From Demequina sp. NBRC 110055 (GTDB lineage: Bacteria; Actinomycetota; Actinomycetes; Actinomycetales; Demequinaceae): a DNA stretch of 64,000 nt. The DNA lies in the NCBI RefSeq assembly GCF_002090135.1, contig NZ_BBRL01000006.1, forward strand, positions 124,001-188,000. Direction: 5' to 3'. Positions 1 to 64,000 of this stretch are shown here, in pieces (positions within the stretch are counted from its first letter, which is position 1; the number at the start of each line of letters is the position of its first letter). The translations under genes were made by a program, and so were the position numbers. The notes under the pieces are model-generated. The model was given only the letters and a program-made list of their open reading frames with translations, had not been told where the DNA came from and did no database searches.

Positions 1-915
1 GTAGACCTCGCGCAGGGCGTCCTGGGTGACGGCGGTATAGATCTGGGTGGTCGTGACGGACGCGTGGCCCAGCAGTTCCTGCACCACGCGCACGTCGGCG
101 CCCCCCGAAAGCAGGTGGGTGGCGAAGGAGTGACGCAGCGTGTGCGGGGACACGTCGGCGACCCCGGCGCGCTCCGAGGCCACCTTCAGGATGGTCCAGG
201 CACTCTGGCGCGACAGACGACCCCCGCGGGTGTTGAGGAAGAGCGCGGGTGTACCCGCACCAGCCTGCGCGAGCGGTGAGCGCGCACGCACCAGATAGGC
301 GTGCAGTTCTCGCGCGGCGTAGCCGCCGATGGGCACGACACGCTCCTTGCGCCCCTTCCCTCGCAGCAGCACCGCTTCCTCGCCCTCGGCAAGCGTCACA
401 TCGTCCACATCGAGGCCCACGGCCTCGGAGATACGTGCGCCGGTCGCGTACACGAGTTCGAGCAACGCGCGGTCACGCAACGGCGCCGGGCCGTCGCCCG
501 CCGACGCGGCCTCCAGGATCGCCTCGACGTGGCCCGTCGAGATGGCCTTGGGCAGGCGCTGCGGGATGGCCCGCGGCTTCACGTCGCTCGCCGCGTCGAA
601 CGTGCTCCACCCCTCGGCCAGCGCGAAGCGGTGCCAGCCGCGGACGGCGACGACGGTGCGGGAGGCCGATGCCGGCGCGAGCGGCCGCCCGCCGTCGACT
701 CCCGTACCGATGGCTTGGGCGAAGTCCGCGACGTCCGTGCGGGTCACCTCGTCCATGGCGGCTCGCTCGCGCGTGGCGAGGAAGCGGGTGTAGCGCGTGA
801 GGTCGCGCCGGTAGGCAGCGAGGGTGTTGGCGCTCAGCCCGCGCTCGACCGCGACGTGAGCGAGGTACGCCTCGCGCGCCTCGTCGATGCCGAACACCGC
901 GTCGTTGCCGGTCAC
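1..915 (-). CDS. xerD: Tyrosine recombinase XerD/XerC, 3' end cut by window
   Basis: Site-specific tyrosine recombinase of the Xer family, which resolves chromosome dimers at dif. The translation read from the sequence gives at least 305 residues. It has an N-terminal SAM-like core-binding region followed by the catalytic domain. The whole catalytic set is visible: Arg161 (TGARISE), Lys187 (GKGRKE), His258 and Arg261 (HTLRHSFATH), His284 (LGHAS) and nucleophile Tyr293 (TTQIYT). Only a few C-terminal residues are outside the window. The start is a GTG (915..913), preceded by GGGGTGA; the next GTG upstream hits a stop after two codons. It follows ctaB by 14 bases, so cotranscription is likely. 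XerC and XerD cannot be separated with certainty here. Confidence 0.9.
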   Translation of the reverse strand, partial: MTGNDAVFGIDEAREAYLAHVAVERGLSANTLAAYRRDLTRYTRFLATRERAAMDEVTRTDVADFAQAIGTGVDGGRPLAPASASRTVVAVRGWHRFALAEGWSTFDAASDVKPRAIPQRLPKAISTGHVEAILEAASAGDGPAPLRDRALLELVYATGARISEAVGLDVDDVTLAEGEEAVLLRGKGRKERVVPIGGYAARELHAYLVRARSPLAQAGAGTPALFLNTRGGRLSRQSAWTILKVASERAGVADVSPHTLRHSFATHLLSGGADVRVVQELLGHASVTTTQIYTAVTQDALREVY

Positions 916-929
916 TCGGTCACCCCGGT

Positions 930-1895
930 TCAGCCGGCCCAGACGGTCAGGGCCTCCGGCAGGAACGGGTCCACCATGATGGCCGCGAACACGACGGTGA
1001 GGTAGGTGATCGAGTCGTGGAAGAGCCGCATTTCCTTCAGTTTCGCCTCGTCGCGCTGGGCGCGACGGTACAGGCGGATGCAGCCGGTCATGAACCAGGC
1101 TCCCGCCGCGGCGGCGACGCCGGCGTAGACCCACGTCATACCCGCCACGGGAACGAGGATCAGCGTCGTCGCGACCATCGCGGAGGCGTAGCCGATCATC
1201 TCGACGGCCACGCGGCGGCTGCTCGCGAGCACGGGCAGCATGGGCACCTCGGCGCGCGCGTAGTCGCGCTTGAACTTCATGGACAGCGGCCAATAGTGCG
1301 GGGGCGTCCAGAAGAAGATGATGAGAAAGAGCAGCACGGGAGTCCACGACAGCGACTGCGTCACCGCGGCCCACCCGATCAGCACCGGCATGCACCCCGC
1401 GGCGCCGCCCCACACGATGTTCTGGGCCGTGCGACGCTTGAGAATCATCGTGTAGATGACGACGTAGCCGACGATGGCCGCGACGGAGAGCACCGACGCG
1501 AGGGGCGAGCCGACGACCACCCAGAACCACGCGGTCGACACGACGGCGAGGATGGAGGCAAACGTGAGTGCCTCGGAGGGCGTCACCTTGCCCGTGACGA
1601 GCGGACGCCCCTTGGTGCGGTTCATCACGGCGTCGATGTCGCGGTCGAGGTACATGTTGTACGCGTTCGCGGCGCCGGCGGACAGGTATCCGCCCACGAC
1701 GGTGGTGACGAGCAGGGTCCACGAGGGGAAGCCGTCAGCGGCGAGGATCATCGCGGGCACCGTGGTGACGAGCAGAAGCTCGATGATCCGCGGCTTGGTC
1801 AGCGCGACGTAGGCCTTCGCCTTGTCCCCGGCGGAGATGCGCGATGATCCGGGAGTGCTCGCGCGACGGGACGCGGCAGAGGTGGCCTGGGACAT
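930..1895 (-). CDS. ctaB: Protoheme IX farnesyltransferase (heme O synthase)
   Basis: Membrane UbiA-family prenyltransferase that farnesylates heme B to heme O for the aa3-type cytochrome oxidase. The 321-residue protein has about nine hydrophobic segments. The first Asp-rich prenyl-diphosphate site reads [19 protein letters not shown] (Asp84 and Asp88 with the chosen start), and a later loop has [22 protein letters not shown], as in CtaB. I chose ATG 1895 because a -10-like TACCAT lies 7 bases upstream, predicting a leaderless mRNA; ATG 1904 is in frame three codons upstream. It is divergent from tkt, the usual actinobacterial arrangement. Confidence 0.95.
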
Positions 1896-1902
1896 GGGCT
1901 CC

Positions 1903-1908
1903 ATGGTA
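1903..1908 (-). promoter_or_regulatory. Predicted -10 element of ctaB
   Basis: TACCAT on the minus strand, 7 bases before ATG 1895. The spacing puts the transcription start at or next to the A of the start codon. Inferred from spacing only. Confidence 0.4.
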
Positions 1909-2073
1909 CCGGTGCACCGCGCTCCGCCGTGCGAGCGGCACACGCCGGTCCCGCTTGCCGACCCCCGCCACTTCGCGCGCGCTCAGATTGCCGCCATGTA
2001 GCCGGTGCCTCACCGCATAAAAGCGGCACCCGTGAACTGTTGCAGGTGAGCATCGGCACGCGCCAGACGCCGC

Positions 2074-2079
2074 TAGGCT
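2074..2079 (+). promoter_or_regulatory. Predicted -10 element of tkt
   Basis: TAGGCT, matching the TAGNNT form seen before several genes here. It would give a leader of about 30 bases carrying the Shine-Dalgarno GGGAGA at 2105-2110. No clear -35 hexamer is visible. The rest of the 1896-2115 gap holds nothing else I recognise. Confidence 0.4.
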
Positions 2080-2115
2080 GGCAGGGAACCATCTCACGAT
2101 TCATGGGAGAAATCT

Positions 2116-4182
2116 GTGACCGTCACCTGGACCGATGCCGACCGCCGCGCAGTGGACACTCTGCGCGTGCTTGCCGCCGACGCCGTGGAGAAGGTCGGTA
2201 ATGGGCACCCCGGCACCGCCATCTCGCTCGCGCCCGCCGCGTACCTGCTTTTCCAGAACGTCATGCGCCACGACCCCTCGGACTCGTCGTGGCTGGGCCG
2301 CGACCGCTTTGTGCTGTCCGCGGGCCACTCGTCGCTGACGCTGTATCTGCAGCTGTTCGCCTCCGGCTACGACCTTGACCTCGACGACCTCAAGGCACTG
2401 CGCACCGAGGGCTCGCGCACGCCCGGCCACCCCGAGTACGGCCACACCGATGGCGTCGAGATCACCACCGGCCCCCTCGGCACGGGCATCGCCTCGTCCG
2501 TCGGCATGGCCATGGCCGCCCGCAAGGAGCGCGGCCTTCTCGACCCCGAGGCCGCCCCCGGCACCTCGCCGTTCGACCACCACGTCTACGTCATCGCCGG
2601 CGATGGTTGCCTGCAGGAGGGCGTCTCCTCCGAGGCCTCCTCGCTCGCGGGCACCCAGGAGCTGGGCAACCTCATCGTCATTTGGGACGACAACCGCATC
2701 TCGATCGAGCACGAGACCGACATCTCGTTCACTGAGGACGTCATGGCCCGCTACGAGGCCTACGGCTGGCACACACAGCACGTCAACTGGATCACCGAGG
2801 ACGGCGGCTACGAGGAGAACCCCGGCGCACTCTTCGACGCGATCGAGGCCGCCAAGGCCGAGACCGGCAAGCCGTCGATCATCCGCCTGTCGACCATCAT
2901 CGGTTGGCCCTCGCCCACCAAGCAGAACACGGGCGGCGTGCACGGCTCGGCGCTGGGCGCGGACGAGGTCGCGGGCCTGAAGAAGGTCCTCGGCTTCGAC
3001 CCCGAGCAGTCCTTCGTGGTTGAGCCCGAGATCCTCGCCCACATGCACCAGGTCAAGGAGCGCGGCCAGGCGGCCCACTCCGAGTGGAACTCGACGCTCG
3101 CCCGCTGGGAGGCCGAGAACCCCGAGCGCGCCGCACTGCTCGCACGCCTGTCCAAGCGTGAGCTGCCCGAGGGCTGGGACGAGGCGCTGCCCACGTTCGA
3201 GGTCGGCACCAAGGTCGCCACCCGCGCCGCCTCGGGCAAGGTGCTCGGCGCCCTCGCGCCCGTGCTGCCCGAGCTGTGGGGCGGCTCCGCCGACCTCGCC
3301 GGCTCGAACAACACCACCATGGCGGGCGAGCCCTCGTTCATCCCCCCGCGCCGCTCGACCCACTCGTGGCCGAACGCCGAGTGGTACGGGCGCACGCTGC
3401 ACTTCGGCATCCGCGAGTTCGGCATGGGTGCGATCCTCAACGGCATCACGCTGCACGGCCTGACCCGCACCTACGGCGGCACGTTCCTCGTGTTCTCCGA
3501 CTACATGCGCGCGTCGGTCCGCCTTGCTGCCCTGATGCGCATCCCCACCACCTTCGTGTGGACGCACGACTCGGTGGGTCTCGGCGAGGACGGCCCGACC
3601 CACCAGCCGATCGAGCACCTCGCGACGCTGCGCGCCATCCCGGGTCTCGACGTCGTCCGCCCCGCGGACGCCAACGAGACCGCGGCGGCGTGGAAGGCGA
3701 TCCTCGAGACCACCGACCGCCCCTCCGCGATCATCCTGTCGCGCCAGGGTCTTCCCGTGCTCGAGGGCACCTCGGCCGAGGGCGTCGCCAAGGGCGCCTA
3801 CGTGCTGGCGGGCGCGGATGAGGACGCCGACGTGGTGATCATCGCCACGGGCTCCGAGGTCTCCGTCGCCGTCGAGGCACGCGAGGTGCTGGCCGGTGAG
3901 GGCGTCAAGGCCCGCGTGGTGTCGATGCCGTCGCGTGAGCGCTTTGAGCGTCAGGACGAGGCCTACCGCGAGTCCGTGATCCCCGCCGCGCTCAAGGCGC
4001 GCGTCACCGTCGAGGCCGGCTCGCGCCTGGGCTGGACCGAGATCGCGGGCGACAACGGCCGCACCGTCTCCGTCGACCACTTCGGCGAGTCGGCTGACGG
4101 CGCGCTGCTCCTGTCGAAGTACGGCTTCAACGCCGACAACGTGGCAGCCAAGGCGCGCGAGACGATCGCCGCCACCCAGTAG
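2116..4182 (+). CDS. tkt: Transketolase
   Basis: Thiamine-diphosphate enzyme moving two-carbon units between ketose and aldose phosphates in the non-oxidative pentose phosphate pathway. Full length (688 residues). The N-terminal domain has GHPGTAIS (residues 30-37) and the TPP/Mg motif beginning GDG at 162-164 and ending in the DDNRISIE segment. The pyrimidine-binding domain has the SADLAGSNNT and IREFGMGAI blocks, and the C-terminal domain follows. The start is GTG 2116, 5 bases after Shine-Dalgarno GGGAGA. It is first in a plus-strand block tkt, zwf, opcA, pgl, but a strong hairpin separates it from zwf, so zwf probably also has its own promoter. The transaldolase gene usually found next is absent. 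Confidence 0.97.
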   Translation: MTVTWTDADRRAVDTLRVLAADAVEKVGNGHPGTAISLAPAAYLLFQNVMRHDPSDSSWLGRDRFVLSAGHSSLTLYLQLFASGYDLDLDDLKALRTEGSRTPGHPEYGHTDGVEITTGPLGTGIASSVGMAMAARKERGLLDPEAAPGTSPFDHHVYVIAGDGCLQEGVSSEASSLAGTQELGNLIVIWDDNRISIEHETDISFTEDVMARYEAYGWHTQHVNWITEDGGYEENPGALFDAIEAAKAETGKPSIIRLSTIIGWPSPTKQNTGGVHGSALGADEVAGLKKVLGFDPEQSFVVEPEILAHMHQVKERGQAAHSEWNSTLARWEAENPERAALLARLSKRELPEGWDEALPTFEVGTKVATRAASGKVLGALAPVLPELWGGSADLAGSNNTTMAGEPSFIPPRRSTHSWPNAEWYGRTLHFGIREFGMGAILNGITLHGLTRTYGGTFLVFSDYMRASVRLAALMRIPTTFVWTHDSVGLGEDGPTHQPIEHLATLRAIPGLDVVRPADANETAAAWKAILETTDRPSAIILSRQGLPVLEGTSAEGVAKGAYVLAGADEDADVVIIATGSEVSVAVEAREVLAGEGVKARVVSMPSRERFERQDEAYRESVIPAALKARVTVEAGSRLGWTEIAGDNGRTVSVDHFGESADGALLLSKYGFNADNVAAKARETIAATQ

Positions 4183-4187
4183 TACGT

Positions 4188-4229
4188 CGATGAGGGGTGG
4201 CTCGGTCAGCGCCGCGCCACCCCTCATCG
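4188..4229 (+). terminator. Hairpin terminator after tkt
   Basis: A perfect 13-bp stem (4188-4200 with 4217-4229) around a 16-base loop, beginning 5 bases after the tkt stop. There is no long T-run, which is common in GC-rich actinobacteria. It may attenuate rather than fully stop read-through into zwf. Confidence 0.7.
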
Positions 4230-4284
4230 TCTCCCCCCTCCCCCGGAACCCACGCGGCGTCACCGTCGCGACGTAAGGTCTGAC

Positions 4285-5805
4285 ATGGTCAATCCGCTGC
4301 GCGATCCGCGCGACCGCCGCCTCCCCCGCATCGCGGGCTCGTCCGGCCTGGTGATGTTCGGCGTCACCGGCGACCTCGCCCGCAAGAAACTCATGCCCGC
4401 CGTGTACGACCTTGCGAACCGCGGCCTCCTGCCGCCCGCTTTCGCACTCACGGGATTTGCGCGACGCGAATGGGACCGCGAGGACTTCGAAGAGGTCGTC
4501 TACGACTCCGTGAAGAAGCACGCACGGACGCCGTTCCGTGAGGAGACGTGGAAGCAGCTCGCGGAAGGCATCCGGTTTGTCCAGGGCACCTTCGACGACC
4601 CCGACGCCTTCCGTCGCCTGCGCGAGACCGTCGAGGAGCTCGACGAACGTCGAGGCACGGGCGGCAATCACGCCTTCTACCTGTCGATCCCCCCGTCCGC
4701 GTTCCCCCAGGTCCTCACGCAACTACGCGACTCGGGCCTGTCGGACGCCAAGGACGGCGCGTGGCGCCGCGTGGTGATCGAGAAGCCCTTCGGGCAGGAC
4801 CTTGAGACCGCCAACGCGCTCGACGCCGTCGTGTCGGAGGTTTTCCCGCCCGACTCCGTGTTCCGCATCGACCACTACCTGGGCAAGGAGACGGTCCAGA
4901 ACCTGCTGGCGCTGCGCTTCGCGAACCAGCTGTTCGAGCCCATCTGGAACAGCCAGTATGTCGATCACGTGCAGATCACCATGGCCGAGGACATCGGCAT
5001 CGGCTCGCGCGCTGGCTACTACGACGGTATCGGCCAAGCCAGGGACGTCATCCAAAATCACCTCTTGCAGCTGTTCGCGCTGACTGCGATGGAGGAGCCG
5101 GCGACGTTCGACGCCGATGACCTGCGAGGCGAGAAGGAAAAGGTCCTGCGCGCCGCCAAGCTGCCCGCCGACCTCGACACGAACACGGCCCGCGGGCAGT
5201 ATGCCGCCGGCTGGCGCGGCGGCGAGCAGGTGGGCGGCTACCTCGACGAGGATGACATCCCGTCGGACTCGATCACCGAGACATACGCCGCGATCCGCCT
5301 CGACGTCCCCAACCGCCGTTGGGCTGGCACCCCGTTCTACCTGCGGGCAGGCAAGCGCCTGGGCCGTCGCGTCACCGAGATCGCGCTCGTGTTCAAGAAG
5401 GCCCCGAGCCCGTACTTCCAGGACATCGAGGGCACCGAGGCGGGCAACAACGCGCTCGTCATCCGCGTGCAGCCCGACGAGGGCGTGACGCTGCGCTTCG
5501 GCTCCAAGGTGCCCGGATCTCAGATGGAGGTGCGCGACGTCACGATGGACTTCGGCTACGGAAACGCCTTCACCGAGTCCTCGCCCGAGGCGTACGAACG
5601 CCTCATCCTCGACGTGCTACTCGGCGACCCGCCACTGTTCCCCCGCCACGAGGAGGTGGCCTTGTCGTGGAAGCTGCTCGACCCGGTCATCGCGCACTGG
5701 GAAGGGTCGGGTACCCAGCCGGAGCAGTACCGCTCCGGGACATGGGGCCCAGCGAGTGCCGATGCCATGTTGGCCAAGGACGGACGCGTCTGGAGGCGCC
5801 CATGA
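4285..5805 (+). CDS. zwf: Glucose-6-phosphate 1-dehydrogenase
   Basis: Oxidises glucose 6-phosphate to 6-phosphogluconolactone with NADP reduction, the entry of the oxidative pentose phosphate pathway. 506 residues, normal length. The N-terminal Rossmann motif is FGVTGDLARKKLMPA (residues 25-39), EKPFGQDL follows, and the substrate site RIDHYLGKETVQN starts at Arg194 with catalytic-region His197. The start is ATG 4285 after AAGG; a TAAGGT hexamer 5 bases upstream also allows a near-leaderless mRNA. Its stop overlaps the opcA start by 4 bases (ATGA), so the two are translationally coupled, fitting OpcA as the G6PD partner. Confidence 0.97.
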   Translation: MVNPLRDPRDRRLPRIAGSSGLVMFGVTGDLARKKLMPAVYDLANRGLLPPAFALTGFARREWDREDFEEVVYDSVKKHARTPFREETWKQLAEGIRFVQGTFDDPDAFRRLRETVEELDERRGTGGNHAFYLSIPPSAFPQVLTQLRDSGLSDAKDGAWRRVVIEKPFGQDLETANALDAVVSEVFPPDSVFRIDHYLGKETVQNLLALRFANQLFEPIWNSQYVDHVQITMAEDIGIGSRAGYYDGIGQARDVIQNHLLQLFALTAMEEPATFDADDLRGEKEKVLRAAKLPADLDTNTARGQYAAGWRGGEQVGGYLDEDDIPSDSITETYAAIRLDVPNRRWAGTPFYLRAGKRLGRRVTEIALVFKKAPSPYFQDIEGTEAGNNALVIRVQPDEGVTLRFGSKVPGSQMEVRDVTMDFGYGNAFTESSPEAYERLILDVLLGDPPLFPRHEEVALSWKLLDPVIAHWEGSGTQPEQYRSGTWGPASADAMLAKDGRVWRRP

Positions 5806-6731
5806 TCATCGACCTGCCCCGTACCTCGATCTCCGAGATCAACAAGCGCCTGGTGCAGTCGCGTAAGGACTTCGGCGTCATCACGCTGGGCCGCGTCCTC
5901 ACCCTCGTGATCGACGCGACCGACGCGGATGTCGAGGACGCCATCACTACCGCCAATGTGGCGTCGCGTGAGCACCCCTGCCGCATCATCGTCATCGCCC
6001 CGCACGACGGCGACGAGGGAACCCTCGACGCGGAACTGCGCGTGGGCGGCGACGCTGGCGCGTCCGAGGTGGTCGTCCTGCGCCCCTCGCGTGTCCAGGC
6101 CGAGCACGGCGACACCCTGGTGATGCCGCTGCTGCTGCCCGACGTCCCGATCGTCGCCTGGTGGCCGGCCGCCGTCCCCACCGACCCCGGTGCCTCGAGC
6201 ATCGGCCGCATGGCCTCGCGCCGGATCACCGACTCGAAGGGCGAGGCCGACCCTGTCGCGGTCCTGCGCCACCTCGCCGAGCATTACCAGGCCGGCGACA
6301 CGGACCTCGCATGGACCCGTGTGACCCGCTGGCGTGCGCTGCTCGCCGCGGCGCTCGAGCAGGTGGCCGACCAGCGCGTGACGAAGGCGCGCCTGCACGG
6401 CGACACCGGCAGCCCGTCCATCCTGCTGCTCGGCGCCTGGCTCCAGGGCACCCTCGGATGTGAATTCGAGGCGACCTACGCGGACGACGTGCGCGGCCTG
6501 CAGTCCATCGTCCTCGAGACACCCTCGGGCGACATCGGCATCGCGCGCCCCGACGGCCACAATGCGACCCTGACCCAGCCGGGCCAGCCCGAGCACACCA
6601 TCGCGCTGCCTGCACGAACCCTGGGTGACTGCCTCGCCGAAGAACTACGCCGGCTCGACGACGATCCCGTCTACGGCGAGGCCCTACGCCGGTGGGCAGG
6701 CGCGGACAGCGCTTCAGTGAGCATCGCATGA
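5802..6731 (+). CDS. opcA: Glucose-6-phosphate dehydrogenase assembly protein OpcA
   Basis: Allosteric and assembly partner of G6PD, known from cyanobacteria and actinobacteria. 309 residues, starting MIIDLPRTSISEINKRL and carrying the conserved GRVLTLVI and PDVPIVAWWPAAVP blocks of the family. The start ATG overlaps the zwf stop by 4 bases, and the stop overlaps the pgl start by 4 bases. No catalytic residues are expected. The position between zwf and pgl is the standard actinobacterial order and supports the call. Confidence 0.95.
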   Translation: MIIDLPRTSISEINKRLVQSRKDFGVITLGRVLTLVIDATDADVEDAITTANVASREHPCRIIVIAPHDGDEGTLDAELRVGGDAGASEVVVLRPSRVQAEHGDTLVMPLLLPDVPIVAWWPAAVPTDPGASSIGRMASRRITDSKGEADPVAVLRHLAEHYQAGDTDLAWTRVTRWRALLAAALEQVADQRVTKARLHGDTGSPSILLLGAWLQGTLGCEFEATYADDVRGLQSIVLETPSGDIGIARPDGHNATLTQPGQPEHTIALPARTLGDCLAEELRRLDDDPVYGEALRRWAGADSASVSIA

Positions 6732-7438
6732 GGCAGGTCATCGTCCACGCCGATGCCGATGCGGTGGCCCAGGCGACCGGCGCACGGTTGCTGCTGGCGC
6801 TCGGTGATGCCGTTGCCCTACGCGGGCGCGCAGACGCCGTTCTGACCGGCGGGACCGTCGGGATCGCGCTGCTGGAAGCCGCCGCGGCGTCCCCCCTCGC
6901 GGCGACCGTCGACTGGACCAGCGTGCACGTGTGGTGGGGTGACGAGCGCTTCGTTCCCACCGGTGACGCCGATCGCAACGAGGGCCAGGCGCAACAGGCG
7001 TTGCTGCACTCGCTACCTCTTCCCGAAGAGAACATCCACCGGATGGGTGCGAGCGACCAGTTCGACTCCGCCGAGGATGCCGCCGCCGACTATGCCCGTG
7101 AGATCGCCGAGGCGGGCACCCCGACCTGGGACGTGCTGCTGCTCGGGCTTGGCCCCGACGCGCACATCGCCTCGCTGTTCCCGGCCCACCCGGTGTTCAC
7201 CGGGCCCACGGCCGAGACGCACGCTGTGCACGATTCGCCCAAGCCGCCACCGACTCGCGTCTCGCTGGGCCTCGCGAGCATCAACCGCGCCCGCGAGGTG
7301 TGGGTCGTGGCTGCAGGCGAGGGCAAGGCCGATGCCGTGCGCGACTCCCTGCGCCGCTCCGGTGTGCCCGGCGGCGCCGTCGACGGGACCGAGCGCACGC
7401 TGTGGCTCGTCGACGTCGCGGCGACGACGAAGGTATAG
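6728..7438 (+). CDS. pgl: 6-phosphogluconolactonase
   Basis: Hydrolyses 6-phosphogluconolactone, the zwf product, to 6-phosphogluconate. 236 residues of the NagB/RpiA-like fold. Visible family motifs are LTGGTVGIALLEA near the N terminus, VWWGDERFVP in the middle and LLLGLGPDAHIASLFPAHP toward the C-terminal half. An in-frame ATG at 6692 exists inside opcA, but the ATGA overlap at 6728 is the better start. It is the last gene of the operon and is followed by a very strong hairpin. Confidence 0.95.
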   Translation: MRQVIVHADADAVAQATGARLLLALGDAVALRGRADAVLTGGTVGIALLEAAAASPLAATVDWTSVHVWWGDERFVPTGDADRNEGQAQQALLHSLPLPEENIHRMGASDQFDSAEDAAADYAREIAEAGTPTWDVLLLGLGPDAHIASLFPAHPVFTGPTAETHAVHDSPKPPPTRVSLGLASINRAREVWVVAAGEGKADAVRDSLRRSGVPGGAVDGTERTLWLVDVAATTKV

Positions 7439-7470
7439 GTCAGCCGATGCATCGGCCCCGGACGGGCCAT

Positions 7471-7512
7471 ACACGTGAGGGGCGGGGCCATCTGGCCCCG
7501 CCCCTCACGTGT
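7471..7512. terminator. Bidirectional terminator between pgl and the Rdx gene
   Basis: A perfect 20-bp inverted repeat (7471-7490 with 7493-7512) with only two bases at the tip. It lies between the convergent pgl (plus) and the Rdx-family gene (minus) and can serve both. Confidence 0.85.
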
Positions 7513-7520
7513 GTCGACTG

Positions 7521-7751
7521 TTACGCGGCCAGACGTGCCTTGACCGACTCGACGATCTGAGTGATGTCGAACTCGTCGGGCTTGGAGTAGATCACGTCAC
7601 CGTCGGCGCGGAACGTGAAGACACCCTTGTCCCCCGTCACCAGCGCCACCGAGTCGACGGCGCCGCCAAACGTGGTGAGCAGTGCCCGCTGTGCCTCGAT
7701 GGCGCGGTCAAGGTAGCCACACGGCACGCAGTATTCGATCTCAATCTTCAT
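7521..7751 (-). CDS. Rdx/SelW-family thioredoxin-like protein
   Basis: A 76-residue protein with a Cys8-Val-Pro-Cys11 redox motif directly after the first beta strand and a C-terminal KPDEFDITQIVESV block. This matches the Rdx (SelW/SelT/SelH-related) family, cysteine-only form; in animal SelW the second position is selenocysteine, but here it is an ordinary Cys codon. The biological substrate is unknown; a thiol redox role is inferred. A very good Shine-Dalgarno AGGAGGA precedes the ATG. It is a single gene, with terminators on both sides. Confidence 0.8.
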   Translation of the reverse strand: MKIEIEYCVPCGYLDRAIEAQRALLTTFGGAVDSVALVTGDKGVFTFRADGDVIYSKPDEFDITQIVESVKARLAA

Positions 7752-7827
7752 GAGTTTCCTCCTGAGGGGGTCGGCGGGGGTCGCCTTCTATCCTGGCATG
7801 CGTCGCGGCACACCGGTGGGAACGACA

Positions 7828-7861
7828 AGGCCCGGCCGCCCCTGTCGGGGAGGCCGGGCCT
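7828..7861 (-). terminator. Terminator of rbpA
   Basis: Inverted repeat with a 10-bp outer stem (7828-7837 with 7852-7861) and an inner CCCC/GGGG stem around TGTC. It lies 16 bases past the rbpA stop. Confidence 0.75.
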
Positions 7862-7876
7862 GGAGTCTCGGTGTCG

Positions 7877-8239
7877 TTAGGCGGTGGCGCCGCGACGGGC
7901 GCGCAGCGTTCCGAGTGCCTCGTCGAGCAGGGCCTGGCCCTCCTCCTCCGAGCGACGCTCCTTCACGTACGCGAGGTGCGTCTTGTACGGCTCGTTGCGC
8001 AGCGGCTCCGGCGGGTTGTCCTTGTCGAGGCCGCCGGGAAGGCCGCAACGCGGGCAGTCCCATTCGATGGGCACCTCAGGCGCGTCGCCCTCGTCGCCGA
8101 TGGCGAAGCTGGGCGACGTGACGTGGCCCTTCGCGCAGTAGTAGTTGACGACCTGACGCGGCGCTGACTCTCCACGCTCGTCCTCGCCCATGGGTCCAGC
8201 GCCGACGCGCGACCCGCGAATGGCGTTTCCGCCTGCCAT
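7877..8239 (-). CDS. rbpA: RNA polymerase-binding protein RbpA
   Basis: Actinobacteria-specific RNA polymerase partner that binds the principal sigma factor and stabilises open promoter complexes. 120 residues: a basic, flexible N terminus (GGNAIRGSRVG), a zinc-type core with YYCAKGHV and DCPRCGLPG, and an alpha-helical sigma-interacting end containing YKTHLAYVKERRSEEEG. All are typical. The ATG follows GAGGGGAAG. It lies after secG with a 22-base gap and may be cotranscribed with it. Confidence 0.95.
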   Translation of the reverse strand: MAGGNAIRGSRVGAGPMGEDERGESAPRQVVNYYCAKGHVTSPSFAIGDEGDAPEVPIEWDCPRCGLPGGLDKDNPPEPLRNEPYKTHLAYVKERRSEEEGQALLDEALGTLRARRGATA

Positions 8240-8261
8240 GAAATCTTCCCCTCAGGTGCTG

Positions 8262-8507
8262 CTAGACGGCGAACCGCGCGATGAGACCAAGGAGCACGAT
8301 GATCGCCACCCAGACGCTCGCCGTGATCCACGTGATGCGGGTGAGGTTGCGCTCGCCCACCGCCGACGACTGCACGCCGGAGGCGAAGCCGCCGCCGAAC
8401 ATGTCGGTGATGCCGCCTCCGCGGCCGCGGTGAATGAGCACCAAACCGATGATCACCAACGAGCTGATCACCAGCAGGACCCACAGGGTGGTCTCCAGAA
8501 TTGCCAC
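8262..8507 (-). CDS. secG: Preprotein translocase subunit SecG
   Basis: Small subunit of the SecYEG channel. 81 residues, two membrane helices (about 5-25 and 58-78) joined by the conserved cytoplasmic loop HRGRGGGITDMFGGG. The start is GTG 8507 with Shine-Dalgarno GAGGAGAA. It follows tpiA, as in most actinobacteria, but a strong hairpin lies in between, so transcription from the glycolytic operon is probably reduced here. Confidence 0.95.
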   Translation of the reverse strand: MAILETTLWVLLVISSLVIIGLVLIHRGRGGGITDMFGGGFASGVQSSAVGERNLTRITWITASVWVAIIVLLGLIARFAV

Positions 8508-8531
8508 AGTTCTCCTCAGACGTGTTCGGAT

Positions 8532-8573
8532 CGCCTACCAGGATACGCGACGAATCGCGCATCCTGGTAGGCG
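8532..8573 (-). terminator. Terminator between tpiA and secG
   Basis: Perfect 13-bp stem (8532-8544 with 8561-8573) plus an inner 5-bp stem (8546-8550 with 8555-8559) closed by CGAA. It lies 13 bases after the tpiA stop. Confidence 0.8.
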
Positions 8574-8586
8574 CCACGCACGGGCG

Positions 8587-9375
8587 TCAGCCCACCTGGT
8601 GTGAACGGAAGCGCGCGATCTTCGCAAACTCCTCAGGGTCGAGGCTTGCGCCGCCCACGAGGCCGCCGTCCACGTCGGGCTCGGCCATGAGCTGGGCGAT
8701 CGAGCCGGACTTCACCGAGCCGCCGTACAGCACGCGCACGCCGTCGGCGAGCTCCGCGTCGTACAGTTCAGCGAGGCGACCACGGATCGCACCGCAAACC
8801 TCCTGGGCGTCCGCCGGGGTCGCGACCTCGCCGGTGCCGATGGCCCACACGGGCTCATAGGCGATGACGACGTCCTTCGCCTTGTCGGCGGGAAGGTCCT
8901 TGAGCGCGCCGTCGACCTGGGCAAGCGTGTACTCGACCTGGTCGCCAGCCTTGCGCACGTCGAGGCCCTCGCCCACGCACACGATCGGCACGATGCCGTT
9001 GTCGAAGGCAGCCTTGGTCTTGGCGGCCACGACCTCGTCGGTCTCACCGTGATACTCACGACGCTCCGAGTGGCCCACGGCGACATAGGACACGCCGAGC
9101 TTCGCGAGCTGCGCGCCCGAGACCTCGCCCGTGTAGGCGCCGGACTCGTGGCTCGAGATGTCCTGAGCACCGTACTTTAGCTCGAGCTTGTCGGCGTCCA
9201 CGAGCGTCTGCACGGAGCGGATGGAGGTGAAGGAGGCGAGCACCGCGACCTCCACGTCCTCGAAGTCGTGCTTCGCGTCGCGCAGCAGCCACGCCAGCTT
9301 CTGCACGGTGTGGGTGGCCTCGAGGTGGTCGAGGTTGAGCTTCCAGTTGCCCGCAATCAGGGGGGTACGTGCCAT
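8587..9375 (-). CDS. tpiA: Triosephosphate isomerase
   Basis: Interconverts dihydroxyacetone phosphate and glyceraldehyde 3-phosphate. 262 residues, normal length. The catalytic groups are visible: Lys13 in GNWKLN, the electrophilic His in VAVGHSERR, and the base Glu in [11 protein letters not shown], followed by the phosphate-binding GGSVKSGS and GGASL loops. The ATG lies 3 bases after the pgk stop, so it is cotranscribed and likely coupled with pgk. Confidence 0.98.
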
Positions 9376-9378
9376 GGG

Positions 9379-10569
9379 TCAGTCCTCCAGTACGGCCAGG
9401 CCCGGCAGGACCTTGCCCTCAAGCAGTTCGAGCGACGCGCCGCCGCCCGTGGAAATGTGGCTGAAGCCGGCCTCGTCGTAGCCCAGGCGACGCACAGCCG
9501 CGGCCGAGTCGCCACCGCCGACCACCGAGAAGCCGTCGGCGTCGATCATGGCCTGCGCGACGGCACGCGTGCCGCCCTCGAAGGCCTCGAACTCGAACAC
9601 GCCCATGGGGCCGTTCCACACAATGGTCTTCGCATCGGCAATCTTCGAGGCGAACAGTGCGCCCGACTCGGGGCCGATGTCCAGGCCCATCCAGCCGTCC
9701 GGAATCTGGTCGGCGGGAACGGTCTTGTGCTCGGCGTCCGCGGCGAACGCCGCGGCGACCTCAATGTCGGTGGGCAGGACGATCTCGACGCCGTTGGCCT
9801 CAGCGGTCTCGAGGTATCCCTTGACGGTGTCGATCTGGTCCTCCTCGAGCAGCGAGGAGCCGACCTCGTAGCCCTTGGCCTTGAGGAAGGTGAACACCAT
9901 GCCGCCACCGATGAGGAGGCGGTCGGCCTTGGTCAGCAGGTTGCCGATGACGCCGAGCTTGTCGGATACCTTCGAGCCACCGAGCACGACCGCGTAGGGA
10001 CGCTCGGGGTCGGTCGTGGCGCGCGAGAGGGAGACGACCTCCTTCTCGACCAACGTGCCGGCCGCGGCGGGCAGGATCTGAGCGACGTCGTAGACCGATG
10101 CCTGCTTGCGGTGAACCACGCCGAAGCCATCGGACACGAACACGTCCGCGAGGGCGGCCAGTTCCTGCGCGAGCGCCTGGCGCTCTTCGTCGACCTTGGA
10201 GGTCTCGCGGGCGTCGTAGCGGACGTTCTCGAGCATGGCGACCTGGCCGGACTCGAGTGCGGCGACGGTCTGCTTGGCCGAGTCGCCGACGAGGTCTGCG
10301 GCGAGGGTCACGGGGCGTCCGAGCAGCTCCGACAGGCGCGCAGCGGCGGGTGCGAGGGAGTACTCGGGCTTGGGCTCGCCCCCGGGGCGGCCCAGGTGGG
10401 CGGTCACGATGACCGCGGCGCCCGCGTCGAGCAGCGCCTGAATGGTGGGCACCGACGCGCGCACGCGGCCGTCGTCGGTGATCGTGGTGCCGTCGAGCGG
10501 CACATTGAGGTCGGAGCGGACCAGCACCTTCTTGCCGGTCAGGTCTCCCAGTCCTGCGATGGTCTTCAT
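9379..10569 (-). CDS. pgk: Phosphoglycerate kinase
   Basis: Transfers phosphate from 1,3-bisphosphoglycerate to ADP. 396 residues. The N-terminal substrate domain has [13 protein letters not shown] and the [11 protein letters not shown] loop; the C-terminal nucleotide domain has [20 protein letters not shown] and the GGGDSAAAV phosphate loop. I chose ATG 10569, which has AAGAGGA 6 bases upstream; an in-frame ATG nine codons earlier has no such site. Downstream of gap and coupled to tpiA. Confidence 0.97.
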
Positions 10570-10600
10570 GTCAATCCTCTTGCCTTGTCGTGACATGGCA

Positions 10601-10631
10601 ACGCCCGCACACGCAGCGCGTGCGCGGGCGT
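10601..10631 (-). terminator. Hairpin between gap and pgk
   Basis: A 14-bp stem with one mismatch (10601-10614 with 10618-10631) and a 3-base loop, 28 bases past the gap stop. It probably lets gap be expressed more strongly than pgk-tpiA. Confidence 0.7.
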
Positions 10632-10659
10632 CACCACGATCAGTTCCCGTAGGGGTGGA

Positions 10660-11775
<1,116 letters not shown>

Positions 11776-11825
11776 CTACACCGATGCGTTGATCGACGAG
11801 ACGCGACGAAAGTCCTGGTGAAGGG

Positions 11826-12809
11826 TCAGTCGAGATCGAGGATCTCCTGGTTGATGCCCGCCTCGGTGTCGGGAATACCCAACTCTTCGGCCCGCTTGTC
11901 CGCAGTCGCGAGCAAGCGGCGGATACGCCCCGCGACGGCGTCCTTCGTCAGCGGCGGGGTTGCCAGCTTGCCGAGTTCCTCGAGCGACGCATCCCGGTTG
12001 GCCAGGCGGAGCTCGCCGGCCTCACGCAGGTGCTCGGGGACGTCGTCGCCGAGGATGTCGAAGGCGCGCGCCACCCGTGCTCCGGCGGCCACCGCCGCCT
12101 GCGCAGAGCGACGCAGGTTCGCGTCGTCGAAGTTCGCCAAGCGGTTGGCGGTGCCGCGCACCTCGCGTCGTGTGCGCTTCTCTTCCCATTCAAGGACGGA
12201 GTCGTGAGCGCCGATGCGGGTCAACAGCTGCGCGATCGCCTCGCCGTCGCGAATGACGACCCTGTCCACTCCCCTGACCTCACGCGACTTGGCGGAGATG
12301 CCGAGGCGGCGCGCGGCGCCCACGAGGGCCAGCGCGGCCTCCGGGCCGGGCGACGTCACCTCGAGCGAGGACGAGCGGCCTGGCTCGGTGAGCGAGCCGT
12401 GGGCAAGGAACGCTCCTCGCCATGCGGCGACCGTGTCGTCCACGGAGCCGCCGACCACCTGCGGCGGCAGTCCACGGACGGGTCGCCCGCGCTGGTCGAG
12501 GAGGCCCGTCTGGCGTGCGAGGGACTCGCCCTCCTTGACGATGCGGACCACGTACCTGTTGCCCTTCTTGAGGGCACCGCCGGAGACGACGATGATCTCG
12601 CCCACCAAGCCATAAACCTCGTGGATGAAGGCGCGCAGTCGGCGCGCCCCGGCGGCGGTGTCCAGTTCGGCCTCGATGACGATCCGGCCGCTCACAATGT
12701 GCAGTCCGCCGGCAAAGCGGAGCATCGTGGCGACCTCTGCCTTTCGAGCCGAGAGTTTATCGACCGCGACCCGCGCGAGTTCGTCCTTCACCTGTGCCGT
12801 CAAAGCCAT
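11826..12809 (-). CDS. whiA: DNA-binding protein WhiA
   Basis: Transcription factor of Gram-positive bacteria, which in sporulating actinobacteria acts with WhiB on division genes. 327 residues: an N-terminal homing-endonuclease-like fold (from [14 protein letters not shown] to about 210) and a C-terminal helix-turn-helix containing [18 protein letters not shown] chose ATG 12809; the open frame extends 61 codons further into yvcK but is not WhiA-like there. No Shine-Dalgarno is visible, but CACAAT lies 6 bases before the ATG. It is the last gene of the conserved uvrC-rapZ-yvcK-whiA string, 16 bases after yvcK. Confidence 0.95.
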
Positions 12810-12825
12810 GCGCTGATTGTGCCAT

Positions 12826-13776
12826 TCATCGGGCGGACGCGAGGCCTCCTGGTCTCTCTGAGGCCAGGAGGGAGCGCAACGTTTCGCGCAGCCGCTGGGG
12901 GTCGTGAGCGTGGGCCTGATACGGATCGCGCACGTCTGCCACCACGAGCCGGGCGCCCCACGCCGCGACCTCCTCACGTAGCCCGGGATCATCGGCGTGA
13001 GTCACGTCCACCACGACCTGGGCGGGGCGGAACTCCGGCGTGGCCGCGCGCAAGGCGCGAATGTCATCCACCCGGCTCATTCCCTCCGTCTCGACGTCCT
13101 CATCGCCGACGTTGAGGATGACCGTCGCCTTCGGACCCGCCACGACGAGCGCCGCGGCCACCGGTGCCACGCAAAAGTGAGTCAGGACCGAGGTGTACCA
13201 GGAACCGGGACCCAGGACCACGGCATCGGCCTTACGGATGGCCTGCAGAGTCGCGTCTGGCACCCGGGGCGTGGCCGGCTCGAGTGCGAGCGACCGGACG
13301 CGCCCGGCCGCCGTGGCCACCGCGACCTGTCCGCGCACGACCTCGATGCCGCGCGCCGTCTCCACCTCCGCACGTACCGTGAGAGGCTCCTCGGAGACGG
13401 GCAGGACACGGCCATGGGCCTGGAGGAGGCGCGCCACCCAGTCGAGGCCCTCGACCACGTCGCCGCTGCGGTCCCACAGGGCGGCGATCAGCAGGTTGCC
13501 GAGCGCGTGACCGTCGAGCGGCCCCTCGGTCGTGAAGCGCCATTGCAGGACGTCGCGCCAGGTCGTACCCCAGGCGGAGTCACCGCACAGCGCGGACAGC
13601 GCCATGCGGAGGTCGCCGGGAGGCACGATGCCCATTTCTGCGCGCAGGCGGCCGGAGGATCCCCCGTCGTCGGCGACCGTCACGACGGCAGTCAGGTCGT
13701 CGGTGAACCCACGCAGCGCCGTCAGCGAGTGGTAGAGGCCGTGCCCTCCCCCGAGCGCCACCACCGCGAGACTCAT
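12826..13776 (-). CDS. yvcK: YvcK/CofD-like uridylyl-sugar-binding protein
   Basis: Member of the YvcK (gluconeogenesis factor, CofD-like) family, which binds UDP-sugars and affects cell-envelope growth and carbon use. 316 residues. The family signatures are [13 protein letters not shown] at the N terminus, [13 protein letters not shown] and [14 protein letters not shown], then the [11 protein letters not shown] loop. Its ATG overlaps the rapZ stop by 4 bases, so they are coupled. The exact cellular function in this organism is not shown by the sequence. It contains one copy of the 14-mer repeat (13218-13231). Confidence 0.92.
13218..13231 (-). repeat. Dispersed 14-mer GGCCGATGCCGTGG, copy 1
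   Basis: Exact copy of the 14-mer, minus orientation, inside yvcK. See the finding on the repeat family. Confidence 0.7.
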
Positions 13777-14696
13777 GCCTGCGGCCGGTCCCGGTGCGTC
13801 ACACGCACGTCGTAGCCGCGCTCACGTAGCCGAACGCCCAGCTCCTCTGCGATGGCGACCGACCGATGCTTACCGCCGGTGCAGCCCACGCCGATCGTGA
13901 CGGAGGGCTTGTCGTGGGCCCGGTAATGCCGCAGCGCACCGTCGATCACTCCCGTGTAGCCCGCGAGAAAGTCCTCGGCGCCCACGCCGCCGAGCACGTA
14001 CGCACGCACCCGCTCATCAAGGCCCGTCAGGGGCTTGAGTTCGGGGTCCCAGTGGGGGTTCGGGAGGAAGCGGACGTCGGCCACGAAGTCGGCGTCGGCG
14101 GGGATGCCGTTCTTGAAGCCGAACGACTGCACGTTGACGTGGAGCTGGGGAACCTCGGCCGCAATCTGCTCGGTGATGAGCTCGCGCAGCTGGTGCACGT
14201 TGAGGCGTGACGTGTCGATCACGTGGTCCGCCTCGCCGCGAATCGCCGCGAGCTTGGCCCGTTCACGGCCGATGCCCTCCAGGATCGTCCCGTCCCCTTG
14301 TAGCGGGTGCGGCCGGCGCGCCTCCTCGAAGCGTCGCACGAGCGCGCCGTCGGATGCATCGAGGAACACCATACGCACGCTCGCGCCGCGCTCCTCGAGG
14401 TCGGCCACCACGGGCGCGAGGTCCTCGAAGAAGGCCCCGCCCCGGGCATCGACGACGGCGGCGAGTTTGCGGGTCGCATCGGAGCCCACCACCGATTCGA
14501 CGAGTCCAGCCAGCAGGTGGGGCGGGAGGTTATCGACGACATACCAGCCCAGATCCGCGAGCACCGCAGCCGCCCGGGTCCGACCGGCGCCCGACATCCC
14601 GGTCAGCACCAGCAGCTCGGAGGGTCGCTCAGTGGTCTCGAGGCGTAGCCGCGGGATCCCCGAGGGATAGGTCGGCGGATGAGTGTCGTCCGTCAT
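13773..14696 (-). CDS. rapZ: RNase adapter / nucleotide-binding protein RapZ
   Basis: P-loop protein of the RapZ (YvcJ) family. In E. coli it guides RNase E to the GlmZ small RNA; in actinobacteria the role is not settled. 307 residues: Walker A GMSGAGRT at 33-40 (Arg instead of the usual Lys, common in this branch), [10 protein letters not shown], and the C-terminal [15 protein letters not shown] motif. Coupled by 4-base overlaps to uvrC upstream and yvcK downstream. Confidence 0.93.
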
Positions 14697-16576
14697 GCCT
14701 CCAGCATGCCATCGTCACCGCGCAACGCGGCGTAGACCGACCGAGCGAGGCCGTCGCCGATGCCCGGAACCAGGGCAATCTGTTCCGCCGAGGCCTCCTT
14801 GAGGCGCGCGGGCGAGCCGAAGTGCCGGATGAGCGCCTTGGCGCGGGAGGGGCCGATGCCGGGGAGGCTGTCGAGTTCGCTCGTCTTGACCGTCTTGCCA
14901 CGCTTTGCACGGTGGTGGCGGATCGCGAAACGGTGTGCCTCGTCGCGCACGCGTTGCATGAGATAGAGCGCCTCGGAGCCACGCGGCAGGATCACCGGGA
15001 ATGGCTCACCGGGAATCCAGATCTCCTCGAGTCGCTTGGCGAGTCCGCACAGGAACACGTCCGTAATGCCCAGGCGATCGAGCACCTCGCGAGCGGCGTT
15101 GACCTGGGGCAGGCCACCGTCGACCACGACCAGCTGCGGCGGGTAGGCGAAGCGGGCGCTTTCACGCTCCTCGGGCGGCAGCTGCGATTCCTCCAGGTAC
15201 CGGGTGAAACGGCGCGTCAGCACCTCGTCCATCGCCGCGGTGTCGTCCACGGCATCGGCGATCGAGAACTGCCGGTACTCCTTCTTGCGTGGCAGCGCAT
15301 CCTCGAACACCACCATCGACCCCACCTGATTGGTGCCCTGGGTGTGTGAGATGTCGTAGCACTCGATCCTGAGCGGCGCGTCCGCCATGCCCAGCGCCTC
15401 CTGCAACTCCTGCAGGGCCGCCGACCGGGTGGTGAGGTCGCTCGCACGCTTCAGCCGATGCTGATCGAGCACCTGCTGCGCGTTCTGATGCCCCGTCTGC
15501 GCGAGCTCGGCCTTCTTACCGCGCTGCGGCACCCTGATCGCCACGCGGGCGCCGCGCAGGCCCCCCAGTACTTCCGCGAGGGGCGCCGCATCCTCGGGCA
15601 AGGCGGGCACCAGCACCTCCGGCGGGATCTCCTCGGGTTCGGCCGAGCCGTACGCCTCCTGGACGAGCTGCAGAACCATGGCCTCGGGACCGAGAGGTTC
15701 GGGCTTGTCGACCACCCATCCGCGCTCACCCGTGATGCGGCCATCGCGCACATAGAAGACGTGTGCCGCAGCCTCCATCTCGTCGTCCACCAGGCTGAAG
15801 ATGTCCACGTCAACGCCCGCGTCCAGCACGACGGCGTTGCGGTCGAGCACGGCGGTGAGTGCCTGCAGTCGGTCGCGCGCACGGGCGGCGGCCTCGAAGT
15901 CCTCGCGCTCCGCGGCCTCGGTCATGGTGCGCGTGAGGTCCCGCATGATGCCCTTGGCATCGCCCCCGAGGACGGCACACACGCGCTCGGCGAGCGCCCG
16001 GTGGTCTTCCTCCGAGATGCGCCCCACGCAGGGTGCGGAGCACTTGTCGATGTACCCCAGCAGGCAGGGCCTGCCCTGGCGTTCGGCCTTGCGGAACACC
16101 CCGGGTGCGCAGGTGCGCACCGGGAGCGCCGCGAGGAGAGTGTCGACCGTTTCGCGGATCGCCCATGCGCGGGCGTACGGCCCGAAATACCGCACCCCCT
16201 TCTTGCGCGCGCCTCGCATGACCTGAATGCGGGGGTACTTCTCGTTGAGCGTGACCGCGAGGTAGGGATACGACTTGTCGTCCTTGAAGACCACGTTGAA
16301 GCGAGGGTCATACTCCTTGATCCACGTGTGCTCGAGGATGAGGGATTCGACCTCGTTGCGCACCACCGTCCACTCCACCGACGCGGCCGTCGTCACCATC
16401 ATGCGAGTGCGAGGGTGGAGATTGTTCAGCGGCTGGAAGTAGTTCGCGAGGCGCGCGCGCAGGTTCTTGGCCTTGCCCACATAGACCACACGGCCATGGG
16501 GATCGCGGAAGCGATACACGCCCGGCCGCGTGGGGATGGTCCCCGGAGCGGGCCGGTACGTCGTGGGATCGGTCAC
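14693..16576 (-). CDS. uvrC: Excinuclease ABC subunit C
   Basis: Makes the two incisions in nucleotide excision repair. 627 residues with a GIY-YIG nuclease domain at the N terminus (GVYRF ... [14 protein letters not shown]), a UVR helix pair (about residues 190-225), an RNase-H-like second nuclease domain starting at [14 protein letters not shown], and two C-terminal helix-hairpin-helix motifs. I chose GTG 16576, 4 bases after the uvrA stop; ATG 16615 is in frame and would overlap uvrA by 35 bases. Part of the uvrA-uvrC-rapZ-yvcK-whiA run. Confidence 0.96.
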
Positions 16577-16580
16577 GGGA

Positions 16581-19421
<2,841 letters not shown>

Positions 19422-19427
19422 CCGGCC

Positions 19428-19433
19428 ATCGTA
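19428..19433 (-). promoter_or_regulatory. Predicted -10 element of uvrA
   Basis: TACGAT on the minus strand, 6 bases before GTG 19421, predicting a leaderless message. The -35 region 17 bases further up lies inside the SOS box. Confidence 0.5.
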
Positions 19434-19445
19434 CGCGGCAAGCCG

Positions 19446-19463
19446 TTCGAACGCACGTTCGAA
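19446..19463. promoter_or_regulatory. LexA/SOS box upstream of uvrA
   Basis: TTCGAAC-GCAC-GTTCGAA: two perfect 7-base inverted arms around 4 bases. It contains the Gram-positive SOS consensus CGAAC-N4-GTTCG. It starts 25 bases from the uvrA start codon and covers the place where the -35 element should be, so bound LexA would block RNA polymerase. It also lies 50 bases before yciI. Confidence 0.85.
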
Positions 19464-19513
19464 CCGGCGTGTCGCCGCGCGGGGCCGGCACGCACCACTG
19501 CGACGATGAGCGT

Positions 19514-19789
19514 ATGACCGACTGGATGATCGAATACGTGTACGACGACCGGGCGGGCGAGCGCGACCGTCTTCGCCCCGAGCACCGCGCCCACCTCGCC
19601 GCGCTGGCCGAGCAGGGCCGCATGCCAGCCTACGGCCGCTTCGACGATGAGGGCCCCGCCGGCGCCCTGCTTATCGGCCGCGCCGCCACCCTCGCGGACG
19701 TCGAGTCGATGCTGGACGACGATCCGTTCTGGACCGCGGGCCTCATCACGCAGCGCCGCATCCGCAGCTGGCCAGCCGTCTGGGCCTGA
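19514..19789 (+). CDS. YCII-domain protein (YciI-like)
   Basis: A small 91-residue protein with a YCII dimeric alpha/beta fold: [26 protein letters not shown] at the start (with the conserved His-Arg pair), then [18 protein letters not shown] and [11 protein letters not shown]. The family contains putative enzymes and stress proteins but no common reaction, so I give no function. The start is ATG 19514; an earlier ATG has no ribosome site. Divergent from uvrA, with the SOS box in the shared region, so SOS control is possible but not shown. Confidence 0.8.
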
Positions 19790-19812
19790 GACCCGCCGGC
19801 TCGTCTTCCACG

Positions 19813-19858
19813 CACGCACAAGGCGCTCGTCCCGTGAGGGATGAGCGCCTTGTGCGTG
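19813..19858. terminator. Bidirectional terminator between yciI and terC
   Basis: Perfect 16-bp stem (19813-19828 with 19843-19858), extended inside by a CCC/GGG pairing. It sits between the converging yciI (plus) and terC (minus). Confidence 0.85.
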
Positions 19859-19872
19859 GGAGGAGATGTGCG

Positions 19873-21003
19873 TCAGCGACGTTCGTCGGGTACCACTCCC
19901 TCAGCTACCGTGCCGTCACGTTCGCCGCCCTCGCGGACGACGCCGTCCGCGGGTGACCCGCCCACCGCATCGCCCGTCGTGGCCTCGAGTGCCTCCCCGC
20001 CGGACTCGGCCTGAACCTTCGCAGCGAGGTTCGCCGACTTGCCACGCGTCGCGATGAGGCTCGCGACCGTCGCGACCACGAGGATGCCGATGATCACCGT
20101 GAGCGACGTGCCCGTCGAGATCTCGGGGACCTCGAGGTGCTCGCCACCGTTGATAAACGGCAAATTGTTCTCGTGCAGGGCATGGAGCACCAGCTTGACG
20201 CCGATGAACGCGAGGATCGCCGCGAGACCGTAGTGAAGGAACACGAGGCGCTGCAGTAGCCCCTGCACCAGGAAGTACAGCTGGCGCAGACCCAACAGGG
20301 CGAAGGCGTTCGCCGTGAACACGATGAAGGGGTCCTGGGTCAAGCCGAAGATGGCGGGGATCGAGTCGAGAGCAAACAGCACGTCGGTCGACCCGATCGC
20401 CACCATGACCAACAGCATGGGCGTCGCCATACGCCGGCCCAGCTCGCGGACGAACACGTGGCCCTCGCGGTAGCCGTCCGTCACCGGGAACAGCCGACGG
20501 ACGCCACGCACCAGGCGTCCCTCCTCGTACTCTTCCTCGGCGTCCTCGTCCTTGTTCTCGCGTGCGAGACCCCAGGCGGTGTAGATGAGGAACGCGCCGA
20601 ACACGTAGAACAGCGCCGAGAACGCGTCGAGCGCAGCAGCGCCCGCCGCGATGAAGACGCCGCGGAGCACGAGCGCGATCGCAATGCCCACGAGGAGCAC
20701 GCGGGAACGGTACTTGGGCGGAACCGCGAAGCGGGTCATGATGACGAGGAAGACGAAGAGGTTGTCCACCGACAACGCCTTCTCCGTGATGTAGCCGGCG
20801 AAGAACTCCCCCGTCACGAACTCGTCGTGCCACACGTGGAGCACGACACCGAAGATGATGGCGAGCGCGATGTAGAACAGCGACCACAGCGCCGACTCCT
20901 TGAAGGAGGGCTCGTGGGGCTTGCGGATGACGACCGCGAAATCGAAGACGAAGAGGCCGACGATCAGCGCGATCGTCGCGGTCCAGACAAGAGGATCGGT
21001 CAC
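19873..21003 (-). CDS. TerC-family integral membrane protein
   Basis: Membrane protein of the TerC/Alx family, linked in other bacteria to manganese export during membrane-protein metalation and to tellurite resistance. 376 residues, about nine hydrophobic segments, with TEKALSVDNLFVFLVI and FALDSIPAIFGLTQDPFIVFTANAFA, the two conserved acidic-residue blocks. The central loop is very acidic (ENKDEDAEEEYEEGR) and the C-terminal 60 residues are hydrophilic. The start is GTG 21003 with TAGGAT 6 bases upstream, suggesting a leaderless mRNA. It is in the usual place between uvrB and uvrA. Confidence 0.9.
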   Translation of the reverse strand: MTDPLVWTATIALIVGLFVFDFAVVIRKPHEPSFKESALWSLFYIALAIIFGVVLHVWHDEFVTGEFFAGYITEKALSVDNLFVFLVIMTRFAVPPKYRSRVLLVGIAIALVLRGVFIAAGAAALDAFSALFYVFGAFLIYTAWGLARENKDEDAEEEYEEGRLVRGVRRLFPVTDGYREGHVFVRELGRRMATPMLLVMVAIGSTDVLFALDSIPAIFGLTQDPFIVFTANAFALLGLRQLYFLVQGLLQRLVFLHYGLAAILAFIGVKLVLHALHENNLPFINGGEHLEVPEISTGTSLTVIIGILVVATVASLIATRGKSANLAAKVQAESGGEALEATTGDAVGGSPADGVVREGGERDGTVAEGVVPDERR

Positions 21004-21009
21004 CGGGCA

Positions 21010-21015
21010 ATCCTA
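21010..21015 (-). promoter_or_regulatory. Predicted -10 element of terC
   Basis: TAGGAT on the minus strand, 6 bases before GTG 21003. The gap to uvrB is only 50 bases, so this would be an internal promoter. Confidence 0.45.
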
Positions 21016-21053
21016 GGTCAGAGCCGCGCGCGGCGACACCGCCGTACCCATCA

Positions 21054-23123
21054 CTAGCCTGCCGCAAGCATCTGTCGCAGTTCCTTCTTGAGCTCGCCGA
21101 TCTCGTCGCGCAGGCGCGCCGCAATCTCGAACTGGAGCTCCGCGGCCGCCTCACGCATCTGGTCGCTCAGGTCCTCGATCAACTGCGTCAACTCATCCGC
21201 GGGCCGGCCCGCCATGGGCGAGGGGTCCTTGGCGCCACGCCGGCCCTTGCCCGACGTCGCGCTCTTGGCCTCGTCGAGCGCCTGGGCCGTGTCGGCCTCC
21301 TCGCGAGCGAGCATCTCGGTGATGTCGCCGATGCGTTTGCGCAGCGGCGTGGGGTCGATGCCGTTGTCACGGTTGTACGCGATCTGGATGTCGCGGCGAC
21401 GGTTGGTCTCCTCGATCGCGGTGCCCATCGAGTCCGTGATGGTGTCGGCATACATGTGGACCTCGCCCGAGACGTTGCGCGCCGCACGGCCGATGGTCTG
21501 GATCAGCGATGTGCCGGAGCGCAGGAAGCCCTCCTTGTCGGCGTCGAGGATCGACACGAGTGAGACCTCGGGCAGGTCGAGTCCCTCACGCAGCAGGTTG
21601 ATGCCGACCAGCACGTCGTAGCGCCCCATGCGCAGTTCGCGCAGCAACTCGACGCGGCGCAGGGTGTCGACGTCGGAGTGCAGGTACTCGACGCGCACGT
21701 CGCGGTCCGATAGGAACTCGGTGAGGTCCTCCGCCATCTTCTTGGTCAGCGTGGTGACCAGGACACGTTCGTCGCGCTCGACGCGCTGGCGGATCTGCTC
21801 GAGGAGGTCGTCGATCTGGCCCTGCGTGGGCTTGACCACGATCTTGGGGTCGACCAGTCCGGTGGGGCGAATGATCTGCTCCACCACACCGTTAGCCGCA
21901 TCGAGTTCATACTGCCCCGGCGTGGCCGACAGGTAGACGGTCTGGCCTGTGCGGTTCAGGAACTCGCCCCACGTGAGGGGGCGGTTGTCGAGCGCCGAGG
22001 GCAACCGGAATCCGTGCTCCACGAGCGTGCGCTTGCGCGAGCGGTCACCCTCGAACATCGCACCGATCTGCGGGACGGTGACGTGCGACTCGTCGAGCAC
22101 CAGCAGGAAGTCGTCGGGGAAATAGTCGAGCAGGGTGTGGGGCGGGGTGCCGGCGGCGCGTTGCTCCATGTGACGCGAGTAGTTCTCGATGCCAGAACAG
22201 GTGCCGACGGAGCGCATCATCTCGAGGTCGAACGTGGTGCGCATCTTCAGGCGTTGGGCCTCGAGCAACTTGTTCTGACGTTCCAACTCCTCGAGCCGCT
22301 CCCCCAGCTCGATCTCGATGGTGCGGATCGCGTTCTCCATGCGATCCACGCTCGTGACGTAGTGCGAGGCGGGAAAGACGTGGACCTGCTGACGCTGCTC
22401 GACAACCTGGCCGGTCAACGGGTGCAGCGTGTACAGCGCGTCGATCTCGTCGCCAAAGAACTCGATGCGGATCGCCAGTTCCTCGTACACCGGGATGATC
22501 TCGACCGTGTCGCCGCGCACCCGGAACGTGCCGCGCGTGAACGCGAGGTCGTTGCGGCTGTACTGCATCTGCACAAACTCCCGCAGCAGCATGTCGCGGT
22601 CGACGACGTCGCCGACGGCGAGCGACACCATGCCCTTGATGTACTCCTCGGGTGTGCCGAGGCCGTAGATGCAGGAGACCGACGACACCACCACCACATC
22701 GCGGCGGGTCAGCAGCGAGTTGGTGGCCGAGTAACGCAGACGTTCGACTTCCTCGTTGATCGAGGAGTCCTTCTCGATGAAGGTGTCCGTCTGGGGGACG
22801 TACGCCTCGGGCTGGTAGTAGTCGTAGTAGCTGACGAAGTACTCGACGGCGTTATGGGGCAAGAGGTCCCGGAACTCATTCGCGAGCTGTGCTGCGAGAG
22901 TCTTGTTGTGGGCCATGACGAGCGTGGGACGCTGCAGGCGCTCGATCAGCCATGCCGTGGTTGCCGACTTACCCGTGCCCGTCGCGCCCAGCAGCACCAC
23001 ATCCTGCTCCCCCGCCTGGATGCGCGCGGCGAGCTCGTCGATGGCCTTGGGCTGATCGCCCGAGGGCTGGTACTCCGAGACCACCTGGAACGGTGCCTCA
23101 CTACGGCGCAGATCGGGACTCAT
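21054..23123 (-). CDS. uvrB: Excinuclease ABC subunit B
   Basis: Helicase-like damage-verification subunit. 689 residues: Walker [14 protein letters not shown] near residue 45, the damage-probing beta-hairpin region [17 protein letters not shown], the helicase motif LDESHVT, motif [11 protein letters not shown], and a C-terminal UVR domain (about 645-685) that binds UvrC. The start is ATG 23123, with both AGGAGC and a TACCGT -10-like hexamer just upstream. Unlike uvrA, I see no SOS box in front. Confidence 0.98.
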
Positions 23124-23129
23124 GCTCCT

Positions 23130-23135
23130 ACGGTA
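23130..23135 (-). promoter_or_regulatory. Predicted -10 element of uvrB
   Basis: TACCGT on the minus strand, 6 bases before ATG 23123. The intervening AGGAGC could also act as a Shine-Dalgarno if transcription begins upstream. Confidence 0.4.
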
Positions 23136-23183
23136 CGCGGCGTCACCGACATCACGGTCGGCCGATGCCGGGGCTGGGCGCCG

Positions 23184-23777
23184 CTAGCGTGGCACGTGGG
23201 TACGCCACAGCTCGTCGACCTGGGAGCGCAGGGCGTCGGCGGAACCCGAGCCGTCGAGGACGACGTCTGCGATGGCGGCCCGTTGCTCATCGCTCGCCTG
23301 GGAAGCGATGCGACCGCGAGCCTCGCTTTCCGTCATCCCGCGCGTGTGGATCAGTCGGTCGACACGCACGTCTTCCGGCGCCGCGACGGTGATGACGAGG
23401 TCGAAGTCGCCGCCGAGCGCGCTCTCCGCCAGCAGCGGGATGTCGTGAACGACCACCGCGACGCCGTCGAGCCTGGCCTGTCGATCGGCCGCCCGCCCCA
23501 TCGCGAACACGGACGGATGCACGATCGAGTTGAGCCGCTCGCGTGCCACCGGATCGTTGAACACGATGGCAGCCAGCGCTGGGCGGTCCAGCGCCCCGTC
23601 CTTCACGACGCGGTCACCAAAGGCCCTGACGATGTCCACCAGGCCCGCGGAACCGGGTTCGACCGCCCGACGGGCCAAGACGTCGTGATCGACGACCCGT
23701 GCCCCCAGTTCAGACAGGCGCGCGGAGGCAGTCGACTTGCCGGCGGCGATACCGCCCGTGAGGCCGATGCGAAGCAT
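23184..23777 (-). CDS. coaE: Dephospho-CoA kinase
   Basis: Last step of coenzyme A synthesis: phosphorylates the 3'-hydroxyl of dephospho-CoA. 197 residues, normal for the kinase alone; the GrpB-like C-terminal extension of some actinobacteria is absent. Walker A GLTGGIAAGKST (residues 5-16) and VVDHDVLARRAVEPG are clear. No Shine-Dalgarno is seen, but CAGACT lies 6 bases before the ATG. It sits between rpsA and uvrB in conserved order. Confidence 0.96.
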   Translation of the reverse strand: MLRIGLTGGIAAGKSTASARLSELGARVVDHDVLARRAVEPGSAGLVDIVRAFGDRVVKDGALDRPALAAIVFNDPVARERLNSIVHPSVFAMGRAADRQARLDGVAVVVHDIPLLAESALGGDFDLVITVAAPEDVRVDRLIHTRGMTESEARGRIASQASDEQRAAIADVVLDGSGSADALRSQVDELWRTHVPR

Positions 23778-23849
23778 GGGGCGAGTCTGTCAGGAACCGC
23801 CGCGTAGACGCCAACCCAGCCACGCCATCGGCCCTCCCCCGAGAAAGAC

Positions 23850-23883
23850 GAAGGCCCCCGACCGCGGACGGTCGGGGGCCTTC
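23850..23883 (-). terminator. Terminator of rpsA
   Basis: Perfect 15-bp stem (23850-23864 with 23869-23883) and 4-base loop, 11 bases past the rpsA stop. On the minus strand it is followed by CGTCTTTCTC, a short T-rich tail. Confidence 0.85.
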
Positions 23884-23893
23884 GGGGATCGGC

Positions 23894-25387
23894 TTAGTTG
23901 CCGGTCAGCTTCTCACGCAGAGCGGCGAGACGCTCGTCAGAGGCGAGCGTGCCCGCGTCCGACGACTCGTCGTGCGACGAGTACGACGCACCGGCGTCGC
24001 GCTTGCCACCGCGGCGGGGGGCACTGGCACCCGCGGCGGGCTCGGACGTCTCGGCCTCGGCGGCCTGCTCGTCCTGCTTCGCCACGAACTTCTTGTGCGC
24101 CTCCCAGCGCTCGTGCGCCTTGGCGTACTCGGCCTCCCAGGCCTCGCGAGCCTCGTCGTAGCCCTCGAGCCACTCCTGGGTCTCGGAGTCGAAGCCCTCG
24201 GGGTACTTGTAGTTACCCTGGTCGTCGTACTCGGCGGTCATGCCGTACAGCGCGGGGTCGAAGTCCTCGCCGGCCGGGTCGACACCCTCGTTGGCCTGCT
24301 TGATCGACAGCGAGATGCGGCGACGCTCGAGGTCGATGTCGATGATCTTGACGAAGACCTCTTCATCGGCCTGGACGACCTGCTCGGGCAGGTCGACGTG
24401 GCGCACGGCGAGCTCGGAGATGTGCACGAGGCCCTCGATGCCGTCGTAGACACGCACGAACGCGCCGAACGGGACGAGCTTGGTGACCTTGCCGGGCACG
24501 ATCTGGCCGATGGCGTGGGTGCGGGCGTAGACGGCCCACGGGTCCTCCTGCGTCGCCTTCAGCGACAGGGAGACACGCTCGCGGTCCATGTCGATGTCGA
24601 GAACCTCGACCTCGACCTCCTGGCCCACCGACACAACCTCGTTGGGGTGGTCGATGTGCTTCCACGACAGCTCCGACACGTGCACGAGGCCGTCGACGCC
24701 GCCGAGGTCAACAAACGCACCGAAGTTGACGATCGAGGACACGACACCCTTGCGGACCTGGCCGGGCTGCAGCGCGGTGAGGAACGACGAGCGCACCTCG
24801 GACTGGGTCTGCTCGAGGAAGGCACGGCGCGACAGGACCACGTTGTTGCGGTTCTTGTCGAGCTCGATGATCTTCGCCTCGATCTGCTGACCGATGTAGG
24901 GGGCGAGGTCGCGCACGCGGCGCATCTCGACGAGCGAGGCGGGAAGGAAGCCGCGCAGGCCGATGTCCACGATGAGGCCGCCCTTGACGACCTCGATCAC
25001 GGAGCCGGTCACCACGCCGTCCTCGTCCTTGATCTTCTCGATCGAGCCCCAGGCACGCTCGTACTGGGCACGCTTCTTCGAGAGGATCAGGCGACCCTCC
25101 TTGTCCTCCTTCTGGAGGACGAGCGCCTCGACGGTGTCGCCGACGTTGACAACCTCGTCGGGGTTGGCGTCGTGGCGGATCGACAGCTCACGCGAGGGAA
25201 TGACGCCCTCGGTCTTGTAGCCGATGTCGAGCAGGACCTCGTCACGGTCAACCTTGACGATGGTGCCCTCGACGAGGTCGCCGTCGTCAAAGTTCTTGAT
25301 GGTCGCGTCGACGGCTGCGAGGAAGTCCTCAGCGGAGCCGATGTCGTTGACGGCGATAGGGGTGGACTCGGGGGTGGATACGGACAT
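23894..25387 (-). CDS. rpsA: 30S ribosomal protein S1
   Basis: RNA-binding protein that helps load mRNA on the small subunit. 497 residues with four S1 repeats (about 37-105, 122-190, 208-276 and 293-362), the form usual in actinobacteria rather than the six of E. coli. The C-terminal 130 residues are charged and low in complexity, with an Ala/Glu-rich and Ser/Asp-rich tail. The start is ATG 25387; GGAG lies about 10 bases upstream. Flanked by coaE, as in related genomes. It has its own promoter and terminator. Confidence 0.97.
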   Translation of the reverse strand: MSVSTPESTPIAVNDIGSAEDFLAAVDATIKNFDDGDLVEGTIVKVDRDEVLLDIGYKTEGVIPSRELSIRHDANPDEVVNVGDTVEALVLQKEDKEGRLILSKKRAQYERAWGSIEKIKDEDGVVTGSVIEVVKGGLIVDIGLRGFLPASLVEMRRVRDLAPYIGQQIEAKIIELDKNRNNVVLSRRAFLEQTQSEVRSSFLTALQPGQVRKGVVSSIVNFGAFVDLGGVDGLVHVSELSWKHIDHPNEVVSVGQEVEVEVLDIDMDRERVSLSLKATQEDPWAVYARTHAIGQIVPGKVTKLVPFGAFVRVYDGIEGLVHISELAVRHVDLPEQVVQADEEVFVKIIDIDLERRRISLSIKQANEGVDPAGEDFDPALYGMTAEYDDQGNYKYPEGFDSETQEWLEGYDEAREAWEAEYAKAHERWEAHKKFVAKQDEQAAEAETSEPAAGASAPRRGGKRDAGASYSSHDESSDAGTLASDERLAALREKLTGN

Positions 25388-25469
25388 TAAGGAGTGACTC
25401 CGATGGACAATGGATGAGTAGTGGAATTGTTGCTGGCGTCACGCGCGCAGGCGCACGACGCCAACGGAC

Positions 25470-25499
25470 ATCCTATCCCCAACTGCCGCCTCAGCACAA
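25470..25499 (-). promoter_or_regulatory. Predicted promoter of rpsA
   Basis: -35 TTGTGC (25494-25499) and -10 TAGGAT (25470-25475), 18 bases apart, minus strand. This is the clearest two-box promoter in the window. It predicts a 5' leader of about 75 bases. The rest of the 25388-25537 gap shows nothing else. Confidence 0.6.
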
Positions 25500-25537
25500 A
25501 GTGTGCGGCTTGCGGTCGCGGAAACGCACACCCACCG

Positions 25538-25936
25538 TTAGTTGAGGTCCTCGCGAATGCTCTGAATAATGTCGGTAGTCGACACCTCTGCGGTGCGCGG
25601 AAGGTAGACCACCTCGCACAGGTCGCCCCAGTGGTCAAACTTGCCGGCCCAGTCGTCTCCCATGACCAGGACATCGGCCGCGTGATCGGTGATGTACTGC
25701 CCCTTGAGTTCGAGCGACTGCTCCACGAAGACCTCATCGACGCACGCGAGCGACTTCACAATCGCGACGCGGTGCTCCTCGCGGTACACGGGGAAGCGAC
25801 CCTTCTTCGAGAAGTTCAACGCGTCGGAGGACACTCCCACGGTCAGGTGATCACCCATCTCAGCGGCGCGCACGAGCATGTTGACGTGGCCAATGTGAAA
25901 GACATCGAAGGTGCCGAAGGTGATCACGCGGGTCAT
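25538..25936 (-). CDS. tagD: Glycerol-3-phosphate cytidylyltransferase-like (TagD family)
   Basis: Nucleotidyltransferase expected to make CDP-glycerol from CTP and glycerol 3-phosphate for teichoic-acid-type polymers. 132 residues, the size of TagD. The HxGH motif is in TFGTFDVFHIGH (residues 6-17), and MGDDWAGKFD, VVYLPRTAEVSTTDII matches the C-terminal TagD block. The start is ATG 25936; TAGCCT lies 8 bases upstream, so it is nearly leaderless. No other teichoic acid gene is next to it, so the polymer it serves is unknown. It lies between pfkA and rpsA, both on the same strand. Confidence 0.85.
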   Translation of the reverse strand: MTRVITFGTFDVFHIGHVNMLVRAAEMGDHLTVGVSSDALNFSKKGRFPVYREEHRVAIVKSLACVDEVFVEQSLELKGQYITDHAADVLVMGDDWAGKFDHWGDLCEVVYLPRTAEVSTTDIIQSIREDLN

Positions 25937-26003
25937 GGCGAACAAGGCTACCGGAGAACGTGACACCCAACCGAAGCGTGGCGAGGCGTGACCCACCCCC
26001 GGA

Positions 26004-27026
26004 TTAGAGCCCCCAGGCGGCCTGAAGGAGCTCGTCAGGGACGTACTTGGTCTTGCCAGCCATGACCTCAAACGGCAGCATCTCGACGCTCTCGCCGCGC
26101 AGCGCGGTGAAGGTGCCGTAGTTGCCGGCGACGGCCGCGTCGATCGCGGCGATGCCGAAGCGAGTGGCGAGCAGGCGATCGGCGGCGGTGGGGACGCCGC
26201 CACGCTGGACGTAGCCAAGCGTCGTCAGACGCGCCTCGAAACCTGTGAGTCGCTCGATCGCACGAGTGACCTGCGAGCCGATCTGGCCCGCGATGGGGTT
26301 GCCCTTGGCGTCGAGCGTGTCGTCCGCCTCCCACGCCGAGCCCTCGGCGGGTACGGCACCTTCGGCGACGGCGACGATGGAGAAGTTCTTGTAGCGGTGA
26401 CGGTGACGCAACTTCTTCGCGATCACCTCGATATCGAAGGGCGATTCAGGAGCGAGGATGATGTCGGCGCCGCCCGCGATGCCGGCGGTGACGGAGATCC
26501 ACCCGCAGTGGCGGCCCATGAGCTCGACGACCATCACGCGGTTGTGCGACTCCGCGGTGGAGTGCAGGCGGTCAATCGCCTCGGTCGCGATGGTGACGGC
26601 CGTGTCGAAGCCGATCGAGGAGTCGGTGCCCACGACGTCGTTATCAATGGTCTTGGGGATGCCGATGACCGGCACTCCGGCCTTCGCCTGCACCTTGGAC
26701 GCGGCGCGCAGCGTGCCGTCGCCGCCGATGCAGATCAGCGCATCGATCTTCTCGTCCTCGACGGTCTGAGCAACGGCCTCGAGCCCGCCCTCGACCTTGT
26801 GAGGGTGGCACCGGGCCGTGCCCAGCATCGTGCCGCCGTGAACGAGAATGCCGCTCACGTCGTCCCTGGTCAGTGGCACGGCGTCGCCGTCGATGACGCC
26901 CTGCCACCCGTTGTGGAAGCCCACAATCGAGCAACCGTGCTCGGACGTGCCGCGCTTGACGACGGCACGAATGGCAGCGTTCAGGCCGGGGCAGTCTCCC
27001 CCGCCCGTCAGGATTCCGATCCTCAT
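26004..27026 (-). CDS. pfkA: 6-phosphofructokinase
   Basis: Phosphorylates fructose 6-phosphate in glycolysis. 340 residues, group A/III PFK. Visible motifs: LTGGGDCPGLNA (7-18), GGDGTLRAA (101-109), GIPKTIDNDVVGTD (122-135) and MGRHCGW. Gly104 is the residue typical of ATP-dependent enzymes, while Lys125 in PKTIDND is shared with pyrophosphate-dependent ones; this combination is known from ATP-using actinobacterial PFKs, so I favour ATP. The start is ATG 27026 with TAGGGT 6 bases upstream (leaderless); a GTG two codons upstream is in frame. It starts 13 bases after the polA stop. Confidence 0.95.
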   Translation of the reverse strand: MRIGILTGGGDCPGLNAAIRAVVKRGTSEHGCSIVGFHNGWQGVIDGDAVPLTRDDVSGILVHGGTMLGTARCHPHKVEGGLEAVAQTVEDEKIDALICIGGDGTLRAASKVQAKAGVPVIGIPKTIDNDVVGTDSSIGFDTAVTIATEAIDRLHSTAESHNRVMVVELMGRHCGWISVTAGIAGGADIILAPESPFDIEVIAKKLRHRHRYKNFSIVAVAEGAVPAEGSAWEADDTLDAKGNPIAGQIGSQVTRAIERLTGFEARLTTLGYVQRGGVPTAADRLLATRFGIAAIDAAVAGNYGTFTALRGESVEMLPFEVMAGKTKYVPDELLQAAWGL

Positions 27027-27032
27027 GCCCAC

Positions 27033-27038
27033 ACCCTA
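27033..27038 (-). promoter_or_regulatory. Predicted -10 element of pfkA
   Basis: TAGGGT on the minus strand, 6 bases before ATG 27026, in the 13-base gap after polA. Confidence 0.4.
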
Positions 27039-27039
27039 T

Positions 27040-29697
27040 CTAGTGGCCTGCGGTGCGCCAGTTCGACCCACGTCCTACATTCACGTCCAAAGGAACTGAT
27101 AGATCGGCCGCGCCGTGCATCTGTTCCACAAGAATCTGCTCGATCGCGTCCTCCTCGCCGGGCGCTACCTCGATCACCAACTCGTCGTGCACCTGGAGAA
27201 GTTGGCGGGACTTCAGCCCACCGGCGGCGAGCGCCTCATCGACACCCAGCATCGCCTTCTTGATGATGTCCGCCGCGGAGCCCTGGATCGGGGCATTGAG
27301 CGCGACACGCTCGGCAATGTCGCGACGCTGGCGGTTGGTGGATGTGAGGTCCGGGATGTAGCGCCTGCGCCCCATGATGGTCTCGGTGTACCCCACCTGA
27401 CGGGCCTGCTCGACGACGGAGTGAAGATAGTCGCGTACCCCGCCGAAACGCGCAAAATAGTCGTCCATCAGCTTCTGCGCCTCACCGACTGGCAACGAGA
27501 GTTGGCGCGCCAGCCCGAAGGACGACAATCCATACGCGAGGCCGTAGCTCATGGCCTTCACCTTCGAGCGCATCTCCGACGAAACGTCAGCAGGCTCCAC
27601 GCCGAAGACGCGGGCTCCCACGAACCGGTGGAGGTCCTCACCCGCCCTGAAGGCTTCGATGAGCCCCTCGTCGCCCGACAGGTGGGCCATGATGCGCATC
27701 TCGATCTGGCTGTAATCCGCCGTCAGCAGGGTCGCGTACCCGTCGCCCACCACGAACGCCTCGCGGATGCGGTGGCCCTCCTCCGTGCGGATCGGGATGT
27801 TCTGCAGGTTGGGATCCTTCGAGCTGAGCCGCCCGGTGGACGCCACCACCTGGGAGAACGTGGTGTGGATGCGGCCATCGGCGCGCACCGCCTGCGCAAG
27901 CGTCTCGATAATCTGGCCCAGCTTCGACGCGTCGCGGTGCGCTAGCAGCGCCTCCAGGAAGGGATGCGGGTTCTTCGCCTGAAGATCCGCAAGAGACGAC
28001 GCGTCGGTCGAGTAGCCGGTCTTGATCTTCTTCGTCTTGGGCATCCCGAGGCGCTCGAACAGCACCTCCTGAAGCTGCTTGGGGCTTCCCAGGTTGACCT
28101 GATCGCCGCCGATGGACGCGTAGGCGGCCTGGGCGGCGGCATCGGCCCTCTGCGCGGCGGCGTCACGGCGCTGGCCCATCGCCTCGCCGTCGACAGCCAT
28201 ACCCGCATGTTCCATGTGCGCGAGGACCGTGACGAGAGGAATTTCGAGGTCACGGTACAGGTCGGCCATGCCACGCCTGTCGACCTCCGCGTGAAGTTCG
28301 GCGGCCAGCGCGAGCACGTGCGCGGCCGACTGACCGGCAGCCTGCGCGGCCGAGGACCCGAGCCCGAGGTCCAACTCCCCCGTCGCGCCGCCGCCGGTCA
28401 GAGCAATCCCGAGGTAGCGCTGCAGCACCGACTCGAGATCGAAGCCGCGCTGGTCGGCGTTGACGAGGAACGCCGCGATCTGCGTGTCGCCGGCGATGCC
28501 CGCCAGCGTCATGGATCGCGCCTGGAGTGCGTGCCACGCGTACTTGGCCGCGTGCGCGACGACGGCCACGTCGGGGTTCTCGAGCCACGCGGCCAGCGCG
28601 CGCTCGTCGTCGCCCGATAGGTCGCTGAGGTCGATCCCCCAGGCCCGGTCTCCCTGGGCCACTCCGAGCGCCCACGCGTCGGCATCGGGCCCGATGCGCC
28701 CGTCGACGTGGATGACGACCTCACCCGTGAGGGCGGTCACCTGGGCGAGGGCGCCGTCGGTCGTCACCTCAACCTCAGCGGGCTCCTCGGGGGCGGTCTC
28801 GGTGGAGTCGCCCACGACGAGCGGCATCAACCGCTCGCGCAGCGTGCGGAACTGCAGCGCATCGCACACCTGGTGGACGGCCGCAGCATCGGCGCCTTCA
28901 TACTCAAGCGAGTCGAGCGCGACCTCAACCTCGAGATCGTCGAGCAGGCGGTTGAGGCGTCGGTTGGTGCGGACCTGATCGAGGTGGTCGCGCAGGCTCT
29001 GCCCAGCCTTGCCGGGAACATCGTCGGCCTTGTCGAGGATGCCCTCGAGCCCTCCATACGCGTTGATCCACTTCGCCGCGGTCTTGGGCCCCACGCCGGG
29101 CACGCCCGGGAGGTTGTCGCTCGTCTCTCCCACGAGGGCTGCCAACTCGGGGTACTGGTGAGGCGCGACGCCGTATTTCTCTGCCACGGCATCGGGCGTG
29201 AAGAATACGAGGTCCGATACGCCCTTGCGCGGGTACAGGAGTGTGACGTCGTCGGTCACTAATTGGATGGTGTCGCGGTCACCCGAGACAACCAACACGC
29301 GCATGCCGGCCTCGCGGCCCTGCCGCGCGTATGTCGCGAGGAGGTCGTCGGCCTCGTAGCGTTCCTTGTCGACCGCGGTAATGCGCAGCGCGTCGAGCAT
29401 CTCTCGGATCAGCGGCACCTGCGGCTCGAATTCGGGGGGCGTGGCGTCGCGGGTGCCCTTGTAGGACGGCAGCTTCTCGGTACGGAAGGTGCCCCCGGGA
29501 AGGTCGAAGGCCACGGCCACGTGGGTGGGTCGATGCTCCTTCATGAGCGTCGCGAGCATGGTCGTGAAGCCGTACACCGCGTTCGTCGGGACACCGGTCT
29601 CGGTCGCGAAATTTTCGACGGGCAGGCCGAAAAATGCCCGGAATGCCATAGAAAGGCCGTCAATCAGCAGCAGCGTTGGTCGTGTTTCATCGCTCAC
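27040..29697 (-). CDS. polA: DNA polymerase I
   Basis: Repair and Okazaki-fragment polymerase. 885 residues: 5'-3' exonuclease (about 1-300, with VAFDLPGGTFRTEKLPSYKGTR, ALVGETSDNLPGVPGVGPKTA), a degenerate 3'-5' exonuclease-like domain (about 310-490) and the polymerase. Polymerase motif A is TADYSQIEMR, motif B RSKVKAMSYGLAYG, motif C LQVHDELVIEV. The proofreading acidic residues are missing: no Asp-X-Glu is seen in motif I (VVIHVDGRIG), and motif II has KYAW instead of KYD. The start is GTG 29697; TAGGTT lies 6 bases upstream. Confidence 0.98.
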   Translation of the reverse strand: MSDETRPTLLLIDGLSMAFRAFFGLPVENFATETGVPTNAVYGFTTMLATLMKEHRPTHVAVAFDLPGGTFRTEKLPSYKGTRDATPPEFEPQVPLIREMLDALRITAVDKERYEADDLLATYARQGREAGMRVLVVSGDRDTIQLVTDDVTLLYPRKGVSDLVFFTPDAVAEKYGVAPHQYPELAALVGETSDNLPGVPGVGPKTAAKWINAYGGLEGILDKADDVPGKAGQSLRDHLDQVRTNRRLNRLLDDLEVEVALDSLEYEGADAAAVHQVCDALQFRTLRERLMPLVVGDSTETAPEEPAEVEVTTDGALAQVTALTGEVVIHVDGRIGPDADAWALGVAQGDRAWGIDLSDLSGDDERALAAWLENPDVAVVAHAAKYAWHALQARSMTLAGIAGDTQIAAFLVNADQRGFDLESVLQRYLGIALTGGGATGELDLGLGSSAAQAAGQSAAHVLALAAELHAEVDRRGMADLYRDLEIPLVTVLAHMEHAGMAVDGEAMGQRRDAAAQRADAAAQAAYASIGGDQVNLGSPKQLQEVLFERLGMPKTKKIKTGYSTDASSLADLQAKNPHPFLEALLAHRDASKLGQIIETLAQAVRADGRIHTTFSQVVASTGRLSSKDPNLQNIPIRTEEGHRIREAFVVGDGYATLLTADYSQIEMRIMAHLSGDEGLIEAFRAGEDLHRFVGARVFGVEPADVSSEMRSKVKAMSYGLAYGLSSFGLARQLSLPVGEAQKLMDDYFARFGGVRDYLHSVVEQARQVGYTETIMGRRRYIPDLTSTNRQRRDIAERVALNAPIQGSAADIIKKAMLGVDEALAAGGLKSRQLLQVHDELVIEVAPGEEDAIEQILVEQMHGAADLSVPLDVNVGRGSNWRTAGH

Positions 29698-29715
29698 TAT
29701 GCAAACCTATACGCC
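29698..29715. promoter_or_regulatory. 18-base divergent start region of polA and the thioesterase gene
   Basis: Only 18 bases separate the two start codons. For polA the minus strand reads TAGGTT (29709 to 29704) 6 bases before GTG. For the plus-strand gene, AAACCT (29703-29708) lies 7 bases before ATG. The two -10 boxes therefore occupy nearly the same bases on opposite strands. No room exists for any leader or Shine-Dalgarno. Confidence 0.45.
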
Positions 29716-30129
29716 ATGACCGACAACGACGCGGCCAGCGATCGGCAGTTCGCCGACGACACGCTCATTTCCCGGATGGGCATGTCCATCGTGTCCGCCA
29801 CCGCCGAACGCGTCGAGGGGACGATGCCCGTCGAGGGCAACCGCCAACCGTATGGGCTGCTGCATGGAGGCGCGTCCGCCGCGCTCGCCGAGACGCTCGG
29901 CTCCATCGCCGCCATGCATCACGCGGGCCCCGACCACATCGCCGTCGGTATCGAGCTCAGCATCTCCCACCACCGCTCCGCAAAGACGGGACTGGTGACG
30001 GGTGTTGCAGAGGCGGTCCACCTGGGCCGCACCGTGGCGACGTACGCCGTGCGCATCGAGGACGAAACGGGACGGCTCTTGGCCACCTCCCGCCTCACAT
30101 GCGCCATTCGAAGCAGACCCGCCACATAG
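29716..30129 (+). CDS. Hotdog-fold acyl-CoA thioesterase (PaaI type)
   Basis: A 137-residue PaaI/DHNA-CoA-type thioesterase: the catalytic loop is PYGLLHGGASAALAETLGSIAA (Gly-Gly-Ala turn, Glu in the following helix), and GIELSISHHRSAKTG is the conserved second strand region. Candidate substrates include 1,4-dihydroxy-2-naphthoyl-CoA in menaquinone synthesis, but the sequence alone does not decide. The start is ATG 29716. It lies upstream of the liv importer on the same strand, with a 51-base gap. Confidence 0.85.
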   Translation: MTDNDAASDRQFADDTLISRMGMSIVSATAERVEGTMPVEGNRQPYGLLHGGASAALAETLGSIAAMHHAGPDHIAVGIELSISHHRSAKTGLVTGVAEAVHLGRTVATYAVRIEDETGRLLATSRLTCAIRSRPAT

Positions 30130-30180
30130 GCGAAACATTCGGGGCGTACGTTGAGCCGCAATCCAACCTGGAGGGGACCC

Positions 30181-31323
30181 TTGACGAACAGAGTCGATCG
30201 ACGCGTGCTTCTACGCGCGCTCGTCGTCCTCGTCGTGGCCGCCGCCGCCTTTGTTGTGCTGACTGCGATGGGCTCACCCGCCCTCGCCGCCGGCACGGAC
30301 ACCGCCGTCACACACGCCGTGGCGGGTTCGGGTGAGGCAGCAGCGCATGCGACGCAGGCCGGCACCATCATCCACGCCGAGGCCGCAGCGCCCGCAGAAC
30401 CAGGAGACAACCGTGTCGTGCAACAGCTCGTCAACGGACTCGTCTTCGGCCTCCTGCTCGCGCTAGCTTCCGTGGGGCTATCGCTGATCTACGGCACCAC
30501 GGGCCTGAGCAATTTTGCCCACGGCGAGCAGGTCTCGCTCGGCGCGCTGCTGTGCTTCTTCTTCACCACGCCTCAGCCCGTGTCGCTACCCCTGCTGCCG
30601 TTCGAGTTCACCATCGGGCTACCGCTCTTCCCCGCGGCCATCGCGGCGATCGCGGTCGCCGCCGGTACCGGGTGGCTACAGGACAAGTTCCTGTGGTCGC
30701 CGCTGCGCCGCCGGCGAGTGTCGATCGTCCAGCAGATGATCGTCTCGATCGGTCTGTCACTCGCGATGCTGAACTTCATCCAGTGGTGGTTCGGCGCGGA
30801 ACGCCAGCGCCTCACGACCTCGATCGATGAGCGCATCGACATGGGGCTCTTCTCGATCGGCATCAGCACCCTGTGGTCCGTCGCGATCTCCCTGGTGTGC
30901 CTGGGAGGCGTCGCCTACTTCCTCATGCGCACCCGTACCGGCCGTGCGACCCGCGCGGTGTCGGACAACCCGGCACTCGCATCGGCCTCCGGTATTCGTG
31001 TCGACAAGGTCGTCCGCCTCGTGTGGATGATGGCGACCGGACTCGCGGCCGTCGGCGGTATTTTGCTGGCGTTGTACGACAACGCCGCGGCCTTCGATGT
31101 CGGCGCCCGCCTCCTGCTGCTGATGTTCGCGGCCGTCACGCTGGGCGGACTCGGCCACCCCTTCGGCGCATTGGTCGGATCCCTGGTCATCGGTGTCGCC
31201 GTGGAAATGTCGACGCTCTGGGTCGGCACCGACCTCAAGTATGCGGTCGCCCTCGGCATCCTCATTCTGGTGCTGCTGGTTCGCCCGCAAGGCATCCTCG
31301 GTCGAGCGGAAAGGGTCGGTTAA
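30181..31323 (+). CDS. livH: Branched-chain amino acid ABC transporter permease, LivH type
   Basis: Membrane subunit of a HAAT-type importer. 380 residues starting at TTG 30181, chosen because GGAGGGG (30170-30176) lies 4 bases upstream. The core, from about residue 78, has NGLVFGLLLALASVGLSLIYGTTGLSNFAHGE and the C-terminal LLMFAAVTLGGLGHPFGALVG loop typical of LivH. Odd: before the core there is an added hydrophobic helix (about 10-30) ending in SPALAA, a possible signal peptidase site, then an Ala-rich linker with His45, His56 and His65. Four genes follow in one unit with livM, livG and livF. Confidence 0.92.
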   Translation: MTNRVDRRVLLRALVVLVVAAAAFVVLTAMGSPALAAGTDTAVTHAVAGSGEAAAHATQAGTIIHAEAAAPAEPGDNRVVQQLVNGLVFGLLLALASVGLSLIYGTTGLSNFAHGEQVSLGALLCFFFTTPQPVSLPLLPFEFTIGLPLFPAAIAAIAVAAGTGWLQDKFLWSPLRRRRVSIVQQMIVSIGLSLAMLNFIQWWFGAERQRLTTSIDERIDMGLFSIGISTLWSVAISLVCLGGVAYFLMRTRTGRATRAVSDNPALASASGIRVDKVVRLVWMMATGLAAVGGILLALYDNAAAFDVGARLLLLMFAAVTLGGLGHPFGALVGSLVIGVAVEMSTLWVGTDLKYAVALGILILVLLVRPQGILGRAERVG

Positions 31324-31326
31324 GTC

Positions 31327-32301
31327 ATGAATCTGCTTCTCGACTCCATCAACGAGCTCTTCGCGCCCGCGACGGCGGCTTTCGCCCTCGCCGCGATTGG
31401 CCTCAACTTCCACTTTGGCCTGACCGGCCTGCTCAACATGGGCCACGCCGGCTTCATGCTGCTGGGCATGTACGGGTACGCCATCTCGACGTCGCGCGGA
31501 GCGCCCATCTGGCTCGCCCTCGTCATCGCGATCGTCGTCGCCGCTCTGTTCGGGTTGCTCCTGGGTTGGCCGACGCTGAAGCTCCGCGGCGACTATCTCG
31601 CGATCGCCACCATTTCCGCGGCCGAGTTGGTGCGCTACCTCGGACGATCCAACACCCTGCAGTCGCTGACCGGCGGGTCGACGGGTATTCGAGGCAACGA
31701 CTTCAAGTTCACCTTCGAAGAACTCAGCCCACTTCCGGACGAGAACATCACGTTCCTGTTCTGGACGCGCCACGGCTCGCTGTCGTCGTCGTGGTGGCTC
31801 GTCATCGTCGCGTGGGTCGCGGTCGCGCTCTTCGCACTGCTGTACTGGCAGCTCGCTCGTAGCCCCTGGGGCCGTGTCCTCAAGGGCATCCGCGAGGACG
31901 AGGACGCCGTGCGTGCACTCGGCAAGAACGTCTACTCGTACAAGATGCAGGCCCTCGTCCTCGGTGGCGTCATCGGCGCGCTCGGCGGCGTGCTGTGGGC
32001 CCTCGGCGGCTCGGTGCAACCCGACTCCATGGGTCGCCCGACGACGTTCTGGATCTGGACCCTGCTGCTGCTCGGTGGCGCGGCGACGGTCTTGGGACCC
32101 ATCGTGGGTTCCATGATCTTCTGGATGTCGCTGGTCCTCATCAAGGGCCTCGCATCGGCGTTCATCCCGTCCTCCGTGCTGTCGCCCGTCGAGATCGAAC
32201 CGTTCTCGCTCGTACTCGTCGGCATCACCCTGATGTGCCTGGTGATCTTCCGACCACAGGGAATCCTCGGCAACAAGAGGGAGCTGGCTTTCAATGACTG
32301 A
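31327..32301 (+). CDS. livM: Branched-chain amino acid ABC transporter permease, LivM type
   Basis: Second membrane subunit of the importer. 324 residues with about eight hydrophobic segments, the LivM signature GLNFHFGLTGLLNMGHAGFMLLG near the N terminus, and the NBD-coupling loop region KGIREDEDAVRALGKNVYSYKMQ. The ATG lies 3 bases after the livH stop and the end overlaps livG by 8 bases, so the genes are tightly coupled. Confidence 0.95.
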   Translation: MNLLLDSINELFAPATAAFALAAIGLNFHFGLTGLLNMGHAGFMLLGMYGYAISTSRGAPIWLALVIAIVVAALFGLLLGWPTLKLRGDYLAIATISAAELVRYLGRSNTLQSLTGGSTGIRGNDFKFTFEELSPLPDENITFLFWTRHGSLSSSWWLVIVAWVAVALFALLYWQLARSPWGRVLKGIREDEDAVRALGKNVYSYKMQALVLGGVIGALGGVLWALGGSVQPDSMGRPTTFWIWTLLLLGGAATVLGPIVGSMIFWMSLVLIKGLASAFIPSSVLSPVEIEPFSLVLVGITLMCLVIFRPQGILGNKRELAFND

Positions 32302-33130
32302 CGCATTCGCCTCCGTGCCCCACGAGCCTGGAGCACCGAAGCCCGATCCCATCGTCACCGCGAAGAACGTGCACCGGCACTTCGGCGGCCTCACCGCCGT
32401 CGACGTCGAGCACTTCGAGGTGCAACGCCACCAGATCACCGCGTTGATCGGCCCCAACGGTGCCGGCAAGTCCACGTTCTTCAACCTGCTGACGGGCTTC
32501 GACAAGCCGCAGACGGGTGAGTGGATGTTCAACGGCCACTCGCTCGTGGGCACCTCACCCGCCAAGATCGCGCGTGCCGGCAAGGTGCGTACCTTCCAGC
32601 TCACCAAGGCGCTCAACCGTATGACGGTGCTGGAGAACATGCGACTGGGCGCGGCCCAGCAATCCGGTGAGAACTTCTTCCGCGCACTCGTGCCAGGAAC
32701 GTGGAAGAAGCAAGAGTCCGAGATCACCGACAAGGCCGAGGTTCTCCTCAAGCGCTTCAAGCTGTGGGAGAAGCGCGACGACTACGCCGGCTCGCTCTCG
32801 GGCGGCCAGCGCAAGCTGCTGGAGATGGCGCGCGCGCTCATGTCGGACCCCGAGATGATCATGCTCGACGAGCCGATGGCTGGCGTGAACCCCGCGCTCA
32901 CCGAGTCCCTGCTCGACCACATCGTCGAGCTCAAGGACGAGGGCAAGACCATCCTCTTCGTCGAGCACGATATGCACATGGTGCGCCGCATCTCGGACTG
33001 GGTGGTGGTCATGGCCGAGGGCAAGATCATCGCCGAGGGCCCGCCGCAGACCGTCATGTCCAACCCCGCCGTGCAGGACGCCTACCTGGGCGCCCACCAC
33101 GACACCGATCTCTCGGAGGACGCCTCATGA
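32294..33130 (+). CDS. livG: Branched-chain amino acid ABC transporter ATPase, LivG type
   Basis: First cytoplasmic ATPase. 278 residues: Walker A GPNGAGKST, Q-loop in KVRTFQLTKALNRMTVLENM, signature LSGGQRKLLEMARALM, Walker B IMLDEPMAGVNP, switch His in FVEHDMHMV. These are the LivG forms (LENM after the Q-loop, AGVNP). It overlaps livM by 8 bases and livF by 4. Confidence 0.96.
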   Translation: MTDAFASVPHEPGAPKPDPIVTAKNVHRHFGGLTAVDVEHFEVQRHQITALIGPNGAGKSTFFNLLTGFDKPQTGEWMFNGHSLVGTSPAKIARAGKVRTFQLTKALNRMTVLENMRLGAAQQSGENFFRALVPGTWKKQESEITDKAEVLLKRFKLWEKRDDYAGSLSGGQRKLLEMARALMSDPEMIMLDEPMAGVNPALTESLLDHIVELKDEGKTILFVEHDMHMVRRISDWVVVMAEGKIIAEGPPQTVMSNPAVQDAYLGAHHDTDLSEDAS

Positions 33131-33855
33131 GCGACGCCCCCGTCATCGTCCACGCCGACGACCTCTACGCCGGATATCTGCCCGGCATCGACATCCTCAA
33201 CGGCTGCTCCATGGAGGTCCGTGAGGGTGAGCTCATCGGCATCATCGGCCCCAACGGCGCTGGTAAGTCGACGTTCCTCAAGTCGCTGTTCGGCCTCGTC
33301 CCCATTCGCGCGGGGTCGGTCAAGCTCGGCGACGAGGACATCACCAACATGCGCGCGGACGAGCTGGTCCAACGCGGCATCGGGTTCGTGCCCCAGAACA
33401 ACAACGTGTTCCCCTCGCTCACCGTGATGGAGAACATGGAGATGGGCACCTATCAGAATCCGAAGGCGTTCAAGGCGGCGTGGTCGCGGATCGGGGACCT
33501 GTTCCCCAAGCTCGTGGACCGCAAGAACCAACGTGCGGGATCGCTGTCCGGCGGTGAGCGTCAGATGGTCGCGATGGGCCGTGCGCTCATGATGGACCCG
33601 AAGGTGCTGCTCCTCGACGAACCCTCCGCGGGTCTGTCGCCCGACCGTCAGGACGAGACCTTCGTGCGCACGCGCGAGATCAACAAGACCGGCGTCACGG
33701 TCATCATGGTCGAGCAGAACGCCCGCCGCTGCCTGCAGATCTGCCACCGCGGCTACGTGCTCGACCAGGGCACGACCGCGTACACGGCAAGCGGTCAGGA
33801 GCTCCTGAAGGACCCCAAGGTCATCGAGCTCTACCTGGGCACGCTCGGGGCGTAA
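33127..33855 (+). CDS. livF: Branched-chain amino acid ABC transporter ATPase, LivF type
   Basis: Second ATPase. 242 residues starting MSDAPVIVHADDLYAGY, with Walker A GPNGAGKST, FVPQNNNVFPSLTVMENM, signature LSGGERQMVAMGRALM, Walker B LLLDEPSAGLSP and a C-terminal KVIELYLGTLGA. The start ATG overlaps the livG stop; earlier ATGs in this frame lie inside livG and are not real. It ends the livHMGF run and is followed by a terminator. Confidence 0.96.
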   Translation: MSDAPVIVHADDLYAGYLPGIDILNGCSMEVREGELIGIIGPNGAGKSTFLKSLFGLVPIRAGSVKLGDEDITNMRADELVQRGIGFVPQNNNVFPSLTVMENMEMGTYQNPKAFKAAWSRIGDLFPKLVDRKNQRAGSLSGGERQMVAMGRALMMDPKVLLLDEPSAGLSPDRQDETFVRTREINKTGVTVIMVEQNARRCLQICHRGYVLDQGTTAYTASGQELLKDPKVIELYLGTLGA

Positions 33856-33877
33856 CTCCCCCGTCGCTGTCTCCACT

Positions 33878-33906
33878 GCGCCCCGTCGGCTTGGCCGGCG
33901 GGGCGC
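33878..33906 (+). terminator. Terminator of livHMGF
   Basis: 13-bp stem with one G-T wobble (33878-33890 with 33894-33906), 3-base loop, 22 bases past the livF stop. Confidence 0.75.
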
Positions 33907-34022
33907 TGTGCTGCGCGTGGGCGGGTGGGGCCTGGGGCAGGGCCGGCGGGGTCGGGATGTGTTGGCGGTCCAGCCCGACAAGTCGCGCTGGGCCGGGCTC
34001 GAGAGCCGATATCTGCACACGC

Positions 34023-34048
34023 GCCCGTCATACGCAGGAATGACGGGC
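34023..34048. repeat. 9-bp inverted repeat
   Basis: GCCCGTCAT (34023-34031) and ATGACGGGC (34040-34048) around 8 bases. It could be a second terminator or a remnant of a small palindromic element; neither is shown. Confidence 0.5.
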
Positions 34049-34052
34049 GGGA

Positions 34053-34110
34053 CGGCGTGCGGTGGCACGCGCGTGGCCGGTCGGCGTGCGGTGGCACGCG
34101 CGTGGCCGGT
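34053..34110 (+). repeat. Perfect 29-base tandem duplication
   Basis: Two identical adjacent 29-base units (34053-34081 and 34082-34110) with no spacer. They begin CGGCGTGCGG and end GTGGCCGGT. Probably replication slippage in non-coding DNA. Confidence 0.85.
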
Positions 34111-34275
34111 CGGATGGCCGATACCGCGGCAGCGGTCGTATCCACGCATCGACCGCGTGGAAAGCCGGCTGAGCGCCCCTATGCGGGCAATCAGCCCAGT
34201 GACCGCGCCCCGCCTCGCGCGCGTGCGGCCGATGTCCCGGCTGGGTCGCCCACCACGACGCGGCAGATACACGAA

Positions 34276-34303
34276 GAGGGCCCCGGCCGAAGCCGGGGCC
34301 CTC
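34276..34303 (-). terminator. Terminator of livK
   Basis: Perfect 12-bp GC-rich stem (34276-34287 with 34292-34303) with loop CGAA, 27 bases past the livK stop on the minus strand. It can also act on read-through from the plus strand. Confidence 0.8.
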
Positions 34304-34330
34304 CCCTAGTGCTGTGCTAGATCACGAGGA

Positions 34331-35614
34331 TCAGGAGGCGGGAACCTCACCGAAGACCTCGGAGACCCAGTTCTGCACGTTGTTCTCGTCGTACTGGTAG
34401 ACACCGACGTACGCGGCCGAGGGGTCGTTGGCGTCGTTGAACGGGCCCACGCCGGAGACGGCCTGGTAGTTGATCTCTTCGCCAGCCTCGAGCAGCTCGG
34501 CGCACTCGGCGAAGCCGGTGCACTCGGTGCCGCCAGTGGCGCCCGACACGGCCGCCATCGACGACTGGATCGAGGGACCGTCCGTGGCACCAGCGTGGAC
34601 CGCGGCGAGCGCGACCAGCATGGTGGCGTCGTAGGACTCGGGACCGTAGGCGAGCGAGTCGAGCGTCTCGCCATAGGCCTCCTCGAGGCGCGTGGCGAAC
34701 TCGTCCGAGGCCTGAGCACCGGGGATGGTGCCCTGAGCACCCTCGATGGCGCCCGGGTCAAGGTCGGCCGAGTAGTCGGCGGTGTTACCGTCCGTCATGT
34801 ACAGCGTGGCGGGGTCCATGCCAGCGGCCAGCAGCTCGGGAAGGATCTGCTTGGTCTGGTCGAACGCGATCACCACGAGCGCGTCGGGGTCGGTCGCCAT
34901 GACGGCCTCGACCTCGGCCGAGAAGTTCGTGGCGGCCGGGTCGAACTCCTCGCCCGGGTTACCGTACGTGATGGTGCCGCCGGCCTCTTCGACCGTCGAC
35001 TTGATGACGTCGCGCAGACCGGTGCCGTAGTCCTCGTTGAACACGAGGATGCCGACGTTGGTGTGGCCGTCGTCGAGGATGAGGTTGGCGAGCGCGTTGC
35101 CCTGCACGGAGTCCGGCGGAGCAGTGCGGAAGAAGAAGTCGTTATAGCCCGACAGCGACGTCGCGGTGTTCGCGGGCGAGACCTGAACGACCTCGGCCGC
35201 CATCACGTCGTCGATGAAGTTCAGCGTCACGGCCGACGAGGCCGCGCCGATGATCGCGGAGACGCCGTTCGAGATCAGGCCGGAGGCCGTCTGCGGGGCG
35301 ATCTGCGCCTGCTGCGTGTCGGACGAGTCGCCGTGCTCCACCTCGACGTCGGCGCCGAGCACACCGCCGGCCTCGTTGATCTCCTGGATCGCGAGGTCAA
35401 CGCCGGCAACCTCGGGCGGGCCGAGGAAGGCGAGCGAACCGGTCAGCGGCAGCACCGTGCCGATCTTCAGAGCTTCGGTCGAACCGGTGGCCTCGGTGCC
35501 GCCCGTGGCCGACTCGGAGCTCTCGGGCTCAGCGTCGGTCGAGCAGGCCGCGAGGGCCAGCGAAGCGGCGGCCGCAAAGGCCGCGCCCCGCGCGATGGTG
35601 TTCCATCGTGCCAT
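34331..35614 (-). CDS. livK: Branched-chain amino acid ABC transporter substrate-binding lipoprotein
   Basis: Periplasmic-binding-protein-type receptor (LivK/peripla_BP_6 family), lipid-anchored outside the membrane. 427 residues. The signal sequence ends in the lipobox LALAAC with Cys24, followed by a Ser/Glu/Thr-rich linker, then IGTVLPLTGSLAFLGPPEVAGVDLAIQEINEAGGV, the classic start of the family. I chose ATG 35614, with GGAGGG 8 bases upstream. It faces livHMGF across the gap, so receptor and transporter are transcribed separately. Confidence 0.93.
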   Translation of the reverse strand: MARWNTIARGAAFAAAASLALAACSTDAEPESSESATGGTEATGSTEALKIGTVLPLTGSLAFLGPPEVAGVDLAIQEINEAGGVLGADVEVEHGDSSDTQQAQIAPQTASGLISNGVSAIIGAASSAVTLNFIDDVMAAEVVQVSPANTATSLSGYNDFFFRTAPPDSVQGNALANLILDDGHTNVGILVFNEDYGTGLRDVIKSTVEEAGGTITYGNPGEEFDPAATNFSAEVEAVMATDPDALVVIAFDQTKQILPELLAAGMDPATLYMTDGNTADYSADLDPGAIEGAQGTIPGAQASDEFATRLEEAYGETLDSLAYGPESYDATMLVALAAVHAGATDGPSIQSSMAAVSGATGGTECTGFAECAELLEAGEEINYQAVSGVGPFNDANDPSAAYVGVYQYDENNVQNWVSEVFGEVPAS

Positions 35615-35633
35615 GTTGTGTTCCCTCCACACT

Positions 35634-35650
35634 GACATTGCTTGTCAGCC
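35634..35650. promoter_or_regulatory. Palindrome upstream of livK
   Basis: CTGACA-TTGCT-TGTCAG, 6-base perfect arms, ending 20 bases before the livK start codon. A possible operator or small leader hairpin. A TAACGT sequence further upstream could be a -10. Confidence 0.35.
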
Positions 35651-35757
35651 TTGTCGCCCCAAGGACGGTCCCTGGCGGCGATGGGTTCACGTTACCGACC
35701 ATTCATTTCCAGTGGGGGTCCTGATCATCACGATTCTGTGACCTGGCAGATATGCAA

Positions 35758-35790
35758 AAGGCGCGTGTCGACCGTATCGACACGCGCCTT
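35758..35790 (-). terminator. Terminator of pdtaR
   Basis: Perfect 14-bp stem (35758-35771 with 35777-35790) and 5-base loop, followed on the minus strand by TTTTG. It begins 14 bases past the pdtaR stop. Confidence 0.85.
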
Positions 35791-35803
35791 GGGGCGAATG
35801 ATC

Positions 35804-36430
35804 CTACTTTCCGCCCATTTGCTCGATGACGGCCTCCGCGACCTCCTTCATCGTAAGGCGGCGGTCCATCGACGTCTTCTGGATCCAGCGGAACGACTCG
35901 GGCTCGTTGAGCTTCATCTTCTCCATCAGCAGGCCCTTGGCGCGCTCGACCTTCTTGCGGGTCTCCATGCGCTCGTTGATGTCCGCGATCTCCGACTCGA
36001 GGGCGCGGATCTCCGAGAACCGCGACGCGGCGATCTCGACGGCGGGCAGCAGGTCGGCCGGCGTGAACGGCTTGACGACGTAGGCCATGGCACCGGCGTC
36101 GCGGGCGCGCTCGACGAGTTCGGTCTGCGAGAACGCCGTCAGCAGCACGACGGGAGCGACACGCTCGGCGGCGATCTGCTCGGCGGCGGTGATGCCGTCC
36201 ATGACGGGCATCTTGATGTCCATGACGACGACGTCGGGCTTGTGCTCCTTGGCCAGCGCGACGCCCTCCTCACCGTTGGCGCCCTCACCGACCACGTCGT
36301 AGCCGCCCTCGCGGAGCGTCTCGACGATGTCCATACGGATCAGGGCCTCGTCCTCGGCAACGACGGCGCGGCGCTTCCTCGCTCCGCTCGTGGGGGCGAC
36401 GGTCTCGGGTGTGTTCTTGGCTTCGGTCAC
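35804..36430 (-). CDS. pdtaR: ANTAR-domain response regulator (PdtaR family)
   Basis: Two-component regulator that acts on RNA by binding tandem hairpins and preventing termination. 208 residues: receiver domain (about 20-140) with phospho-acceptor Asp71 in VVVMDIKMPVMDG, Thr in LLTAFSQ and Lys in YVVKPF, then a coiled linker and the ANTAR domain (about 150-208, KGLLMEKMKLNEPESFRWIQKTSMD). The start is GTG 36430, with TAGGCT 7 bases upstream (leaderless). It is divergent from the tRNA-Leu gene, 23 bases away. Its sensor kinase is not in the window. Confidence 0.95.
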   Translation of the reverse strand: MTEAKNTPETVAPTSGARKRRAVVAEDEALIRMDIVETLREGGYDVVGEGANGEEGVALAKEHKPDVVVMDIKMPVMDGITAAEQIAAERVAPVVLLTAFSQTELVERARDAGAMAYVVKPFTPADLLPAVEIAASRFSEIRALESEIADINERMETRKKVERAKGLLMEKMKLNEPESFRWIQKTSMDRRLTMKEVAEAVIEQMGGK

Positions 36431-36437
36431 AGGCGCT

Positions 36438-36443
36438 AGCCTA
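36438..36443 (-). promoter_or_regulatory. Predicted -10 element of pdtaR
   Basis: TAGGCT on the minus strand, 7 bases before GTG 36430. Its -35 position would fall inside the tRNA gene. Confidence 0.45.
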
Positions 36444-36453
36444 GTCTCCGGAC

Positions 36454-36530
36454 GCCCCGATAGCCCAACTGGCAGAGGCATACGGCTCAAACCCGTACCA
36501 GTGTGGGTTCGAATCCCACTCGGGGCACCA
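36454..36530 (+). tRNA. tRNA-Leu (anticodon CAA), short variable loop
   Basis: Cloverleaf read by hand: acceptor GCCCCGA/TCGGGGC, D-arm GCC/GGC with an 11-base loop, anticodon stem TACGG/CCGTA around CTCAAAC (anticodon CAA, reads UUG), variable segment CCAGT, T-arm GTGGG-TTCGAAT-CCCAC, discriminator A, encoded CCA. 77 bases including CCA. Leucine tRNAs normally have a long variable arm; here it is 5 bases, so this looks like a class I tRNA. All stems pair well, so it is unlikely to be a pseudogene. Confidence 0.88.
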
Positions 36531-36537
36531 GAGAACG

Positions 36538-36580
36538 GCATCGGCCCTGGTGAGAGCAATCGCTTTCCCAGGGCCGATGC
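36538..36580 (+). terminator. Terminator of tRNA-Leu
   Basis: Perfect 13-bp stem (36538-36550 with 36568-36580), 8 bases past the tRNA. Its left arm contains the GGCATCGGCC repeat motif. Confidence 0.8.
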
Positions 36581-36647
36581 TGTGTTGGGGGCCCATCCTC
36601 GGGTCGCCGCCTGCGATACTCGTCGGAGAATCGAAGGAGGTTGACCG

Positions 36648-37103
36648 ATGGCACGCATCGCCTCGCGACACATTGCGCTCGTCGCGCACGACAACAAGAA
36701 GGTCGAACTACTCGAGTGGGCGAGCTTCAACAAGGGCTCCCTCGCGCCGCATCATCTGTATGCGACGGGGACCACCGGCACGCTGCTTGAATACGAGCTG
36801 GGTCTGCCCGTTCACCGCTTCCTGTCCGGCCCGGTCGGCGGTGACCAGCAGATTGGCGCCAAGATCGCGGAGGGCGGCATCGACATGCTGGTGTTCCTGT
36901 GGGATCCGCTGGAGGCCCAGCCCCACGATCCCGACGTGAAGGCACTGCTGCGCCTGGGAGCCGTGTGGAACATCCCCATGGCCTCGAATATCGCCACCGC
37001 GGACTTCCTGATCTCCTCTCCCCTGTTCCGCGAGGATTACCAGAGAGCGAAGCCCACCCTGCCCGACCGCGACGCCGCCACCTTCGCCCCCCAGCGCGAC
37101 TAA
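36648..37103 (+). CDS. mgsA: Methylglyoxal synthase
   Basis: Converts dihydroxyacetone phosphate to methylglyoxal and phosphate, a bypass used when phosphate is short or sugar phosphates accumulate. 151 residues. Motifs: ALVAHDNKK (11-19), TGTTGTLLE and the signature [17 protein letters not shown], with the catalytic Asp in GGDQQ, then [19 protein letters not shown] with the very good Shine-Dalgarno AGGAGG 7 bases upstream. It converges on pyk, a glycolytic gene whose flux it bypasses. Confidence 0.95.
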
Positions 37104-37104
37104 G

Positions 37105-37118
37105 CCACGGCATCGGCC
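37105..37118 (-). repeat. Dispersed 14-mer GGCCGATGCCGTGG, copy 2
   Basis: Exact copy, minus orientation, one base after the mgsA stop codon, in the mgsA-pyk gap. Confidence 0.7.
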
Positions 37119-37141
37119 GTCCGCGCGGCCGACGACGGCGA

Positions 37142-37175
37142 AGGGCCCGCCACACCTGACGGTGTGGCGGGCCCT
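37142..37175. terminator. Bidirectional terminator between mgsA and pyk
   Basis: Perfect 15-bp stem (37142-37156 with 37161-37175), loop TGAC, between two converging genes. Confidence 0.85.
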
Positions 37176-37194
37176 GTGCGTCGGGTCCGGGGCG

Positions 37195-38616
37195 TTAGCC
37201 GCGCACCTGACCGATCTTGTGCACGAACACCGAGTTGGTGGTGCCGGGGATGCCCACCGGGGTACCGGAGACGACCACCACGTAGTCGCCGTCCTCCACC
37301 AGACCATCGGCCTTCAGCGCGGCGTCGACCATGTTGACCATGTCATCCGCCGTCTCGGCGCGGTCCACGACGCGCGCGTTCACGCCCCACGTCAGCGCGA
37401 GGCGCTTCTGAGTCTTGGGGTCGGGGGTGAAGGCGAGCATCGGCACCGACGGGCGCAGGCGGGCCATACGGACCGCCGAGTCGCCGGACTGCGTGAAGGT
37501 GACGATGTACTTGATGTCCAGGACGTCGGCGATCTCGGCCGCCGCGTGGGTCACGGCGCCACCACGCGTCTTGGGGGTGGTGAGGAAGGGCGCGATGCGC
37601 GAGTACCCCTTCTCCTCCGTGTTGCGCACGATGCGGGCCATGGTCTCGACGGTGACAATCGGGAAGTCACCGACCGAGGTCTCGCCCGAAAGCATCACCG
37701 CGTCGGTGCCGTCGAGGATGGCGTTGGCGCAGTCCGAGGTCTCGGCGCGGGTCGGCACCGGCGAGTGGGTCATCGACTCGAGCACCTGGGTGGCGACGAT
37801 GACGGGCTTCGCGTAGGCGCGGCACAGCTCGATGGCACGCTTCTGAACGAGCGGCACCTCTTCGAGCGGCAGCTCCACACCAAGGTCACCACGGGCGACC
37901 ATGATGCCGTCGAACGCGTCGACGATCTCCTCGAGGTTGTCGACGGCCTGAGGCTTCTCGACCTTGGCGACGACGGGAAGGGTGATGCCCTCCTCGGCCA
38001 TGATGCGGGCGACGTCCTCGTAGTCCTTGGCGGATCGCACGAACGACAGCGCGATGAAGTCCGCGCCGATGTTGAGGCCCCAGCGCAGGTCGTCCTCGTC
38101 CTTCTCGGACAGCGCGGGCACCGAGACGGACACACCGGGCAGGTTGATGCCCTTGTTGTTCGACACGGGGCCGGGAACGACGACCTTGGTGACGACGTCG
38201 GTGCCGTCGACCACGTCGGTGACCTCGAGGCGAACCTTGCCGTCGTCGATCAGCAGCGTGTCGCCGGGCGAGCAGTCACCGGGCAGGCCCTTGAAGGTGG
38301 TGCCGCAAATGTCCTTGGTGCCCTCGACGTCGCGCGTCGTGATGGTGAACACGTCACCCACGGCAAGCTCGTGGGGGCCGTTCGCGAACTTCTCGAGACG
38401 GATCTTGGGGCCCTGCAGGTCCACCAGCACCGCCACGTTCCGCCCGGCCTCCTGGGCCGCCTGGCGGACGTTGTTGTACACCGCCTCGTGCTCCTCGGTC
38501 GAGCCGTGCGAGCGGTTGATACGGGCAACGTCCATGCCCGCGTTCACCAGCTCGCGCATCCGCTCGATCGGCGCGGTGGCCGGCCCGATGGTGCAGACGA
38601 TCTTCGCTTTACGCAT
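37195..38616 (-). CDS. pyk: Pyruvate kinase
   Basis: Makes pyruvate and ATP from phosphoenolpyruvate. 473 residues: MRKAKIVCTIGPA at the start, the MNRSHG-like INRSHG loop, the active-site signature PVVAKVEKPQAVDNLEEI with the catalytic Lys, DGIMVARGDLGVE, ATQVLESM, and the C-terminal regulatory domain. I chose ATG 38616, with GGAG just upstream; a TTG three codons earlier is in frame. It follows gltD with a 22-base gap. Confidence 0.97.
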   Translation of the reverse strand: MRKAKIVCTIGPATAPIERMRELVNAGMDVARINRSHGSTEEHEAVYNNVRQAAQEAGRNVAVLVDLQGPKIRLEKFANGPHELAVGDVFTITTRDVEGTKDICGTTFKGLPGDCSPGDTLLIDDGKVRLEVTDVVDGTDVVTKVVVPGPVSNNKGINLPGVSVSVPALSEKDEDDLRWGLNIGADFIALSFVRSAKDYEDVARIMAEEGITLPVVAKVEKPQAVDNLEEIVDAFDGIMVARGDLGVELPLEEVPLVQKRAIELCRAYAKPVIVATQVLESMTHSPVPTRAETSDCANAILDGTDAVMLSGETSVGDFPIVTVETMARIVRNTEEKGYSRIAPFLTTPKTRGGAVTHAAAEIADVLDIKYIVTFTQSGDSAVRMARLRPSVPMLAFTPDPKTQKRLALTWGVNARVVDRAETADDMVNMVDAALKADGLVEDGDYVVVVSGTPVGIPGTTNSVFVHKIGQVRG

Positions 38617-38638
38617 GTTCTCCAACCTCAGTCGTATG

Positions 38639-40105
38639 TCAGGCGCGGATGGCTACCGTGCGCGCCGTCACAGGTGCCGGCAGCTCGGTGCTGCCGGTCA
38701 GGTATTCGTCGATGGCTGCGGCGGCCGCTCGGCCTTCCGCAATGGCCCACACCACGAGGGAGGCGCCGCGTCCTGCGTCGCCTGCGACGAACACGCCGTC
38801 GGTCGAGGTGTGGAAGTCGTCCGAGCGCTCGATGCGCCCCCGGTCCGTGACGGCAACGCCGCCCTGAGTGTGCAACTCATCGGTCTCGGGGCCGGTGAAG
38901 CCCATCGCGATGAGGACGAGGTCGGCCGGGATCTCCCGCTCCGTCCCCGGGGTGGGGGTGCGGGAGCCGTCCTCGTTGTACTGGGTGACGGCGACCTTGA
39001 GCGCGCGCACGTGGCCCGCCTCGTCGCCGACGAACTCGACGGTCGACGCGAGGTACTCGCGCTCGCCGCCCTCCTCGTGGCTCGATGACACCTCGAAGAC
39101 ACGAGGGTCGGTGGGCCACGGCTCGCTTTCGGGCCGCGACAGCGGCGGCTGCTTGCCGATCGCCAAGGTGGTCACCGATGCCGCCCCCTGGCGCAGCGCG
39201 GTGCCGATGCAGTCGGAGCCGGTGTCACCGCCACCGATGACGATGACGTGCTTGCCCGCGGCCGTGATCTGGTCTTCGACCTGTGCGCCGGCGACGGCCT
39301 CGTTGCCCTGGTGGAGGTACGGCATCGCGAAGTGGATGCCGTCCAGCTCACGCCCGGGCAGGGGAAGTTCGCGGGGCTCGGGGGCTCCCGTGGCGATCAG
39401 CACGGAGTCGTAGCGGGCCCGCAGCTCGTCCCACGTGATGTCCTCGCCGATCGTCACGGAGGTGCGGAAGCGGGTGCCCTCCGCCTCCATCTGCTCGATG
39501 CGGCGGTCGATGTGCATCTTCTCGAGCTTGAAGTCCGGCACGCCGTAGCGCAGCAGGCCGCCGATCGCGTCGTCCTTCTCGTACACGCGCACCGTGTGAC
39601 CCGCGCGGGTGAGCTGCTGGGCGGCGGCCAGACCAGCGGGACCCGAGCCGACGACGGCGACCGTCTTGCCGGTCAGGCGCTGCGGGATGAACGGCTTGAC
39701 GTTGCCGTCCTTGAACGCGTGGTCGATGATCTCGACTTCGATGTTCTTGATCGTGACCGCGGGCTGGTTGATGCCGAGCACACAAGAAGTCTCGCATGGA
39801 GCAGGGCAGATCCGCCCGGTGAACTCCGGGAAGTTGTTGGTCGCGTGCAGGCGCTCGATCGCATCCGCCCAGTGGCCCTCGCGCACGAGGTCGTTCCACT
39901 CGGGGATGATGTTGCCCAGCGGGCAACCTTGGTGGCAGAACGGGATGCCACAGTCCATGCAGCGCCCGGCCTGACGGCGCAGGGTGGGCTCGTCCTTGCT
40001 GAGCTGGTCCTTGACGTCCTTCCAGTCGAGCAAACGCACCTCGACGGGACGGGACTTCGGGAGCTCGCGCTCACGGGTCTTGAGGAATCCGCGCGGGTCA
40101 GCCAC
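38639..40105 (-). CDS. gltD: Glutamate synthase small (beta) subunit
   Basis: Supplies electrons from NADPH to GltB. 488 residues: N-terminal iron-sulfur cysteines in [19 protein letters not shown] and [12 protein letters not shown] site [20 protein letters not shown] site [16 protein letters not shown], and a C-terminal [23 protein letters not shown]. The start overlaps the gltB end by 8 bases, as expected for equal expression. Confidence 0.97.
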
Positions 40106-43100
40106 GGCTCGTCACCTCCAGGAACTCGGCCCATGCGCCCGGCGCGGAGAGGTCCCCTCCGGAGCTCTCGAGCTCCGCGAGGGCCTCGCGCACGCGTGCG
40201 TACTGGGCGGGCAGGACGCGCGTGAAGCGGCCCTTGATCTCGTCCCACCGCGCCAGCAGGTCGCGACCGCGCGGGGACTCGGTCTCGTCGACGTGGCGTT
40301 CGAGCAGCGTGCGCACGATCACCTCGTCCTCGGGGTCGAGCGGGCTGAGCGTGAGCTCGCCGCTCGCGATGGCCTGGGCGTTGACGCGCTCGGGGCGCAG
40401 GTCGAACACGTAGGCGGTACCGCCCGACATGCCCGCTCCCAGGTTGCGGCCGGTGCGACCAAGGATGACCGCGGTGCCTCCCGTCATGTATTCGAGGGCA
40501 TGGTCACCGACGCCCGCGACGACGGCGGTGGCGCCGGAGTTGCGCACCAAGAAGCGCTCGCCGACCTGGCCGCGCAGGAAGATCTCTCCCGCGGTCGCGC
40601 CATAGCCGATGACGTTGCCGGCGATGACGTCCTTCGAGTCGTCCATCATCGACTCGCGCGCGGGACGCACCACGATGCGCCCTCCCGACAGGCCCTTGCC
40701 GACGTAGTCGTTGGCGTCGCCCAGCAACCGCAGCGTGATGCCGCGCGGGACGAAGGCGCCGAATGACTGTCCGGCCGAGCCATGGAACGTCACCGCAATG
40801 GTGTCGTCCGGCAGGCCTACCGCACGGTAGCGCTTGGTCACCTCATGCCCCAGCATGGTGCCGACGGTGCGGTTCACGTTCGTGATCGGCAGGTCGATCT
40901 CGACATTCTCGCCACGCTCGAGCGCGGGCTGCGAGCGAGAGATGAGCTCGTTGTCGAGTGCGTGCTCCAGGCCGTGGTCCTGCGTGGTGGCGCTGGTAAT
41001 CGCGCGGCCGGGTTCGGGGCGGGCGAGCAAGGGCGCGAGGTCGAGGCCCGCGGCCTTCCAGTGGGAAATCGCCTTGCGCGCGTCGAGTGCCTCGACATGA
41101 CCCACGGCCTCCGCAATCGACCGGAAGCCCAGCGCCGCGAGGTGCTCGCGCACCTGCTGAGCGATGAACTCGAAGAACGTCACGACGAACTCGGGCTTGC
41201 CGCTGAAGCGGCTGCGCAGCTCGGGGTTCTGAGTGGCGACACCCACGGGGCACGTGTCCAGGTGGCATACGCGCATCATGATGCAGCCCTCGACGACGAG
41301 CGGCGCGGTCGCGAAGCCGAACTCCTCGGCGCCCAGCAGCGCCGCCACGACCACGTCGCGGCCGGTCTTCATCTGGCCGTCGACCTGGACCACGATGCGG
41401 TCGCGCAGGTCGTTGAGCACCAGGGTCTGCTGGGTGTCGGCCAGGCCGATCTCCCACGGCACACCCGCGTGCTTGAGCGAGTTCAGCGGGCTCGCGCCGG
41501 TACCGCCGTCCTGGCCCGAGATGAGGACCACGTCCGACTTGCACTTGGCCACTCCGGCAGCGATGGTGCCGACGCCCACTTCCGACACCAGCTTGGTGTG
41601 GATGCGCGCCCCGGGGTTCGCGTTCTTTAGGTCGTGGATCAGTTGCTTGAGGTCCTCGATCGAGTAGATGTCGTGGTGCGGCGGCGGGGAGATCAGGCCG
41701 ACGCCAGGCGTCGAGTGACGGGTGTCGGCGACCCAGGGGTACACCTTGTTGCCCGGCAACTGACCGCCCTCACCGGGCTTGGCGCCCTGGGCGAGCTTGA
41801 TCTGAATGTCGTCCGCGTTCACGAGGTACTCGGACGTCACGCCGAAACGGCCCGAGGCGACCTGCTTGATGGAACTGCGGCGCTCGGGGTCGTAGAGGCG
41901 CTCGGGGCTCTCGCCGCCCTCACCGGTGTTGGAGCGTCCGCCCAGGCGGTTCATGGCGATCGCGAGCGTCTCGTGCGCCTCGGCCGAGATCGAGCCGTAC
42001 GACATGGCGCCCGTGTTGAAGCGCTTGACGATCTCGCTGACGGGCTCGACCTCGTCGATCGACACGGGCTCACGGCCGGAGTCGAACTCGAGCAGGCCGC
42101 GCAGCGTCATGAGCCGCTCGGACTGGTTGTCGACGCGGTCGGTGTACTCGCGGAACACGTCGTACTGACGCGTGCGGGTCGCGTGCTGGAGCTTGAACAC
42201 CGTCTGCGGGTCGAACAGGTGCTCCTCGCCGTCGCGGCGCCACTGGTACTCGCCGCCGGTGTTAAGGCGCTGGTGGACGGGCAGGTCGCCCGACGCGGGG
42301 TACGCGTCGGCGTGGCGCAATGCCACCTCCTTGGCGATGACGTCGAGTCCTGCGCCATCGACCTGGCTGGGGGTGCCCGCGAAGTGGCGGTTCACCAGTT
42401 CGCGCGACAATCCGAGGGCCTCGAACACCTGCGCACCGCGGTACGACTGGATGGTCGAGATCCCCATCTTGGACATGATCTTCAGCACACCCTTGCCGAG
42501 TGCCTTGATGAAGTTCTTGACCGCCTTGTCTGGGTCGATGTCGCCCAGGTAGCCGCGCTCGACGAGGTCCTCAATGGTCTCCATCGCGAGATACGGGTTC
42601 ACCGCAGCGCAGCCGTAGCCGACTAGCAGCGCGACGTGGTGCACCTCGCGCACGTCGCCGGCCTCCACGAGCAGCGACACGCGGGTACGGGTGTGGTTGC
42701 GCACCAGGTGATGGTGCACCGCACCGGTCAACAGCAGCGAAGGAATCGGCGCGAAGTCCTGGTTGGAGTCGCGGTCGGACAGCACGATGAAGGACACACC
42801 CTCGCGGATGGCCTGGTCGACCTCGTCGAAGATGTCCGCGAGGCGCCGCTCGAGGCCTTCGTGCCCGGCGCTGACGCGGTACAGGCCGCGAATCTTGCGC
42901 GCCGAGAACACACCCTTGAGACGCGGGTCGGCGTCGATGTGCATGACCTTCGCGAGCTCATCGTTGTCGATGACCGGGAAGTCGAGCATGATCTTGCGCG
43001 CGTGCTCGGGCGTCGCGGCCAGCAGGTTCGGCTCGGGGCCGATGGCGCCCGAAATGGCCGTGACGATCTCTTCGCGGATGGCGTCCAGCGGCGGGTTGGT

Positions 43101-44636
43101 GACCTGCGCGAACATCTGCGTGAAGTAGTCGAAAAGTAGTCGCGGGCGGCTCGAGAGCACGGCGATCGGGGTGTCGGAACCCATCGCGCCCAGGGGCTCG
43201 GCACCGTCGCGCGCCATCGGGACGAGCAGCTTCTTGAGCTCCTCCTCCGTGTAGCCGAAGGCCCGCTGGCGACGCTTCACCGAGGCACGGGAGTGCACGA
43301 TGTGCTCGCGCTCGGGCGCCTCGGACAGGCGCACGGCGTTGTCGCGCACCCACTGCTCGTAGGGGTGCTCCGCGGCGAGGGTCGACTTGATCTCCTCGTC
43401 CTCGATGATGCGGCCGGCGGCCGTGTCGACGAGCAGCATGCGGCCGGGCTGCAGGCGACCCTTGCGGACGACCTTGGCGGGGTCGATGTCGAGCAGGCCC
43501 GCCTCCGAGCCGGCGACGACAAGGCCGTCGTCCGTCAGCCAGAAGCGTCCGGGACGCAGTCCGTTGCGGTCGAGCGTGGCGCCGATCAGCGTGCCGTCGG
43601 TGAAGTGCAGCGCGGCGGGGCCGTCCCACGGCTCCATGAGCGCCGAGTGGTACTCGTAGAAGGCTCGTCGCGCGGGGTCCATCTCGTCGTTGTTCTGCCA
43701 CGCCTCGGGCATCATCATCAGCACCGAGTGCGGCAACGAACGGCCGCCGAGGTGGAGCAGCTCGAGCACCTCGTCGAACGAGGCGGTGTCAGACGCCGAC
43801 GGCGAGCACACGGGCATCAACTCGCCGAGCTCGCCCAGGAGGTCCGACTGCAGGGTGCCCTCGCGTGCGGCCATCCAGTTGCGGTTGCCCTGAACCGTGT
43901 TGATCTCGCCGTTGTGGGCGATGCCGCGCAGCGGCTGCGCGAGCGGCCACGACGGGAACGTGTTGGTGGAGAAGCGCGAGTGCACCAGCGCCAGCTCGGA
44001 CGCGAACAGCTCGTGGGTGACGTCGGGGAAAACCTGCTCGAGCTGGTAGGTCGTGAGCATGCCCTTGTAGGTCAGCGTGCGGCTCGACAGCGACGCGAAG
44101 AACGGGCCGCCGGAGCGTTCGGCGCGCTTGCGCACCCGGTACACGCGGCGGTCGAGCTCGATCCCCTGCGCGCCATCGGCCGAGACGAACACCTGGCGGA
44201 ACACCGGCATCGCGGCGCGGGCCGAGGGTCCCAGCGGCTCGGGGTTGACAGGAACGTCGCGCCAGCCGTGGACACGCACGTTCTCGATGGCGGCGGCGTC
44301 CTCGAAGGCGCGCACCTCGTCGGCCTCGGTGCCGGGCGTGAGGAAGGCGATGCCGACCGCGTAGCGACCAGCCTCGGGCAGTTCAAAATCCACGACGGAA
44401 CGCAGGAACACGTCCGGGACCTGCGTCAGGATGCCTGCGCCGTCGCCGGTCTCCGTCTCGGCGCCCACGGCACCGCGGTGTTCGAGGTTCTTCAGCGCCG
44501 TGAGCCCCGCATCCACGATGTCGCGGCCGGCCGTGCCACGCAGCGTCGCCACGAAGGCGACACCACACGCATCATGCTCGTACGCGGGGTTATAGAGCCC
44601 GAAAGCGGGCTGCGAGGCGCCAAGAAGCGCTGCCAT
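40098..44636 (-). CDS. gltB: Glutamate synthase large (alpha) subunit
   Basis: Transfers the amide of glutamine to 2-oxoglutarate, giving two glutamates. 1512 residues from ATG 44636, chosen because AAGGA lies 8 bases upstream. The class II amidotransferase nucleophile is Cys24 (HDACGVAF), so a 23-residue propeptide must be removed. Then come the central domain, the FMN-binding synthase domain ([52 protein letters not shown]), the 3Fe-4S cysteines in [17 protein letters not shown], and the C-terminal beta-helix GXXGXXXG domain. Confidence 0.98.
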
Positions 44637-44702
44637 CACACCGTCCTTAACCGCCCACGGGGACACGTGGGCTTTGGGTAGCAGGGGCGCCGTCGGCCCG
44701 GT

Positions 44703-44718
44703 GAACACACGGGTGTTC
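44703..44718. promoter_or_regulatory. Palindromic operator candidate at the gltB promoter
   Basis: GAACAC-ACGG-GTGTTC, perfect 6-base arms, immediately downstream of the predicted -10, so it covers the likely transcription start. Its spacing (GAAC-N8-GTTC) does not fit an SOS box. The regulator is unknown. Confidence 0.45.
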
Positions 44719-44746
44719 AGCGTACCGCCTTAAGGCCCGAGGTAAA
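44719..44746 (-). promoter_or_regulatory. Predicted promoter of gltBD
   Basis: -35 TTTACC (44741-44746) and -10 TACGCT (44719-44724), 16 bases apart, minus strand. It predicts a leader of about 75 bases before ATG 44636. The leader also contains CCCACG-GGGA-CGTGGG-like pairing. Confidence 0.5.
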
Positions 44747-44753
44747 GAATCGT

Positions 44754-45701
44754 CTATGAGTTGTTCTGGTCTTCGGGACGATCGTCCGGGGAGTCTGTGC
44801 CCTCGGGGGCTGTATCCGCCGGTGCATGCGTCGTCTCGACGGCCGATGCCGTCGTCACCGTGGCGGCGAGTTCGCCGCGCGGGATGTGAACCCCCGAGGC
44901 GCGCTGGCGACGCCCAAGGAGCACGAACGCGACGATGGCGAGAAGGAGCACGCCGATCGACACCCACACGTTCACGCGCACTCCGAGGATGTGCACCGCG
45001 GTGTCGATGCGGACCGTCTCGATCCACAGGCGGCCCGAGACGTAGACGATCACGTAGAGCCAGAACACTCGACCGCCGCGCAGGTCGCGCTTGCGGTCGA
45101 GCCAGATGATGAGAAATGCCCCCGCGAGGTTCCACAGCAGTTCATACAAGAACGTGGGGTGGAACGTCGCGAACTGCTCGTAGCCGTCCGGTCGGAAGGC
45201 GGGGTCGATTTCGAGCCCCCACGGCAGGTCGGTCGGACCGCCGAAGAGCTCTTGGTTGAAGTAGTTGCCGAGGCGACCGATCGCCTGGGCGATCAGCACT
45301 CCCGGGGCGGCGGCGTCGGCGAAGGCGCTGAAGCTTGCACCGTGGCGACGCGCGCCGATGTAGGCGCCCAGGGCGCCGAGGGCGACGGCGCCCCAGATGC
45401 CGAGCCCGCCCTCCCAGATCTTGAAGGCGTCGACGGGGTTGCCGCCCTCACCGAAGTACGGGCCGGGCGTCGAGATGACGTGATAGAGCCGACCACCGAT
45501 GATGCCGAACGGGATAGCCCACAGGGCGATCTCGCCCACGAGGTCAGGGTCGCCGCCACGCTCGACCCAGCGGCGCGTGGTGAGCCACAGGGCGACGAAG
45601 ATGCCCGCGACGATGCACAGCGCATAGGTGTGAATGGTGAGCGGGCCGATCGAGAACGACGACCACTCGACCGGTGGCGAGGGTATCGAGGCGGCGATCA
45701 T
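44754..45701 (-). CDS. lgt: Prolipoprotein diacylglyceryl transferase
   Basis: Membrane enzyme that attaches diacylglycerol to the lipobox cysteine of lipoproteins such as LivK and the FKBP lipoprotein in this window. 315 residues, seven hydrophobic segments. Family motifs: GIIGGRLYHVI, KIWEGGLGIWGA and the signature AIGRLGNYFNQELFGGPTD; then FHPTFLYELLWN. The last 50 residues are hydrophilic (Thr/Ala/Asp-rich). The start ATG overlaps the trpA stop by 4 bases; trpA-lgt linkage is typical of actinobacteria. Confidence 0.96.
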   Translation of the reverse strand: MIAASIPSPPVEWSSFSIGPLTIHTYALCIVAGIFVALWLTTRRWVERGGDPDLVGEIALWAIPFGIIGGRLYHVISTPGPYFGEGGNPVDAFKIWEGGLGIWGAVALGALGAYIGARRHGASFSAFADAAAPGVLIAQAIGRLGNYFNQELFGGPTDLPWGLEIDPAFRPDGYEQFATFHPTFLYELLWNLAGAFLIIWLDRKRDLRGGRVFWLYVIVYVSGRLWIETVRIDTAVHILGVRVNVWVSIGVLLLAIVAFVLLGRRQRASGVHIPRGELAATVTTASAVETTHAPADTAPEGTDSPDDRPEDQNNS

Positions 45702-46486
45702 GCCTCTCCCCGCACACCGGCGGCGAGCTCTTCGACCTTGACCCGCAACGCCTTGAGGTCGCCCGCATCTCCCATAGCCTTCACGAACGCGGAGCCGACG
45801 ATGACGCCGTCGGCAAAGCGCGCGACCTCGGCCGCCTGCCGGCCGGTTGAGACTCCCAGGCCCACACACACGCGCTCGGCGCCCGCCTCGCGGGTGCGAG
45901 CCACCACGTCGGCGGCCGCGTCGCCCACCGACGCACGCTCCCCCGTCACGCCCATCAGGCTGGTCGCATAGACGAAGCCGCGCGATGCATCGGCCGTCAG
46001 TTGCATGCGCTCGCGCGTCGTCGACGGCGCCGTGAGGAAGATGGTGTCGACCTCCGCGGCGCGGGCGGCGGCAATCCATTCCGGGGACGCATCGGGGGTC
46101 AGGTCGGGCGTGATCACGCCCGCTCCCCCGGCGGCGACCAGATCAGTCGCGAAGCGTTCCCACCCGCGGCTGAGCATGAGGTTGGCGTACGCCATGATGA
46201 CGGGCACGGCACCTGCCTGTGCCACGACGCTGACGGCACGGAACGCGTCGTCGACCCGCACGCCCCCCTCGAGCGCGATCGCGGCGGCATGCTGAATGAC
46301 AGGGCCGTCTAGGACGGGGTCGGAGTAGGGCGGGCCCACCTCGACGATGTCGCAGCCGGCCTCGACGAACACGCGCATGGCCTCGAGCGACGTGTCGACG
46401 TCGGGGTAGCCCACCGGCAGGTAGCCGACGAGCGCCGCGCGGCCCTCCGCCTTGCAGGCGTCGATGCGGTCGGTGATGGCGCTCAT
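45698..46486 (-). CDS. trpA: Tryptophan synthase alpha chain
   Basis: Cleaves indole-3-glycerol phosphate to indole, passed to TrpB. 262 residues. The catalytic Glu49 ([10 protein letters not shown]) and Asp60 (PVLDGP) align with the known positions. Later motifs are [10 protein letters not shown] and [10 protein letters not shown], the phosphate-binding region. Coupled to trpB and lgt by 4-base overlaps. Confidence 0.96.
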
Positions 46487-47691
46487 GCGTCCTCTCCGGG
46501 GAACATGTCGAACCAGCGCGCGGCTTGCTCGACGTCCTTATCGCCGCGGCCCGAGAGGGTCACGAGCAGCGTCGCGTCGGGGCCCAGTTCCGTGCCCAGG
46601 CGGATGGCGCCGGCGAGGGCATGCGCGGACTCGATCGCGGGCATGATTCCCTCGGTGCGGGTCAGCAGGCGGAACGCGTCCATCGCCTCGGCGTCCGTGA
46701 CGGGCCAGTACTCGGCACGCCCGATCGAGGACAGCCAGGTGTGCTCGGGGCCGACCCCGGGATAGTCGAGCCCCGCGGAGATCGAGTGCGACGGCTGCGT
46801 CTGGCCCTCGTCGTCCTGAAGAATGTATGACATGGAGCCGTGCAGGATGCCAGGGCGGCCGCCGGTGAGCGTCGCGGCGTGGCGGCCGGTCTCCACTCCG
46901 TCGCCCGCGGCCTCGCAACCGATGAGCCGCACGTCGGTGTCGTCCAGGTAGGCGTCGAAGGACCCGATCGCGTTGGAGCCGCCGCCCACGCAGGCCAGCA
47001 CCGCATCGGGCAGCCCGCCCAGGGCGAGCATCTGCTCGCGCGACTCGACGGAGATCACGCGCTGGAAGTCGCGCACCATCGCCGGGAACGGGTGCGGGCC
47101 CGCGGCCGTGCCGAACACGTAGTTGGTGGTCTCGACGTTGGCGACCCAGTCGCGGAAGGCCTCGTTGATCGCGTCGCGTAGCGTCCGCGTGCCGGTCGCC
47201 ACGGGGATCACCTCGGCGCCGAGCAGGCGCATGCGGGCGACGTTCAGCGCCTGGCGCTCCGTGTCCTCCTCGCCCATGTAGATGACGCACTCGAGGTCCA
47301 TCAGGGCGGCGGCCGTCGCGGTGGCGACGCCGTGCTGGCCCGCTCCCGTTTCCGCGATCACTCGCTTCTTGCCGATGCGCTTGGTCAGCAGCGCCTGGCC
47401 CAGGACGTTGTTGATCTTGTGCGAGCCGGAGTGGTTGAGGTCCTCGCGCTTGAGGAACACGCGAGCGCCGCCCGCATGGGCCGCGAAGCGCGGCACCTCG
47501 GTGATGATCGAGGGACGACCGGTGTAGTCGCGGGCGAGCCGTTCAAGCTCCTCCGAGAACGCCGGGTCGACGCGCGCCTTGTCGTAGGCGTCGGTGAGCT
47601 CGTCGAGCGCCGCCATGAGGGCCTCGGGGACGAAGCGTCCGCCGAACTCGCCGAAGAACGGTCCCGGCGCGGACTGCAGGGAGCCCGTCAC
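46483..47691 (-). CDS. trpB: Tryptophan synthase beta chain
   Basis: PLP enzyme joining indole and serine. 402 residues: [16 protein letters not shown] at the start, PLP Lys92 in [23 protein letters not shown], the [10 protein letters not shown] phosphate loop and [13 protein letters not shown]. Overlaps trpC and trpA by 4 bases at both ends. Confidence 0.97.
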
Positions 47692-48500
47692 GGGCGCACC
47701 GCACGCAGGGCCGGGTGGGCGCCGGCCGCGACCATGTCGGCCACCGCCTGGCGGGGGTCCTTGTCCTTGACGAGCGCCTCGCCGACGAGCACTGCATCCG
47801 CCCCCATGCGGGCGTACTCGACCACGTCGTGGCCGTCGCGGATGCCGGACTCGGCCACCCGCACGACTCCCGCGGGGATCGTGGGAGCCAGTCGCGCGAA
47901 CGTGTGACGGTCGACCTCAAGGGTCTTGAGGTTGCGGGCATTGACGCCGATGACGCGCGCGCCGGCGTCGACGGCGCGGCTCACCTCCTCGGCGTCGTGG
48001 ACCTCCACCAGGGCGGTCATGCCGAGCGAGTGGACGCGCTCCACGAGCCCCTCGAGGGCCATCTGATCCAGCGCCGCGACGATGAGAAGGACGACATCCG
48101 CGCCGTGGGCGCGTGCCTCCCACACCTGGTACGGCGTGACGATGAAATCCTTGCGGAGGATGGGGATGTCAACTTTCGCGCGCACCGCGTCGAGGTCGTC
48201 GAGCGAGCCGCCAAAGCGGCGCTGCTCGGTGAGGACCGAGATGACCGAGGCTCCCCCAGCCTCGTACTCGGTGGCGAGCAAGGCGGGGTCGGAGATCGAC
48301 GCGAGGTCACCCTTCGAGGGGCTCGAGCGCTTGACTTCAGCGATCACCGAGACCTCGGCGCTCGCCAGCTTGGCGCGCGCATCGATGGCCTCGGGCTGGC
48401 GCGCGGCCCGCTCCTTGAGCTGATCCATGGTGGTGGCACTCTCGCGCACCGCCAGATCCTCGCGCACTCCCGCCACGATGCTATCCAGCACAGTCGTCAT
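47688..48500 (-). CDS. trpC: Indole-3-glycerol phosphate synthase
   Basis: Closes the indole ring in tryptophan synthesis. 270 residues: [14 protein letters not shown] (catalytic Lys), [59 protein letters not shown]. The start is ATG 48500 with GGGGAGAG just before it. It is a single-domain enzyme with no TrpF fused; actinobacteria usually use PriA (HisA) for that step. A TACGAT at 48525-48530 is a possible -10. Confidence 0.96.
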
Positions 48501-48524
48501 CGCTCTCCCCTTGCCATGCGGCCC

Positions 48525-48530
48525 ATCGTA
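48525..48530 (-). promoter_or_regulatory. Predicted -10 element of trpC
   Basis: TACGAT on the minus strand, giving a leader of about 18 bases that contains the Shine-Dalgarno. Would allow trpCBA-lgt to be transcribed apart from trpE. Confidence 0.35.
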
Positions 48531-48570
48531 CCGGCGCTCACCAGGCCGCCTGACCTCGGCCGGCGCCGCT

Positions 48571-49008
48571 CTAGGGAGCGAGGAAAGGCTCAAGCGCCGG
48601 GATGTTGCGCGCGATCCAGAAGGCGCCGAAGACGACGGGAAGAGCGATGGCCACCCACATGGGGATGCGTGGTCCCGAACGCCCCTGCCAGCCCGCCCTG
48701 AGCCACGCCACCAGCAGGGCAATGCCGAGCGGGAGGACCACGAGCACCGCCACCGGGTTGAGGGCGAGCGCCGCCCCCACGTCACCGTGAGCAAGCTCAT
48801 GAACCGCCCGCAGGCCGCCGCAGCCGGGGCACCAATGCCCCGTCAGCGACAGCCACATGCAGGAGGGAAAGAAACCCTCCTGGTACGGGTTGGCGAGCGC
48901 CGTGTAAACGGCCGCCGACGTGACGATGGCCGACGCCGCAAGCGGCGCCGCAAGTCGCCTCCCTGGTGAGGGAGGCGACTGGGCGACCACGGCATCGGCC
49001 ATCGTCAT
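48571..49008 (-). CDS. DUF2752 membrane protein
   Basis: A 145-residue protein of the DUF2752 family, function unknown. It has three hydrophobic segments (about 24-40, 82-102, 116-135) and the family motif [17 protein letters not shown] with Cys60 and Cys63 plus His70 and His74 nearby, possibly a metal site. No Shine-Dalgarno is evident; ATG 49002 is an alternative start. The beginning contains a copy of the 14-mer repeat, encoding Ala-Asp-Ala-Val. It lies between the trp genes, 10 bases after the DUF4190 gene. Confidence 0.8.
48987..49000 (-). repeat. Dispersed 14-mer GGCCGATGCCGTGG, copy 3
   Basis: Exact copy, minus orientation, at the first codons of the DUF2752 gene. It and copy 5 (58771) match over 20 bases. 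Confidence 0.7.
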
Positions 49009-49018
49009 CGCGGTGAGA

Positions 49019-49417
49019 TCAGTACGAGAAGTCGTTCGTAGCGATACCCGCTACGAATAGGATCGCGTAGAGCACGATGCCCACGACCGACAGGGCCACA
49101 CCCACCCAGCCGAGGATGTAGCCGACCTTGCCGAGCGTGCCGTTGGTCGCGAGGCCCTGGTCGGCGGCCTCCATCGACTTCTTGCCGACGATGATGGCGG
49201 CGATGGCGGAGAAGATTCCGCAGCAGACGAACGTCAGGATGCCGAGCACGAGGGCCCAGACTCCCAGGTTGTTCTTCTCCTCGGACGCTCCGCCGAAACC
49301 GCCGGGGGGCGGCGGGGCACCGTAGCCGCCGGGGGGCGGAGGCGTCATCCCACCGTAGGGAGGTTGTCCGCCGTTGTACGGGGGCTGACCGCCGGGGGGC
49401 GGAGGGACGTCAGTCAT
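49019..49417 (-). CDS. DUF4190-type proline/glycine-rich membrane protein
   Basis: 132 residues: a cytoplasmic Pro/Gly-rich N terminus (about 1-45, several PPPPGG and QPPY repeats), then two membrane helices of DUF4190 type (NNLGVWALVLGILTFVCCGIFSAIAAIIVGKKS and YILGWVGVALSVVGIVLYAILFV). Function unknown; such tails often mediate protein contacts. ATG with Shine-Dalgarno AAGGAGC. Sits between the HGxxPAAW gene and the DUF2752 gene on the same strand. Confidence 0.8.
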   Translation of the reverse strand: MTDVPPPPGGQPPYNGGQPPYGGMTPPPPGGYGAPPPPGGFGGASEEKNNLGVWALVLGILTFVCCGIFSAIAAIIVGKKSMEAADQGLATNGTLGKVGYILGWVGVALSVVGIVLYAILFVAGIATNDFSY

Positions 49418-49459
49418 GTGATGCTCCTTCGAATCGGGCGGCGTCCGGTGCGGAGGCCG

Positions 49460-49696
49460 TCAGCTCAGCGGTTGACCGTGGCCCAACGCGCGTAGCGTCG
49501 CACCGGTGGCCAGGGAGACGACGGCGATGGCGACGCCGACCCACACCAGCGCCCACACCGGGAAGGCCAGGCCCAGGCCGATGAACAGCGCGGCGATCAC
49601 GAGACCGATGTTGGTGGTCCATGCCGCCGTGGTCTTACCGTGGTTCGCGTGGGCGACCTCCGGAAGGTCCTCGGGGGCAATCTCGATGCTCGACAT
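49460..49696 (-). CDS. HGxxPAAW-family small membrane protein (Rv1610-like position)
   Basis: 78 residues with an HGKTTAAW version of the actinobacterial HGxxPAAW motif (His19-Gly20) before two membrane helices (about 29-46 and 49-68). A membrane protein in this place between trpE and trpC is conserved in actinobacteria (Rv1610 in M. tuberculosis). No function is known. ATG 49696 with GGAGAG upstream. A -10 overlaps the trpE stop. Confidence 0.82.
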   Translation of the reverse strand: MSSIEIAPEDLPEVAHANHGKTTAAWTTNIGLVIAALFIGLGLAFPVWALVWVGVAIAVVSLATGATLRALGHGQPLS

Positions 49697-49724
49697 GTAT
49701 CTCTCCTTGACGTCGTCGCGGGCC

Positions 49725-49730
49725 AGTCTA
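49725..49730 (-). promoter_or_regulatory. Predicted -10 inside the trpE stop codon
   Basis: TAGACT on the minus strand; its first three bases are the trpE stop TAG. Predicts a transcript start near 49718, with a leader of about 22 bases carrying GGAGAG. Confidence 0.4.
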
Positions 49731-51275
49731 GCCAGCGGTGATGGTTCTGAGGCGGGCCGCCATGCCGATGGCACGGACCATGGCTGCGGCCTTGTCCTTG
49801 GTCTCTTGGTCCTCGGTCGCGGGCACGGAATCGGCGACGATGCCTGCGCCGGCCTGCACATGCGCCGTGCCGTTCTCGATGAGCGCCGTGCGGATGGCGA
49901 TGGCCATGTCCATGTTGCCCGCGAAGTCGAAATAGCCCACGGCGCCGCCGTACAGAGCGCGGCGGGCCGGCTCGATCTCGTCGATCAGGGCGATCGCACG
50001 CGGCTTGGGCGCGCCCGACAGGGTGCCGGCGGGGAACGTCGCGGTCAGGACGTCGACCGGTCCGTACTGGGGCTCGAGTTCGCCGACCACCGTCGAGCAG
50101 ATGTGCATGATGTGGCTGTAACGGTTGACCTTCATAAACTCGAGCACCTCGACCGACGTCGGCTCGCAGACCTTGACGAGATCGTTGCGCGCGAGGTCGA
50201 CGAGCATGACGTGTTCGGCGATCTCCTTGGGATCGGCCAGGAGGTCGGCCTCGAGCTTCGCGTCCTCCTCGACGCTCGCGCCGCGCGGTCGCGAGCCGGC
50301 GATCGGAAACGTCGACACCCTGCCGTCCTTGACCGCGGCGAGCGACTCGGGGCTGGCGCCCACCACCGCGAACTCGCGACCCTCGTCGTCGGCGAGGTGG
50401 AAGCAGTACATGTACGGCGACGGGTTGAGGGTGCGCAGCACGCGGTACACGTCGAGGGGGCTCGCGGGACACTCCACGTCGAAGCGCTGCGACGGCACCA
50501 TCTGGAAGACCTCGCCGTCGCGAATCGCCTCCTTGGCAAAGCGCACCGCCTCCTCGTACTCCCCCGGTGCGCTGCGCTGCGTAAGCGCGGGCTCGGGGGC
50601 GTCGGGATCCAGCCGCGACACCTCGGTGGTGTCGGCGTCCACGAGCGCACGCTCCATGCGGTCCAGGCGCGCGACGGCGTCGGCATGGGCACGCTCGATG
50701 CCCTCGGCGCGTGCGTCCGCGTTCACGGCGTTCGCGATCAACCATACGGAGCCGTCGTGATGGTCCATGGCCGCGATGTCCGTCGCGAGCAGCAGGGTCA
50801 CGTCCGGCACGTCGATCTCCCGCGGTGCCTTGAACGGCAGCGTAGGCTCCCACTGGCGGATGATGTCCCAGCCCAGGGCCCCGACCAGGCCGCCCGTCAG
50901 CGGCGGGAGACCCGGGATCGGCTCGGACTGGAGTTCCTTCAGCGCGAGGCGGATGGTCTCGAGGGGCGCACCGTCAGTCAGGCCCACCGGCACGTCGCCC
51001 GCCCACCGGGCATCGTCGCCCTGAATGGTGAGCGTCGCCCGCGAGTCGGCGCCCACGAACGAGAAGCGGCCCCGGGTGCCATCGGGCTCGGCCGACTCGA
51101 GGATGAAGGTGCCCGGGCGCTCCTGGCCCAGCGCGCGGTACACGGCGACGGGGGTGAGGCCGTCGGCGAGCACGCGGCGCACCACGGGCACCACACGGCG
51201 CGTGGCGCCCAGTTCGACAAACCGCTCCAGCGAGGGCCAGGTCTCGCCCCAGGAGGGACGCACAGTCTCGCTCAC
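49728..51275 (-). CDS. trpE: Anthranilate synthase component I
   Basis: Makes anthranilate from chorismate with ammonia from TrpG, which is not in this window. 515 residues: the feedback site [18 protein letters not shown], the chorismate-binding [12 protein letters not shown], the signature [19 protein letters not shown] and [22 protein letters not shown]. Its start overlaps the hisI stop by 4 bases, so no trp leader peptide or attenuator can lie directly in front of it. Confidence 0.97.
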
Positions 51276-51634
51276 GCGGAGGCTCCCTCGACGGTGACCG
51301 GAAGCTGGCCGCCCTCAATGAAGCAGGTGCGCTCGCCCGTGTGGCATGCGGCACCGTGCTGGGTCACCGTCAGAAGCAGCGCGTCGCCGTCGCAGTCGAT
51401 CGCGACGGCGTGCACATCCTGGTGGTGGCCGGACGTGTCGCCCTTGCGCCACAGCTCCTGACGTGAACGGCTCCAGTACACCGCGCGCCCCGTCGTGAGG
51501 GTCTGGTGCAGGGCCTCGTCATTCATCCACGCGACCATGAGCACGTCGCGGCTATCGCGATCCTGCGCGACAGCGCACACGAGGCCATCGGCGTTGCGCT
51601 TGAGGCGGGCGGCGATGCTGGCGTCCAAAGGCAT
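51272..51634 (-). CDS. hisI: Phosphoribosyl-AMP cyclohydrolase
   Basis: Opens the purine ring of PR-AMP in histidine synthesis. 120 residues, cyclohydrolase only, no HisE fused. Motifs: [30 protein letters not shown] and the zinc/Mg site [17 protein letters not shown] with the final HGAACHTG cysteine. The start is ATG 51634 with AAGGA upstream; an in-frame ATG at 51739 would add 35 residues not seen in the family. Coupled to trpE. Confidence 0.95.
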
Positions 51635-51763
51635 GGGCACATCCTTCCAGATCTCTCGGTCGGCGCCGCTCCCGGTCGTCACCCCTGTGCTTCCTGGTGG
51701 CCCGATCTCCGCCATGAAAGTGGTCCTCGTGGCGCACATGCGGCGATTTCCGCCATAGACGGG

Positions 51764-51777
51764 GGCCGATGCCGTGG
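51764..51777 (+). repeat. Dispersed 14-mer GGCCGATGCCGTGG, copy 4
   Basis: Exact copy, plus orientation, in the gap between hisI and the ABC exporter, one base from its stop codon. Confidence 0.7.
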
Positions 51778-51778
51778 C

Positions 51779-53554
51779 TCAGTCGCGGGTCTGAGCCACC
51801 CAGGCGCCATGCAGCGACGCGTAGGTGCCACCCGCGGCCACGAGATCGCGGTGGGGGCCCACCTCGGTGAGCTCGCCGTGCTCCATGACGGCGACGAGGT
51901 CGGCGCGTTCCGCCGTGGACAGGCGGTGGGCGATCACCACGGAGGTGCGTCCCTGCATCAGCGACTCGAGCGCACGCGAGATGCGCACCTCGGTAGCGGG
52001 GTCGACGGCGCTCGTGGCCTCGTCGAGGATCAGCAGGTCGGGGTCGCGCAGGTAGGCGCGGGCGATCGCCACGAGCTGGCGCTCGCCGGCGCTCAGCAGT
52101 TCGCCGCGTGGGCCCACCGGGCAGTCGAGCCCGCCGGGTAGAGCGTCGACCCAGCCCTCGAGGCCGAGCGATTCGAAGGCCGCCAGAGACCGCGCCCGCA
52201 GTTCGGCCTCATCGGCCTCCGGGAGCGCGTACGCGAGGTTGGACAACACGGAGCCGTCGAACAGGAAGCCCTCCTGCGGCACCACGGCGATCGAGCGGCG
52301 CAGCGAGTCCATCGGGACCTCGCGCACGTCGACGCCGCCGACCTTGACGGTGCCGGAGGTGGGGTCGAAGAAGCGCGACATGAGGCGTGCGAGCGACGTC
52401 TTTCCCGAGCCGGTGGTGCCGACTAACGCGATGCGCTTGCCCGCGGGCACCGTCAGGTCGATGCCCTTGAGGACCTCGGGCCCGCCGGGGTACGTCAGCC
52501 GGATGCCGGACATCTCGAGCTCGCCGTGGCCATGCGGGATGGGGGTGCCGTCGGCGCCAGGGTCCGCGACGGTGATCTCCTCATCCACGAGTTCGAGCAC
52601 GCGCTTCCAGCCCACCAGCGCGCGCTGCATCTCGGCGAGCATCTCGATGATCCACATCACCGGACCGGAGAACTGGTGCACGAGGAACGCCATCGCCACC
52701 ACGGTGCCGACGGACATCATGCCGTTGACGGCCATGACGGTGCCGCCGATGAGGGCGAGGCCGGTCGCGAGCGACTGTCCGATCACGGTCGACGAGAAGT
52801 TCACCGACGCGAGGATCGAGGCCTTCTTCTCGGCGGCCAGGATGTCGTCGTTCTCCTCGCGCAGTTGATCGCGCATGCGCTGCTGCACGCCGTACGAGCG
52901 GATGGTGGACACTCCGACGATCTGCTCGCTGGTCTTGCCCAGCAGGTCCGCCATCTGCTCGCGCACCCGCTGGAAGGCACGGCTCACGCGCGGCTGAATC
53001 CACATCAGCGAGCCGACCATGGGGATGAACGCCACGAGGATGATCAGGGAGAGCTGCCACGAGTACAGCAGCATCACGCCGAAGACGACGACGGACTCGA
53101 GCGCGGCGATGATCATGGCCGCGCCGGTCCATTGCATGAGGTCACGCATGGTCTCGACGTCACCCGTGACGCGAGAGACGTAACGCCCGCGCTGCTCCTC
53201 GTTCTGGGTGAGGACCGAGAGCTCGTGGACCTTGCGGAACGCGCGGATGCGCAGCGTCGCGAGGCCCGTCTCGGCGGCCGTCACCATGCGCACGCGCACG
53301 CGCCACGCGAGGATCGCGGCGATGACGAGCACGACGGCGCCGGCCGCGGCGTACTGCACGACCACGCCGAGGTTGACGCCGCCCGGCGCCATCAGCCCCA
53401 GGTCCGTCACGCGCTGCGTGAGGAACGGCACGGCGGCGCGGCCCGTCGCCGCGAAGGCGGCGAGCGTGAGGGTGACGCCGAGACCGACGCGGAACTCGGG
53501 ACTCACCGCAAAGCCGCGGCGGAACATGGTGCGGGTATCCATGGGCTGGCGCAT
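51779..53554 (-). CDS. ABC exporter half-transporter, subunit with the canonical Walker B
   Basis: Type IV exporter half: six membrane helices (about 25-320) fused to a nucleotide-binding domain. 591 residues. Walker A GTTGSGKTS, Walker B LLILDEATSAVD with the catalytic Glu, switch His in VIAHRLSTAERAD. The signature is LLSAGERQLVAIARA instead of LSGGQ. Start ATG overlaps the stop of the other half by one base (TGATG). Substrate unknown; the pair resembles multidrug/lipid exporters of the TM287/288 or BmrCD type. Confidence 0.9.
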   Translation of the reverse strand: MRQPMDTRTMFRRGFAVSPEFRVGLGVTLTLAAFAATGRAAVPFLTQRVTDLGLMAPGGVNLGVVVQYAAAGAVVLVIAAILAWRVRVRMVTAAETGLATLRIRAFRKVHELSVLTQNEEQRGRYVSRVTGDVETMRDLMQWTGAAMIIAALESVVVFGVMLLYSWQLSLIILVAFIPMVGSLMWIQPRVSRAFQRVREQMADLLGKTSEQIVGVSTIRSYGVQQRMRDQLREENDDILAAEKKASILASVNFSSTVIGQSLATGLALIGGTVMAVNGMMSVGTVVAMAFLVHQFSGPVMWIIEMLAEMQRALVGWKRVLELVDEEITVADPGADGTPIPHGHGELEMSGIRLTYPGGPEVLKGIDLTVPAGKRIALVGTTGSGKTSLARLMSRFFDPTSGTVKVGGVDVREVPMDSLRRSIAVVPQEGFLFDGSVLSNLAYALPEADEAELRARSLAAFESLGLEGWVDALPGGLDCPVGPRGELLSAGERQLVAIARAYLRDPDLLILDEATSAVDPATEVRISRALESLMQGRTSVVIAHRLSTAERADLVAVMEHGELTEVGPHRDLVAAGGTYASLHGAWVAQTRD

Positions 53555-55422
53555 CAGATTCGTCCCGCCTCTTCTTCCGCCTGACGGCGCGAGTCCTCTT
53601 CGTAGGCGAGCACCAGCTCGCGGTAGCCCGCGTCACGCTCCACCAGGTCGGCGTGCACGCCCGCGTCGACGACCCGTCCGCCGTCGACATGGACGATCGC
53701 GTCGGCAAGCATGATGGACGCCAGCCGGTAGGCGATGATCAGCACGGTGGGTCCCTGACCGTCTGCCGCGAGGCCATGCAGGATGTCCTGTTCGACGCGC
53801 GGGTCGACGGCGCTCGTGGCGTCGTCGAGGACAAGGACGCGGGGCCGGCGCACCAGGGCGCGTGCCAGCGCCAGGCGCTGACGCTGTCCACCCGACAGGT
53901 TCATGCCTCGCTCGGCCAACACGCCGTCGAGGCCCGACTGACCGTCGCGCGCCAACTTCTCGATGACGTCGACGACGTTGGCGCGACGTAGCGCATCCCA
54001 GACCTGCTCGTCGTCGTAGTCCTCGCCCAGGGTCACGTTGTCACGCACCGTGCCGGCGAACACGAATGCCGTCTGCGGGACCAACGCCACGTGCCCGCCG
54101 AGGCCCGCGATGTCCTCCAGGGACACCTCGTCGAGGGTGATCGCGCCGTCGACGGGGCGCGCGAGCCGCGACGCGGCGAGAGCCACCGTGGACTTGCCCG
54201 CACCCGTGGCTCCCACCAGGGCCGTCACGGTGCCCGGCTCCAGGCGCAGCGACACGTCGTGCAGGATCATAGCGAGATTGCCATCGCCGTCGTCCGCCCC
54301 GATGTCCGCGTGCGAGAACACGAGCTCCCCGGCGCCGTCCTTAGCGACGTGGCGGTGGCCCGGCTCGTCGACTTCGGTGGCCGCCTGGGCGATCTCGCCG
54401 ATGCGGCGGAAGGCGACGAGTGCCTGCGGCATCTGGCCCAGCACCCAGCCCACACCGCGAATCGGCACGGCCATGAGCGTCACCAAGTAGATCGACGACA
54501 CCACGTTGCCGACGGACACGAAGCCGGCCTCGGCGCGGATGGCGCCCACGATCATGAGCGCCACGGCGCCGAGCGGCACGATGAGGTCCATGAGCGGCTC
54601 GAACCAGGCCGAGGTGCGCCCCACCTTGACGTCCGCGTCCTGGAGCCCGCGGGCCGCCTCGGCAAACCGCGAGGTCTCGCGAGCCTCGGCACCCAGTGCC
54701 TTGACCACGGTGCCGCCCTCAAAGCTCTCGTGAGCGATCGTCGAGACCTCCGCGCGGCGCGACTGGCCCAGGTCCCACCGCGGCGTGATGACCTTCTCGT
54801 AGGCGTAGTTGATGAGGAAGATGATGGGCACCACGGACAGTCCCGTAACCGCCAGCCACGGATCCATGCGCCACATCGTCCACCCGGCGGCGAACATCAT
54901 CACGAAGGACCCGATGGTGAACGCGAACGGGTGCAGCGTGTTGGTGGCGCTCTCGGAATCCGAGGACATGGCGGACAGCATGCGTCCCGACGGGTTTGCC
55001 CGGTGCCAGCCGAGCGGCAGGCTTGCCAGTGCATCGGCCACCACACGGCGGTGCTCCGCCGCGACGCCCGCCACGGCGATGCCCTGGACGCCGCGGCGCA
55101 ACCCCACCAGGGCGGCATTGACCACGCCGATGGAAAGGAACACGGCACCGGCGATCCAGATCGCGGTCACGGGGTCCTGCGTGAAGTCTCCCCAGATGCC
55201 GCCGATGGGGTCGCCCTCGACTCCTGGGATCACGACCTCGTCGGTAATGTCGCCGACGAGCGTGCCGAACAGCACTGTGAGCAGCGAGAACGCCGCCGCG
55301 GAGCCAATGGCGATGGCGAAGCGCTTGGGCTCCGTCTTCACGGCGTGAGAGAGCAGTTGGACGGCCTTGCGGTTGAACGATCCCGTGAGTCGATAGTTCC
55401 GCGCCGTGTCGTCGCGGCTCAT
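53554..55422 (-). CDS. ABC exporter half-transporter, subunit with degenerate ATP site
   Basis: 622 residues, six membrane helices then a nucleotide-binding domain. Walker [14 protein letters not shown] and signature [19 protein letters not shown] are normal, but Walker B reads [12 protein letters not shown] (catalytic Glu replaced by Asp) and the switch region reads LIIAYRLAS (His replaced by Tyr). This is the pattern of the inactive site in heterodimeric exporters, so it is expected to pair with the previous gene. Its ATG overlaps the hisF end by 4 bases. Confidence 0.9.
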
Positions 55423-56189
55423 CGCACCTCAATCCCGGCTGCGCGCATGTGGTCTTTCACCTGCGTGATGGTGAGCACACCGAAGTGGAAGACGCTCGCC
55501 GCGAGGACGGCGTCGGCGCCGGCGCGGGCCGCCTCGACGAAGTGCTCGGCGGTCCCCGCGCCGCCCGAGGCGATCAGGGGAATCGTCACCTGCTCACGCA
55601 CGCGCGCGAGCATGTCGAGGTCGAAGCCGTCGTTGGTGCCGTCGGCGTCCATGGAGTTCAGGAGGATCTCGCCCGCACCGAGTTCCTGGCCGCGGCGCGC
55701 CCACTCGACGGCGTCGATGCCCGTGCCGTGGCGCCCGCCGTGCGTGGTCACCTCGAAGCCCGACTCAGTGACGGTATCTCCCGTGCAGCGACGCGCGTCC
55801 ACCGACAACACCAAGACCTGACTGCCAAAGCGTGCGGCGATCTCGGAGATCAGCTCGGGACGCTGGATCGCGGCGGTGTTCACGCCCACCTTGTCGGCGC
55901 CCGCGCGCAGCAGACGGTCGACGTCCTCGGGCGAGCGCACTCCCCCGCCCACGGTCAGCGGCACGAACACCTGGTCCGCGGTGCGGCCCACGACGTCATA
56001 GGTCGTGGCGCGGTCGGAGGACGAGGCGGTCACGTCGAGGAACGTCACCTCGTCTGCGCCGGCGGCCCCGTACGCCGCCGCGAGTTCTACGGGGTCGCCC
56101 GCGTCGCGCAGCTCAACGAAATTCACACCCTTGACGACGCGCCCAGCGTCGACGTCCAGGCAGGGGATCACCCTGACGGCAGCGCCCAC
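55419..56189 (-). CDS. hisF: Imidazole glycerol phosphate synthase subunit HisF
   Basis: Cyclase that forms imidazole glycerol phosphate and AICAR, using ammonia from HisH (not here). 256 residues, TIM barrel. The catalytic Asp12 in [17 protein letters not shown] and the second catalytic Asp in VLSVDAR are present, with [10 protein letters not shown] and [10 protein letters not shown] phosphate loops. The start is GTG 56189 after GGAGGAATA; it overlaps the upstream stop by one base. Confidence 0.95.
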
Positions 56190-57103
56190 TATTCCTCCGA
56201 GTTCCACACGTCGAGGATGTCCACGACGAAAACCATCGTGCCACGCGACGGATAACCGATCGACCCAGGCACGACGATCTCGACGCGAGACCCTTCGGTC
56301 TGATCCAAGATGCCTTGCGTGAGTCCCTGCACGGCCTCGCCCGCATCCATGTCGAGCGTCAGGGGCTCCTGGTCGGCACCCCACGACGAGCGGAACAGGT
56401 CGCCCGCCTCCCAGGCGCCGTCCTCGTCGTTCTCCCCGTCCGCGTAATAGAAGGCGGCGTAGTTCACGAGCACGCGCGACGTGGTCGTCACCTGCGGGCC
56501 CACTCCCCTGATGAGGGTGGCCACATGAAGGTCAGAGACAACGGGGGCGTCCTCGGGGATCTCGACGACGGGTTGCCCGTCGGCCCCCATGCTGACCGCA
56601 GGCATACCCGCCGGCGCGTCAGCCTGCTGCCCCACCGCGGTCTCCGCGCGCACGTCCATCAGAATCGTGACGGGCGGCTGGTCCTCGCCGCCGCTGCCCG
56701 GCGACACCGTCAGCACACGCGCGCCGACGTTGAGGTCGATGAGCGTCGCGTACAGCGACTCACCGAGCGACTCCTCCGTGAGCACAAACGACTGCGGAAG
56801 CCCGTCGAAGGTGTTGACCACCGGGGTCGCATCGTCGAGCGACTCTCCGTAAAGGTCGAGCAGCAGCGGCTGCCCATCCTCGAGAGGCGCGCCCTCCCCG
56901 TTCCACAGCAGCAATGACTGTTCCTGCGCGTAGTCGAGGCCTGGCTCGAAGGTCAGCGACGGCGCGAGCGTATCCGACTGTCCCACCACGATGTCGGAGA
57001 TATCACCCGCCGGGGTCGCGGTCACCGACGGGTCGGGATCGGGGCCCGTGCACGCGGACAGCGCGACGACCACACCGAGGGCGCAGGCGAGCAATCGACG
57101 CAT
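56189..57103 (-). CDS. FKBP-type peptidyl-prolyl isomerase lipoprotein
   Basis: 304 residues with a lipoprotein signal ending in LSAC (Cys18). The remainder contains two FKBP-like segments: a weak N-terminal one (about 60-160) and a clearer C-terminal one with [59 protein letters not shown]. It is therefore a surface chaperone/PPIase candidate; several FKBP active-site aromatics are not obvious in the first copy. ATG with AAGGACG. It follows pafA, as in many actinobacteria. Promoter TAGACT at the pafA stop. Confidence 0.85.
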
Positions 57104-57136
57104 GGCGACGTCCTTCCGAGCAGGTGGGGAGACTCG

Positions 57137-57142
57137 AGTCTA
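57137..57142 (-). promoter_or_regulatory. Predicted -10 overlapping the pafA stop codon
   Basis: TAGACT on the minus strand, whose first three bases are the pafA stop TAG. Expected transcript start near 57130, with a 27-base leader including AAGGACG before the FKBP gene. Confidence 0.4.
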
Positions 57143-58522
57143 GCCGCGCTCGTCGGCGCTGAGGGACTCCAGGAGCGTGTCGACGCGGGCGTCCTCGTGG
57201 CGGAAAGGGTCCTTGAGAAGCACCGTTTTGCTCGCGCCCGTGAGCTTCAGGTGAACCCAGTCGACGGTGTAGTCCTGACCCGACGCGGAGGCGGCCTCGA
57301 CGAACGCCCCTCGCAGTTTTGCGCGCGTGCTCTGGGGCGCCACTGTGCGGGCACGCTCGATCGCCGCGTCCTCCACCACCGTGCGGACCAGCCCCTGCGA
57401 CACCAGACGGTGATACAGGCCCCGCTCGGGCGACACATCGTGGAACGCGAGTTCGAGTCGCGCGAGCCGCGGGTCGTCGAGGCGGCAACCCAGGCGGGCC
57501 TGGTAGCGCTGGATGAGCCGCCACTTGATGGCCCAGTCGAGTTCGGTGTCGACGAGCGAAGGGTTCTGTTCTCGCACCGCACGAATGCCCCGCTCCCACA
57601 GGTCGAGGATGCTTTCCACCTCTGCGGTGGGCTCGATCACGTCACCCACGTGCGCGCGCACCACATCGAGGTACGACTGTTGGATCTCGACCGCCGTGAG
57701 GTGGCGGCCGTCGGCGAGCTCGACCGTCGCGGCTCCCGTGATGTCGTGCGCGACCGCGCGGATGGCCTGCATCTCGTTGGCCAGCGTGAGGTCGGGCAGG
57801 CGCACGTGCGCCTCCATGAGCCGCAGCATGAGATCGGTCGCGCCGACCTTCAGTAACGTGGTGGGCTCGGCCATCGTCGAGTCGCCGACGATGACGTGCA
57901 TGCGGCGGTACAGCTCGGCGTTCGCGTGAGGCTCATCGCGCGTGTTGATCATGGGACGCGAGCGGGTGGTCGCGGACGACAGCCCCTCCCACATGTGATC
58001 CGCTCGCGGGCTGAACGAATAGTGGGCGCCCTGCGGCGTGCGGGTAATGGTGCCAGCGCCGGTCACAATCTGACGGGTGATGAGGAACGGCAGCAGCGCC
58101 GAGGCGAAGGCACGGAAATCCGCACGCCGGCGCACCAGGTAGTTCTCGTGGCAGCCGTAGCTGTTGCCGGCCGAGTCGGTGTTGTTCTTGTACAGGTGGA
58201 TCGTGCCGTCGACGCCGGCGTCACGCAGGCGCTGCTCTCCCTCGGCGACGAGGTCCTGGACGATGCGCTCGCCGGCCTTGTCGGAGGCGATGAGGTCCGT
58301 GAGCGAGTCGCATTCGGCGGTCGCATACTCGGGGTGCGCACCCACGTCGATGTACAGCCGCGACGCGTTGGTGAGGAATACGTTGGACGAGCGGCCCCAT
58401 CGCACCACGGAGTGGAACAGGTGCCCGGCCACTTCTTCGGGCGTCACGCTGCGGGCGCCGGGCGCGTCGAGGTGCAGGCCGAACTCGGTCTCCAGCCCGA
58501 AGATGCGCCGGGCGGCGGGCAC
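57140..58522 (-). CDS. pafA: Proteasome accessory factor PafA (Pup ligase)
   Basis: Ligates the C-terminal glutamate of Pup to lysines of target proteins, using ATP. 460 residues of the glutamine-synthetase-like carboxylate-amine ligase fold: FGLETEFGLH at the N terminus (catalytic Glu region), YKNNTDSAGNSYGCHENYL, INTRDEPHANAELYRRMHVIVGDSTM. The start is GTG 58522; there is no ATG in frame before the pup stop. It begins 47 bases after pup. In related genomes prcB and prcA often come between pup and pafA; here they do not. Confidence 0.95.
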   Translation of the reverse strand: MPAARRIFGLETEFGLHLDAPGARSVTPEEVAGHLFHSVVRWGRSSNVFLTNASRLYIDVGAHPEYATAECDSLTDLIASDKAGERIVQDLVAEGEQRLRDAGVDGTIHLYKNNTDSAGNSYGCHENYLVRRRADFRAFASALLPFLITRQIVTGAGTITRTPQGAHYSFSPRADHMWEGLSSATTRSRPMINTRDEPHANAELYRRMHVIVGDSTMAEPTTLLKVGATDLMLRLMEAHVRLPDLTLANEMQAIRAVAHDITGAATVELADGRHLTAVEIQQSYLDVVRAHVGDVIEPTAEVESILDLWERGIRAVREQNPSLVDTELDWAIKWRLIQRYQARLGCRLDDPRLARLELAFHDVSPERGLYHRLVSQGLVRTVVEDAAIERARTVAPQSTRAKLRGAFVEAASASGQDYTVDWVHLKLTGASKTVLLKDPFRHEDARVDTLLESLSADERG

Positions 58523-58569
58523 CTCGAGCGGCGCGGGGACGTCGGTCGCGAAGCCGGTGGTGGTCGCGG

Positions 58570-58749
58570 CTACTGCCCGCCCTTCTGCACGAAGGAGCGC
58601 ACAAACTGCTCGGCGTTGGTCTGCAACGAGTCGTCGATCTCATCCAGCAGCGAGTCGAGTGCGTCGGTGCTCTCCGCCTTGGCGGGAGCGGGCGCCGGCT
58701 CGGGCGCGTCGTCTTCGTACGGCTGGCCTGAGGAGAATGTCTGACCCAT
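58570..58749 (-). CDS. pup: Prokaryotic ubiquitin-like protein Pup
   Basis: 59-residue, mostly disordered tag protein: acidic middle (APEPAPAPAKAESTDALDSLLDEIDDSLQTNAEQF) and the C-terminal helix ending VRSFVQKGGQ. The terminal Gln59 needs deamidation by Dop before ligation. The start is ATG 58749. There is no Shine-Dalgarno; TAGACT lies 7 bases upstream, so the message is predicted to be leaderless. Between dop and pafA. Confidence 0.97.
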   Translation of the reverse strand: MGQTFSSGQPYEDDAPEPAPAPAKAESTDALDSLLDEIDDSLQTNAEQFVRSFVQKGGQ

Positions 58750-58756
58750 ACCGGGA

Positions 58757-58762
58757 AGTCTA
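58757..58762 (-). promoter_or_regulatory. Predicted -10 element of pup
   Basis: TAGACT on the minus strand, 7 bases before ATG 58749. The 14-mer repeat copy at 58771 lies just upstream, in the spacer/-35 region. Confidence 0.5.
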
Positions 58763-58770
58763 GACCGGGC

Positions 58771-58784
58771 GGCCGATGCCGTGG
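58771..58784 (+). repeat. Dispersed 14-mer GGCCGATGCCGTGG, copy 5
   Basis: Exact copy, plus orientation, in the dop-pup gap, overlapping the expected -35 area of pup. Identical to copy 3 over 20 bases. Confidence 0.7.
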
Positions 58785-58796
58785 TCGCCCGCCGCG

Positions 58797-60317
58797 TCAC
58801 GCTCCCCTGATGAGGCGGTCGAGGACGGGGTGGCTCGCGCGATGCGGGTCGTCGAGGTGGACCACCTCAAGGTGATCGCCGTCGAGGTCAAGCACCACCG
58901 AGGACCATCCCGCCGCATCGACGACGTCCGGGCGTGCCGCGACGACGCCGCCACGCAGGCGTGCGCGCGTGTCGGCCGGCGCGTGGGTGACGGCGCGCTC
59001 GACCTCGTGGGTATCGACGACAACGCTGACCTGACCGGCGGCCGCGAGCTTGGCGGCCCAGCCGTCGCCCAGGCGGCTCCATTGCACGTCGATCGCGCTC
59101 AGCAGCGGCGCATCCCAGGCGAGCGGCGTGGCCACGCCGTCGGAGTCGACGGTCGCATGCTTGTCACGCAGCCGGCCCAGGAGGCGAAGCTTGGCCACCC
59201 ACTCGACGTCCGCGGCGGCCTCCATGGGGTCGCGCGACAGGGCCTCGAGGACGGCCTCCCAGCGCGCAATGACGAGCGCGTCGTCCGCGTCGCCGGCGTA
59301 CGAGCGACAAATCTCGAGCAGCGCGCGCTGGATCTCGAGCGCGGTCGCGCTCTCGCCGGAGGCGAGTGGCAAGCCGGATCGCAACGTGAGGTCGCGCGAG
59401 ACCTGACCGACCGCCGCCACGGGGTCGGCGAGCACCAGCGCGTCGAGCCGCTCGTCGTCGGCTTCGATGGCGCTGAGCACGAGGGCGGTGGTGCCGACCT
59501 TGAGGAACACGGGCACCTGGAGGCAGTTCGCGTCGCCGATGATCACGTGCAGCCTGCGCCACTGGGCGCGCGTCGCATGGGGTTCGTCGCGCGTGTTGAC
59601 GATGGGCCGGCGCAGCGTGGTCTCGAGGCCCAGTTCGGCCTCCATGTAGTCGGCGCGCTGGGAGATCTGGAAACCCGCCTCCTGGCTGCGCTGTCCGAGG
59701 CCCACACGGCCGGCGCCCGTGAAGATCTGCCGCGTGACGAGGTGGGCGGTGAGCCGGGACGCGAGGGCCGAGAAGTCGACCGCGCGGTCCACGAGGAAGT
59801 TCTCATGCGTGCCGTAGCTCGAGCCCTTGCCGTCGACGTTGTTCTTGTACAGCTCGACGCGGCCGTCTTCGTCCTCGGCGTAGCGCGCTGCGGCCGCGAG
59901 CGCGATCCGGTCCCCCGCCGCGTCCCACAGCACGGCGTCGCGGGCCGAGCGCACCTCGGGACCCGAATATTCGGGGTGGGCGTGGTCCACGTAGAAGCGG
60001 GCGCCGTTGCTGAGGACGGCGTTGAGGTGCGCGGGGTCCTCCCACGAGCCACGCCGACGGCGCAGCGTGACGGCGCCGTCTTCGGGCCGGTACTCGTGGG
60101 CGTCGGTGAGCATGTCGGCCGATGCCGTGGCCCGGTCCCGTCGCTCGCCACGCTGGTCCTGGAGCGGGTCCTCGCCGCCGTAGTCCCAGCGCGTCGTGTG
60201 ACCGTTCGCGCAGCCCCGGCATGCTTCCACCAGGCGCGAGGACATCAGGATGGGGTTGGCCTGCGGACGGTCGGGGTCCGCGATGCCGTACTCGGTCTCG
60301 ATGCCGACGACCCGCAC
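58797..60317 (-). CDS. dop: Pup deamidase/depupylase Dop
   Basis: Deamidates Pup-Gln to Pup-Glu and removes Pup from targets. 506 residues, paralogous to PafA: VVGIETEYGIADPDRPQANPI at the N terminus (Glu7 region), the longer Dop-specific loop after it, YKNNVDGKGSSYGTHENFL and VNTRDEPHATRAQWRRLHVIIGDANC. The start is GTG 60317 with GGAGGG upstream, 2 bases after the arc stop. It contains one repeat copy at 60117. Confidence 0.96.
   Translation of the reverse strand: MRVVGIETEYGIADPDRPQANPILMSSRLVEACRGCANGHTTRWDYGGEDPLQDQRGERRDRATASADMLTDAHEYRPEDGAVTLRRRRGSWEDPAHLNAVLSNGARFYVDHAHPEYSGPEVRSARDAVLWDAAGDRIALAAAARYAEDEDGRVELYKNNVDGKGSSYGTHENFLVDRAVDFSALASRLTAHLVTRQIFTGAGRVGLGQRSQEAGFQISQRADYMEAELGLETTLRRPIVNTRDEPHATRAQWRRLHVIIGDANCLQVPVFLKVGTTALVLSAIEADDERLDALVLADPVAAVGQVSRDLTLRSGLPLASGESATALEIQRALLEICRSYAGDADDALVIARWEAVLEALSRDPMEAAADVEWVAKLRLLGRLRDKHATVDSDGVATPLAWDAPLLSAIDVQWSRLGDGWAAKLAAAGQVSVVVDTHEVERAVTHAPADTRARLRGGVVAARPDVVDAAGWSSVVLDLDGDHLEVVHLDDPHRASHPVLDRLIRGA
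60117..60130 (+). repeat. Dispersed 14-mer GGCCGATGCCGTGG, copy 6
   Basis: Exact copy, plus orientation, inside dop (antisense to the gene). Confidence 0.7.
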
Positions 60318-60319
60318 GC

Positions 60320-61729
60320 TCAGCCCTCCCTGAGGGTCGACGCCGCGACGGCGCGGGCCTCGGCCAGTTCCTGCTCGCAGGCGCGCTCGAGGTGCTCGGC
60401 GGTGATGCCACGCTCCCCGCCGGTGATGACGGACTTGATGGCGAGCGTCTTGGCACGGTCGACGACGTTGCGTACCAGAGCACCCGACATGTGGGCCTTG
60501 TTGGCCGGGTCGGCATACAGGCGGTCCACCGCATGCTCCGCGAGCTCGCGCACTGCGGCCTGGGCGTCGCCGCGACCGCGCTCCATGGCGGACGCGGACA
60601 GCGGCAAGTCCGCGGTGAGGTACTTGGAGAAGATGTCGCGGGCGCTCGCCGCGTCTGGACGAGAGATCTCGATCTTCACGTCCAGGCGGCCGGGTCGCAG
60701 GATGGCCGGATCGATCATGTCCTCGCGGTTCGACGCACCGATCACGATGACGTTGCCCAGCTGCTCTACGCCGTCGAGCTCGGTGAGCAGCTGCGGGACG
60801 ATGGTGGTCTCCATGTCGGAGCTCACGCCCGTGCCGCGCGAGCGGAACAGCGCCTCCATCTCGTCGAAGAACACCACGACCGGTGCACCGGAGTGAGCCT
60901 TGGCGCGGGCGCGTTCAAAGATGGTGCGGATGTAGCGCTCGGTCTCGCCCACGTATTTATTGAGCAGCTCGGGCCCCTTGACCGACAGGAAGTAGGAGCG
61001 GTCGGCGCCCACGGCATCGGCCAACGAGTGTGCGACCGCCTTCGCGATGAGGGTCTTCCCGCAGCCCGGAGGTCCGTACAGCAGGAGGCCGCGCGGCGGG
61101 TTGAGGCGGTGTTCCCGGTACAGGTCGGGGTGGCGCAGCGGCAACTCGATGGCGTCGCGGATGCGCTCGATCTGCGCCGTGAGGCCGCCGATGGAATCGA
61201 AGTCCACATCCGGCACCTCCTCGAGCAGGAGCGCCTCGACGCCGGTGCGGTCGACGCGTTCGGTGGCAAACCCGGTGCGCGCGTCGATGATGACGGTGTC
61301 GCCCTCGGTGAGGCGCTGCCGGGCGTCGCCGCCGGTGAGCATGACGACACGCTCGTCCTCGCCGCGCGCGACCACGAGCACGCGGTCGTCGTCGAGAACC
61401 TCGCGGACCAGGGCGCTCTGGCCGACCTTCTCGGCCTCCGCCACGCCGACGACCACGCTCATCGCGTTCATCAGCACCTCGTCGCCGGGCGTGAGATCCC
61501 GCGGCACGCCGGGCAGCACGGCGACGCGCAGGCGGCGGCCGCCGCTGATCACGTCGGCATGCTCGCCCGACCATTGGACGAAGGTCGCGAAGGTCTGCGG
61601 CGGGGCCGATGCCTCGGCCAGCTTCTCGCGCATCTCACCGAGCGACTGGCGTGCGGTCTCGAGCAGACGCTGTAGCTCGGCGTTGCGGGCCTGCAGGGCG
61701 GCGACGCGGTCCTGTCCCTCGGTCACCAT
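60320..61729 (-). CDS. arc: Proteasome-associated AAA+ ATPase ARC/Mpa, short form without proteasome tail
   Basis: Hexameric ring ATPase that recognises pupylated proteins. 469 residues, well below the roughly 590-610 of mycobacterial and rhodococcal forms. Present: a short N-terminal coiled coil (about 5-42) for Pup binding, the OB region (about 48-165), Walker A GPPGCGKT (219-226), Walker B VVVFFDEMEALF, the pore-loop region and the AAA small domain. Missing: the C-terminal beta-grasp domain and the terminal Gln-Tyr-Leu that docks and opens the 20S core; the protein ends STLREG. dop starts 2 bases later, so this is not an edge artefact. It overlaps trmI by one base. Confidence 0.94.
   Translation of the reverse strand: MVTEGQDRVAALQARNAELQRLLETARQSLGEMREKLAEASAPPQTFATFVQWSGEHADVISGGRRLRVAVLPGVPRDLTPGDEVLMNAMSVVVGVAEAEKVGQSALVREVLDDDRVLVVARGEDERVVMLTGGDARQRLTEGDTVIIDARTGFATERVDRTGVEALLLEEVPDVDFDSIGGLTAQIERIRDAIELPLRHPDLYREHRLNPPRGLLLYGPPGCGKTLIAKAVAHSLADAVGADRSYFLSVKGPELLNKYVGETERYIRTIFERARAKAHSGAPVVVFFDEMEALFRSRGTGVSSDMETTIVPQLLTELDGVEQLGNVIVIGASNREDMIDPAILRPGRLDVKIEISRPDAASARDIFSKYLTADLPLSASAMERGRGDAQAAVRELAEHAVDRLYADPANKAHMSGALVRNVVDRAKTLAIKSVITGGERGITAEHLERACEQELAEARAVAASTLREG
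61009..61022 (-). repeat. Dispersed 14-mer GGCCGATGCCGTGG, copy 7
   Basis: Exact copy, minus orientation, inside arc. Confidence 0.7.
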
Positions 61730-62709
61730 CAGTTCTCCCCCTCCTCGGCCATGGGGCGCGTGGCGTCACGACGCACGCGGCGGATCTTCTTGTCGGACAC
61801 GGCGCGCTCGCCCAGGTCCTCGGGCGACCAGTCTTCCTCGCCATAGGCGCCCTTGGCGGGGCGGCGCTTACGCAGCGGCGCGTCGACGCCGGGCGCCATG
61901 CGGCGCGTGGTGAGGAGGAAGCCGGTGTGGCCGATCATGCGGTGGTCGGGGCGCACGGCGAGGCCCTCGAGGTGCCAGGTGCGCACCATCGACTCCCACG
62001 CCTGCGGCTCGGTGTAGCCGCCGTGGTCCTTCAGCGCCTCCGCGAGGCGCGACAGCTGGGTGGTGGTCGCGACGTAGGCGAGCAGCACACCGCCGGGTGC
62101 CAAGGCATCGGCCGCCGCGTCGAGGTTCTCCCAAGGCGCGAGCATGTCGAGCACGATGCGGTCGACCTCACCCACCTCCGCCACGCGGTCGGCGAAGTCG
62201 CCAATCTTCAGATCCCAGGCGGGGTGCGGGCCGCCGAAGTGGAACTCGACGTTGCCACGCGCGATGTCCGCGAAGTCCTCGCGGCGCTCGATCGAGGTGA
62301 GCGAACCGCCGTCGCCCACGGCGCGCAGCAGCGACATGGTGAGCGCCCCCGAGCCCACACCCGCCTCGACCACCCGGGCGCCCGGGTAGATGTCGGCCAT
62401 CTGGATGATCTGGCCGGAATCCTTCGGGTAGATCACGGCCGCGCCGCGCGGCATGGACAGGACGTAGTCGCTCAGCAGCGGGCGCAGCACCAGGTAGTCG
62501 AAGCCCGCGGTGTTGGTGACGACCGTGCCCTCTGGCCGGCCGATGATCTCGTCGTGCGTGAACTGGCCGCGGTGCGTGTGGAAGGTCTTGCCGGCCTCGA
62601 GAATGATCGTGTGGTGGCGTCCCTTGGCGTCGGTGAGCTGCACGCGGTCGCCCGCACGCAGCGGGCCGCGGCGCTCGGCGGCGCCCGTCGGGAGTAAGGG
62701 GGAAGTCAT
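61729..62709 (-). CDS. trmI: tRNA (adenine-N1)-methyltransferase TrmI
   Basis: Makes m1A58 in the tRNA T-loop. 326 residues: N-terminal beta domain (GDRVQLTDAKGRHHTIIL), class I methyltransferase with SAM motif VVEAGVGSGALTMSL, DIVLDM-like RIVLDMLAPWENLD and a basic C terminus (LRKRRPAKG, KKIRRVRRDATR). ATG 62709 with TAGACT 7 bases upstream; GGGGGA lies directly before the ATG. Next to arc-dop-pup, as in other actinobacteria. Confidence 0.95.
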   Translation of the reverse strand: MTSPLLPTGAAERRGPLRAGDRVQLTDAKGRHHTIILEAGKTFHTHRGQFTHDEIIGRPEGTVVTNTAGFDYLVLRPLLSDYVLSMPRGAAVIYPKDSGQIIQMADIYPGARVVEAGVGSGALTMSLLRAVGDGGSLTSIERREDFADIARGNVEFHFGGPHPAWDLKIGDFADRVAEVGEVDRIVLDMLAPWENLDAAADALAPGGVLLAYVATTTQLSRLAEALKDHGGYTEPQAWESMVRTWHLEGLAVRPDHRMIGHTGFLLTTRRMAPGVDAPLRKRRPAKGAYGEEDWSPEDLGERAVSDKKIRRVRRDATRPMAEEGEN

Positions 62710-62716
62710 GTCCCCC

Positions 62717-62722
62717 AGTCTA
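62717..62722 (-). promoter_or_regulatory. Predicted -10 element of trmI
   Basis: TAGACT on the minus strand, 7 bases before ATG 62709, in the 21-base gap after the M50 protease gene. It could drive the whole trmI-arc-dop run. Confidence 0.45.
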
Positions 62723-62730
62723 GGTGCGAG

Positions 62731-63873
62731 CTATTGCAGGGCCTTCATCGCATCGGCCAGCCTCACAACCCCGACGATCTCGCCGCGGTCCACCGCGACC
62801 CACACGTCGGTGCGGCCCCACCACTGCTGCAGGGCGTCGACCAGGGCGTCGCCGCCGGCCCCGGCGTCGATCGCCGCGCCGCGCGGTAGCGGCATCGTGA
62901 CCGACTGCAGACCCGTCGTCGCGCGGTCGGCCTCCTCGACCGCGTCGGTCAGTGCGGCCGGGAAGTGGCCGGCCGCGGCTCCGTCGACGGCCAGCACCAC
63001 GACCTCGACGGCGCCTGCGGCCTCGGCCGCGCTGCGCGCCTGGTCCACCGTCACGTGGTGAGGCACCGTGACGGCGGCAACGGTGAGGTCGCGCGCGGTG
63101 ACGCTGGCACGCTTGCCCAGCGCCTGCGCCACCTTGAGCGCGTTCGACGCCGCGGGCCACAGGATCGCGAACACCAGCATGGCCCACAGCAGGTCGAACA
63201 GGTCGGGGCTACGGCCACCCAGCACCGGGATCCCCAGCGCGACGACCACGACGCCGACGGCGATGACCCGGCCGGCCCACGCCGCAGCCTTCATGCCCGT
63301 GTACCGGTTGCCGGTGACGGCCCACACGATCGACTCGAGCACGCGCCCGCCGTCCATGGGGATGCCCGGCAGGGCGTTGAAGATCGCCAGCACCAGGTTG
63401 GCCCACGCCACCCACTGGACGATGAGGTAGAGCGTGACGTCGCCGAGCACCCAGTCGCGCAACGTGGGCTCAAGTGCGCCCCACGCCAGGGGTATCCAGG
63501 CAAGGCCCGCGAGTACCAGGTTCGCGACGGGGCCGGCGGCGGCCGTGACTCCCATCACCGTCGGCGTGAGCGCGCGCGCGTCGTAGCTCGTGTGGCCGCC
63601 CCAGAGCGTGAGCACGATCTCGTTCACGTCGCGCTTGAAGGAGCGGGCTGCCGCCGCGTGAGCAACCTCGTGCAGGAACACCGACACAAACAGCAGCACG
63701 GCGAGGATGAGGCCGACCGTGAAGGTACGCCTGGTCAGTTCCACCCCGCCGCTGGTCGCAAACAACAGCGCGAGGATCACCAGCATGAGAAGAGTCGAGT
63801 ACTGAACGACGATGCGAGCGCCGAAGATCCGCCCGAGTGTCAGGCCACGGGTGGGGCGCGGGGACTGCGTCAT
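62731..63873 (-). CDS. M50-family site-2-type membrane protease with CBS-like C terminus
   Basis: Intramembrane zinc metalloprotease. 380 residues: zinc motif HEVAH at 68-72 in a membrane helix, second zinc ligand in NALPGIPMDGGRVLES, further membrane helices, and a C-terminal CBS-like pair (about 255-380) ending VGVVRLADAMKALQ. This is the Rv2625c-like SpoIVFB subgroup. Substrate unknown. I chose ATG 63873, with TACGGT 7 bases upstream (leaderless) and GGAG close by; a GTG three codons earlier is in frame. Confidence 0.9.
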   Translation of the reverse strand: MTQSPRPTRGLTLGRIFGARIVVQYSTLLMLVILALLFATSGGVELTRRTFTVGLILAVLLFVSVFLHEVAHAAAARSFKRDVNEIVLTLWGGHTSYDARALTPTVMGVTAAAGPVANLVLAGLAWIPLAWGALEPTLRDWVLGDVTLYLIVQWVAWANLVLAIFNALPGIPMDGGRVLESIVWAVTGNRYTGMKAAAWAGRVIAVGVVVVALGIPVLGGRSPDLFDLLWAMLVFAILWPAASNALKVAQALGKRASVTARDLTVAAVTVPHHVTVDQARSAAEAAGAVEVVVLAVDGAAAGHFPAALTDAVEEADRATTGLQSVTMPLPRGAAIDAGAGGDALVDALQQWWGRTDVWVAVDRGEIVGVVRLADAMKALQ

Positions 63874-63880
63874 GGGCTCC

Positions 63881-63886
63881 ACCGTA
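63881..63886 (-). promoter_or_regulatory. Predicted -10 element of the M50 protease gene
   Basis: TACGGT on the minus strand, 7 bases before ATG 63873. It faces the plus-strand promoter of the next gene. Confidence 0.4.
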
Positions 63887-63935
63887 GACGGTCGCCCGTC
63901 CCGTCCCGTGCCGCGGCGATGTCACACGGTGCGCC

Positions 63936-63941
63936 TACCCT
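63936..63941 (+). promoter_or_regulatory. Predicted -10 element of the right-edge gene
   Basis: TACCCT, 6 bases before ATG 63948, predicting a leaderless message. Confidence 0.4.
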
Positions 63942-63947
63942 GGTCGC

Positions 63948-64000
63948 ATGGCCCGTCGCTCCCCCGCCCTCTCGCCGTCGCGCGCGGGCGATTTCCGTCA
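63948..64000 (+). CDS. Probable RecB-family exonuclease, 5' fragment
   Basis: Only 17 codons are inside the window: MARRSPALSPSRAGDFR. The SPSRxxDFR start is that of the RecB-family PD-(D/E)XK nuclease usually found divergent from the trmI-arc-dop block in actinobacteria. Called from this short start and position only. Confidence 0.6.
   Translation, partial: MARRSPALSPSRAGDFR

Follow-up and report, generated by a model that had tools for sequence, protein, structure and literature searches.

The window, a 64,000-nucleotide stretch of the genome of Demequina sp. NBRC 110055, carries arc, dop, pup and pafA as a contiguous group on the minus strand, and in a profile search all four genes score above the curated NCBIfam cut-offs. 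The locus and its neighbours are laid out as follows.

62731–63882, minus strand: membrane M50 peptidase gene, upstream of trmI and arc (PF02163, 63.7 bits)
61729–62709, minus strand: trmI-like tRNA methyltransferase gene (PF14801, PF08704), the upstream neighbour, outside the Pup system
60320–61729, minus strand: arc, 469 residues (TIGR03689, 624 bits against a cut-off of 504.75)
60320–60364, minus strand: 3' end of arc, encoding the tail AEARAVAASTLREG and the stop; the beta-grasp helix and strand and GQYL are missing here
58797–60317, minus strand: dop, Pup deamidase/depupylase, 506 residues (TIGR03688, 536 bits against 492)
58570–58749, minus strand: pup, 59 residues, C-terminus GGQ (TIGR03687, 66 bits against 41; PF05639 also over its cut-off)
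58523–58569, minus strand: pup–pafA spacer of 47 bases, the site of prcB and prcA in 20S-bearing relatives
57140–58522, minus strand: pafA, Pup ligase, 460 residues (TIGR03686, 656 bits against 551)
56189–57103, minus strand: FKBP-type prolyl isomerase gene, the downstream neighbour of pafA (PF00254, E 2.5e-7)

The genes are tightly packed: the first base of arc is the last base of the trmI-like gene, and two bases separate the arc stop from the dop start. The trmI-like gene adjoins arc in Demequinaceae loci also, and prcB adjoins pup in most of the named loci that carry a 20S core. A prolyl isomerase next to a Pup locus has been noted earlier, in the available text of PMC2588565. The GGQ terminus of Pup means that deamidation by Dop is needed; a GGE terminus occurs in 3 of the 17 Demequinaceae loci with pup seen (L150, L160 and L166). 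The contiguous order and the short pup–pafA spacer, which the earlier note had described from the letters of the sequence, are borne out by the coordinates and the NCBIfam scores. With pup, pafA, dop and arc present, prcBA absent and pup adjoining pafA, the locus has the make-up of proteasome-independent pupylation.

ARC belongs to the TIGR03689 family by its score, its coiled-coil helix, its two OB domains and its AAA+ motor. In an AlphaFold2 model residues 2–41 form the N-terminal coiled-coil helix; two OB domains follow (PF17758 at 46–104 and PF16450 at 108–159, both over their cut-offs), and the AAA domain spans residues 215–356 (PF00004, 131 bits). The motor motifs GPPGCGKT, FFDE, KYVG (pore loop) and RPGRLD are intact in the alignment of the window; we take the names Walker A, Walker B and aromatic pore loop to apply to them. 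Everything associated with docking to the 20S core is wanting, namely the beta-grasp domain, the C-terminal GQYL and the core itself in the genome.

According to the text available of PMC9599533, the beta-grasp domain of Mycobacterium tuberculosis Mpa has two parts, a hairpin that interrupts the helical subdomain of the AAA module and a helix with a strand further on; the 20S core is touched by the hairpin at its tip (501-ANGDK-505) and by the GQYL end; and among point mutants of the hairpin, three degrade less in vitro and two of these also in cells. ARC aligns to residues 60–559 of the 609 of Mpa, with a gap at about 485–505 and nothing past 559, and ends in LREG. Hence the earlier note was right that the 469-residue ARC lacks a C-terminal beta-grasp and GQYL; it saw only the terminal piece, and the internal hairpin is gone too. 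The loss comprises two pieces separated in sequence, the hairpin that would touch the 20S core and the terminal helix and strand.

The ARC model, built from 38 sequences, has a mean pLDDT of 74 and a pTM of 0.47, its domain arrangement being poor. It contains no strand of three or more residues past residue 333; the small AAA subdomain is helical, with one long terminal helix, and residues 361–460 have pLDDT values of 74–92 in blocks of ten. A Foldseek search with the model returned Mpa chains as the closest solved structures, with whole-chain rmsd values of 16–19 Å for the first ten, a poor superposition that arises because the arrangement of domains in the model is unsure.

The assembly of this genome (2.82 Mb in 14 contigs, 99.89% complete) contains no match to the 20S subunit profile PF00227, nor does any of 47 genomes of its family (f1, which we take to be Demequinaceae), in agreement with the proposal of the earlier note that the core was lost while Pup, its ligase, deamidase and ATPase were kept. 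The same search does match 179 of the 346 order genomes and 129 of 158 in a sample of the class. ARC (TIGR03689) is found in 46 of the 47 Demequinaceae genomes, the one miss being a 50%-complete assembly, and no prcB was seen in any of the 17 Demequinaceae loci with pup and pafA seen, nor in any of the 6 named ones. The earlier note had named prcBA elsewhere in the genome, or a second full-length Mpa/ARC, as findings that would speak against it. Both were sought, with PF00227 and TIGR03689 respectively, and neither a hidden 20S core nor a second ARC was found; the sole other TIGR03689 match in the genome, at 152.9 bits, is an FtsH-like protein as judged by its HEGGH motif. No Cdc48-like Cpa was seen among the TIGR03689 matches of this genome, and Cpa is reportedly absent from actinobacteria without proteasomal subunit genes (available text of PMC6017811). 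The alternative activator Bpa (PF10759) matches 145 of the 346 order genomes; by the match lists, none of them is from Demequinaceae and all but one (G357) carry 20S. With PF00227 in 179 genomes, this leaves about 35 20S genomes without Bpa at the threshold used, counts that run against the statement, in the text available of PMC8223512, that every 20S-bearing species has Bpa.

The shortened ARC is common to the family. ARC of this strain shares 74–83% identity with its counterparts at six loci from Demequina or Demequinaceae, as against 57% or less with those of the 31 other named loci aligned (80 were found). The hairpin segment measures 13–14 residues in 46/46 Demequinaceae ARCs, against 31 in 33/33 ARCs from 20S-bearing genomes, and the tail after DRAK measures 40–42 residues against 71–87 in the same two sets; the 33 comprise the 30 best-scoring loci plus G321, G100 and G204, a sample that contains no 20S-bearing genome of family f7 and a minority of the remaining 20S carriers. 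A frameshift or premature stop in arc with a downstream remnant was considered and rejected: at the 9/9 loci read past the stop (seven from Demequinaceae, together with G109 and G157), dop begins a few bases on, and no trace of the domain was seen there. Two TIGR03689 matches, in G022 and G005, run through the arc stop, but their extra part lies in dop. Because the same end occurs in all 46 ARCs and the nine loci hold no remnant, the truncation is not a sequencing error.

Within Demequinaceae, the mean frequency of the commonest residue is 0.94 over 199 AAA positions, against 0.65 and 0.77 in the two stretches that follow, and positions of the coiled-coil helix are partly conserved. The tail keeps a well-conserved E..EARAVAA segment, but its final four residues vary, with 19 different forms among 46 sequences; a new C-terminal docking motif was considered and rejected, none being evident. 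Across 16 Demequinaceae loci dN/dS is 0.18 for arc, 0.14 for pafA, 0.14 for trmI and 0.20 for dop, values obtained by the NG86 method with high dS and meaningful solely as a comparison between genes. On this comparison arc is under purifying selection in Demequinaceae. By indirect signs, namely its presence, the conservation of its AAA part, its intact motifs, its partly conserved coiled coil and its dN/dS, ARC appears to be still in use throughout the family.

Is this outcome the usual sequel of losing the 20S core? By the match lists, ARC occurs in 309 and 20S in 179 of the 346 order genomes, and 130 genomes have ARC without 20S, 31 of them Demequinaceae. Among the 99 others, 74 were read (75 rows, G183 appearing twice), the remainder being 9 genomes of family f4 and 16 of f11. 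Both beta-grasp stretches are kept in 73 of these 75 rows by a length criterion (hairpin segment of at least 24 residues, W segment of at least 15), some of them strongly diverged (for example G221, G161, G301, G342, G096, G323 and G078), and a GQYL end remains in just one, G357. Both stretches are gone in G109, of family f6, which we take to be Micrococcaceae, and in G157, of family f3. Mycobacteriaceae ARCs from prcB-less loci, among which we assume Corynebacterium to be included, keep both stretches in 19/19 cases and end in GQYL in 0/19; these are the lowest-scoring of 146, with 20S sought at the locus only and one locus (L264) ending before pafA. For comparison, the hairpin segment has at least 24 residues in all 74 named loci outside Demequinaceae, of which 68 end in GQYL, three in GTYL and three otherwise. 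Judged on the sequences read, loss of the 20S core does not as a rule entail that of the beta-grasp, and most 20S-less ARCs lose just GQYL. The comparison of ARC C-termini that the earlier note had proposed thus upholds a shared end in Demequinaceae (46/46), whereas the simple rule that no 20S means no docking domain fails in 73 of 75 others.

In a core ARC tree obtained by a short search (123 rows, G158 left out), Demequinaceae form one clade, and G157 and G109 fall among the rows of their own families. A clade test on 36 chosen rows, with groups named post hoc, disfavours Demequinaceae with G157 (p-AU 0.017) and does not reject Demequinaceae with G109 (p-AU 0.325); a single loss common to all is disfavoured on the first of these counts. 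Parsimony on the 36-row tree gives three changes for beta-grasp loss. There were probably two, perhaps three, independent losses, all where 20S was not found.

Several single genomes deserve separate mention. In two members of f11, prcB lies between pup and pafA and the ARC has no GQYL: G204 (L102; arc 1059–2630, prcB 4414–5310) ends in VAAP and G100 (L103; arc 12786–14519, prcB 9919–10833) in REQV. Neither is among the listed Bpa matches, leaving a 20S core without a known GQYL activator, and loss of the GQYL tail may precede that of the 20S core. Conversely, G357 (L169, f6) has no PF00227 match and its pup adjoins pafA, yet its ARC keeps the beta-grasp and GQYL and it has a partial Bpa match (profile positions 51–161), which looks like a recent 20S loss. 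Three f3 genomes without 20S (G183, G208 and G315) have two strong ARC matches each, an ARC duplication.

Taken together, the gene content and the absences that we observe make it likely, in our judgement, that Demequinaceae retain a complete pupylation system after loss of the 20S core, in which ARC remodels or disassembles Pup-tagged proteins, acting as a free-standing unfoldase or as a helper of depupylation. By their family assignments, Dop would convert PupQ to PupE and PafA would attach PupE to lysines of substrate proteins. The coiled coils of ARC, a helix that we see in the model, would capture Pup by its helix. The ring of ATPase subunits, presumably a hexamer, would then thread Pup, with the protein attached to it, through the pore. 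The chain should then be set free rather than degraded, there being no 20S core, GQYL, hairpin or beta-grasp collar. Dop would finally strip Pup off, aided by the unfolding action of ARC. In the text available of PMC8142254, beta-grasp domains constrict the channel of ADP-bound and apo Mpa; by analogy, the exit of a ring without them should be open. Mpa stimulates depupylation in vitro, which has been proposed as a reason for retention of the ATPase in 20S-less species (PMC3511204, in the part available), and unfolding or disassembly of pupylated ferritin by ARC has been proposed for Corynebacterium glutamicum (PMC8223512, likewise). Ferritin as a target by analogy with C. glutamicum is weakened here: the one PF00210 protein that was found is Dps-like, with three NCBIfam models matching it, each of them a Dps model and each scoring below its cut-off. 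Demequina probably targets something other than a 24-mer ferritin.

Other explanations can be set against the remodelling reading. That ARC hands its substrates to another peptidase (ClpP-type, membrane-bound or other), through a surface other than the beta-grasp, would accord with the intact motor motifs, with the conserved E..EARAVAA segment before the end of the protein and with the membrane M50 peptidase gene upstream of trmI (62731–63882). M50 enzymes, however, are membrane site-2 proteases rather than chambered partners of AAA rings, and the 19 forms of the last four residues give no evidence of a docking tail; we regard such delivery as improbable. Somewhat less remote, and still unlikely, is the idea that ARC now binds Pup as a cofactor of Dop, with a trimmed, partly degenerate ring through which substrates are no longer threaded. 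The loss of a whole domain and the stimulation of depupylation by Mpa in vitro (PMC3511204) speak for it, but the motifs GPPGCGKT, FFDE, KYVG and RPGRLD have all been kept, and conservation is much stronger in the AAA part than in the two stretches that follow it. An artefact, with 20S genes in a gap of the 14-contig assembly or arc shortened by error, we consider practically negligible: it is refuted at the level of the family by the absence of PF00227 from all 47 genomes, by the common end of the 46 ARCs and by the lack of a visible prcB in the 17 loci with pup and pafA and in the six named ones.

Pup-directed remodelling by ARC remains the reading we prefer. Against it, most other 20S-less ARCs read keep the beta-grasp stretches, so that loss of the domain is not required by the proposed free-unfoldase mode. 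The earlier note had seen in this loss a further specialisation. The occurrence of the loss in all 46 Demequinaceae ARCs and the purifying selection on arc fit that view, but decay of a part left without a job describes the data equally well. It is tempting to speculate, as a tentative possibility, that ARC decays in two stages after 20S loss: GQYL would go early, the beta-grasp would usually stay for a 20S-independent job as collar or exit gate, and Demequinaceae, with at least one independent case, would have lost the collar too, leaving a free-standing, ungated unfoldase for pupylated proteins that would be the bacterial counterpart of a Cdc48-like segregase.

Demequinaceae bear on the question of what role pupylation has in the absence of a proteasome. 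Their ATPase has shed every known element of 20S docking, and the family thus offers a natural experiment on whether the system is sustained by unfolding and depupylation rather than by degradation. A contrast with those 20S-less relatives in which the beta-grasp persists would reveal the role of this domain beyond docking. Our literature search, with most subscription papers outside its scope, found no report of beta-grasp domain loss in Pup ATPases and none pairing Demequina with pupylation; seven papers are listed for Demequina together with proteasome. That pupylation occurs in species lacking the 20S core, and that their ATPases may lack the docking motif, is already known; the family-wide loss of the beta-grasp from ARC is the new element.

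Indeed, pupylation loci without prcBA, in which pup adjoins pafA and the ATPase lacks the interaction motif, have been published (PMC3511204, in the text available). According to that text, C. glutamicum and other prcBA-less actinobacteria resemble Demequina in having pup directly before pafA, in keeping arc and dop, and in possessing no 20S core and an ATPase without docking motif. The 19/19 Mycobacteriaceae ARCs from prcB-less loci retain the hairpin and a WARI-type beta-grasp segment, whereas Demequinaceae have lost both. M. tuberculosis Mpa (PDB 5kwa, 5kzf, 7px9), the best phmmer and Foldseek match of ARC, shares its coiled coil, double OB and AAA+ architecture; by comparison, Demequina ARC has no hairpin, terminal helix and strand, GQYL or 20S partner, and a shorter OB2 loop. 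More distantly, the archaeal PAN and eukaryotic Rpt ATPases share the OB and AAA folds with ARC, which scores 234 bits against the PAN model NF003069, far under its cut-off of 500; unlike ARC, they have one OB domain (PMC8142254, in the part available) and carry an HbYX end.
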